DNA of 37,033 nucleotides from a virus. A program made the translations under genes and the position numbers. Below are positions 1 to 37,033 of the stretch, in pieces. Every line of letters begins with the position of its first letter. Position 1 is the stretch's first letter. The notes beneath the pieces were generated by a model. That model was not told the origin of the DNA, did no database searches, and was given only the letters and a program-made list of their open reading frames with translations. The stretch is taken from the IMG/VR virus record IMGVR_UViG_3300011114_000290, positions 1 to 37,033 of that record. One strand, written 5' to 3'.

Positions 1-514
1 CACCGACGATCACAACGGCGCCGTGGTAGAAGAGATCATCGAGAGAGCGAGCAGCCGAGAGCATTGGCTAATTTTTTGCTCTGGCGTTGCTCATTCCGAA
101 GCTGTGGCAAAATGTCTACGCGGGGCCGGCATTCCCGCCGAGTCGCTGGATGCAACGCACAGCAAGTCTGAGCGCGAACGCAAGCTGGCCGACTTTGAAT
201 CTGGTCGAATGCGTGCTATTTGCTCGGTTGGAATTTTAACGACAGGCTACGATTTTCCTGCTTTAGATTGCATTGCATTCTTGCGGTCTACTATGTCGCC
301 AGGTCTTTACTTGCAAATGGCCGTGCGCGGCATGAGGCCGCACCTGGGTAAAACCGACTGCCTGGTTCTGGACTTTGCGGCGGTTGTAGCAACCCACGGT
401 CCAATCACCCACGTCCGACCGCCCAACAAAAAGGGCGAGCGGGAAGGCGCCGCGCCGGTCAAGGTATGCGACAACTGCCAAGAGTTATGCGCCCTGGCGG
501 CCCGTGTATGCCCT
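1..514. repeat. Left copy of the 514-bp terminal redundancy
   Basis: Bases 1-514 match 36520-37033 in the same orientation. The only difference I find is at 109 (A) against 36628 (C), a silent third-position change in an Ala codon of the helicase. The repeat lies wholly inside the helicase gene and both copies read in its frame. It is therefore best explained as the overlap of a circular or circularly permuted genome assembly, not as a physical terminal repeat. Confidence 0.95.
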
Positions 515-937
515 GCCTGCGGGCATCCGTTTCCGGAGCCGGAGCTCAAAAAGTTGAAATTGCAAAACGACGACATTATGGGACTGGCGGGTAAGGAAAT
601 GTCGGTCACCGCCTGGCGCTGGCGCAAGCACGTCAGCCGCGCTAGTGGCCAGGAAATGCTGATGGTCACCTATTACGGTGCGTTGTCGGACGCGCCAGTG
701 AGCGAGTACATGCCTATCAACAATCCCGGCTATGCGGGCGAAAAGGCGCGGCGGGTTGTGGCAACGATTGCCGTAGATGCCGATGTGCTTGTGTCAGACC
801 TTTACAACCCGCTGGACGTGGTAGCCGACATTCTGTCCTGCGGCGAGCCGCCAGACATGATTGAGTTCAAGATGGACGGTAAATTTCACCGTGTGCTTCA
901 AAGGAAATGGAAACTAGATGCGCCACAAACAGCCTGA
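2..937 (+). CDS. SF2 DEAD/DEAH-type helicase, C-terminal part (continues from 35834-37033)
   Basis: The frame is open from the left edge and is the continuation of the helicase begun at 35834. Joined across the circle it gives about 540 residues, and base 2 falls at about codon 230. This half holds the second RecA-like domain. The motif near 317-340 reads QMAVRGMRP, close to the usual QMxGRGxRP arginine-finger motif but with V in place of G. Near 468-525 there is a CxxC...CxxC zinc ribbon. SF2 helicases unwind or translocate on nucleic acid using ATP. Its place beside recombination genes suggests a role in phage replication or recombination, which is inference. The stop at 935-937 overlaps the next gene by 20 bp. 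Confidence 0.9.
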   Translation, partial: TDDHNGAVVEEIIERASSREHWLIFCSGVAHSEAVAKCLRGAGIPAESLDATHSKSERERKLADFESGRMRAICSVGILTTGYDFPALDCIAFLRSTMSPGLYLQMAVRGMRPHLGKTDCLVLDFAAVVATHGPITHVRPPNKKGEREGAAPVKVCDNCQELCALAARVCPACGHPFPEPELKKLKLQNDDIMGLAGKEMSVTAWRWRKHVSRASGQEMLMVTYYGALSDAPVSEYMPINNPGYAGEKARRVVATIAVDADVLVSDLYNPLDVVADILSCGEPPDMIEFKMDGKFHRVLQRKWKLDAPQTA

Positions 938-1109
938 GATCGTGACGGTCTACTACAACGCAATCAAGGCGGGGCCGCCGAAGTGCTGCCATAGCTGCGA
1001 GATGTATGGCGCGGATGGCTTGTGCGTGGAGTTCTTTAAAGAGCCGCCGGAAGAATTCGCCGCTACGCCGGGCGTGTGTGACAAGTGGACCCTTGACCTT
1101 CCCTTCTGA
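918..1109 (+). CDS. Small cysteine-rich hypothetical protein
   Basis: This 63-residue protein starts with ATG inside the helicase 3' end, a 20-bp overlap that suggests translational coupling. It has five cysteines (a CCHSC cluster, then two single Cys), and a Cys pattern of this kind could bind zinc. I do not recognise the family. It ends one base before the start of the VRR-NUC gene, so it is part of the same operon. Confidence 0.7.
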   Translation: MRHKQPEIVTVYYNAIKAGPPKCCHSCEMYGADGLCVEFFKEPPEEFAATPGVCDKWTLDLPF

Positions 1110-1110
1110 T

Positions 1111-1446
1111 ATGAAAACAGAACACGAAGAGCAGCGCGAACTGGTGCAGTGGATCCGCCAGGCCTGCGGAGTGCGGGTCTTTGCAATCCCGAACGGCGGC
1201 TTGCGAGGCATCGCCGCCGCTGGCCGACTGAAGGCCGAGGGCGGTTCGGCTGGCGTACCTGACCTGTTTGTGCCGGCTTGGCTGCTCTGGATCGAGATGA
1301 AGCGCGAGAAGGGCGGCGTCCTGTCGCCAGAACAACGGGACTGGCACGCCTATCTGACCGGCCTGGGGCACCATGTGATCGTCGGACGCGGGCAAGAAGA
1401 TGCTAAAGAAAAGATGCGAAACCTAGGGTTTGTCCCTAGGAATTGA
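1111..1446 (+). CDS. VRR-NUC domain nuclease
   Basis: This is a 111-residue protein of the VRR-NUC branch of the PD-(D/E)XK nucleases. The visible core is an N-terminal EHEEQ helix, the GVPD motif with Asp 51, then E62-x-K64 in IEMKRE, and a SPEQ helix with Gln 75. Stand-alone VRR-NUC proteins of this size are common in phages, and some members of the family cut branched DNA such as Holliday junctions. A role in resolving replication or packaging intermediates is plausible, since no other resolvase is visible. ATG 1111 was chosen over an upstream in-frame ATG because the domain begins there and it follows the previous stop by one base. Confidence 0.87.
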   Translation: MKTEHEEQRELVQWIRQACGVRVFAIPNGGLRGIAAAGRLKAEGGSAGVPDLFVPAWLLWIEMKREKGGVLSPEQRDWHAYLTGLGHHVIVGRGQEDAKEKMRNLGFVPRN

Positions 1447-1456
1447 TGCTTTTTTT
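1422..1456 (+). terminator. Hairpin plus T-run at the end of the VRR-NUC gene (weak terminator candidate)
   Basis: CCTAGGG (1422-1428) and CCCTAGG (1434-1440) form a perfect 7-bp stem with a 5-nt loop over the last codons of the nuclease gene. Seven T residues follow at 1450-1456. Nine bases lie between stem and T-run, longer than in a standard intrinsic terminator, so termination would be partial at best. Confidence 0.35.
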
Positions 1457-1459
1457 GTA

Positions 1460-1476
1460 GTGTAATGCTCTTACAC
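1460..1476. promoter_or_regulatory. Short inverted repeat, possible operator or attenuator
   Basis: GTGTAA and TTACAC form 6-bp arms around a 5-nt spacer just upstream of the gene at 1507. This is the only sizeable non-coding gap in this part of the operon. I see no convincing -35/-10 pair. Confidence 0.3.
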
Positions 1477-1506
1477 CAACCCGCAACCAGCGAACAGGAC
1501 AAAACC

Positions 1507-1692
1507 ATGAACAACAAACGAATCAACAAAGCAGCAGCCGCTCTTGCCCGCATGGGCTTCTCGGAAGTCACTATTGCCTCATGGCGAAAGTGGGTGGCTG
1601 ATGGCTGCGGTTACAGCCACGAAAGTGGCAAGCGTGATTTGCGCAAGTGGGCGCACTACACACGCCGCGTGTACAGCGTCAAAGGGTTTTGA
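1507..1692 (+). CDS. Small basic hypothetical protein
   Basis: This is a 61-residue, basic, tryptophan-containing protein with an N-terminal amphipathic stretch. ATG 1507 is preceded by AGGAC at a suitable distance and is preferred to the upstream ATG at 1465, which lies in the inverted repeat. The family is not recognised. A DNA-binding role would fit its charge, but that is only inference. Confidence 0.65.
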   Translation: MNNKRINKAAAALARMGFSEVTIASWRKWVADGCGYSHESGKRDLRKWAHYTRRVYSVKGF

Positions 1693-1743
1693 CGCAACCA
1701 ACCCAACCCAGCCCGGCCCAGCGCCGGGCATTAAGGAGCCCTC

Positions 1744-1818
1744 ATGATCCAAGACACCCTCTTCGCCATAGCCCTAGGGCTAGCTGGCGCCACCTTCCTC
1801 TTCCTGGCGCTGTCATGA
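1744..1818 (+). CDS. 24-residue single-span membrane peptide
   Basis: A 24-codon frame starts with ATG 1744 behind a strong AAGGAG site (1732-1737, 6-nt spacing). It encodes an almost wholly hydrophobic peptide (MIQDTLF, then about 17 apolar residues). Its stop overlaps the next ATG as ATGA. The strong ribosome-binding site and exact coupling argue that it is a real gene. A role in membrane disruption or lysis timing is possible given the lysozyme and holin 1 kb downstream, but is not shown. Confidence 0.6.
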   Translation: MIQDTLFAIALGLAGATFLFLALS

Positions 1819-2093
1819 ACGGCTCACCACCCTGCCCAATAGACAGCGTAGAGTTCATCTACGACATTGACGACGTAGAAGTGCCTTTAGTTTGCCACCT
1901 GGATTACGAGCCCGAAGACCTGGGCCATGGCGATCACCCCGACTACCCCAGCACCATGTGCCTGGCGGCGGCGTACATCAAGGACGTGGACATTTTGGGC
2001 CTTCTGAGCCCCGACAAGATTGAGGCAATTGAACTGCTAGCCTTGGACGAGCAAGAGCGCTTTGATGGCGATGGTGGGTACGATGAAGAATAA
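1815..2093 (+). CDS. Acidic hypothetical protein
   Basis: This 92-residue protein is strongly acidic, rich in Asp and Glu at both ends, and begins MNGSPPC. It starts in the ATGA overlap with the 24-codon gene. No domain is recognised. Small acidic phage proteins sometimes mimic DNA or bind basic host proteins, but nothing here proves that. Confidence 0.65.
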   Translation: MNGSPPCPIDSVEFIYDIDDVEVPLVCHLDYEPEDLGHGDHPDYPSTMCLAAAYIKDVDILGLLSPDKIEAIELLALDEQERFDGDGGYDEE

Positions 2094-2289
2094 GCCTCCG
2101 CCAAGCATTGGATGGTGGCCCACCGGCCAGAACAGGTTGCGCTGGTGGAACGGCCAATACTGGTCCTGGGCTTGCTTGGACAGCGACAACGAGCGCCAAG
2201 TGCGTTATTACAGCGCAAAAGAGGCGATTACTGACGTGGTGGTGTGGTATCCACGGCCTGACAGTTGGCCTGAAAGGAGCAAGACATGA
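2083..2289 (+). CDS. Small tryptophan-rich hypothetical protein
   Basis: This is a 68-residue protein with WW, WW and WSW clusters and a C-terminal VVWYPRP segment. The compact Trp-rich shape recalls short phage proteins of the DUF551 kind, but the match is only by eye. ATG 2083 has GGTGGG just upstream and is preferred to in-frame ATGs at 2062 and 2065. It overlaps the previous gene by 11 bp and ends in an ATGA overlap with the next. Confidence 0.6.
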   Translation: MKNKPPPSIGWWPTGQNRLRWWNGQYWSWACLDSDNERQVRYYSAKEAITDVVVWYPRPDSWPERSKT

Positions 2290-2393
2290 CTGAGGAGGAC
2301 GATATCCAGTACTACAGGGCAATGTTTCGCAACAGCCTGTGGTGGTCTGTGGCCCTGGTAGCAATGTTTGCGTTCATCGCCTGGCTGATGTGA
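2286..2393 (+). CDS. 35-residue membrane protein
   Basis: ATG 2286 follows a strong AAAGGAG site. The peptide has an acidic N-terminus (MTEEDDIQYY) and one predicted transmembrane helix of about 19 residues at its C-terminus. Stop and start overlap the neighbours on both sides. Small single-span proteins near phage lysis genes can be accessory holins or pinholins, but this is inference. Confidence 0.6.
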   Translation: MTEEDDIQYYRAMFRNSLWWSVALVAMFAFIAWLM

Positions 2394-2647
2394 GGTGCCC
2401 GCGATGCAACGCGCCAGCCGGCGTGCTTGAGACTAGGCAGCGCCCCAATAACCTAACTTGGAGAAGGTACAAATGCTACAACGAACACAGATTCAGCACA
2501 ACGGAACAACACGCCGTTTTCCCAGGTCGCTTGACGAAGCCTTTGGTGGCAGCGGGCACGCTATCACCCACTACCGAAACAGATGGTCATGGGTCAACCG
2601 CGCCGCCGTCTGCGTTCTTTGCGCTTTGGCACTGGTGTGGGGAGTGA
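2390..2647 (+). CDS. NrdR-like zinc-ribbon protein
   Basis: Read from GTG 2390, which overlaps the previous stop as GTGA, the protein begins MRCPRCNAP. It continues through VLETRQRP, RRYKC and HRFSTTEQ. This matches the zinc-ribbon plan of NrdR, the repressor of ribonucleotide reductase genes (CPxC...DSR...RRR..C...RFTT.E). The ATP-cone domain of NrdR is absent. Phages often carry such lone ribbons, probably as DNA-binding regulators. The ribbon ends near 2510. The remaining codons overlap the next gene in another frame and look unstructured, so the true end may matter little. Confidence 0.6.
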   Translation: MRCPRCNAPAGVLETRQRPNNLTWRRYKCYNEHRFSTTEQHAVFPGRLTKPLVAAGTLSPTTETDGHGSTAPPSAFFALWHWCGE

Positions 2648-2661
2648 CGCTGTGGACTTGA
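2473..2661 (+). CDS. Small membrane protein with RRFPRSLDEAF motif
   Basis: This 62-residue protein starts at ATG 2473 with a GGAGAAGG-like site at 2460-2467. The N-terminal half has an RRFPRSLDEAFG segment that I recognise from short proteins of many phages. The C-terminal part is a single hydrophobic helix (AAVCVLCALALVWG). It overlaps the zinc-ribbon frame by 175 bp and runs 10 bp into the lysozyme gene, whose ribosome-binding site lies inside it. It could take part in lysis, but no function is established. Confidence 0.6.
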   Translation: MLQRTQIQHNGTTRRFPRSLDEAFGGSGHAITHYRNRWSWVNRAAVCVLCALALVWGVTLWT

Positions 2662-3074
2662 AGAGCCAACTACTGCGGGAAGAAGGTGCCGAGTCTTGCG
2701 CGTACCAAGACAGCTTGGGCTACTGGACGATTGGCGTTGGCCGCTTGATTGACTCGCGCAAGGGCGGCGGGCTGTCGAGCGATGAGATCGACTTCCTGCT
2801 TGAGAACGATATCAAGACCAAAACCCGCGAGGTATTGTTGGCGCTGCCGTGGGTGCCCAGACTGTCCGAGCCGCGCCAGGCCGTGCTGATCGGCATGGCG
2901 TTTCAGATGGGCATCGGTGGCCTGCTCAAGTTCAAACGCACCATTGGCAGCATCGAGGATGGCCAGTTCGCCGAGGCCGCAGCAGAGATGCTGGACAGCG
3001 CCTGGGCCAAGCAGACACCGGATCGTGCAAAGCGTCTGGCCAAGCAAATGGAGACTGGCGAATGGACCCCCTAA
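2652..3074 (+). CDS. Endolysin, T4-type lysozyme (GH24 muramidase)
   Basis: This 140-residue GH24 lysozyme cleaves the MurNAc-GlcNAc bond of peptidoglycan at the end of infection. With the start at GTG 2652 the catalytic triad falls at Glu 11, Asp 20 and Thr 26, exactly the T4 lysozyme numbering (EEGAESCAYQD...YWTIGVGR). The C-terminal half keeps the usual helical domain with AWAKQTPDRAKRLA. GTG 2652 is chosen because GGGGAG lies 8 nt upstream and the alternative ATGs would add an unrelated basic leader. There is no signal peptide, so export should depend on the holin gene that overlaps its 3' end by 13 bp. Confidence 0.93.
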   Translation: MDLKSQLLREEGAESCAYQDSLGYWTIGVGRLIDSRKGGGLSSDEIDFLLENDIKTKTREVLLALPWVPRLSEPRQAVLIGMAFQMGIGGLLKFKRTIGSIEDGQFAEAAAEMLDSAWAKQTPDRAKRLAKQMETGEWTP

Positions 3075-3436
3075 CCGCAGGCGTCGAACTGGCGCAAACC
3101 GTCATCACCCGCATCTGGCCGGACAAGTCAGCAGCCGAAGCAGCGCAGCTAGCCGCCCAGGTCGCCATTGTCCAAGGCCAACTTGATGTGAACAAGGCCG
3201 AAGCCTCCAGCCCCAGCGCCTTCACGAGCGGCTGGCGCCCAGCGATCGGATGGGTCTGCGCTTTGGCCTTGGCCTGTCAGTACATCGCTAGGCCGCTGGT
3301 GCAGTGGGCCGGCATTGTGCTCGACCATCCGCTGCCTACGTTGCCGGGCATTGATGACAATTTGTGGCAGTTGATGCTTGGGATGCTCGGGCTCGGTGGC
3401 CTCAGAACTTTTGAAAAGACGAAAGGCATTGCATGA
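3062..3436 (+). CDS. Holin, GTA_holin_3TM-like
   Basis: This 124-residue protein resembles the three-helix holins named after gene-transfer-agent release. The features are a hydrophilic N-terminal segment, the SGWRPAIGWVCALALA helix, a second helix around YIARPLVQWAG, and a C-terminal LMLGMLGLGGLRTFEKTKG. Holins form membrane lesions that release endolysin. Pairing directly after the lysozyme, with a 13-bp overlap and GGAG at 3049-3052, supports the assignment. Unusually, this lysis pair is on the strand opposite to the virion genes. Confidence 0.85.
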   Translation: MDPLTAGVELAQTVITRIWPDKSAAEAAQLAAQVAIVQGQLDVNKAEASSPSAFTSGWRPAIGWVCALALACQYIARPLVQWAGIVLDHPLPTLPGIDDNLWQLMLGMLGLGGLRTFEKTKGIA

Positions 3437-3669
3437 AAGACTACATCGCAGGTGAAGCCAAGTGGCTGCTCCCAGCACAGGGCGCTGACTTACCACCGAC
3501 AGGGGCGAAATGCCTGATCCTTACGACGGGCGGGGTGTGCGTTGTCGGCGCGTGGGGGCAGGGGTGTGTAGCGTGGGCACCGCTCCCGAGGATGCACGAC
3601 GAAGTGCGCAATGCGCTGGACTCAGCAGACATCAAGCAACGGATGGGTCAATGGCCGAGGGAACTATGA
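3433..3669 (+). CDS. Hypothetical protein with GGVCVVGAW / VAWAPLP motifs
   Basis: This 78-residue soluble protein has a short beta-rich middle (GGVCVVGAWG, then VAWAPLPRMHDE). It resembles short conserved phage proteins of unknown role. It starts in an ATGA overlap with the holin stop and ends in one with the next gene. It has no signal peptide or lipobox, so despite its place after the holin it does not look like a spanin. Confidence 0.65.
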   Translation: MKDYIAGEAKWLLPAQGADLPPTGAKCLILTTGGVCVVGAWGQGCVAWAPLPRMHDEVRNALDSADIKQRMGQWPREL

Positions 3670-3875
3670 ACGATCGAATCAAGAAACTGGCCGAGCAAGC
3701 TGGGCTATTATATGAACGGCTTGGGCCTAGCGTTGAAACACGCTATACAAAAAAGAAAGAACGGGAGATTGAGCGGTTTGCAGACCTCATCATTATGGAA
3801 TGCGCCGAGTTGAGTGTTGGTTATACAAGCAACGTCAAGCTCCTGATAATGAACCATTTCGGGATGGAACCATGA
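3666..3875 (+). CDS. Short conserved phage protein (MNDRIKKLAEQAG type)
   Basis: The protein has 69 residues and begins MNDRIKKLAEQAG. It is mostly helical and charged, and ends around IIMECAELSVGY. This opening is shared with many short phage proteins of unknown function. ATG 3666 is chosen over the upstream ATG because of the ATGA overlap with the previous stop and the typical family start. Confidence 0.68.
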   Translation: MNDRIKKLAEQAGLLYERLGPSVETRYTKKKEREIERFADLIIMECAELSVGYTSNVKLLIMNHFGMEP

Positions 3876-4042
3876 ACACCATTATCCCAGCAAAAGAAGT
3901 TGCCGCAAGCATTTGGAAAATCATGGAAGAAGTCGCCAACAAGTACGCAGAAGAAGATCGGGAAAACTTGAAAGCAGCAATGCTTGACCAGCTTGGCGCG
4001 GCTATGTTTAACGGGCCAAAAGAAAAGGAGCGGAGCACATGA
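3872..4042 (+). CDS. Small helical hypothetical protein
   Basis: The 56 residues look mostly helical, with a charged middle (EEVANKYAEEDREN). It is joined to both neighbours by ATGA overlaps. No family is recognised. Confidence 0.62.
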   Translation: MNTIIPAKEVAASIWKIMEEVANKYAEEDRENLKAAMLDQLGAAMFNGPKEKERST

Positions 4043-4200
4043 CTGAGACCGAGAGAAACCTAGACCTTCTGCTAGGCGACGCCCTAGCGGAGAACGAGCG
4101 CCTGCGGCGAGAGATCAAAGCTCTGGAGATGGTCAATATGCAGCTACTGTTGATAGTCCACGAAACTGGAACCTTGCGAGTACGCGATGATGCATCCTGA
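4039..4200 (+). CDS. 53-residue coiled-coil protein
   Basis: ATG 4039 lies behind AAAAGGAG (4023-4030) and overlaps the previous stop as ATGA. The peptide (MTETERNLDLLLGDALAENE onward) shows a heptad-like pattern of leucines over about 40 residues, as in a short coiled coil. No family is recognised. It overlaps the next start by about 14 bp. Confidence 0.58.
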   Translation: MTETERNLDLLLGDALAENERLRREIKALEMVNMQLLLIVHETGTLRVRDDAS

Positions 4201-4597
4201 CACTGAGTTGCTGATGCACCTGGCATCCAACATCGTGCGCGAGTACCCCAACGGCGTCAGCACGGTCGACATGCATCTGCGCATGGCGATCTCGCTCGAC
4301 AAGACCCGCAAGATTCTGTGCTTTGCCCGCAAGGCGAGGCTGCTGGGCGTGGCTGGCTCCGGCGTCACCGCTCGATGGGCATCGCCTGAGCGGGCGGCAG
4401 AGCTAGACGCCGGGCGATGGACGAAGCGCAAGCTGCAGCACAAGGCCTGCCGGGACCGCAGGACGGCGAGGATTGCCGCCCGCCAGGCCGCATCGGAACT
4501 GGCGCCAAGGCGGGTCGCCAAGCCATTCAAACTTCATGCGCCTAACAGCGTTTGGCAACTAGCGGAGTTCCTATGCGACCCACCAAAGCGGCGATAG
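4187..4597 (+). CDS. Basic hypothetical protein, possible winged-helix fold
   Basis: This is a 136-residue protein. Residues about 20-60 (GVSTVDMHLRMAISLDKTRK, then ARLLGVAGSG) look like the helix-turn-helix and wing of a small winged-helix protein. The C-terminal half is very rich in Arg and Lys. This fits a DNA-binding protein, perhaps a regulator of the rightward operon, but the fold call is by eye. ATG 4190 is an equally good start. Confidence 0.6.
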   Translation: MMHPDTELLMHLASNIVREYPNGVSTVDMHLRMAISLDKTRKILCFARKARLLGVAGSGVTARWASPERAAELDAGRWTKRKLQHKACRDRRTARIAARQAASELAPRRVAKPFKLHAPNSVWQLAEFLCDPPKRR

Positions 4598-4794
4598 ACG
4601 CCATCCGCGAAGCCTACATGGCCGACGTTCTGACGATCCGAGCGCACATCTTGGCGCTCAATGATCCGCATCTAGAGGACGCCTGGGCCGGCATCGAGAC
4701 GTTCGCCGCCGTGGCGCTGCGGGTGATGGCAAAGACCAACCCGTCGAAGCTCAAGAGCGAGATGGTGACTGTGGGTATCTCGGCGCTGCTATGA
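4573..4794 (+). CDS. Small hypothetical protein
   Basis: This is a 73-residue, mostly helical protein starting MRPTKAAIDAIREAYMAD. ATG 4573 has GGAG at 4562-4565 and lies within the previous gene. It ends in an ATGA overlap with the GNAT-like gene. No function is recognised. Confidence 0.62.
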   Translation: MRPTKAAIDAIREAYMADVLTIRAHILALNDPHLEDAWAGIETFAAVALRVMAKTNPSKLKSEMVTVGISALL

Positions 4795-5237
4795 AAATCG
4801 CTCCGATATCGCTCAAGTTGGCGCAGGAATATGTGCGCGAACATCACCGGCACAACAAGCCACCAATAGGTCACAAGTTTAGCGTCGGCTTGTTTGTCGG
4901 TGACGTTCTTGTCGGAACGGCGACCGCTGGCCGACCAGTGGCGCGGATGCTTGATGACGGGCTGACGTTGGAGGTGACGCGCACATGCACCGATGGGACG
5001 CGCAACGCCAACTCAAAACTGTACGGCGCCATCTGCCGCGCAGCTACGGCGCTTGGCTATGCAAAGTGCGTGACGTACACGCAGCACGATGAGTCTGGCG
5101 CGTCGTTGCGCGGCGCTGGTTGGACCGTCGCCGCTCAACTTCCGGCTCGAAAGGGTTGGGATGCGCCAAGTCGGAAACGCTCCGACATAGGGTCGGCTGA
5201 TGTTGCGCGTATCCGCTGGGAAAGGGCGCTACTGTGA
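4791..5237 (+). CDS. XF1762-type GNAT-like acetyltransferase
   Basis: The protein has 148 residues and matches the phage XF1762 family, distant relatives of GNAT acetyltransferases. Visible marks are EYVREHHRHNKPP, VGTATAGRPVARML, LEVTRTCTDGTRNA, LYGAICRAATALGY and the ASLRGAGW end. The substrate is unknown. It is the last gene of the rightward operon, and its last nine bases overlap the converging gene at 5229. Confidence 0.82.
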   Translation: MKIAPISLKLAQEYVREHHRHNKPPIGHKFSVGLFVGDVLVGTATAGRPVARMLDDGLTLEVTRTCTDGTRNANSKLYGAICRAATALGYAKCVTYTQHDESGASLRGAGWTVAAQLPARKGWDAPSRKRSDIGSADVARIRWERALL

Positions 5238-5468
5238 GCGGTCGGCCTTACCGTCGAGCTTGTCAAATATGCGCCCCAGCAGGTCGCGTATCTCTTTGAG
5301 GTCGGACCTGTAATCGTCCCGCGTCACATAGGTCTTGGGAAGCTCGACCGACAGGCGGGTCAGGTCGGCTTGAAGCAGCTTGACCGAGGTCCACAATTCC
5401 CTCGCGAACCAGCCGGTAACGGCGCAGGATATGCCGAGGCCGGTGTTGAACAGGGACTGGTAATCCAT
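5229..5468 (-). CDS. Small membrane-anchored coiled-coil protein
   Basis: This 79-residue protein has one N-terminal hydrophobic segment (LGISCAVTGWFARELW) and then a charged helix ending IFDKLDGKADRSQ. Proteins of this layout are frequent near the end of the virion operon of podoviruses. Their role is not known to me; a lysis accessory role is possible. It starts in a TGATG overlap with the gene before it and is the last gene of the leftward unit. Confidence 0.68.
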   Translation of the reverse strand: MDYQSLFNTGLGISCAVTGWFARELWTSVKLLQADLTRLSVELPKTYVTRDDYRSDLKEIRDLLGRIFDKLDGKADRSQ

Positions 5469-5731
5469 CAGAGCATCCTCGCGAGCAGTGGCACGGCGCC
5501 ACCAGCACAGGTTGCTAGGGCATCGAGGAATTCTACACCGTGGGTCGGCATCAGGCCCGCCTTGACGGCTCTCATGTTGGAGAGCTTGTCCAGCGCCTCC
5601 TTGCCCACTGCGGCGAGCACCACGAGGCCGTAGGCTACGTCAGGGCGGCGGAAGATCGCTAGGGCGGCTAGGAAGATCAAGCTGCCATAGAAGAAGTGGT
5701 TGGCTTTGTCGGCGGGGAGTTGGGGCATCAT
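5468..5731 (-). CDS. Small membrane protein (DKANHFFYG family)
   Basis: This 87-residue protein has two or three hydrophobic segments. It begins MMPQLPADKANHFFYGSLI and ends HGVEFLDALATCAGGAVPLL. The DK.NHF.YG opening and the HGVE.LDALAT end are familiar from small phage membrane proteins and recall the YfiM/DUF2279 type. The function is unproven; a lysis or entry role is possible from its place after the ejection proteins. Confidence 0.7.
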   Translation of the reverse strand: MMPQLPADKANHFFYGSLIFLAALAIFRRPDVAYGLVVLAAVGKEALDKLSNMRAVKAGLMPTHGVEFLDALATCAGGAVPLLARML

Positions 5732-8127
5732 TATTTCTTTCCAATGTCACTCATGAACGTGCCAGCGCCAGGCTCAAGCGGCTTTTTGTTTGCAATGTCT
5801 TGCAGCCTTGTTGCCTCGGCTGCCGCTTTCTTTTCTGCTCTGGCTTTCAGGCCGGTTCTTGCAATCCCCATCCCAGCCCCAGCCGCAGGACTTGCGGCAG
5901 TCAATCCCAACTGAATTGCATTCAATGCTTGAGTTTTTGCAGCCGCAAGCATTGGGCTTTTTTCTTGAGCAATCGCCGTTTTGCTCACATTGGCGTAACC
6001 GCCAGGCCTAACATGCTCAGTTGTTGCCGCTACATCGGCAATGTCGTTGAGCAGTTGGGCGCCCTCGTTGCCCATCATGGTCTTGAGGTTGGTCTTGTGC
6101 TCCGTCTTGACTTGCTTGTTCAGCGCGGCTTGACTGACCGCATCATTGGCGCCGCCCTTGACGCCGCTAGCTTTGGCAATGCGGTCAACAACGGCGGCAT
6201 TCAGGCCTTGGTGCGCCTCCGATCCTTGACCAAGTTGCTCAATCAAGCGCTTGACGTTTACTTCTGGCGTTTTTGTCCCGTAGAACTTGTCAAGGAAGCC
6301 ATTTGCGCCTGGATGAAGATCGCCCCTAGCAATTTCTGCCGGCGTTCTGGTGTCGTTGATTGCAGCCTTGATGGCTGGGTTTTGCTCAATCAACGTAAAT
6401 CTATCCTTGGCGGCTTTCCTGGCAACGTCCGCCAGCGGCTTGAGCGCTGCGGCTTCCGGCGGCAACTCTTGGGACTCAAGGACGCGCCGAACAATTGCGG
6501 CGGCGCTTCTTTCGCGTCCGTCTTTGGCCGAACGTTGAATGTCCGCCAGGTCAGAGCGCAAGGTCTCGAAATTCTCAAAGGTCATTGGCCGACCGGCGGC
6601 AAATTGGTCGAGCTTTGACTGGACGCTGGGCGTTAGGTCTTCGGTCCTAAGCGCCTTGGAAAGCTCTTGCTTGACACTGGAGACAAATTTCTCGCCATTG
6701 ATCGGATAGTTTCCGCCGTTGGCATCCGTCAGCGCTTTGTACTTTGCGGTGACGTCCGCCTGCCTTGCAACATCATCCGCTCTCAACTTCTCAAGCGCAA
6801 TGTTTGACGTCCTGACCGGATCAGATTCGTAAACGTCAGGCGCAACCCGCTCCTTGATCTTGGTAAACCCTTCAACAAGTTTCGGGTTTCTTTCGGCAAT
6901 CCGCTGGCCCATCTCTGGGTTTTGCTTTACCGAGTTGTACTCTTCCGACAGTTTTTGAAGGTTGCCGGTTGCCTGGCCTTCGGTCAACTGGATGCCAAAT
7001 TGCTCGGCCTTGACTTGGTTCTCAAGCGCTTTAACGTCTTGTGCGTTTGGAGCTCGTCCGGCTGCGGCCTGGCGTTCTTTGATGACGGTCTGCAATTCAG
7101 GGCTGGCGCGAGACAGTGTTTCATTGAACGCCGCTTGATCCGATACTGCGGCGGCGCCTGCTGATTGTTTGCCACCGGCCACGGCTTGCTTGGCCTGCAA
7201 TTGAGCCTGCATTGTGTCGGCCATGGCGGGCTCAACAGCGGCCTTGTATTCGCCAACCTTACGCGAGATGGCGCCAGCGCCTGCAGCCATCGGCTTGAGG
7301 ATGGCGCCGGCAACAGCGGGCACGGCAAAGCCAAGGGTGCTAATTGCATTGGCAACGTCCGTCTTGGACATGCCTGTTTTTTCGGCAAGCTTGTCAACGC
7401 CAAGCTCAATGTTTTTGCCGATGAAGTCCATTGCCTGCTGGCTTGGCGCTGTTTTGTAGCTTGGCGCTTGGGCCATGCCAAATGCTTTGGCAAATGGCTT
7501 TTCTGAAAAACTCTGAAGACCGGCAAACGGCGTCAGGCCGGCATTGCCTTCGGGCACTCCGACCGCACGGCCAACGGTAGACGCCACCAGATTGCCAACG
7601 CCTGCAATGGTCGGAACGATTGCGCCAAGCGTGGTGTCAAGCAAGTTGACGGCGCCGCCTTTCATGCCTTCTTTCAAGGCCTCTTTGGCCCGCATGGCTG
7701 GGCCAAGGTAATCTTGAATCAGGCTGGCAACTTTGCTTGGTTGCTCAGCCGGCGCGGCAGCCACCGGAGCGGCGGCGGGCGCTGGGGCCGGGGCTTGGGG
7801 CTGGGCGCCTGGGGCCGGAGCGCCAGACAGAAATGCCTCCAAAGAATCGCCAGATGGCGCTGGCATTGCAGGCGTCATTGGCCTTGCCGCCGGAGCAGCG
7901 CCGCCAAGCTCTTTTTGAGCTTCGGAAAGGTATTGCTGAGTCCTTGTGTGCAGCGGGCTCCCCGGCACAGCATCGCGCAGGGTTGATTGCAGCCTTTCCA
8001 CTTCTCCCGCCAGGTCTGCCTGCCCCAATGCTTTCTGCGGCGTCACAGGGCCGGGTGGAGCCTTTGGACGAGCCGCCGCCGGTGCCGCCGCAGTGCCGCC
8101 ACTAAGAAATTGCTCAAGATCATCCAT
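5731..8127 (-). CDS. Large internal virion (DNA ejection) protein, gp16-like by position
   Basis: This 798-residue protein lies last of three large proteins in the place of P22 gp7-gp20-gp16, so a role in carrying DNA across the cell envelope is inferred. The N-terminus carries a short motif twice: DLEQFLSGG at the start and SLEAFLSGA near residue 95. The two copies are separated by low-complexity Ala/Pro linkers. A Gly/Ala-rich hydrophobic region follows at about 155-300, then long charged helices. P22 gp16 has 609 residues, so this is longer. I see no lytic transglycosylase motif. It starts in a TAATG overlap. Confidence 0.7.
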   Translation of the reverse strand: MDDLEQFLSGGTAAAPAAARPKAPPGPVTPQKALGQADLAGEVERLQSTLRDAVPGSPLHTRTQQYLSEAQKELGGAAPAARPMTPAMPAPSGDSLEAFLSGAPAPGAQPQAPAPAPAAAPVAAAPAEQPSKVASLIQDYLGPAMRAKEALKEGMKGGAVNLLDTTLGAIVPTIAGVGNLVASTVGRAVGVPEGNAGLTPFAGLQSFSEKPFAKAFGMAQAPSYKTAPSQQAMDFIGKNIELGVDKLAEKTGMSKTDVANAISTLGFAVPAVAGAILKPMAAGAGAISRKVGEYKAAVEPAMADTMQAQLQAKQAVAGGKQSAGAAAVSDQAAFNETLSRASPELQTVIKERQAAAGRAPNAQDVKALENQVKAEQFGIQLTEGQATGNLQKLSEEYNSVKQNPEMGQRIAERNPKLVEGFTKIKERVAPDVYESDPVRTSNIALEKLRADDVARQADVTAKYKALTDANGGNYPINGEKFVSSVKQELSKALRTEDLTPSVQSKLDQFAAGRPMTFENFETLRSDLADIQRSAKDGRERSAAAIVRRVLESQELPPEAAALKPLADVARKAAKDRFTLIEQNPAIKAAINDTRTPAEIARGDLHPGANGFLDKFYGTKTPEVNVKRLIEQLGQGSEAHQGLNAAVVDRIAKASGVKGGANDAVSQAALNKQVKTEHKTNLKTMMGNEGAQLLNDIADVAATTEHVRPGGYANVSKTAIAQEKSPMLAAAKTQALNAIQLGLTAASPAAGAGMGIARTGLKARAEKKAAAEATRLQDIANKKPLEPGAGTFMSDIGKK

Positions 8128-9551
8128 TACAGGCTTCCCGTCTCGGATAATTTCTTCAGGTTTCTGTATTTATCAAGAAACTCTTTTCTATCGGAAGGAT
8201 TAGGAAATAATTTATTATATTCCTTTTCTCTTTCTTTTGGATCAGTAATTTCTTTGGAAAGATTTATAGCCTCAAATACTTTAGAATCAGCATTTCTAGA
8301 CCAATCTTGCTTAAACTTGTTCATGTTTTGATCGCCAGCTTGCTGCTTAAATCTTTGCGCAGCAGTGGCTTGCATATCAATATTGGTCAAGTCTGCTTTA
8401 TTTCTGCGGACAATTTTTATTAAAACATCTGGCGGGTATGTTTCATCGCCATTTGCATACTTCTGTAGGCTTTGACCAGCAACAGTATCCATTGATCCGC
8501 CAAGAGCTTTCAGGTTTCCAATCTGCACATTAGCAAGGTCTTTGCTCAATTCTATGTAAGTTGGATCGCCTGCCCATCCTGATATTTTTCTTCTAATTGC
8601 TCCCGCCACCCCGGATGTTGGCAAAAAACCTTGCTCCAATTCTTTTGCTTTTGCTTCAACTTCACTCATGCTGCGCTTGGCCGAAGTCATTTCCGACTGC
8701 CTAGCAATTAATCCTTCGCGGTATGCCTGACCTTTTACAGCATCTGCCGCTTCGCTAGGCTCGGGTATATATTGCTGGCCGGCGCTTCTAATCGGATACG
8801 GCAAAGGAGCGCCAGTCATTTGATTTGCAGTGACGCCGCCGGCTTGCGGTGCTGGGGCTGTATTGACGCCGCCGGCAATGCCGACTGCGGCTTCTTGCGT
8901 TCCTCCAGCGCCTGGAATAAATTTAACAGTTCTTCCTTCTGGCGTGACTTGGGTGGTTGTCTGATAAGACCCAAGCTGCCCAGATTCGCTCAAGCCTGCA
9001 ACATGGCGCTGGATGAGGAAATTGCGCAGGCCGGCAGGATTTTCTTGCGCCACCTTGATGTAGGGTGCAATCAAATTGTTAGCAGTGGCGGAATCAACGC
9101 CAGCGGCCTTTGCTTGATCTTGCGCCCAAGTGCTAATGTAGTTGACCAGTTTGGCGCTGTCGACTGGCTTGCCAGCAGCGGCCTCCAAAATCATGGGATC
9201 GTTAATTGCTCCGACATAACCGTTAGCAATGATTTTGGCTTTGCCTGCTTGCAAATTGAGGGCAGATGATGCGGCGCCAGTTGCCGCCGTTTCAGCCTCG
9301 CTTCCTGCGCGAGCAATCCTCGGCGCCTCAGTCCCGGTAGCAACCCGAGACTCGGCGCCAATCCGCGCCAACTCCAGCGGATTGACCGCCGCAGCCTGCT
9401 CCACTTGCATTTGCTTGGCCCGCAATTCCAGCGGGTTCATCTGCTGTTCTTGCTGGTACGCCTGCGCTCCACGCGCCATGGTGAGCATGTCCGCCAGGGA
9501 CGATTGCCGGATGGGCTGGACTTGCGGGACGGTGAAGTTGTATTCGGGCAT
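8127..9551 (-). CDS. Internal virion (DNA ejection) protein, gp20-like by position
   Basis: The protein has 474 residues, against 471 in P22 gp20, and is second of the three putative ejection proteins. It starts MPEYNFTVPQVQPI, continues in Gln- and Ala-rich helices (MARGAQAYQQEQQMN) and ends in a Lys-rich helical tail. The 3' part of the gene (about 8130-8700) is clearly more AT-rich than the rest, with codons unlike its neighbours, as if acquired separately. The functional call rests on gene order and composition, not on a conserved motif. Confidence 0.66.
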   Translation of the reverse strand: MPEYNFTVPQVQPIRQSSLADMLTMARGAQAYQQEQQMNPLELRAKQMQVEQAAAVNPLELARIGAESRVATGTEAPRIARAGSEAETAATGAASSALNLQAGKAKIIANGYVGAINDPMILEAAAGKPVDSAKLVNYISTWAQDQAKAAGVDSATANNLIAPYIKVAQENPAGLRNFLIQRHVAGLSESGQLGSYQTTTQVTPEGRTVKFIPGAGGTQEAAVGIAGGVNTAPAPQAGGVTANQMTGAPLPYPIRSAGQQYIPEPSEAADAVKGQAYREGLIARQSEMTSAKRSMSEVEAKAKELEQGFLPTSGVAGAIRRKISGWAGDPTYIELSKDLANVQIGNLKALGGSMDTVAGQSLQKYANGDETYPPDVLIKIVRRNKADLTNIDMQATAAQRFKQQAGDQNMNKFKQDWSRNADSKVFEAINLSKEITDPKEREKEYNKLFPNPSDRKEFLDKYRNLKKLSETGSL

Positions 9552-10369
9552 TAAAGGAACCCTCCAATGTCTTGGTTGCCAAAGCCGGCGCCAGTACCAA
9601 AGCCGCCGCTTGATTGCCCGCCAAATGCGTTTAGTGAGGGCGTTGCTACGCCACCACCCGGCTTCATCAAGCTAGCCAAGTACCCAGCATTCCCAATCCC
9701 CTGCAACCCGCCAGCCATCGCGTTAGCCGCGCCAACCGCGCCACCAGCCTGCGCACCAGCTGCGCCAACGCCAAGTTGGCCCATAGCGTTGGTGGCGCCA
9801 ATACCTGCCGCATTGGTTGCCGACTGCCCAGTCTGGCCAATGCCAGCGATCCCGGCGAGCCGGTTGTAGATGTTGGTCTGCTGGCCCTGGAAATTGTTGA
9901 ATGCGTTCTGATACGCATTTGAAGCGTAGTCCTCGGCAAATTTGGTGCCGGCCCGCCCAATGTTGCTCCCGCCGCCGGCAGCGTTCAAGCCCTGACTCTG
10001 AGCGCCAAGGCCTTGCTCAAGCATGAACTGATAGTTGGGCGCTAGGCTGCTCTTGAGCTGCTCAGGGCCGAACTGCTGGGTCAGATAGCCGGTGCCCTGG
10101 GTCGTGCCGATGACGTTGCCCTGGGCGTCGTATTGCTGTTGCTGGCCTGGCAGCATTCCGGCGATCTGACTGAGCGCCGAATAGCCTGCGCCTCGATACG
10201 GCGCCTGCTGGGCGTTGATGCGGTCTAGGTTGGCCTGCTGCTGGGCTTGGGCTGCTGCTGCGGCGTCGGCTTGTAGGCGGGCGCCATATTGAGATGCATT
10301 TGCCTGCTGGCTTGCTCCTGCGAATCCAAGCAGGGCTGACCCGCCAATTGCTGCTGCTACCCAAGTCAT
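9551..10369 (-). CDS. Internal virion (DNA ejection) protein, gp7-like by position
   Basis: This 272-residue protein begins with a hydrophobic Gly/Ala segment (AAAIGGSALLGFAGA) and runs through Gln/Ala-rich helices. It ends in a long Gly/Ala/Asn-rich, probably flexible region. P22 gp7 has 229 residues and is likewise the first of the ejection trio. Similar proteins sit in this place in many environmental podoviruses. It starts in an ATGA overlap with the cupin gene. Confidence 0.67.
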   Translation of the reverse strand: MTWVAAAIGGSALLGFAGASQQANASQYGARLQADAAAAAQAQQQANLDRINAQQAPYRGAGYSALSQIAGMLPGQQQQYDAQGNVIGTTQGTGYLTQQFGPEQLKSSLAPNYQFMLEQGLGAQSQGLNAAGGGSNIGRAGTKFAEDYASNAYQNAFNNFQGQQTNIYNRLAGIAGIGQTGQSATNAAGIGATNAMGQLGVGAAGAQAGGAVGAANAMAGGLQGIGNAGYLASLMKPGGGVATPSLNAFGGQSSGGFGTGAGFGNQDIGGFL

Positions 10370-10812
10370 GTCAAAACCCCCATCTTCAATTTGTTGCTGG
10401 CGTCAAACAAGGCCAGGTCGTTCGGCTCAATCAACTCTGCCTCGATCTCGTCCAGATCGGTCTTGTCGGTGCGATGGATCGTGATCCCGATTGCGTCGGT
10501 GATCGCCATCGTCACCCGCTTGGTGCCTGGCAGCGATTGAATGACGTCCCCGGCGTGCATGTGGCGCATTCCCATTTCGCTCCACGCCATTATCTCGCCT
10601 TTGGCGCACAAGAAGAGATGCGGCTTGAGGTGAGTCTTGCCAACGATGATCGTCCCAGCCGCCCGCGCTACCTTGCGGCAGTACATGCCTTCGGAAAAAT
10701 AGTGCTCCGTCTCAAGCTCAACTTGAGGCATGGCGAGCATCTCCGCCTCAAGCCGCTGGATCTGCTCCAGCGTCGGCGGCTCGGGGCGGTCGGTGAGCTC
10801 TAGCATTTCCAT
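10366..10812 (-). CDS. Cupin-like phage protein
   Basis: The protein has 148 residues. The segment from about 35 to 120 has the beta-strand pattern and short motifs of a small cupin often found among podovirus tail genes (ETEHYFSEGMY, GKTHLKPHLF, GEIMAWSEMG, HAGDVIQSLPGTKR, ITIHRTDKTDLDEIEAELI). Two His residues could serve as metal ligands. The role is unknown. An upstream in-frame ATG exists but would run through the DUF6321 gene in another frame. ATG 10812, or 10806, overlapping that gene's TAG is the more likely start. Confidence 0.72.
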   Translation of the reverse strand: MEMLELTDRPEPPTLEQIQRLEAEMLAMPQVELETEHYFSEGMYCRKVARAAGTIIVGKTHLKPHLFLCAKGEIMAWSEMGMRHMHAGDVIQSLPGTKRVTMAITDAIGITIHRTDKTDLDEIEAELIEPNDLALFDASNKLKMGVLT

Positions 10813-11042
10813 TTTTTCAACGCTAATGCTTTGCGGGTAGGCTCGCCCTTGGCGTCCTTCATCGGCCCCGGCACGCCGCCCATCCTGGCGCAGAACGAGT
10901 CCTTGCGCGGGCCGCCCTCGGGCTGCGGCGGTTTCAACCCAGGCTTGCCGGGGTTCGCTGCGTTGTACGAGGCACGGCCTTTGGCGTTCAAGCCGCCTTC
11001 TGGGTTCTTTCCTTCCTTGCGCTGCCAGGCTGGAGTTTTCAT
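10800..11042 (-). CDS. DUF6321-type small basic protein
   Basis: This 80-residue, Lys/Arg/Pro/Gly-rich protein has the marks of the DUF6321 family: KTPAWQRKEGKNPEGGLNAK, GRASYNAANPG, a central SFCARMGG and an end of PTRKALALKKWKC. The family is common in phages and probably unstructured outside its conserved blocks; its function is unknown. It is linked to the fibre gene upstream by ATGA and to the cupin gene downstream by an overlap of about 13 bp. Confidence 0.85.
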   Translation of the reverse strand: MKTPAWQRKEGKNPEGGLNAKGRASYNAANPGKPGLKPPQPEGGPRKDSFCARMGGVPGPMKDAKGEPTRKALALKKWKC

Positions 11043-12436
11043 TTGGCCTCCAATGCAACTATGCGAGCCGTCAGCGCATCAATCTGCGCCTTCTGTACTT
11101 TGATGGCTTCAATCGCCACCGCCAGCACCGAGCGGTCAAAATAGCCCCAAGGCTTTGATGGTTCAGGATCAGGCGCAGCCTCGGGGCCAATGGCGGCGCG
11201 GACGTTCTGAGCATAGAAGCCCAACTGCCGTCCCGGCCCCATGTTGGCTTCGGGCTTGCCAAAGTAGTAGCCCGGTTCCAACGCCATAATCATCGACATG
11301 GGGTCAGCGACCACCCCATCTTTGATTTTGTAGGTCTCATCCGAGACTGAACTGATAACACCAGCAGCAGAAAATGTAGCTGTGCCAGCGCCATAGTTTG
11401 CCATAGTGATAACACCAGAACTGGCAATTGCCAATTTTGTACCGCCGCCGCCAGATGTTCCCGTCGCAAAGTAAAGCGCCGCTGGGACAGTTCCCGCGCT
11501 GACGGCGCCGTCAACTACGACATTGATTGCGGCCGGGGTTACAAGAGCAGTGCCATCCGTGCCCACAAACGCAATCGCTGTAAGCGTATCCCCGTTTTGA
11601 ACCGCATCGTATGCGGTGGCAGTTGTGCCACGGGATTTGCCAAATGTTATGTCAGGACCAGTTGCATTTGCGATGTACTTAAAGAACACCGCATTTGGTT
11701 GGCCTGTCGTTGAAAGAACCTGAAACTTCTGCGTAAAGTTGGTGGTGGCAGAGTTGACCACCACGCCGCCAAGTAGGCTTGTGACGCCTGTTACACCAAG
11801 GGTTGTGCTGGCCGTGACCGCTGCGGCAGCAAGCGTGCCGGTGAAGGTGGGCGATGCCGAGAAGACTAGGTTGGTGCTCGTGGTGCCCGTTGCGCCGCTA
11901 GCCGTGTAGCCAGTGATGTTGTTGAACGAGGTGATGCTGGCAGTGGTCGCATTGGTGCCGCCGTTGGCCACAGGAAGCGCGGTGCCGGAATACGCAATGG
12001 CAAGAGTCCCGGCGGCAGTGATCGGCGAGCCAGTGACGCTCAAGAACGCCGGCACGCTTGCCGCTACGCTGGTGACTGTGCCAGTTCCCGTTACCGTTGC
12101 CCAAGTTGGCGCGCTTGCGCCGTTGGATTTCAAGACTTGCCCTGAAGTGCCTGCGGCAGAGAATGCGTAGGCCGTACCTGTCCCATAGGGGACAGCGCCA
12201 GCCGTTGGCGTTGCGGTGGCGTTCGTGCCGCCGTTGGCGACCGCCAATGTCCCGGCAAGCGTAACGGCGCCAGCAGTTGCGGTCGCAGGAGTCAGGCCGG
12301 TGGTGCCGCCAGACACAGTAGTTTGCGTAGCGGCGACCGTTGACTGACTAGTGACTCCGCCTTGCACTACCGCGACAAGCTCGGTGCCAGTGATGGCACC
12401 AGCAGCGGGGAGGTTTGATATTTTGACGCCGGCCAT
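11039..12436 (-). CDS. Tail fibre with C-terminal S74 chaperone domain
   Basis: This 465-residue fibre protein has an N-terminal KISNLPAAGAITGTELV segment and then Gly/Thr/Ala-rich beta repeats (LAVANGGTNAT, YGTGTAYAFSAAGTSGQVLK). The C-terminal 105 residues or so form a peptidase S74 domain, an intramolecular chaperone that helps trimerisation and then cuts itself off. The SDETYKIKDG box, GFYAQNVRAA and the last coiled coil (VQKAQIDALTARIVALEAK) are visible. It probably forms part of the adsorption apparatus. Its repeats resemble those in the fibre at 14471-15457. Confidence 0.85.
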   Translation of the reverse strand: MAGVKISNLPAAGAITGTELVAVVQGGVTSQSTVAATQTTVSGGTTGLTPATATAGAVTLAGTLAVANGGTNATATPTAGAVPYGTGTAYAFSAAGTSGQVLKSNGASAPTWATVTGTGTVTSVAASVPAFLSVTGSPITAAGTLAIAYSGTALPVANGGTNATTASITSFNNITGYTASGATGTTSTNLVFSASPTFTGTLAAAAVTASTTLGVTGVTSLLGGVVVNSATTNFTQKFQVLSTTGQPNAVFFKYIANATGPDITFGKSRGTTATAYDAVQNGDTLTAIAFVGTDGTALVTPAAINVVVDGAVSAGTVPAALYFATGTSGGGGTKLAIASSGVITMANYGAGTATFSAAGVISSVSDETYKIKDGVVADPMSMIMALEPGYYFGKPEANMGPGRQLGFYAQNVRAAIGPEAAPDPEPSKPWGYFDRSVLAVAIEAIKVQKAQIDALTARIVALEAK

Positions 12437-12445
12437 GCTGGCTCC

Positions 12446-14467
12446 TTAGTTGGGTACATCAGCGGCGGTGCGGCTGATCTCGACAAAGTTGGTGCCGTCG
12501 CACAGGAACGTGATCGAGCGGTTCTTGCCCGTTGCCGGCGAAGTCCAAGCAGCCATTTTATACAGCGCGCCCCAAGTCACAGTGCCCAGCGCGCCAGAGT
12601 GGAAGTTGCACACATCAATCGTGATGATCTGGCCGTCGTACACATAGGTCGGGCTGGCAACCGTGAACGCTACGCCGTCTGGAATCTGAAGCGTGAACGA
12701 TTGGTAGCTGCCGTTATTGATGCCGTAGATGCCCGCGCTGACGGTAACGGTCTGGCGCTTGGGGATAAACGTGGCCGCGTAAGTCTGACCGCCCGAAGTG
12801 ACGTACATCAGCGGCACGGTGGTGGTGCCGCCCCACTGGAACGTGCCGAGCGGGCCAAAGCTGCCCATGTACGTCAAAGACAACGGCAGCACGTTGGCGG
12901 TAATTGGCGCGCCAACTTGAAAGCTCAAGTAGCCGGGGTTTGTGCCCGCGTTGCCGTTTGAGATTGAGAAGCTCTTGGCACTAGCGTCCGTTGTGGAGAA
13001 GAACAAGTCCCGGTTGATGCCCTCGCTCAAGGACATGAACGAAGCGTTGGAGAAAAACGCAATTGAGTTGCCCCGGAACGATACGCCGGGGTTTGATGCG
13101 CCGACGCCATCAAACCAGTTGAACTGAGATTCGCTGACGTTAAAAGCGCCTTCGCCTGCGGTGGCCATGTCCAAACGCATGTCAGGATAGGTGACGGACA
13201 CGCCGTTGGTGCTGCGGCACGCTTTGACCCAGCACATGGACGATGGCGGGCCGATGCCTTTGCCAATGTAAAAAGCGGCGTTGGCAAGCGTGTACGTTGA
13301 AATGTCGTAACTGGCGCATTGCTCAATGCCTGAATTCATATTCGACATAAGCGCAACGCAGCCGCCGATGGCTTGTTCAAATGTTACCTGGCGCACAATG
13401 TTTTCAAACGCCGCGCCGCCAATGTTGGTGCTTTCCAACCAGATCGAGTAGTTGCCGGTGGCCGCAAGCGCGGCGCAAGTTGACCAGACCTTCTCAATGA
13501 CAATGCCATTGACCGTAAATTGCTTGATGTAGATGGCCGGGACCGTGTTGCCGGCGGCATATTCGTATTCACTGTCATGCAACCAAAGCGAAAGGACGCC
13601 GGTCGAATCGCCAACGCCAACGCTATTGATGATGCTGTTGCCGGTGTTGTACTGCCGCATGATGCAGTTCTTGATCTCGACCTTGGCAATGATGGCTTCA
13701 ATCTTTCCGGGGCTTGGCGTGCCTGCCAGATTCCAGTCAAAGATGTGTCCGCCACCGAGGCTTGACTCTAGCGTCAGGCCATCAAAGGTAATGCCTGCAA
13801 CGGTCAAGTTGACGGCGTTGGTAAACAGCGCCGAAGAGTTGCTGACGATCTTGGCGCCAGGCAAGTTTGTTGCGCCGATGTTCCCGCGACCGCCACCCTT
13901 GTAGGTGACGCCGGTCCTCATCGGGATGACCGTGCCGATTGAGTACGTCTTGCCTTGGGTGAACAGCAGCGTGCCGCCACCAGCAGCGACCAGCGCGGTT
14001 TGAGCGTAGATGATGGCCTGGTAATCGTTGGTGCTGCCGTCGCCGACTGCGCCGAAGTCATCCACGCTCATCGTCTGGCGCAGCTTGGTCTGGACGTTGG
14101 TGCCGACCGCGCTGGCGCCTGCCGGAAAGTAGCCGACCAGCGAAGCACCTAGGCTGGCGCTGGTGTTGTTGGCCAGGTCGGCGGCGAACTGAGCGAGCGT
14201 TGTGATGTTGTCGGAAGACCAAATCAAGACGCCCATCGCATCCTTGAGAACCAACTTGTAGGAGTACGGGCCGAGCCAGACTGCCGCCTCGCCTCGAGCA
14301 TTGAGCGTTATGGTGACGGGGTTGGCAACCGTGGCGCTGGCGTCGGTATAAGAGGGCAGCGGTGTGCTGGTGCCGGCGGCAAATGTCTGCAATGTCCCAT
14401 TAGCCAGCGGAACGCCGGTAATGTCAAAGAACTGCATGAATGGGCTGGGGGTAAGGGCTGCGCTCAT
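12446..14467 (-). CDS. Tailspike-like protein with beta-helix domain
   Basis: This is a 673-residue protein. Residues 1-115 form an attachment domain of the kind SPFMQFFDITGVPLANGTLQ...AVWLGPYSYKLVLKD. A VDDFGAVGDGSTNDYQAI box at about 135-152 is the usual opening of pectate-lyase-like right-handed beta-helices. The middle is rich in short strands and the C-terminus is a compact beta domain. Such trimeric spikes bind and often cut surface polysaccharide. The substrate and active site cannot be read from the sequence. It is probably the main receptor-binding protein of this short-tailed virion. Confidence 0.82.
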   Translation of the reverse strand: MSAALTPSPFMQFFDITGVPLANGTLQTFAAGTSTPLPSYTDASATVANPVTITLNARGEAAVWLGPYSYKLVLKDAMGVLIWSSDNITTLAQFAADLANNTSASLGASLVGYFPAGASAVGTNVQTKLRQTMSVDDFGAVGDGSTNDYQAIIYAQTALVAAGGGTLLFTQGKTYSIGTVIPMRTGVTYKGGGRGNIGATNLPGAKIVSNSSALFTNAVNLTVAGITFDGLTLESSLGGGHIFDWNLAGTPSPGKIEAIIAKVEIKNCIMRQYNTGNSIINSVGVGDSTGVLSLWLHDSEYEYAAGNTVPAIYIKQFTVNGIVIEKVWSTCAALAATGNYSIWLESTNIGGAAFENIVRQVTFEQAIGGCVALMSNMNSGIEQCASYDISTYTLANAAFYIGKGIGPPSSMCWVKACRSTNGVSVTYPDMRLDMATAGEGAFNVSESQFNWFDGVGASNPGVSFRGNSIAFFSNASFMSLSEGINRDLFFSTTDASAKSFSISNGNAGTNPGYLSFQVGAPITANVLPLSLTYMGSFGPLGTFQWGGTTTVPLMYVTSGGQTYAATFIPKRQTVTVSAGIYGINNGSYQSFTLQIPDGVAFTVASPTYVYDGQIITIDVCNFHSGALGTVTWGALYKMAAWTSPATGKNRSITFLCDGTNFVEISRTAADVPN

Positions 14468-14470
14468 AAT

Positions 14471-15457
14471 TTATACCTGTTGTACGGTCAAAATCATAGA
14501 TGGTGCTTGTGGATGTATTGGAGGCGTTGCGGACGCGGGGTATGTCAAAATCTGAGTCGTACCGTTGTCGGTAATCCAATACAACTCAAAATAATCATTG
14601 GCCGCGGCTTGTAAAAGATAGTTCCACCCAATAATTGTGTGGCCGTTGATTGCGCCGTGTTTTGGCGGCGATCCAACAATACCGGCAGAATTAGCCAAAT
14701 CAACGCCGTTCTGTCGAATCCAAATTGTTACGTCATCAATTGCAGCGGAAGGGTTTGATATTTCTGCGCTGAACTGGATGTTGTAGATGCCTGCGCGGGT
14801 TACAACAAACCTAGATGTTGGCGTCCCAATAGCTACGTTATACGATAGCTCTGTCGAGTTGAATGTAATTGCTGTAGCGGTAAGCGCGGCAGCAGACTGG
14901 GTCGTGGTGTCGTAAAAAGAACCGTATGCTTTGTCAGACGCTATGGTAATGGCTGCGGGGCCATTGGTAATCGCGATCCCGCTGCCTGCGGTCAGCGTGG
15001 CCTTGCCCAGCGTGTTGCCAGTGGTGTTGCCGATCAACAGTTGGCCGTTGGTATAGGTGCTCTGCCCCGTGCCGCCGCTTGCGACGTTGAGCAGGCCAGA
15101 GAGCGTGACGTTGCCGGTGGTAGGTGTGGCGGGCGTCAGGCCGGTAGCACCACCAGACCAAGACAGCACGCCAGTATTGGCAACCGCGATTGTGCCGGCG
15201 CCGTTGGTCACCCCAATGCCGGCGCCTGGCGTCAGTGTGTTGAGCGTGTACCCAACAGCGTTGCCGATGAGCAACTGGCCATTCGTGGGAATGGTGGACA
15301 GGCCCGTGCCGCCAGATTGGACGTTTAGGGCAGTCTTGGAGTTGAGCGCAATAACGTTGGGGCTCATCAACCAAAGCATCCACTCCCGCGCTGGCCGTTG
15401 AGTCCGTGGGTCCAGAAATTCGGACTGCGGGAAGTTGATGTTGGTGTTGGTGGCCAT
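14471..15457 (-). CDS. Tail fibre protein with C1q/TNF-like C-terminal domain
   Basis: The protein has 328 residues. The N-terminus (NINFPQSEFLDPRTQRPARE) resembles virion-attachment segments seen next to gp10-like genes. Two repeats follow, each with a GGTG..(S/T)..TNGQLLIGN core. Residues from about 180 look like a C1q/TNF jelly roll (RFVVTRAGIYNIQFSAEIS, VTIWIRQNGVDL, YFELYWI). The jelly-roll part is more AT-rich than the repeats, suggesting a mosaic origin. It sits where P22 has its tail needle gene gp26 but does not look like gp26. Confidence 0.75.
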   Translation of the reverse strand: MATNTNINFPQSEFLDPRTQRPAREWMLWLMSPNVIALNSKTALNVQSGGTGLSTIPTNGQLLIGNAVGYTLNTLTPGAGIGVTNGAGTIAVANTGVLSWSGGATGLTPATPTTGNVTLSGLLNVASGGTGQSTYTNGQLLIGNTTGNTLGKATLTAGSGIAITNGPAAITIASDKAYGSFYDTTTQSAAALTATAITFNSTELSYNVAIGTPTSRFVVTRAGIYNIQFSAEISNPSAAIDDVTIWIRQNGVDLANSAGIVGSPPKHGAINGHTIIGWNYLLQAAANDYFELYWITDNGTTQILTYPASATPPIHPQAPSMILTVQQV

Positions 15458-17013
15458 CAGTTGTCGCCGACTGAGGCTTTCAAGTTGGCCGAGACAATCA
15501 CTGCCTTGACAGGATCGGTGAGCGAGACCTCGAAAATACGATCCCGCGCCATGCCAAGGCGGCGCCAGATGGCGCGGTTCTGGTAGCGTCCGATCTTGCC
15601 AATGCTTGTCCAGTGCTCATTCGACCAAGTGCTGCCGCCGTCACTGCTCCAGCGCAGCATGGCTTGCGGGTCAACGCCTTGGGTGGTGGCAACGGTCACC
15701 AGCAGATCGTCGCCCGATTCGGTCAGCAATTCATCGCTGGCTTCAGTGAGCAATGCCTCAAGCGCCGCCATTGGATCGTTGCCCGCCAGGCCAACGCCAG
15801 GCTGGAACTGGATCTGGAATTCGTCAAAGTACTGGCGCTGCAAGTCGGTGGTCAGATGCGGCGCTCGGCGCAGTCGGCGAATGGTTGCGTCAGCCTCGGT
15901 ATAGACCGTGTTGCTTAACTTGTACAGGCGCCCGTTCTGGTAATCGCCAATGATGATGTTGCCGGCAAAGTTGGCGCCGCAGTTGGAGCGGTGGCGGTGA
16001 AACTCGCCATCAACAAAGGACAGCCACTTGTGCCAAGCCTGGCTCGCCAGATCGTAGACCCAGGTCAGGTCGGCGCTGGGGAAGGTGACAACATAGAACT
16101 CGTGGCCCTCGATCTGATAGGTCCAAGCTATTGCATCGGAGATCGTCTGGTCAACCAACGATTGCTCAACCGCATGGGTTGATATGCGCTGGAACTGGTA
16201 GCCGGCAATCATGCCGATGATTGACTGGCCGCGCTGGTCCTGGCTGACAAACATGAACGCCTCGGCAAACCGAGCGACCGAGAACCTGGCGGCGATGCCG
16301 TGCTGCACCATCGTTCCCGGCACTCTGGCAAACGGAAAGGAGATGATGCCGGGAATCTGGTTGCCAACGTCCGTCCAGACCTCGGTTGTGTACTCGCCAA
16401 GCAAGTAAATTTGGCGGTGGTCAACAATTATGGAAACCAGACTGTCAGGAGCGCCGTCTTTGGTGCCGTAATACGCATTGACGCTCAGGCTGCTTCCAAG
16501 GTCGGTAGCGGCCCAGTTCTGCGTTCCAGGCTCGTTGTAAATGTTGTAGTTGTCCACTACCTCACAAACATTTGCGCCCGTCCAGGGGCCGTCTGTGCCC
16601 GCCAGCATGGCAAATGTGTTGGTGCCTGCAGCCCAGGTGTATCTATCTGGGCCGTTGACGATGTAGGCGGTCAAGCCGTTGGCGGTGGTGACGTTGTCAG
16701 AGATTGAGACCTGGCCAGTGCCGGGGATTGACCCGATGAAGGTCGCCACCATGGAGGTGTTGAGCGCATACGCCGAGCCGCCGGAGACCACCACCAGATA
16801 TTGCCCGCCAGAGAGCGCCCGCATGCCGCGCACGGGACCTACCTCAAGCTGCGCCAACATCGTGTAGCCTGGCGTCGGATAGAGCGCCACGATCCCGCGA
16901 GTGCCAGGCGGCTTGGTTGGGTCGACCTCGGGATAGAAATTAATGCACTCCTGAGCATCTTGGTAGATGCTGGGCGCCTCATAGCTGGGACCGACAAAGC
17001 CGAAATCTGGCAT
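15457..17013 (-). CDS. P22 gp10-like packaged-DNA stabilisation (tail hub) protein
   Basis: The protein has 518 residues and resembles P22 gp10 (472 residues), which closes the portal channel and carries the tailspikes. Visible family marks are FVGPSYEAPSIYQDAQECIN near the start, LYPTPGYTMLA, TEVWTDVGN and VYDLASQAWHKW. The order gp4-like, gp10-like, fibre agrees with P22. Its start is 3 nt after the gp4-like stop. Confidence 0.87.
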   Translation of the reverse strand: MPDFGFVGPSYEAPSIYQDAQECINFYPEVDPTKPPGTRGIVALYPTPGYTMLAQLEVGPVRGMRALSGGQYLVVVSGGSAYALNTSMVATFIGSIPGTGQVSISDNVTTANGLTAYIVNGPDRYTWAAGTNTFAMLAGTDGPWTGANVCEVVDNYNIYNEPGTQNWAATDLGSSLSVNAYYGTKDGAPDSLVSIIVDHRQIYLLGEYTTEVWTDVGNQIPGIISFPFARVPGTMVQHGIAARFSVARFAEAFMFVSQDQRGQSIIGMIAGYQFQRISTHAVEQSLVDQTISDAIAWTYQIEGHEFYVVTFPSADLTWVYDLASQAWHKWLSFVDGEFHRHRSNCGANFAGNIIIGDYQNGRLYKLSNTVYTEADATIRRLRRAPHLTTDLQRQYFDEFQIQFQPGVGLAGNDPMAALEALLTEASDELLTESGDDLLVTVATTQGVDPQAMLRWSSDGGSTWSNEHWTSIGKIGRYQNRAIWRRLGMARDRIFEVSLTDPVKAVIVSANLKASVGDN

Positions 17014-17016
17014 GGG

Positions 17017-17994
17017 TTACCTAAATCCGCCGTCCATGATAAACGCCGCGTCCTTGGCCTTGCCCATCAGCAGCGCATCGGGGTAGCGAGCAACCGGGGC
17101 CGGGAGCATGTTGGTACGCTTGATTGTAGCCTTGGCCTGGGCTGCAAAGCCGCCAATCATGGCGATTTGCGCTTGCGAAACCTTGCCGTACATTGGCATC
17201 AGGCGCTCTGCCAGACACCAGCGCAGCGCCATGTTGTAGCCCTGCGGCAAATTAATGGCGTCGTACAGGCTGACGTATTCCGAGAAGCTGGTGCTGGTGA
17301 ACAGGTGGAGCTCGCCCTGGGCCGGGTTGGGCCAGACAAAGACGGTGGCCAGCTGCTCTGCCGGCTGGTAGTAGATCGCCTTGGGCCAGGGACCGTTCAG
17401 GCTCTTGAGCCCGATCATTTGGTATTCATCAATTCCAAGAACGGCCACCGGGTAGTCCAAGCCGCCGCCGTAAATCGGCACGCCGTTGGCTGTGGTGCTG
17501 ACCCGCACAAACGCCGAAGAGATGGACAGTGGACGCTCGTAGTAGGCGCGGATTGATGTGCTAGCGACCGTCTGCGGGATGCTGACGGTGTAGGTTCCCA
17601 GCACGTTGACGTTGCCGCCAGCGCCAGTGACGAAATCAACAATTATGGTGCCAGGCGTGATGCCGGTGCCGGAGAGCTTCTGGCCCACGCAAATTGCGCC
17701 AGACGCCAGGCCGGTGACGGTCAGGAGCGTGCCGGAAATTGAGCCGGTGATAGTGGCGCCGATCTGGCCGGTGGGGCCGATGGTGTACTGGATCTGATTG
17801 GACACCACCGGGAAGATGATTTCCGAGGTGTAGTACACCATCATGTTCTCATTCGACCACTGCCCAACAAGATCGTTGAGCATCTCAAAAGCGTCTTGCG
17901 CCGCATCGGCGGTTGGCGTCTCGCCAGCCTCAAGCGCACCAATGTCTTTGAGCGCTCGGCTGATGATTTGGATTGGGGTTGAGGCTGTGGTCAT
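17017..17994 (-). CDS. P22 gp4-like tail accessory factor with inserted beta domain
   Basis: This is a 325-residue protein. Residues 1-70 ([32 protein letters not shown]) and about 150-325 match gp4-type head-tail adaptors, which add to the portal ring and stop packaged DNA leaking. P22 gp4 has only 166 residues. Here a beta module of about 70 residues ([20 protein letters not shown], then [10 protein letters not shown] and [14 protein letters not shown]) interrupts the core at about 81-150. ATG 17994 has AAGG upstream and is preferred to the TTG one codon earlier. Confidence 0.82.
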
Positions 17995-17998
17995 CAAA

Positions 17999-19039
17999 TT
18001 ACCTTGCGTTTGCGTACTTCAGCGGATTCTCGGCGAAGGCTGCGTAGATATAACCCCCACTTGAATTGTTAATTCCTAGCCCAGCGCCGGCCCTAACCTT
18101 GAATCCATTTGAAAGAAAATCCACACCTGCCGATTGTGGGCTATCTGCCTGGGCCAAATCCGGGTATAGAAATATCTTTTCTTCGTTGTACGTTTCTCTG
18201 GCGCTATCCAAAAGATACCAACTAGTTGCTACAGTACTGGATTTAATAAGTATCCACCGTGGCCTAAACCCAGTGTAAATAAACGGACCATCCGCAACAC
18301 CATTGCCCGTGTAACTACCGAATGCGCTGTAACCTGCTACCGGTGCCCAGCAGTATGCGACGTAGGTAGCTGCTGAATTGTTTACTGAATACCCTGTTGG
18401 GCCAATACTAAAAACAGAGTTAGTTGGGGCTGTATTATTAAAGGCCACATCAGTGTACGCAGCATCAGTTAGGTTTAACACCAAATGCGCGGTAGCTGCA
18501 ACGGAAGAATGATACACAATCCAATTAGTTGCTACTGAACGAGACTTAATGATGACCATCCCAGGCGCAACACCCAACCCATGCCCCACCGTAGCATTAG
18601 CCCCTGTGCCCGTATACGTCACAACAGAGAACCCAGCAGTGGTGTTTGCGCGGACCTGGGATGAAATGGTCCCTGTGCCGTTGGTTACCGTTGTGTCACC
18701 GGCTTTCCAGTTCCAGCCAATATAAGTCGTTGCGCTAGTGTTTTGATTGGTTGCTGCGCCGCTACCAAGAGTAAAGCCATTGCTTGCAAATGCAGTTAAG
18801 CCGTTAACCAGTGTGGTGTCTGCTGTAGTTGCATCACTGAACAAAGCTATTGTTGCGCCACGAACAGAATCCTGTAGGAAATTGCTACCGGCAGTGTTCC
18901 TTGATTTGATCCAAACTAGATCAGGCTGGAACGACACCGTGTTTACAGCATTGCTCACCGCCAGGGTAGCTCCCGTCCCCGTATACGTTGTAGCAGCCAT
19001 CGCCACCCGCCCATCTGGTACTGTAAATGTAGTTGCCAT
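17999..19039 (-). CDS. DUF7483-type virion surface protein
   Basis: This 346-residue protein consists largely of short beta repeats of the type [30 protein letters not shown] and [13 protein letters not shown] know these from DUF7483 proteins of phage and bacteria. They usually stand C-terminal to a lectin-like half in one long protein. Here the lectin-like half is the separate gene just upstream. ATG 19039 is used because the longer frame upstream overlaps that gene and has no repeat pattern. No good Shine-Dalgarno site is visible, so translation may be coupled. Confidence 0.75.
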
Positions 19040-19044
19040 ATGAT

Positions 19045-20487
19045 TTAGATGTTGTAGGTGTTGAGGGGGAGGAAACCGGTGGGGGCGCTGTAGGTGAAGG
19101 GTTGCTGGCCGAAGTTCATATTCACCGCCGTTGTACCGCCAGGACCACCCGCCTCTATCATTAGGAACAAACCAACCATAGAAGTGGTGAACGTTGGGTT
19201 TGCGCCTGTTGTTGGATTGCCTGTAGTGCCACCAGTGCTGTTGTACCAGACGTTGTTCTTGCCAAGCCACATTTTTGTGTTGGTAACGTCTACAGCAATT
19301 TGCACAACGTCATTAGCACTGAATGCACTAAGCGTAGCCAACAAAGATGTGCCCGAGTAAATATAAGCGCTTGCGCTACCACCAGAATAGAAGTTAAAGG
19401 AGTTGGCCGAAGTTCCCGCCATGTTTGTTGTTAGTGAAACTGTGGAAGCGGCTAGGCCAAACCCTATCCAAGCATTAGCGCTATTAGCAACAACGTTGAT
19501 TGCTTCTATGTAAAACGCGCCAGCAGTTGGAATGGCTATTGATCCACGAATCCCCAAATGCGACGTTGCGGGGTTAGTCCAAGTCAAGTTTCCATTAGTA
19601 GACAACGCAGGGTTGGCCGAGTCCAACGGATTCAACACAGCATAGTTCGCCACCGTAGTCGAGGTCAGTGTCGGCACATCAGTCAGTGAGTCGTAGGTTG
19701 ACCCGGCAGTGAGGCTGATGTTGTTGGGTGTCCAGTTGTTGGCGTTGCCGCTGGAGTCTGCTACTAGGGTGGATGTGCTGGTGGTGTTGGTGAACGGCAA
19801 ATAGAACCCATTGGTCCCGTATGCCCCGGCGTATTTGATAGGTAACCACTGGTTGTATGTGCTGAATGCACCGAAGGCTGTGGGGGCTAGGGCTTGACCG
19901 TCTACGAAGTTGACCTCGGCCATTTCGCCGTCGAAGTATCTAGCTGCACCAGCAGTCCATCGGCCAATGTTACCCGCAGCGCCATTTAGATTCCAATCGC
20001 CCACATAGTTTTGTGGTGGGGGAGTAGGAGAACCGCCGATAAAAGATGTAACTTGTACACCGTTAATGTACATCTTAATACGATCAGTTGATATGCCCGT
20101 AATAGTACCTGATGCTTGCGTAGTGTCAGCAACAACAGAAATGTGATACCAAGCAGCGGGGTCACGAAACACAGCATTAGTGCCAATACTATATGCGGTA
20201 GTTCCATTCCCTAATTGAAAGTAAAGAGTATCACTGCTTTGAAACTCCAACGCAGTTATGTTTACCGCTGAGTTTCCAGTAAAGATTTCAGACAATGACC
20301 CCAATGCGCCACGCTTGACCCACCCACTCCATGTCCAAGTAGTTCCAGAAGTAGGAGTCCCAAACGTCCTGTTCAAATACGCACTCGCACTAGACTGGAA
20401 GCGCAGGGATTTGGCTACGCTGTAGCCGCCGCCACCCCCAAGGGTGATAGGAAATCTGGAACCATGCCGAGAATGATTCCGGATCAT
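19045..20487 (-). CDS. LamG/SPRY-type lectin-like virion protein
   Basis: The protein has 480 residues. The first 200 or so form a concanavalin/LamG-like sandwich (SLRFQSSASAYLNRTFG, TWSGWVKRGALG, WYHISVVADTT, MYINGVQVTSF, YFDGEMAEVNFVDGQ). Residues about 290-480 look like a SPRY domain (FYIEAINVVANSANAWIGFG, VDVTNTKMWLGKNN, FGQQPFTYSAPTGFLPLNTY). Such proteins decorate phage particles and may bind carbohydrate. ATG 20487 follows GAGGG and is preferred to an upstream start inside the previous gene. Confidence 0.78.
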   Translation of the reverse strand: MIRNHSRHGSRFPITLGGGGGYSVAKSLRFQSSASAYLNRTFGTPTSGTTWTWSGWVKRGALGSLSEIFTGNSAVNITALEFQSSDTLYFQLGNGTTAYSIGTNAVFRDPAAWYHISVVADTTQASGTITGISTDRIKMYINGVQVTSFIGGSPTPPPQNYVGDWNLNGAAGNIGRWTAGAARYFDGEMAEVNFVDGQALAPTAFGAFSTYNQWLPIKYAGAYGTNGFYLPFTNTTSTSTLVADSSGNANNWTPNNISLTAGSTYDSLTDVPTLTSTTVANYAVLNPLDSANPALSTNGNLTWTNPATSHLGIRGSIAIPTAGAFYIEAINVVANSANAWIGFGLAASTVSLTTNMAGTSANSFNFYSGGSASAYIYSGTSLLATLSAFSANDVVQIAVDVTNTKMWLGKNNVWYNSTGGTTGNPTTGANPTFTTSMVGLFLMIEAGGPGGTTAVNMNFGQQPFTYSAPTGFLPLNTYNI

Positions 20488-20488
20488 G

Positions 20489-20815
20489 TTACAGACCCTC
20501 GCCTGGGGTGATCTCAAATGCCGCCGCTATGTCGGCTTTGAAGAAGCCATTCGGCGGCAGGTTGCCGAAGACCTCAACCGTCCCCGGCGTGATGCCGAGC
20601 GTGTAGGGGCTTGGTGATGCGCCAGGCGCGGCAACCGTGATCGTCGGTGCCGCGTTGGCCACGCCAGCCGGAGCCCAAGACAGGTACTGCGTGGTCGCGA
20701 GCAGCGAGCGAACGCGGTAGCTGGTGCAGCCGTTGTTGTTCGTCGAAAGCACTTGCACAGCTGAGGTGCCGACGAGATACGTTGGGCCGAACGGTGCAAA
20801 TGCGCTGTTGTTCAT
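20489..20815 (-). CDS. Hypothetical virion protein
   Basis: This is a 108-residue, beta-rich, Pro/Ala-rich protein (YRVRSLLATTQYLSW, ITVAAPGASPSPYTLGI, VEVFGNLPPNGFFK). It resembles small structural proteins found between coat and tail genes in environmental podoviruses. It is the first gene after the intrinsic terminator, so its level probably depends on readthrough. Confidence 0.66.
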   Translation of the reverse strand: MNNSAFAPFGPTYLVGTSAVQVLSTNNNGCTSYRVRSLLATTQYLSWAPAGVANAAPTITVAAPGASPSPYTLGITPGTVEVFGNLPPNGFFKADIAAAFEITPGEGL

Positions 20816-20842
20816 GTTGCAAATTCCAAGAATTAGATGGAC

Positions 20843-20870
20843 AAAAAGCCGCCCCTTTTGAGGACGGCTT
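20843..20870 (-). terminator. Intrinsic terminator between head and tail genes
   Basis: Read on the minus strand, AAGCCGTCCT (20870-20861) pairs with GGGGCGGCTT (20855-20846) over 10 bp, including two G-T pairs. The loop is CAAAA and the T-run extends to 20843. It follows the decoration-like gene and would reduce transcription into the tail and ejection genes. I find no clear promoter in the short gap after it. Confidence 0.85.
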
Positions 20871-20895
20871 CCATTGTGCCTGACCTTGCCGCCGT

Positions 20896-21324
20896 TTAGG
20901 GCAGGAAGGTCATGTCGATACCATAGACCAGCAGATCCATTGTTGCAGCGGCACCTTGCGCGGTGGCGATGTTCCAGTAAATGTTTTGGCTGGTGTTCTG
21001 CGCCGCACCGGCTGCCAGGACGGTACGCTGTGAAGCCACTGTCGGGCCGGTAAGGGCCGAGAGCGCCGCGCTAGTCACCAGTGGCGTGCCACCAGCCGCA
21101 GGGCCGGTAAACAGGCCGCCAGCCGCCGTGGTCAGCGAGACCGAAGCATTGGTAGCGATTACGTACAGGATGATGTAGCTGCTGGTGTTGAGGATCGGGA
21201 TCACCGTATCGCCAACAACGTTGCAATTGACGCCCTGAGCGCTGCCCAGCAGACGTAGCGCCTGGTTGGAGCTCAGGGTTTGCGGGTGGGTCTGGGTGCT
21301 TGATGCGGGTCCGGGATTGGCCAT
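20896..21324 (-). CDS. Decoration-like hypothetical virion protein
   Basis: The protein has 142 residues, Ala/Thr/Ser-rich, with strands such as YIILYVIATNASVSLTTAAG and a C-terminal MDLLVYGIDMTFLP. No family is firmly recognised. It shares with the coat gene an identical TAACTTTAAGGA leader (21345-21334). It follows the coat by only 47 bp and precedes a strong terminator. This is the pattern of an abundantly made capsid accessory or decoration protein, which is inference. Confidence 0.66.
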   Translation of the reverse strand: MANPGPASSTQTHPQTLSSNQALRLLGSAQGVNCNVVGDTVIPILNTSSYIILYVIATNASVSLTTAAGGLFTGPAAGGTPLVTSAALSALTGPTVASQRTVLAAGAAQNTSQNIYWNIATAQGAAATMDLLVYGIDMTFLP

Positions 21325-21345
21325 GATAATTTGTCCTTAAAGTTA

Positions 21346-21361
21346 GGGGCACGGTGGCCCC
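21346..21361 (-). other. Intercistronic hairpin after the coat gene
   Basis: GGGGC (minus strand, 21361-21357) and GCCCC (21350-21346) form a 5-bp GC stem with a 6-nt loop just upstream of the shared ribosome-binding leader. There is no T-run, so an mRNA-stability or spacing role is more likely than termination. Confidence 0.3.
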
Positions 21362-21371
21362 ACTTGATTGA

Positions 21372-22619
21372 TTACGCGGCAACCCGGCAAGCAAGCTCGG
21401 GGTACAACGGAGCCCAGCCGTACAGCACATCAAGACGAGTCGGGATCGAATCGTTGTTGATAGTGTACTGCCGCACCACGCGGATCGAAAGACCCAGCTG
21501 CTTGTCACTTGCGCGACCAGCAAAATGGACCCCATCTGGTAGCTCGAGGTCGGCACAAGCCATTGTGAACGCATTTTTGTGCATCACGATATTTTGCGGG
21601 CTGACGATGCCGGTGTTGTTGAAAGGCGTGACGGTCGAAGCGCCTGGCGAGGTAATGCTGACGTTCTGGAACTGACCCGCCGAGATGACCGCCGGGGAGA
21701 CGATCACCGAGGTGGTGCCAGAGGTTGCAACGGTAGCGTCGGCCTGAACCACAAAGTTGCGCAGCTTGTTAGAGCCGTAAGCCTGGCGATTCTGGGGGTT
21801 CACCGCGTAAACGTTGGCAATCTGGATAACGTCGCCTTGCTTCAGGCTGGCCACTGCCGTTGCGCAAGAAAGCGCGATGGTGGAGGTCGAAGCCCAGCCG
21901 GTGGTCAGGAAACCAGTTGCGGTAGCGGTCTGGCAGCTGAACGCCGTGGTGGTGGCGTAGGAGCCGAACGTTTGGTTCACAACGTTCTGATCCATGCGCC
22001 AATCCATTCCAGCGCTGTCCGTTCCCATCATGCCTTTCTGGAACTGGCGGCTGATGGTGGCGTTGGGCACAAACAAACCCTTCAGGCCATCAACAATCGT
22101 TGCGCTGGTAAACGGCTCAATGATGCAAGAGCGTTGGCCGTCGCGGGGCGCGCCTTCAGCGTCCAGATACGCGCCAGCGTTCAAGAACGTCAGCAGGCTG
22201 CTCGGTGGAACGCCGGCAGTGCCGACGATGTTGGCGGTGTTGTTCTTTGCCATCACCAGGCCGTCGCGGTCAATCTTGTTGGCGATGGCTGCGATTGCAG
22301 GCTTCAGAATGCGGTCGCTGAACATGTCCAACGACAGGGCCAAGTCTTGCGTCGAGAACTGCGTGTCAACGTGGAACTGGGTCGACAGCGTCACCGGCAC
22401 GCTCGTTTCGTTGAAGTCTTCAACGTTCAGCGCTGGGCCGGTCGTACCAATGAAGCGACCCGGCCTGCGGACGTTCAAGGTGTTGCCGATCTTGGCGCCA
22501 ACAACGGCGAACTGATCGTCGTAACTGCGCTCAACTTCACTGGTGAAAGTAAGTGAGTTTTCCAAGACCATCAACGCCTCGTTGGTGATCTTGCTGATGG
22601 TAAGCAGGGTATTAGCCAT
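21372..22619 (-). CDS. Major capsid (coat) protein, P22 gp5-like
   Basis: The protein has 415 residues, against 430 in P22 gp5. The N-terminus (LLTISKITNEALMVLENSLT, then NTLNVRRPGRF) and the central and C-terminal parts (QDLALSLDMFSDRIL, NIVMHKNAFTMACADLELPD, SIRVVRQYTINNDSIPTRLD) fit the P22-type HK97-fold coat family. It follows the scaffold gene and has a strong TAAGGA site in a leader that is repeated before the next gene. It should build the icosahedral shell. Confidence 0.9.
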   Translation of the reverse strand: MANTLLTISKITNEALMVLENSLTFTSEVERSYDDQFAVVGAKIGNTLNVRRPGRFIGTTGPALNVEDFNETSVPVTLSTQFHVDTQFSTQDLALSLDMFSDRILKPAIAAIANKIDRDGLVMAKNNTANIVGTAGVPPSSLLTFLNAGAYLDAEGAPRDGQRSCIIEPFTSATIVDGLKGLFVPNATISRQFQKGMMGTDSAGMDWRMDQNVVNQTFGSYATTTAFSCQTATATGFLTTGWASTSTIALSCATAVASLKQGDVIQIANVYAVNPQNRQAYGSNKLRNFVVQADATVATSGTTSVIVSPAVISAGQFQNVSITSPGASTVTPFNNTGIVSPQNIVMHKNAFTMACADLELPDGVHFAGRASDKQLGLSIRVVRQYTINNDSIPTRLDVLYGWAPLYPELACRVAA

Positions 22620-22638
22620 GATTCGTTATTCCTTAAAG

Positions 22639-23556
22639 TTATCGGATTTTGCCGGCCATTCTCGCGGCTCGCCATGATTGGTAGTCGCCGTGAAACTCGC
22701 CGTTGCTGTCAATCTTTACATCGGTGCCAGTCCCGCCGCCCCGGATGGGGTTGATCGGTGGTGGCGCCTTGGACTTGCCAACGGTAGAAAGCGGCTTGGT
22801 CTCGGCTTTCGCTTCGAACCGTGCCTCAAGTTTGCCTATTTCTCGCAGAGCGCTTGCGGTGGACATTCCGGCCAACTTCGTTGCCAGGTCGGTGTGCTCG
22901 GCCAGGTGATACAGGATTTTCGGCCCCACATCGCTGTCGAGTATCGCGTCCCGTACTTGGTCGCTGACCTGTACGTCGCTTGATGCCACCATGTCATCGA
23001 AATCGGGCAGGTCCGCCTTAGCCGCCGACAGCCGGGTGTTCCAAGTCTCAATGACCTTGTCACGCTCAACCGCCGCCTTGCGCTCTGCGTCCTGCCTGTC
23101 TCGATTCCGTAACGCCCGTTCAGTGGAGAATTCCGCCAGTGCTTTTGCGTACTCAAACGCATCAGAGAACTGACTGGGCTGCGGTTCCTCGGTGGCTGTT
23201 GCCGGCTCTGCCTGCGGCCTGCTGCGTCCCTCAAGTTCCCTGACCTTTGATTCCAAGACCTCCCTAGCTGCCCGCTCCCGCTCGGCGTCTTGCCGGGCTT
23301 CTTCGCGCTGCTTGGTGAGAGCTGTGAATCGCTTCTCCAACTTATTAGGCTTGCTGCTTTCTTCTACTGCTGTCGCTTCCTTCTCTTCGCCGTCTTGCCC
23401 ACTCTGCTCGCTGACTTCAGCCGGCTCTGCGGGAGTTTCCTCCGCAGCCGCAGCTGGCGCCTCGCGTGTAGCTAGGTTTAGACGTTGCGAGTTGAACTCG
23501 GCTAGATTTTCGCTGGTGACCACGTTAGCAGCCAACCGTTCTTGCACTTCCGACAT
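22639..23556 (-). CDS. Scaffolding protein
   Basis: This 305-residue protein lies between portal and coat, exactly as gp8 (303 residues) does in P22. It is highly charged. An acidic N-terminal third rich in Glu/Pro/Ala is followed by a long coiled coil (KRFTALTKQREEARQDAERE) and a C-terminal basic end (SWRAARMAGKIR). A basic C-terminal helix is what the P22 scaffold uses to bind coat protein. It directs procapsid assembly and is normally lost before packaging. Confidence 0.83.
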   Translation of the reverse strand: MSEVQERLAANVVTSENLAEFNSQRLNLATREAPAAAAEETPAEPAEVSEQSGQDGEEKEATAVEESSKPNKLEKRFTALTKQREEARQDAERERAAREVLESKVRELEGRSRPQAEPATATEEPQPSQFSDAFEYAKALAEFSTERALRNRDRQDAERKAAVERDKVIETWNTRLSAAKADLPDFDDMVASSDVQVSDQVRDAILDSDVGPKILYHLAEHTDLATKLAGMSTASALREIGKLEARFEAKAETKPLSTVGKSKAPPPINPIRGGGTGTDVKIDSNGEFHGDYQSWRAARMAGKIR

Positions 23557-23610
23557 GAGTTACCTCAAGGATTTTGCCCGGTGCGCCCGCCGGTAGGTTT
23601 TTGGATAGTA

Positions 23611-25725
23611 TCAGATTGCTCGTTCTATTGCCTCGCCACTGCTGATGTGCAGCGAGCCTTGATCCATTTCGGCAAGCAGCAAAGCCAGCTTGCCCTTGAT
23701 GTTCTCAATCTGAAGCCGGGTATTGCTCTCGATGACGGTATCGTGAGCGCGCCCGCTGATCTTCATCTCTTCGGTGTTGCGCTGCTCGGCGTTGCTGGCC
23801 TCGGTCTCGTGGGCCTTGGCTGTGACTTGCATGAGCGTGCGCTTCGTGGCGCCATCCTCGCGGATTTGGGCGATCTGGCCACGGTTGTTGATTTCCAGCT
23901 GCATCGCTTGCATTTGCTGGGTCATCTGCTCAATCTGCGCCTTGCTCTGAGCAAGTTGCATCTGAACCTGTGGCGGGATCGGTGACTTCTTGTCAATCTG
24001 CGCCAGCGGGTTGGATGCCGCCAGGCGGTCGGCAATGACGTCCGCGCCGGGGAAGTCCATATTGCGGAAGACCAGATCGCCCGCCAGCTTGAACAGTTCA
24101 GGGTTGCCGGCGAGCAGCGGCATCATGGAATCGACCGCCTGCATCCGCTTGCTGATGTAGCCTGGCCCGCTGTCCATCACCACGTCGTACTCGCCCACCG
24201 TGACGTCGTTGAGCACCTTCTGGACGCCGTATTCGTCCTGGCCCTGCTCGTTGATGGTCACCATGTCCGGCTGGCCATCCTCGCCAATGATCCGCATCAC
24301 GCGCTGGGTGTCGTAAATTTTGGGTATCAGGTCCAGCAGAATCTTGCCGGTGTGCTTGATTGAGCGAGTCAGGTTGTCGAAGTAGTGGAAATTCGACAGA
24401 TCGACCTGCTGCTGCTGGCCGTTGAGCGCCTTGCCGCTAATATTGCCGCTGGGTAGTTGGTTCGGGTCGGTAATGCCCAGCACCATTTGCAGGTCAGCAT
24501 TGATCGCATCGGCGGCGCTCATCACGCCGACCGGCGGCGGCTCGGGTTGCAGGCGGGCCGGCTGCGGGGCTGGCCTGCCATCAATGTCCGTCTGCTTGTA
24601 GCGCAGGACTGGGCTTGACTTGATGTTGGCCTGCGCCCACTCGTCCTCGTGGCCCTCGTCCTGGCCTTCCGCCAACAGCCACTTGGCCTTCGGCGCCAGC
24701 GCAATGCTCTCGGTCATACTGGTGCGCCAGAAGTTATACATGCGCTGGGGGTCTTTGGCAAACCGCACCAAACCAAACTTCTTGCGCTTGTCCTCGACGA
24801 TGAGCTGCTGCCCGTAGCACGGCACAACCGGGATATACCGGCCTGGCCAGTCCTTCTCCTCCAGCACCTCCATCGCAGTCAACTTGCACCACTTGACCAC
24901 CTTGCGGAAGCTCGGGCGTTCGTCAACGATGGTGATGCCGGCCAGCGCCAGGAACTCGTCGCTGGGCAGCTCGTCCTTGTAGATTTTGGTGCCGTCTGAG
25001 AGCATCAACAACTTGGTCTTGACCCGCTCAATGTGGAAATACTCGGCGATCCGAATGTCCTCGGTCATCACCCAATCAGCGGAATCGTCGCCCGTGCTGC
25101 GCTGAAGGAAGTTGGCGCCATCGTCCGCGCCGGGGAACATCTCGCGGAAGACGGCCTTGGGCATGACGCTGGTAATCAGGCACTGCTCGGCGTCGGAGCC
25201 GTCCGGCAAGACCGAATTCGGGTCAAAGTAGACCGTGAACGGATTTTCAACGGGCTGGATGTAGATTTCCTGGTCGAACGAGTCCTCGCGCACATAATCC
25301 GTGACGATGCGCCAGTAGCCCCAGCCCATCCGCACGGCGTAGTCAAAAGCATTGTCGTACGCCGTGTCAGCGTTGCTGTTCTCTTCGATGTGGCGGGTGA
25401 TGCCCTCAAGCGTCTGAGCGATCTTGACGTCCGCCTGGGTGTTCGTCGGGTGGACTTTGATCCTGGGCCGTTGCTGGCGCTGTTGGTTCGTGACCTGGCG
25501 AACGTAGGCGTCGATCTTGTTGATCGTCAGGCACGGCCTGGCGTCAAGGTTGCGGCTGTTCTGGATCTCCACCGGCCACTGGTCGCCGGCAGCAAATTTC
25601 AGATCGTCCAGCGCATCGGCCCGGTTTGTGGAATCGGAGTCGCCCGCCAGGCGCAGGAACTTGATCGCCGCATCAATGCGTTTGTCGGGGCTCACATCAT
25701 TGTCAGAGTAGTAGGCCATGTTCAT
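23611..25725 (-). CDS. Portal protein, P22 gp1-like
   Basis: The protein has 704 residues, close to 725 in P22 gp1. Marks include NRADALDDLKFAAGDQWP, CLTINKIDAYVRQVTNQQR, AFDYAVRMGWGYWRIVTDY, NPFTVYFDPNS and a C-terminal Gln-rich helix like the P22 barrel (VQMQLAQSKAQIEQMTQQ). Twelve copies would form the DNA channel at one capsid vertex. ATG 25725 overlaps the terminase stop as ATGA and is preferred to the TTG three codons before. Confidence 0.92.
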   Translation of the reverse strand: MNMAYYSDNDVSPDKRIDAAIKFLRLAGDSDSTNRADALDDLKFAAGDQWPVEIQNSRNLDARPCLTINKIDAYVRQVTNQQRQQRPRIKVHPTNTQADVKIAQTLEGITRHIEENSNADTAYDNAFDYAVRMGWGYWRIVTDYVREDSFDQEIYIQPVENPFTVYFDPNSVLPDGSDAEQCLITSVMPKAVFREMFPGADDGANFLQRSTGDDSADWVMTEDIRIAEYFHIERVKTKLLMLSDGTKIYKDELPSDEFLALAGITIVDERPSFRKVVKWCKLTAMEVLEEKDWPGRYIPVVPCYGQQLIVEDKRKKFGLVRFAKDPQRMYNFWRTSMTESIALAPKAKWLLAEGQDEGHEDEWAQANIKSSPVLRYKQTDIDGRPAPQPARLQPEPPPVGVMSAADAINADLQMVLGITDPNQLPSGNISGKALNGQQQQVDLSNFHYFDNLTRSIKHTGKILLDLIPKIYDTQRVMRIIGEDGQPDMVTINEQGQDEYGVQKVLNDVTVGEYDVVMDSGPGYISKRMQAVDSMMPLLAGNPELFKLAGDLVFRNMDFPGADVIADRLAASNPLAQIDKKSPIPPQVQMQLAQSKAQIEQMTQQMQAMQLEINNRGQIAQIREDGATKRTLMQVTAKAHETEASNAEQRNTEEMKISGRAHDTVIESNTRLQIENIKGKLALLLAEMDQGSLHISSGEAIERAI

Positions 25726-26999
25726 CCCATCCAATTCGCCGGGAGCGAGAAAGTCGCCCGCTTTTTAGCCTTGCGCGGCTCGTTGACCATCAGGCCAATG
25801 TAACGGAAAGCGTCCGCGCCGTGGCTGTAGTGATCGTGCAGCGGCTGTTTGGAAAAGCCGCCAGTCTCGGGGTCTACATCATATCTGTAGTGGCGCAGGC
25901 ACGAAATCCCATCCGCCGCATTCTCTCGGTCGAACCAGCAGTTCGGGAAGATTGTGCGGGCTGCGTTGATCGAGTCGGGAATCGGTACGCGGGGAATAAT
26001 GCTGACTTTATAGCCCGCCGAGCGAACAATGTCTTCGATGCTGCGGCCCGCTGCGGCAAGGGTTTGGTTTTGGGCGTCATGGGGTAGCCAGAGGGTGTCG
26101 TAGACGTAGCCGAACTTCTGCATCTCGGACATGTAGTGGCTGATGGTGCGCTGGCTGTCCTCAAGGTAGCGGATGAGCCTGGTTTCCATGCCGATGAACT
26201 GCAAGAACCAGATCGCCGTGGAGTCAGACCAGCCGAGGTCAAACACCGCGTGGACGGGTTTGCTCGGGTCGTAGTTGACGGTCGTGATCCGGCCCTGGAG
26301 CTCCGCCATCTGCATCTCGCGGGCAAAAATGGCCCCATCCACCGTCTGCCGGCAAATGCCCTCCCAGACCGTGTTGTAGGACTCAATGTCACGCTCCTTG
26401 AGCGCGTCTTTTTCCAGCCGCAGGGTCTCGGGAAACCAAGGATTGTCGGACCAGTTCACCTTGACCACCACGCAGTCAGCTGGCGGCCTGAGCACGAAGC
26501 GTTGATAGGTCTCGTCGGTCTCAAGCTCCGGGTTGAAGCTGACCCATATGCTGCTGCCGGCCTTGCGGATGGTCGGTATCAGAACATTCCACGACAGCCG
26601 GCTAACCGACTGCGCCTCCTCGCACCAACAAATATCCACTCCCTCGAAAGATTTGATATTGCTGATGTTGTTGCGCAGGCCGGCGAAGGCAAATTCAGTG
26701 CCGTTCTTGCCCCGGATCGTGGCCTGGGTGATCTCATAGAACCCCAGCAAGCCCAGCGCCTCAATCTGGTCGCACAAGAGCTTGTGGACCGAGTCTTTGA
26801 TGCTGGTCTGGAACTCGCGAGCGCACAGAATGCGCAGCGGTGACTTGGCGCCGAGGATGAGCAGGGCTCGGGCAATGCCCCAAGACTTAGCGCCGCCGCG
26901 TCCGCCGTAGAGTACTTTGTAGCGGGACGGCTCGAAAAGGCAGGCGAGCTTTTCTGGGAACTCGGCCAGGCTGATGGCCTTGTTAAGTGCTTGGCTCAT
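25722..26999 (-). CDS. terL: Terminase large subunit, Sf6 gp2-like
   Basis: This 425-residue packaging motor matches the Sf6-type (Terminase_3/PBSX-like) family along its length. Walker A is GGRGGAKS at 32-39. Walker B with the catalytic acid is ICWCEEAQ near 123-130. ETDETYQRFV and SDNPWFPE follow. The RNase H-like nuclease shows FDLGWSDSTA (Asp 254) and HGADAFRYIG (Asp near 396). Sf6 and P22 package by headful cutting, which would give circularly permuted DNA and fits the circular assembly. It overlaps terS by 17 bp. Confidence 0.95.
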   Translation of the reverse strand: MSQALNKAISLAEFPEKLACLFEPSRYKVLYGGRGGAKSWGIARALLILGAKSPLRILCAREFQTSIKDSVHKLLCDQIEALGLLGFYEITQATIRGKNGTEFAFAGLRNNISNIKSFEGVDICWCEEAQSVSRLSWNVLIPTIRKAGSSIWVSFNPELETDETYQRFVLRPPADCVVVKVNWSDNPWFPETLRLEKDALKERDIESYNTVWEGICRQTVDGAIFAREMQMAELQGRITTVNYDPSKPVHAVFDLGWSDSTAIWFLQFIGMETRLIRYLEDSQRTISHYMSEMQKFGYVYDTLWLPHDAQNQTLAAAGRSIEDIVRSAGYKVSIIPRVPIPDSINAARTIFPNCWFDRENAADGISCLRHYRYDVDPETGGFSKQPLHDHYSHGADAFRYIGLMVNEPRKAKKRATFSLPANWMG

Positions 27000-27333
27000 T
27001 GGCCTTCACGAACGAAACCATTATGCCCTCGATGGGCGTGCCGTCCGGGTTCGCCAGCTTGGTGGTATTCGTCTCGCCCCAAGCCATTTGCGCCTTGGTC
27101 CACCAGATCATGGCCGTGGTATCGCCCGCCATTGCCTTGTTGAATAGCGTCTTGGCAATACTGGCGCTGGCCGTGGCTTTCCCAAGCGCCAGTTCAACGT
27201 CGTAGTATTTTCGCAGGGTCACATCGCTGATGCCCAGCAGAGCGCCAATCTGCTCATGCGGCAGCCCCAGGCCTGCTGCGGATTGGGCCTGGGAGCGGGT
27301 TTTTTCGGTGGGTTCGTGTGAGGCTTGGGCCAT
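26983..27333 (-). CDS. terS: Terminase small subunit
   Basis: This 116-residue protein has an N-terminal helix-turn-helix (LGLPHEQIGALLGISDVTLRKYY) and then a helical oligomerisation region (SIAKTLFNKAMAGDTTAMIWWTKAQM). Small terminases recognise the packaging site and load the large subunit. It lies directly before terL, overlapping it by 17 bp, and 6 bp after the methyltransferase gene. Confidence 0.86.
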   Translation of the reverse strand: MAQASHEPTEKTRSQAQSAAGLGLPHEQIGALLGISDVTLRKYYDVELALGKATASASIAKTLFNKAMAGDTTAMIWWTKAQMAWGETNTTKLANPDGTPIEGIMVSFVKANEPST

Positions 27334-27339
27334 TTTCTT

Positions 27340-28563
27340 TTATTGAGGCAAACATGCCAAGCCAAATGGCTGGCCAGTTGATTCTAATGTGGCTGTCTTG
27401 CCGGTGAAGTCTTGCCAGCGTTTGATGATGACGTCTACGTACTTGGGGTCGAGTTCCATCAAACAAGAATGGCGCCCATTCTTTTCTGCGGCAATCAAAG
27501 TGGTGCCGCTGCCGCCAAAACTGTCCAACACCAAGTCGCCGCCCTTTGTGTTGTTGAGCATTTGATACTCAAACAACGCCACCGGCTTCATGGTCGGATG
27601 CTCGCCGTTGCGGCTGGGCTTGTCGAATTCTAGGATGGTGGTTTGCTTTCGGTCGGTTGCCCACAAATGTCCAGCGCCTTCCTTCCACCCGTACAGGCAC
27701 GGTTCATGCTTCCAGTGATAGTCCTGACGACCCATGACAAGCGAAGACTTCTTCCAGATCAAGCATTGCCGAACCTTCCAGCCTGCGTCCTGCGCCGCGC
27801 CTCGAAAGTTGTAGCCCTCCGAGTCTGCGTGCCAAATATAGAACACCGCGCCAGGCTTCATTGTGGAATCTGCCGTGACATAAGCATCGCGCAAGAACTG
27901 GCGGAATGCGTCATCGGCCATGCTATCGTTTTGAATGGTCAGCTTTTCTTTGGTGCCGCCTTCATACGCCACGTTGTACGGCGGATCGGTCAACCACATA
28001 TCGGCTTGCCTGCCAGCAACCAACTTTTCCATGTCGGTAATGGAGCAGGAATCCCCACACATCACCCGATGCCGCCCAAGTAACCAAACATCTCCAATCA
28101 CCGTCACCGGGGCCGCAGGCACCTCAGGCACCGCATCCTCGTCCGTCAGGCCTTCTGTGGCCTCTGTTGGGCTCAGAAGCGCATCAAGCTCATCCTTCCC
28201 AAACCCCAGCAGGTCAAGATCAAACCCGCCCTCAAGTAGCTCGCCCAACTCCAGCATCAACAGATCGTTGTCCCACTCCGCATTCATCGCCAGTTTGTTG
28301 TCGGCAATGATGAGAGCCTTGCGCTGCGGCTCGGAGAGGTGCGCCAGCTCAATGACCGGCACGGCCTCCATGCCCAGCTTGCGGGCCGCCATCAAACGCC
28401 CATGCCCGGCAATGATGCCGTTGGCACCATCCACCAGGATAGGGTTGGTCCAGCCAAACTCCTTGATGCTGGCCGCTATCTGAGCGACCTGCTCCTCGGA
28501 GTGCTTGCGGGAGTTGTTGACGTAGGGGATCAGGCCCGCCACCGGGCGCTGTTCGATCCTCAC
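27340..28563 (-). CDS. ParB-like domain fused to a DNA (adenine/cytosine-N4) methyltransferase
   Basis: The protein has 407 residues. Residues 1-95 are a ParB/Srx-type N-terminal domain (IPYVNNSRKHSEEQVAQIAA, IIAGHGRLMAARKLG). The rest is an amino-methyltransferase with DPPY at 193-196 and the AdoMet motif FGGSGTT at 349-355. The catalytic motif precedes the AdoMet motif, as in the beta group. Fusions of this sort are common in phages and islands and may methylate phage DNA against host restriction. No partner restriction enzyme is visible. GTG 28563 overlaps the previous stop as GTGA. Confidence 0.92.
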   Translation of the reverse strand: MRIEQRPVAGLIPYVNNSRKHSEEQVAQIAASIKEFGWTNPILVDGANGIIAGHGRLMAARKLGMEAVPVIELAHLSEPQRKALIIADNKLAMNAEWDNDLLMLELGELLEGGFDLDLLGFGKDELDALLSPTEATEGLTDEDAVPEVPAAPVTVIGDVWLLGRHRVMCGDSCSITDMEKLVAGRQADMWLTDPPYNVAYEGGTKEKLTIQNDSMADDAFRQFLRDAYVTADSTMKPGAVFYIWHADSEGYNFRGAAQDAGWKVRQCLIWKKSSLVMGRQDYHWKHEPCLYGWKEGAGHLWATDRKQTTILEFDKPSRNGEHPTMKPVALFEYQMLNNTKGGDLVLDSFGGSGTTLIAAEKNGRHSCLMELDPKYVDVIIKRWQDFTGKTATLESTGQPFGLACLPQ

Positions 28564-28697
28564 TTCTTCTCTTTCTTCTCAGCCGCCTTCTTGACAGCGT
28601 AGGCGATGGCAACGGCCTGTTTCACCGGCTTGCTTTTCACCTCAGCCTTGACATTGGCGCTGAACGCCTTGGGGCTTGCTGACTTCATGAGCGGCAT
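28560..28697 (-). CDS. Small Lys/Ala-rich protein (DUF6496-like)
   Basis: This 45-residue protein is MPLMKSASPKAFSANVK, then KPVKQAVAIAYAVKKAAEK. The KAF..N...E......KQAVAIAYAVK pattern recurs in tiny phage proteins and recalls DUF6496. It is very basic and may bind nucleic acid, which is inference. ATG 28697 (or 28688) is preferred to a longer frame that would overlap the gene before it. Confidence 0.66.
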   Translation of the reverse strand: MPLMKSASPKAFSANVKAEVKSKPVKQAVAIAYAVKKAAEKKEKK

Positions 28698-28698
28698 A

Positions 28699-29103
28699 TC
28701 AAGTCGAGTGAATGACTGCAAAGTTGATGACCACCGCCTCAAGCAACGGGCCGGCGGTGATGTTGCGCACCGTGATTGTTGCCGAACCAGCCAGCATGCT
28801 GGACACCCAAGCGTTGTAGGCGCCGGCAGTGGCGTTGGCGCTGGCCACGTTGACGATGATGACGTCCTTGGCCGACAGCAGGCTGTTGGTCAGGGTGAAG
28901 GTCACGTTGGTTACGGTCGCCAGCGAAGCGGCGTTCATCGTGATCTGCCCGGCGCTGGTGTTGACTGTCACGCCGGTGGACTTGCTCGTGAGCTGAGTCA
29001 CCGCAGTCTGCGCAAGTGCGCTGTACCCAATCTCTCCAGTAGCGTAAACGGTTGAGAACTCGGGGTCGTTGTAAGCAACGCCGCTAGCAATAGAATTGGA
29101 CAT
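28699..29103 (-). CDS. Beta-rich probable virion protein
   Basis: This 134-residue protein is made of Ser/Thr/Val-rich strands (TAVTQLTSKSTGVTVNTSAG, NVTFTLTNSLLSAKDVIIVN, GSATITVRNITAG, VINFAV). It closely recalls small beta-sandwich proteins found near phage structural genes, perhaps decoration or fibre pieces. The ribosome-binding site AAAGGA is as strong as those of the coat gene, suggesting high expression. Its place before the terminase is unusual for a decoration protein. Confidence 0.68.
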   Translation of the reverse strand: MSNSIASGVAYNDPEFSTVYATGEIGYSALAQTAVTQLTSKSTGVTVNTSAGQITMNAASLATVTNVTFTLTNSLLSAKDVIIVNVASANATAGAYNAWVSSMLAGSATITVRNITAGPLLEAVVINFAVIHST

Positions 29104-29115
29104 GGTTATATTCCT

Positions 29116-29376
29116 TTAATTGAATTCAACAATAGCACAAATATCAGCTTCTTGAATAATCTGATAATCCTGACCGTCCACCTTATGCGTCGGCCATTTC
29201 AAATAGTCGCCATTACCATACTTCACAAAATCCCCCACTTGCACATCCAGCGCAAGCGGCCCAACCGCCACCACCGTTCCTTCATTGAACGGCTCTTTAT
29301 TGTTGGTAATAATAATATCAGATAGTTGCCGAGTATTCGGCTTAATAACTACCTTATCATGAAGCGGTTGCAGCAT
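29116..29376 (-). CDS. GroES-like co-chaperonin
   Basis: The 86 residues follow the GroES/Cpn10 plan: LQPLHDKVVIKP at the N-terminus, a mobile-loop position with SDIIITNN, then EGTVVAVGPLALDVQVGDFV and a C-terminal DYQIIQEADICAIVE. In GroES the loop tripeptide Ile-Val-Leu docks on GroEL; here Ile-Ile-Ile could do so. T4 gp31 is the classic phage co-chaperonin, needed to fold its coat protein. A similar role for the coat at 21372 is likely but inferred. It is somewhat shorter than the usual 95 or so residues. Confidence 0.83.
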   Translation of the reverse strand: MLQPLHDKVVIKPNTRQLSDIIITNNKEPFNEGTVVAVGPLALDVQVGDFVKYGNGDYLKWPTHKVDGQDYQIIQEADICAIVEFN

Positions 29377-29380
29377 GTAT

Positions 29381-29737
29381 TTAGTCCAGAAAACGGAGTT
29401 TGAATAGGGTGGAATTTATCAGGTCGGCAATCTCGTCGACAAGATTCTGCAATTCGCTGTCTTGGGGCAGATGCTGCCGCGCCTCTTCAACGAACGATTT
29501 CATGGACTCCAGGTACGCCACCGGCTCGGTGGCCTGGTGGTAGTCCTGGGGGAAGTCTTTAAGCTGCTCGTAGCGGCCCATGGCGGCCTCGGCGAACTGG
29601 TCCGTCAGGTCAATGATCTGTGCGTAGTAGTCCCCCAGCGCCAGATGCACCGACAGGCTCTTGGTCGACCAGTGCATCAGATGAGCGTTGGTGCTGGAGT
29701 GCAGCAACGCCAGAACAAAGGCGGCAATTTCAGTCAT
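29381..29737 (-). CDS. Ferritin/Dps-like protein (DUF5856-type)
   Basis: This 118-residue helical protein has ALLHSSTNAHLMHWSTKSLS and ALGDYYAQIIDLTDQFAEAA. These match the first two helices of small phage ferritin-like proteins (DUF5856) related in shape to Dps. The His, Asp and Glu residues could bind metal, but a ferroxidase site is not certain. ATG 29737 is preferred to the ATG four codons upstream at 29749. It fits the family start and lies just where a transcript from the promoter-like elements at 29745-29771 would begin. No Shine-Dalgarno sequence precedes either ATG. Confidence 0.76.
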   Translation of the reverse strand: MTEIAAFVLALLHSSTNAHLMHWSTKSLSVHLALGDYYAQIIDLTDQFAEAAMGRYEQLKDFPQDYHQATEPVAYLESMKSFVEEARQHLPQDSELQNLVDEIADLINSTLFKLRFLD

Positions 29738-29744
29738 GTTGGCG

Positions 29745-29771
29745 ATCATAGCAAAAAAAGGTCATTGTCAA
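29745..29771 (-). promoter_or_regulatory. Candidate late promoter
   Basis: On the minus strand TTGACA (29771-29766) matches the sigma-70 -35 consensus and TATGAT (29750-29745) is one base off the -10 consensus. The spacer is 15 bp, two short of the best. It stands at the head of the long leftward operon. The expected start, about 8 bases after the -10, coincides with ATG 29737, so the mRNA could be leaderless. Confidence 0.6.
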
Positions 29772-29811
29772 TCCCTGTGGCACCAGATACACGTTTTTGA
29801 CCCGCTGCACC

Positions 29812-29922
29812 GGTACAAGCGGTACACCCCTAAAGGGGTGTGTACCGGTCTGTACCGGGTTGCGGCATAGCGCCCCGGTACAGTTGTACCGGCTTGTACC
29901 GTCTTGTACCGGTCTGTACCGG
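29812..29922. repeat. Array of nine TGTACC/GGTACA elements
   Basis: TGTACC starts at 29841, 29851, 29885, 29895, 29905 and 29915, that is, in two 10-bp-spaced groups. The inverse GGTACA lies at 29812, 29821 and 29877. Most copies extend to TGTACCGG. The pair at 29875-29892 is a perfect CCGGTACA-GT-TGTACCGG palindrome. The 10-bp period places the sites on one face of the DNA. The array fills the gap between the primase stop and the candidate late promoter, so it may bind a late regulator or act as origin iterons. Confidence 0.85.
29821..29846. other. Hairpin within the TGTACC array
   Basis: GGTACACCCC (29821-29830), loop TAAA, and GGGGTGTGTACC (29835-29846) pair almost fully, with two extra bases in the second arm. 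There is no adjacent T-run, so it is probably not a simple terminator for the primase gene. Confidence 0.5.
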
Positions 29923-31872
29923 TCATGGCAGGTCAATTTTGAGCTCATAGACCCCCGGCTCGGTCTGAAGGATTTCCTCCCGATCCAGCAATTCGGACAC
30001 CACCCGAGCGAACGCCTGCTTCTTGCTGTTGGTGCTGGAGAGCTCCGACATGGCGTAAAACACCGCCCGCCATTCCTCATGGCCAACGTATTGCCGGTCA
30101 AGAACCTTGAACGCCTCCAGCCCATCATTGGCGTTGGGGCTGCGCAGCTTGACCCTGATGGCCTTGGTGGGCTCGCCTGCCTGCACCAGCACAGCACTGG
30201 TGACCGGCTCCCCATCCTCATCAAACCACCCAGGAATAATTACTTTCTCCAGCGTGGCATATAGGGTCGGCGCCAGCTCGGCGTCCTTGCTCTTGCGCTG
30301 GATAATCTCCATCGGCGCGTCGCCCTTGGCGGGTACGATGCTGATCTCAATGTCCAGCGCACCGCGCCAAGCGCTCGATCCTCTGGCTCGGTGCTGAGTC
30401 TCTTCAGAAACGCCAGTATGGTGGACCAATATGATTGTGCAATTGAATTCCGCCATTAACATAGCGCAGGCATCAAGCATCGCCTTGGCGTCCTGGGATG
30501 AATTCTCGTCGCCGGAGTTGAAGCGGTGCAAGGTGTCTATCACGATTGCGGCGGGCTTGATCGGCAGTGCCCGGATGTGCTCGGAGACCTTGCGGTAGCC
30601 TTCTGGCGTGTCCAAATCGCAGCCGCTCTTACTCAGATACATATTAAGAGCCTGACCATTACCATGGCGCTCTTTCCAGGCCGCGATCCGGCTGCGCAGG
30701 CCATGGTGGCCCTCGCCGGCAAGGTAGACGATCGCCCCTGGCGTGACCCGATGCCCGAACCAATCCTGCTGGCCTTGGGCCATGCGCAGGCACCAGTCGA
30801 GCGTGGCGAACGTCTTGCCGCCGCCGCTCGGTCCGTGAACCATAATCAATGCGGCCTGCTGAATCCACCCCTTCACCACCCACCTAATCGGCGCTGGCTG
30901 GCGGGAGAACTCATCCGCCGGCATGAGCCAGTCGCTCACCGCTGGCTCAAGCAGCGCCGCCAAGTCATTGCCGGCCTGGACGTAATCATTGGCGTCCCCA
31001 GCTGCTGGAGGCATCACCGACCTGGCGCCGTACTTGGCGCTGGCCTGCTCGGCATAGCGCTGGCCCACGCCGCTTGCATCGTTGTCGGCAACGATCACCA
31101 AGTCTTGTTGTGCGCCAAACCGCTCCCGAAGCGCTCCGGTAACCGGGACTAGGTTGCTGGCCGAGTACGCCACAGCGCACGCCTTGCCGGTGGCTTGGTG
31201 GATCGTGGCGGCAGTGGCAAAGCCTTCGGCGATGTAGATGGTCGATCCCGGCTCGCCCAGCATCCAGAACTTGCCGCCCGTGGCGCCGCCGGGGTGGTAA
31301 CGTTTATCGCCATCTGCTGCGATGTACTGCACCGAAGCCAGATCGCCCTCGGCACTGTAGAGCGGCACCATCAGCCGCCCGTCGCCGGTGATCCTGGCGC
31401 CATTGGCGGCGATGCCCTTTCTTGCCAGATACGGATGGTCGGCACTCGCTGCACCGCCCGCTGTCCAAATCGCATCCACCGTGGTGGCGGCAACCGCCTG
31501 GCTGCGCTCCTGCTCGGCCTCCCGCGCTGCCTTGGCCTCGGCCATGCGCCGGGTGTGCGCCATTTCTTCCGCGATGGTAAGTTTCCTTCCCATCTCCGCC
31601 TGCCAGGCCTGCTCAATGCCTGCCCGCCAGCACCCGAACCGGCCTGCCGGTACGCCATCGCCAAAGGCCACGTACCAACCCGGCTTGCTGTGGCCTGGCG
31701 TGCCTTTTGTCCCGCTATTGAAGCGGTGCAGCTTGCCGTCTAGATAGATGTTCTCTGGCGGCTCCAGTCCCGCCTCAATCATTGCCTCCCGCAGCTGCTC
31801 GTCTGGTGGCTCGATGCGCCTCGGCTCGGGGAGGGCGTAGACGCCGCCGAAGATGCTAGTCAGGTCTGCCAT
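29923..31872 (-). CDS. Bifunctional primase-helicase (Toprim plus RecA-like ATPase)
   Basis: The protein has 649 residues from ATG 31872. The N-terminal part (KLHRFNSGTKG, GWYVAFGDGVPAGRFGCW) is typical of phage and plasmid primase-helicases. A Toprim domain follows with IAEGFATAA near 213-221 and VADND near 261-265. A RepA/DnaB-like ATPase has Walker A GPSGGGKT at 347-354, Walker B AIVIDTLHR near 442-450 and ILVHHTG near 481-487. It should prime and unwind DNA at the fork. A longer frame upstream would overlap the HTH gene, so ATG 31872, with a 17-bp overlap, is preferred. Confidence 0.9.
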   Translation of the reverse strand: MADLTSIFGGVYALPEPRRIEPPDEQLREAMIEAGLEPPENIYLDGKLHRFNSGTKGTPGHSKPGWYVAFGDGVPAGRFGCWRAGIEQAWQAEMGRKLTIAEEMAHTRRMAEAKAAREAEQERSQAVAATTVDAIWTAGGAASADHPYLARKGIAANGARITGDGRLMVPLYSAEGDLASVQYIAADGDKRYHPGGATGGKFWMLGEPGSTIYIAEGFATAATIHQATGKACAVAYSASNLVPVTGALRERFGAQQDLVIVADNDASGVGQRYAEQASAKYGARSVMPPAAGDANDYVQAGNDLAALLEPAVSDWLMPADEFSRQPAPIRWVVKGWIQQAALIMVHGPSGGGKTFATLDWCLRMAQGQQDWFGHRVTPGAIVYLAGEGHHGLRSRIAAWKERHGNGQALNMYLSKSGCDLDTPEGYRKVSEHIRALPIKPAAIVIDTLHRFNSGDENSSQDAKAMLDACAMLMAEFNCTIILVHHTGVSEETQHRARGSSAWRGALDIEISIVPAKGDAPMEIIQRKSKDAELAPTLYATLEKVIIPGWFDEDGEPVTSAVLVQAGEPTKAIRVKLRSPNANDGLEAFKVLDRQYVGHEEWRAVFYAMSELSSTNSKKQAFARVVSELLDREEILQTEPGVYELKIDLP

Positions 31873-32044
31873 TCGGCGCCTTAGAAAGATAGGTCGACAA
31901 CCGCTGAATCGCGGTGATGCGGGGCCGCTTGCTGCGACCTCGCTGGAGGGCAAGCACGGTACTGTAGTGCAGGCCGGTGGCCGCTGCAACGACCCGAACT
32001 TTGCGGTCTTGCAGAGCGGCAACGACTTGCTCGATGGTCATCAT
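31856..32044 (-). CDS. Small Cro-like helix-turn-helix regulator
   Basis: The 62 residues contain one helix-turn-helix (VRVVAAATGLHYSTVLALQR, then ITAIQRLSTYL). A strong AAGGAG site lies 8 nt before ATG 32044. It is the first gene on the leftward side of the divergent control region, the usual place for an autoregulating early switch. It is the best visible candidate to bind the TGTACC sites near its promoter and at 29812-29922, but that is inference. Confidence 0.8.
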   Translation of the reverse strand: MMTIEQVVAALQDRKVRVVAAATGLHYSTVLALQRGRSKRPRITAIQRLSTYLSKAPNGRPD

Positions 32045-32173
32045 AGAGCGTACTCCTTAAAAAACGTTGGTGAAGATCGAAAAAAAGTGTACCACAACCT
32101 CAAAAAGGCATGGTACTATCCTTCTATGCACTGAACGGATTTCCCGACGAGTGCTGCAACAGAAGGAAACGAA
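32045..32173. promoter_or_regulatory. Divergent early control region
   Basis: These 129 bp separate the two transcription units. They hold GTACCA (32089-32094) and its inverse TGGTAC (32111-32116), with centres two helical turns (22 bp) apart. The first is part of TGTACC, the core of the array at 29812. Poly-A tracts lie beside it. I see no pair of consensus -35/-10 boxes that convinces me on either strand. Ribosome-binding sites for both flanking genes lie at its edges. Confidence 0.6.
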
Positions 32174-32395
32174 ATGACCAAGACCCTGACCTGGAACACC
32201 ATCCGCGCCATCGGCAAGCAAGACAGCGCAGGCCGCTGGACGCCAAGCGCCGAGGTAGCTGAGTATTTCAGCAACATTCGCACCCCCAGCCGCGCCTGGC
32301 CGAACAGCATGGCCAAGGCCGCGCAGACCGCCAAGTTTGCAAGCTGGCTGACCGCCAACCGCCCCGAGATCGCCGCTAAGTTGCTGGCGAATTGA
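32174..32395 (+). CDS. Small conserved hypothetical protein
   Basis: The protein has 73 residues (MTKTLTWNTIRAIGKQDSAG, then EVAEYFSNIRTPSRAWPNS and AAQTAKFASWL). It is soluble, fairly basic and helical. I recall similar proteins at the start of phage recombination operons but know no function. AGAAGGAAA precedes the start. As the first rightward gene it is likely made early. Confidence 0.72.
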   Translation: MTKTLTWNTIRAIGKQDSAGRWTPSAEVAEYFSNIRTPSRAWPNSMAKAAQTAKFASWLTANRPEIAAKLLAN

Positions 32396-32406
32396 AAGCT
32401 ACCAAC

Positions 32407-33084
32407 ATGGCCATCAACCTAAAAACCACCTCAACCCTGGCGTCTAACGGCGCCAAGCTGCTTGTCTACGGCCAAGCAGGCGCAGGCAAAACCACCCTGG
32501 CGGCAACCCTCCCCAACCCCATCATCCTCAGTGCCGAGGGCGGGCTCCTGAGCATCCAAGACGCGAACCTTCCCTACATTGAAGTGACCAGCATGGCCAC
32601 TTTGATGGAAGCCTACTCGTGGCTGCGCGACAGCCATGAAGCTAAAGACTATCAATCGGTGGCGCTGGACAGCATCAGCGAGATCGCCGAGGTCGTGCTG
32701 AATGCCGAGAAGAAGTCGAACAAAGACCCACGCGCCGCCTACGGCGCCATGCAAGAACAGATGGCGGACATTATCCGAGCCTTCCGCGACCTGACTGGCC
32801 GGCACGTCTACATGAGCGCCAAGCTGGAAAAGACGCAGGACGAGATGGGCCGGGTCTTGTACTCGCCATCCATGCCGGGCAACAAAACCGGCCAGGCTTT
32901 GCCCTACTTCTTCGACGAAGTGCTGGCCCTGCGGGTCGAGAAGGACGCCGAGGGGATAAGCCAGCGGGCTTTGATGTGCGACAGCGACGGCCTCTGGCTG
33001 GCGAAGGATCGCAGCGGCAAGCTCGGAGCCTGGGAGCCGGCGGACTTGGGCCAGATCATTGCAAAGATCGGCGGTGCCAAATGA
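32407..33084 (+). CDS. Sak4/RecA-like phage ATPase (AAA_24)
   Basis: This 225-residue protein has Walker A GQAGAGKT at 22-29, ILSAEGG near 40-46, a Walker B-like VALDSISEI and ELEKTQDEMG-type middle parts. It matches the AAA_24 family of phage nucleotide-binding proteins related to Sak4, a single-strand annealing RecA-like recombinase. The neighbours, a DUF669-type ssDNA-binding protein and a PD-(D/E)XK nuclease, are the usual company of Sak4. It probably promotes recombination-dependent replication. ATG 32407 is preferred to the TTG at 32392. Confidence 0.85.
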   Translation: MAINLKTTSTLASNGAKLLVYGQAGAGKTTLAATLPNPIILSAEGGLLSIQDANLPYIEVTSMATLMEAYSWLRDSHEAKDYQSVALDSISEIAEVVLNAEKKSNKDPRAAYGAMQEQMADIIRAFRDLTGRHVYMSAKLEKTQDEMGRVLYSPSMPGNKTGQALPYFFDEVLALRVEKDAEGISQRALMCDSDGLWLAKDRSGKLGAWEPADLGQIIAKIGGAK

Positions 33085-33446
33085 TCGCCGTCTGGCTGGC
33101 TTGCAAAGAAGCCGAGCGCCTAGCCACCGAAGCCCGGCGGGTTGTCGAGGACGCCATGATTGAGCAGTTCAAGGTGGCCAAGGACATGGAGGGCACGAAA
33201 ACCTTCATGAACGCCGGCTACACGGTCAAGATTGCCGGACGCCTGAACCACAAGATTGACAGCGACAAGCTGCAGGCGATCGCCGCCGAAGCCGGCCTGG
33301 CCGAGCATCTCGGTTCACTCTTCCGGTGGAAGCCGGAAATCAATTCGTCGGCCTGGAAGCAAGCCGATGAATCCATCACGCGCCCGCTCTTGGGTGCGAT
33401 TACCACCACGGCGGGCCGCCCGTCTTTTTCAATCACCAAGGAATAA
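33081..33446 (+). CDS. DUF7173-like protein
   Basis: This 121-residue protein has an N-terminal helix (WLACKEAERLATEARRVVED) and then AGYTVKIAGRLNHKIDSDKL. The layout is that of the small DUF7173 proteins found between AAA_24 and DUF669 genes in many phages. The function is unknown, but constant linkage suggests a role in the same recombination complex. ATG 33081 overlaps the ATPase stop as ATGA, so the longer upstream frame is rejected. Confidence 0.73.
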   Translation: MIAVWLACKEAERLATEARRVVEDAMIEQFKVAKDMEGTKTFMNAGYTVKIAGRLNHKIDSDKLQAIAAEAGLAEHLGSLFRWKPEINSSAWKQADESITRPLLGAITTTAGRPSFSITKE

Positions 33447-33451
33447 AAATC

Positions 33452-33925
33452 ATGGCTACTCTCGGACAAGACTACGTTGCAGCTGACCTCCCGATGGGCA
33501 AGTCTTTCGAGCCCCTCCCTGCTGGCTGGTACACGGCGGCCATCACGCAGGCCACGGTGAAGGACACCAAGGCGGGCACTGGTCGCTACATCTCTTTGAA
33601 GTACGACATTACTGGCCCCAGCCACCAGGGCCGCACGATCTTCGGTAACTTGAACATTTCCAACCCGAACCCCAAGGCGGAAGAGATCGGGCGCCAACAG
33701 CTCAACAGCCTGATGCGCGCTATCGGCCTGGCGAAAGTGAACGACACCGACCAACTCATTGGCGGGCAACTGAAGATCAAGCTGGCGATCACCACGAGCG
33801 ACCAGTATGGCGAGGGCAACGACGTCAAGGATTTCGCCACCATCGCTGGCGGGGCAATGCCTGCGGCAAGCAAGCCGGCGGCACCAGCTGCTGGCGCGAA
33901 GGCCGCGCCGCCTTGGGCGAAGTGA
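33452..33925 (+). CDS. DUF669-type single-stranded DNA-binding protein
   Basis: The protein has 157 residues. The first 120 match the DUF669 family (FEPLPAGWYTAAITQATVKD, YISLKYDITGPSHQGRTIFG, QQLNSLMRAIGL, LIGGQLKIKLAI). These phage proteins behave as OB-fold-like ssDNA-binding partners of Sak4. The Pro/Ala-rich tail ending PPWAK resembles the protein-interaction tail of bacterial SSBs. Its place between the ATPase and nuclease genes fits. Confidence 0.83.
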   Translation: MATLGQDYVAADLPMGKSFEPLPAGWYTAAITQATVKDTKAGTGRYISLKYDITGPSHQGRTIFGNLNISNPNPKAEEIGRQQLNSLMRAIGLAKVNDTDQLIGGQLKIKLAITTSDQYGEGNDVKDFATIAGGAMPAASKPAAPAAGAKAAPPWAK

Positions 33926-33929
33926 TATA

Positions 33930-33957
33930 GCGTGACGAGGCGTGACACCTGTCACGC
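33930..33957. promoter_or_regulatory. Palindromic operator candidate with extra half-site
   Basis: GCGTGACA (33940-33947), CC, TGTCACGC (33950-33957) is a perfect inverted repeat. One more GCGTGAC half-site lies exactly 10 bp upstream at 33930-33936. It lies in the 59-bp gap after the DUF669 gene. There is no T-run, so a protein-binding site is more likely than a terminator. It is unrelated in sequence to the TGTACC sites. Confidence 0.55.
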
Positions 33958-33984
33958 TCCAATCCAAACCAAACAGGAAACACC

Positions 33985-34164
33985 ATGATTCTCAAATTGA
34001 CTGAAAAAGAAGTGACCGAGGCCGTGCTGGAGTGGGCCAACAACCGCATGGATTATGATTTTCAGGAGCACATCTTTAACGCGGTGGACTTCAAGTATTC
34101 CGCCATCCACGGCTGCGAGGTCTCCTGGGTTGAGCCTGCCAAAGCTGAAACCGAAAACGTCTAA
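33985..34164 (+). CDS. Small acidic hypothetical protein
   Basis: This 59-residue protein starts MILKLTEKEVTEAVLEWANN and ends EPAKAETENV. AGGAAA lies at 33974-33979. Its last base is shared with the next ATG (TAATG). It is helical and acidic; no function is recognised. It is the first gene after the palindromic operator candidate. Confidence 0.68.
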   Translation: MILKLTEKEVTEAVLEWANNRMDYDFQEHIFNAVDFKYSAIHGCEVSWVEPAKAETENV

Positions 34165-35150
34165 TGTCTACAATCCCAATCCCCGACCCAGTGGCGCAAG
34201 CCATTGACGCCGCTCACGAGCGCCAGGTTGAGCTACCCAGGCCGCACCTTGGCGCCAGCCAACTTGGCCACGCCTGCGACAGGTGGCTCTGGCTGTCGTT
34301 CCGCTGGGCGGTGCGCGAGCCCTTCCCTGGTCGAATCCTGCGACTCTTCCGCCGGGGCCGGATGGAAGAGGCCACCATAGCGGCGGACCTCAAGTTGATT
34401 GGGATTGACATTCACAGCACCGAAGGCGCCCAGGCCCGAGTTGATTTCGGCTCGCACGTCAGCGGCAGCCTGGACGGCATCATTGAATCTGGCGTCCCTG
34501 GTGCGCCGAAGGCTCGGCACATCTTTGAGGCCAAGACGCACAGCAAGAAATCGTTTGACGATCTGGTCAAGCACGGCGTGGAGAAATCCAAGCCGGTCCA
34601 TGCCGCCCAGATGCAAACTTACATGCACGGCACAAACATCGACCGCGCCTTGTACTTTGCAGTCTGCAAAGACGATGACCGAATCTACACCGAGCGCCTG
34701 CGATACAGCCGCACGGAGGCCGAACGACTGATTGCCCGAGGGCATCGCATCGCACTGGCGGACAGGATGCCGGAGCCGCTCTCCAGCAATCCGGCGTGGT
34801 ATGAATGCAAGTTCTGCGCAGCGCATGATTTTTGCCACGGCAGCAAGAAGACCAAAGAAGTGAACTGCCGGACCTGCGCCCACAGCACCGCCGAGCCCTC
34901 AACGCCGGACAACGATGCGCACTGGACATGCGCACGATTCGACCGCAGCGTGATCCCAATCGAAACGCAGTACACCGGCTGCGACAGCCATGTTCTGCAT
35001 CCTGACCTAGTGCCTTGGCAGCGCCTGGATGGGCCGGACGCCTGGACTGCGATCTACATCATTGATGGGAAAGAAGTCGCCAATGGGGAAGGGGATGCAA
35101 ATGTGTTTGGGTCTCGGGAGTTGCTATGCTCTACAATGACAACATTCTGA
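34164..35150 (+). CDS. Cas4-like PD-(D/E)XK exonuclease
   Basis: This 328-residue nuclease has Asp 104 in GSLDGI, Glu 122 and Lys 124 in FEAKTH, and Gln 149 in AAQMQTYM, the PD-(D/E)XK core. Cys 38 and Cys 215, 218 and 224 (CKFCAAHDFC) are placed like the iron-sulfur ligands of Cas4 and AddB. A second cluster (CRTC at 235-238 and two later Cys) suggests a further zinc site near the C-terminus. It likely resects DNA ends for the Sak4-type recombinase. It is not a CRISPR gene here, since no array or cas1 is present. Confidence 0.85.
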   Translation: MSTIPIPDPVAQAIDAAHERQVELPRPHLGASQLGHACDRWLWLSFRWAVREPFPGRILRLFRRGRMEEATIAADLKLIGIDIHSTEGAQARVDFGSHVSGSLDGIIESGVPGAPKARHIFEAKTHSKKSFDDLVKHGVEKSKPVHAAQMQTYMHGTNIDRALYFAVCKDDDRIYTERLRYSRTEAERLIARGHRIALADRMPEPLSSNPAWYECKFCAAHDFCHGSKKTKEVNCRTCAHSTAEPSTPDNDAHWTCARFDRSVIPIETQYTGCDSHVLHPDLVPWQRLDGPDAWTAIYIIDGKEVANGEGDANVFGSRELLCSTMTTF

Positions 35151-35171
35151 CAAAAGTGAGGAAGTTGCAAC

Positions 35172-35846
35172 ATGGGAAAGCCTGCAATCGACATGATTGG
35201 ACTGAAGTTCAATCGTTGGACTGTTTTGTCCGAAGCGTCAAAACCAATTGGCGCTAAAAATACCGGCAAATTTTGGAACTGTGTGTGCGCATGTGGGTTG
35301 CAGCGAATTGTTTATGGCGGGACTGTTCGCAACGGAGAAAGCAAGTCTTGCGGATGCTTGAAAGCGGAAAAAAATTCATTGATGATGAAAGAGATGCGAT
35401 TGCGCCAGTCTGGGTCTGTGCGTGACCGATTCTTTTCTAGATTTGTTGAACTTCAAAATGGCTGTTGGCAGTGGAGGGCGCACACAGACAAAAACGGTTA
35501 TGGCGTACTTCCGGGAGACTATAAAAACATTCGAGCGCATCGTTTATCTTATGAAATACACATTGGGGAAATTTTAGATGGAATGATTGTTTGCCATAAA
35601 TGCGACAACCCAGGGTGCGTAAATCCGAAGCATCTTTTTATGGGGACTTCAAAAGATAACGCACAAGATGCTTTACAAAAAGGCAGGCATTACATTGGCG
35701 AAAAAAATGGCAGGTCAAAACTTACAAGACAACAGGCTAATGATATTTTTGCGTCAAAAGAAAATGGACAAATTCTGGCAAATATTTATGGAGTAACAAG
35801 GTCAACAATAAATAGTATTAAGCGCGGAATAACATGGCAAAAATAG
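35172..35846 (+). CDS. HNH homing endonuclease
   Basis: The protein has 224 residues. Residues about 35-64 form a Cys-rich N-terminal module (FWNCVCACG...SKSCGCLK). An HNH_3 nuclease domain spans about 97-172 ([46 protein letters not shown]). The end looks like a DNA-binding helix-turn-helix ([17 protein letters not shown]). Such genes are usually selfish and spread by cutting alleles that lack them. The gene is clearly more AT-rich than its neighbours, a sign of recent arrival. Its last 13 bp overlap the helicase start. Confidence 0.92.
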
Positions 35847-37033
35847 AATTGCGTGAATATCAAACACGCGCACTGAACATGCTTTATGCGTGGTTTGAAA
35901 AAAACGCAACTGGCCATCCAGTACTGAACATGCCCGGCGGGTCTGGCAAGTCGGTGGTAATTGCATCGTTAACAAAGGATGCGTTGCAAAACTGGCCGGA
36001 GACAAGAATTTTGATGCTGGTCCACTCCAAAGAGCTGATCCTGCAAAACGCTGACAAGTTGCGCAAATTGTGGCCCGATGCGCCATTTGGCATTTACAGC
36101 GCCAGCGTTGGCAAGCGCCAGCTTGATGAGCCAATCACTTACGCTGGGATTGGGTCTGTGGCCAATCGTGGCAAAGAAATTGGGCACATTGATCTGTGCA
36201 TCATTGACGAAGTGCACGTTGTTTCAACCGCCGAGAGTGGCATTTATCGCAAGCTGATTGCCGACTTGCTGAAAATCAATCCAGCCATGCGGATCGTTGG
36301 ATTGAGCGCCAGCCCCTACAGGCTTGGGCAAGGTCTGATAACTGAAGGACCAACCGCAATCTTTTCCGATATTTTGGAGCCTGTCAGCATCCAAGAGTTG
36401 GTTTCCAAAGCGCACCTTGTTCCGCTGCGATCAAAGATCACCAATCACAAGCTGGACACAGACGGTTTGCACAAGCGCCAGGGGGAATACATTGCGTCCG
36501 AAATGGAGGCAAAGTTCAACACCGACGATCACAACGGCGCCGTGGTAGAAGAGATCATCGAGAGAGCGAGCAGCCGAGAGCATTGGCTAATTTTTTGCTC
36601 TGGCGTTGCTCATTCCGAAGCTGTGGCCAAATGTCTACGCGGGGCCGGCATTCCCGCCGAGTCGCTGGATGCAACGCACAGCAAGTCTGAGCGCGAACGC
36701 AAGCTGGCCGACTTTGAATCTGGTCGAATGCGTGCTATTTGCTCGGTTGGAATTTTAACGACAGGCTACGATTTTCCTGCTTTAGATTGCATTGCATTCT
36801 TGCGGTCTACTATGTCGCCAGGTCTTTACTTGCAAATGGCCGTGCGCGGCATGAGGCCGCACCTGGGTAAAACCGACTGCCTGGTTCTGGACTTTGCGGC
36901 GGTTGTAGCAACCCACGGTCCAATCACCCACGTCCGACCGCCCAACAAAAAGGGCGAGCGGGAAGGCGCCGCGCCGGTCAAGGTATGCGACAACTGCCAA
37001 GAGTTATGCGCCCTGGCGGCCCGTGTATGCCCT
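35834..37033 (+). CDS. SF2 DEAD/DEAH-type helicase, N-terminal part (continues at 1-937)
   Basis: The frame runs from ATG 35834 to the right edge with no stop, 400 codons, and continues at base 2. An N-terminal Q-motif-like LREYQ near residue 6 supports the start. Walker A is PGGSGKS at 34-40, the DEVH box lies at 125-128 and SASP at 158-161. The last 514 bp repeat the left end of the window. The start lies inside the HNH gene and I see no strong ribosome-binding site, so translation may be coupled to that gene. See the entry at 2-937 for the C-terminal half. Confidence 0.9.
36520..37033. repeat. Right copy of the 514-bp terminal redundancy
   Basis: Direct copy of bases 1-514 with one mismatch (36628 C against 109 A). 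It is evidence of a circular assembly; one copy should be dropped when counting genes or genome length. Confidence 0.95.

Follow-up and report, generated by a model that had tools for sequence, protein, structure and literature searches.

What is the role of the nine copies of one short word that are packed between a primase gene and the structural genes of this virus? The window (the whole stretch of DNA that was analysed, a virus record of 37,033 bases) was initially annotated here as carrying either a late-gene switch or a set of origin iterons. The origin half of that proposal is strongly supported, as the array accompanies the primase even in highly divergent phages, relatives carry DnaA boxes and the word covaries with one helix of the primase, whereas the late-switch half is unsupported. 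Thus, the array is read as an iteron replication origin recognized by the tail of the phage's own primase-helicase, with a probability of about 0.86; we infer origin activity, binding, helicase loading and priming from the computed array, its layout and position, the stem and the helix-word data. The locus comprises the following features:

29923–31872, minus strand: primase-helicase, with a Toprim domain, a RecA-fold helicase of the RSF1010-RepA/T7-gp4-like type and a C-terminal winged helix.
29926–30150, minus strand: predicted winged-helix domain and proposed word reader, residues ~625–699 of the 699-aa open reading frame (ORF).
31856–32044, minus strand: small Cro/C1-type helix-turn-helix (HTH) gene that overlaps the primase start.
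29812–29922, no strand assigned: probable iteron array, six TGTACC plus three GGTACA, with the extended word CGGTACA on the primase-coding strand.
29824–29841, minus strand: central hairpin, ACACCCCT-TT-AGGGGTGT on the coding strand.
29733–29783, no strand assigned: AT-rich stretch beyond the array as seen from the primase, possibly an unwinding region; its lowest 25 bp are 28% GC.
29745–29771, minus strand: candidate late promoter of the initial annotation, TTGACA (29766–29771) and TATGAT (29745–29750) at 15-bp spacing.

The primase-helicase matches Toprim_3 and AAA_25 in Pfam, while RepA_N was not among the Pfam matches of either this protein or the HTH protein. Among solved structures, RSF1010 RepA (1g8y) is closest to it in sequence, and both T7 gp4 and RepA match it in fold. 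The ORF (29923–32022) encodes 699 residues, of which 1–50 are predicted to be disordered and Met51 (MADLT...) is nearly invariant in relatives; the start is therefore probably Met51, at 31872. The C-terminal domain was modelled as alpha-beta-alpha-alpha(664–680)-beta-wing-beta (pLDDT ~82–87 over most of it), and a Foldseek comparison with solved structures returned winged-helix regulators, weakly (best E value 0.06). The HTH protein is a probable regulator of the replication operon. In five relatives (L007, L033, L035, L037 and L040), the segment that matches residues 1–50 of the primase ORF is separated from the remainder by ~870 additional bp, which probably represent an inserted gene that parts the HTH gene from the primase gene. 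Past the array follow a DUF5856 gene, a Cpn10 (GroES-like co-chaperonin) gene at 29116–29376, a gene at 27340–28563 in which a ParB_N domain is fused to an N6/N4 DNA methylase, and then the terminase gene (25722–26999), portal and head genes; terminase large subunit, portal, scaffold and major head protein are all encoded in the window. About 8 bp separate the end of the −10 element of the TTGACA/TATGAT site from the likely start codon of the DUF5856 gene (ATG at 29737), and a message from this site would therefore be leaderless.

Exact copies of TGTACC start at 29841, 29851, 29885, 29895, 29905 and 29915, and those of its inverted form GGTACA at 29812, 29821 and 29877, all within 29812–29920. 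This bears out the six direct and three inverted elements first reported, as well as their exact 10-bp phasing in two runs (29841/29851 and 29885/29895/29905/29915). The pair at 29877/29885, however, had been called a perfect 18-bp palindrome, yet CCGGTACAGTTGTACCGG is symmetric at only 16 of 18 positions, since its two 8-bp arms are separated by GT, which is not self-complementary. The extended form TGTACCGG is seen in seven of the nine copies, and the order on the primase-coding strand is four forward elements, one inverted, two forward, the hairpin and two inverted. The whole 37-kb window holds 19 exact hexamer copies, nine of them in the array, compared with 8.4±3.0 in whole-window shuffles; the most frequent hexamer within 250 bp 3′ of the primase stop reached nine copies, against a maximum of four in 2,000 dinucleotide-preserving shuffles. 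As in iteron origins, the array consists of several copies of one short word, mostly direct repeats, and has the gene of its putative cognate initiator adjacent: the primase-helicase lies directly 5′, and the array starts at its stop codon.

A search of related phages had been suggested with the initial annotation. In total, 228 loci were collected and grouped into 69 primase clusters, 68 of which had enough sequence for an array count. The array was kept at the 3′ end of the primase in most of them: 57 of the 68 carried one (P value≤0.01) within 250 bp, with a mean best count of 7.0, versus 2.5 and 2.8 in the upstream and inside-gene controls, where at least five copies were reached in 0 of 68 clusters each. 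After removal of the clusters that had been found via a DNA pattern, 54 of 65 still harboured at least five copies of one hexamer 3′ of the primase. In part, the refuting case named with the initial annotation (relatives that keep the gene order and lack the repeats) does occur: for a sister clade at ~68% primase identity (L067, L045, L072 and their clusters), no array was found in whole contigs of 31–33 kb; these contigs may be incomplete, and the clade still has the C-terminal domain of the primase.

Some 35 relatives at roughly 90% primase identity or above share the identical nine-element order wherever the contig reaches far enough. In more distant phages, including ones with other neighbour genes, the place and layout are kept and the word differs (GGACA, GGTACT, GGTAAC, GGGACA or GGTTCA); across clusters, lineage-specific words include GGTACA, GGTAAC, GGGTCA, GGTTCA, GGTACG, GGGAAC and others. 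The usual order on the primase strand is one to four repeats, an inverted repeat, GGGGCAAAA, one or two repeats, the hairpin and two inverted repeats. The GGGGCAAAA element between the array halves is strand-oriented (GGCAAAA, 30 forward and 1 reverse), and the commonest spacing between neighbouring repeats is 10 bp (55 of 232). In one phage (L274; contig record G004, ~20390–20560), the same layout with the word GGGTACAA lies ~2 kb downstream of the primase beyond intervening sequence, so the arrangement is a unit of its own.

An independent scan of viral contigs for three phased copies of TGTACC recovered at least 120 stretches, versus 11 in all for the reversed word; in many of the TGTACC stretches, the array follows the gene of a same-family primase that is only 33% identical. 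Other stretches have the array just 3′ of different replication proteins (VapE-like, PrimPol plus AAA_25, or PrimPol plus DUF927 plus HTH_56). For example, TGTACC arrays lie by the gene end of unrelated PrimPol-type replication proteins in L124, L137, L121 and L146, which argues that the word has been reached by several non-homologous initiators. In isolate genomes (L093, L119, L149 and others), phased TGTACC arrays with a TATATATATA stretch are found 3′ of VapE-like proteins of 730 residues, and these resemble the known PICI-type origin. No plasmid with the same primase and array module was found that could serve as natural proof of autonomy, with no match covering 80% of the primase.

Absent from the initial annotation was the G+C-rich hairpin ACACCCCTAAAGGGGTGT, written ACACCCCT-AA-AGGGGTGT, which sits mid-array between two iteron sets. 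Among 23 relatives the letters of its stem vary and the pairing is kept (94% of cells paired, 44 of them compensated), and stem covariation was 0.655, compared with 0.169 after shuffling (0 of 500 shuffles reached it); the CTTTAG core is constant in this subset by construction, as it served to pick the rows. Independently of that choice, 24 clusters have the apex CCTTTAGG on the primase strand, against one that has it reversed, and 12 have the apex CCTATAGG, with controls at no more than one.

DnaA boxes are common, but not universal, at iteron-type origins. The window has none; in its relatives, 38 perfect boxes (TTATCCACA) from 17 clusters occur in 22.3 kb 3′ of the primase, where they flank the array, versus 0 in 43.8 kb of control sequence. 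Furthermore, at a distance matching the AT-rich stretch of the window, GC content in relatives dips to 41–42%, compared with 55% in the primase gene, a modest dip 50–100 bp past the hairpin. Cumulative GC skew, which had been proposed as a check, does not turn at the array and falls steadily from ~27 to 34 kb; it is uninformative as an origin test for a short linear phage record.

These observations bear on the late-switch reading, under which the array would be bound by some regulator of the phage, conceivably its initiator, that turns the downstream operon on or off. The array does abut the TTGACA/TATGAT site ~40 bp before the next gene, and initiators bound to iterons can regulate transcription too. 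However, this site is not conserved alongside the array, and close relatives with the same array differ in both the next gene and the promoter; the reading fails because these change while the array stays. Together with the distance of ~2 kb between primase and array in L274 and the DnaA boxes, which would be unexpected at a switch, this makes regulation of the late genes an improbable main function.

Distance between the words of different lineages shows almost no relation to whole-protein distance (Spearman coefficient 0.07), and windows of 12 columns were therefore slid along the protein. The top 13 of 329 windows all fall at residues 619–655 of L248 (best r=0.51, median 0.07). When the core and the remaining C-terminus were controlled for, the helix stayed correlated with the word (partial Mantel r=0.48, P value=0.0002; permutation P values are optimistic, as the clusters are kin by descent), unlike the remaining C-terminus once core and helix were controlled for (r=−0.12). 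Because of this shared descent, close pairs make the better case: where the cores are at least 80% identical, the helix is shared at 86% between same-word pairs versus 46% between different-word pairs, whereas the C-terminus outside the helix stands at 72 and 69%, respectively. Below 65% core identity, same-word pairs are few and their helix similarity is not above that of different-word pairs. Particular words also go with particular helices: GGGTCA with AERTVRNM or AERTIRNM in seven of seven clusters, GGTACG and GGTCCG mostly with EATADKK, GGTAAC mostly with AKQY, and GGGAAC with AKVY or AKTY.

Word changes track one helix of 12–14 residues in the winged-helix domain at the C-terminus, and hardly any other part of the protein; in structure prediction, this helix falls in a confidently folded helix-turn-helix/wing module. 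The C-terminus of the window is of a shorter subtype and was left out together with L304, so that the helix test covers the relatives of the window rather than the window itself. Outside its own group, the best match of this C-terminus is L304 (E=9e-7), whose whole protein is only 48% identical and which shares the word CCGGTACA, a single supporting pair.

The same covariation weighs against the small HTH protein, which the initial annotation had suggested as a reader and for which the array would be an operator. Its gene heads the primase operon and occurs in 38 of the 51 clusters that have an array, yet no homologue was detected upstream of the primase in the other 13 (for example, L077, L300 and L304), and word changes track the primase helix. 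The one TGTACC in the HTH promoter of the window (32088) was rejected as an array word: it resembles part of a −10 element, shows no conservation as a word and is missing from L008. An operator for this protein is hence very unlikely. Just as poor a candidate is a partition site for the ParB_N-methylase or a pac/cos site for the terminase, since, although both genes are nearby on the same strand and short-repeat arrays are also found at centromeres, the array follows the primase in phages with different neighbours, covaries with the primase and is flanked in relatives by DnaA boxes, which are replication-linked.

For the origin reading, a mechanism can be proposed. The C-terminal winged helix of the primase-helicase would bind the hexamer words, with several molecules lining up on the direct repeats; as 10 bp is the commonest spacing, neighbouring bound molecules would share one face of the DNA. 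The RepA-like helicase ring would thereby be loaded at the array, the flanking AT-rich side would open, and the Toprim primase would start strands, perhaps on the extruded hairpin with its CTTTAG core. Host DnaA probably helps via the flanking boxes in many relatives, and the lineage of the window may have lost these boxes or never had them. The word would be lineage-specific because initiator helix and iterons change together. More tentatively, at somewhat short of even odds, we suggest one family-wide architecture in which the word has been rewritten repeatedly, in all copies, along with the single recognition helix of a fused primase-helicase, amounting to a readable protein-to-DNA code. 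That such rewriting was driven by rivals recognizing the old word (satellites, co-infecting phages or origin-cutting nucleases) is speculation.

How an initiator changes its origin sequence when every repeat must change too is a long-standing question. Some 50 lineages with more than ten words form a natural series, with one helix tracking the word throughout, and single exchanges (Q to V/T for GGTAAC to GGGAAC) are therefore testable in the isolated domain. The collection is thus a natural data set on a replication protein and an origin that change partners together. It also assigns likely origins to hundreds of contigs from uncultured phages and to the cultured Salicola CGphi29, Idiomarinaceae 1N2-2, Alteromonas PB15 and XX1924, for which the consulted portions of the records annotate none; the rule for finding an origin would be to look 3′ of a Toprim-RepA primase. 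No published description of this origin was found in the open-licence literature on phage origins, iterons, initiators and primases, or in the CGphi29 paper.

The initial view that the array belongs to no nameable family was too strong, as its mode of action would match that of the PICI, P4, pRN1 and PLE origins, in which iterons or a stem-loop are linked to an initiator. In P4, the alpha protein, acting with ori and crr, is primase, helicase and iteron binder in one; its primase and helicase families differ from those of the window, crr is separate, and P4 is not known to have a hairpin like that of the window. The RSF1010 origin shares a RepA-family helicase, iterons and a hairpin, the latter as priming sites; there, however, RepA, RepB′ and RepC are separate proteins and RepC binds the 20-bp iterons, whereas the proposed reader in the window is the primase tail.

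In the pri-rep-ori of PICIs from E. coli and staphylococci, a primase/initiator gene is followed by element-specific iterons, and the module supports plasmid replication (PMC6092414). The likeness lies in a primase/initiator gene directly followed by lineage-specific iterons. Unlike in the PICI origin, where an AT-rich region separates the two iteron sets, the window has a G+C-rich hairpin in that place; moreover, the initiator is a Toprim plus RepA-like helicase, and the array is carried by a phage that encodes terminase, portal and capsid proteins rather than by a satellite without a full structural gene set. For pRN1 ORF904 and phage BIP-1, the consulted part of the source describes a repressor and primase-helicase operon with a winged-helix initiator and one large stem-loop directly 3′, necessary and sufficient with the operon, with neither binding motifs identified nor a hexamer array described in that part (PMC4234260). 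The window likewise has a winged-helix initiator and a stem-loop (29824–29841) 3′ of its gene, to which it adds a hexamer array; the pRN1/BIP-1 initiator is a PrimPol plus SF3 helicase, in contrast to the Toprim_3 plus AAA_25, RepA-like protein of the window. In PLE, the DNA-binding domain of the initiator RepA and the origin iterons co-vary and have been swapped as modules (PMC7145576, PMC8263062), and helix and word likewise covary in relatives of the window, although PLE RepA has a RepA_N fold, reads ~30-bp iterons and lacks a primase or helicase domain. The phage array would belong with these initiator-linked iteron origins.
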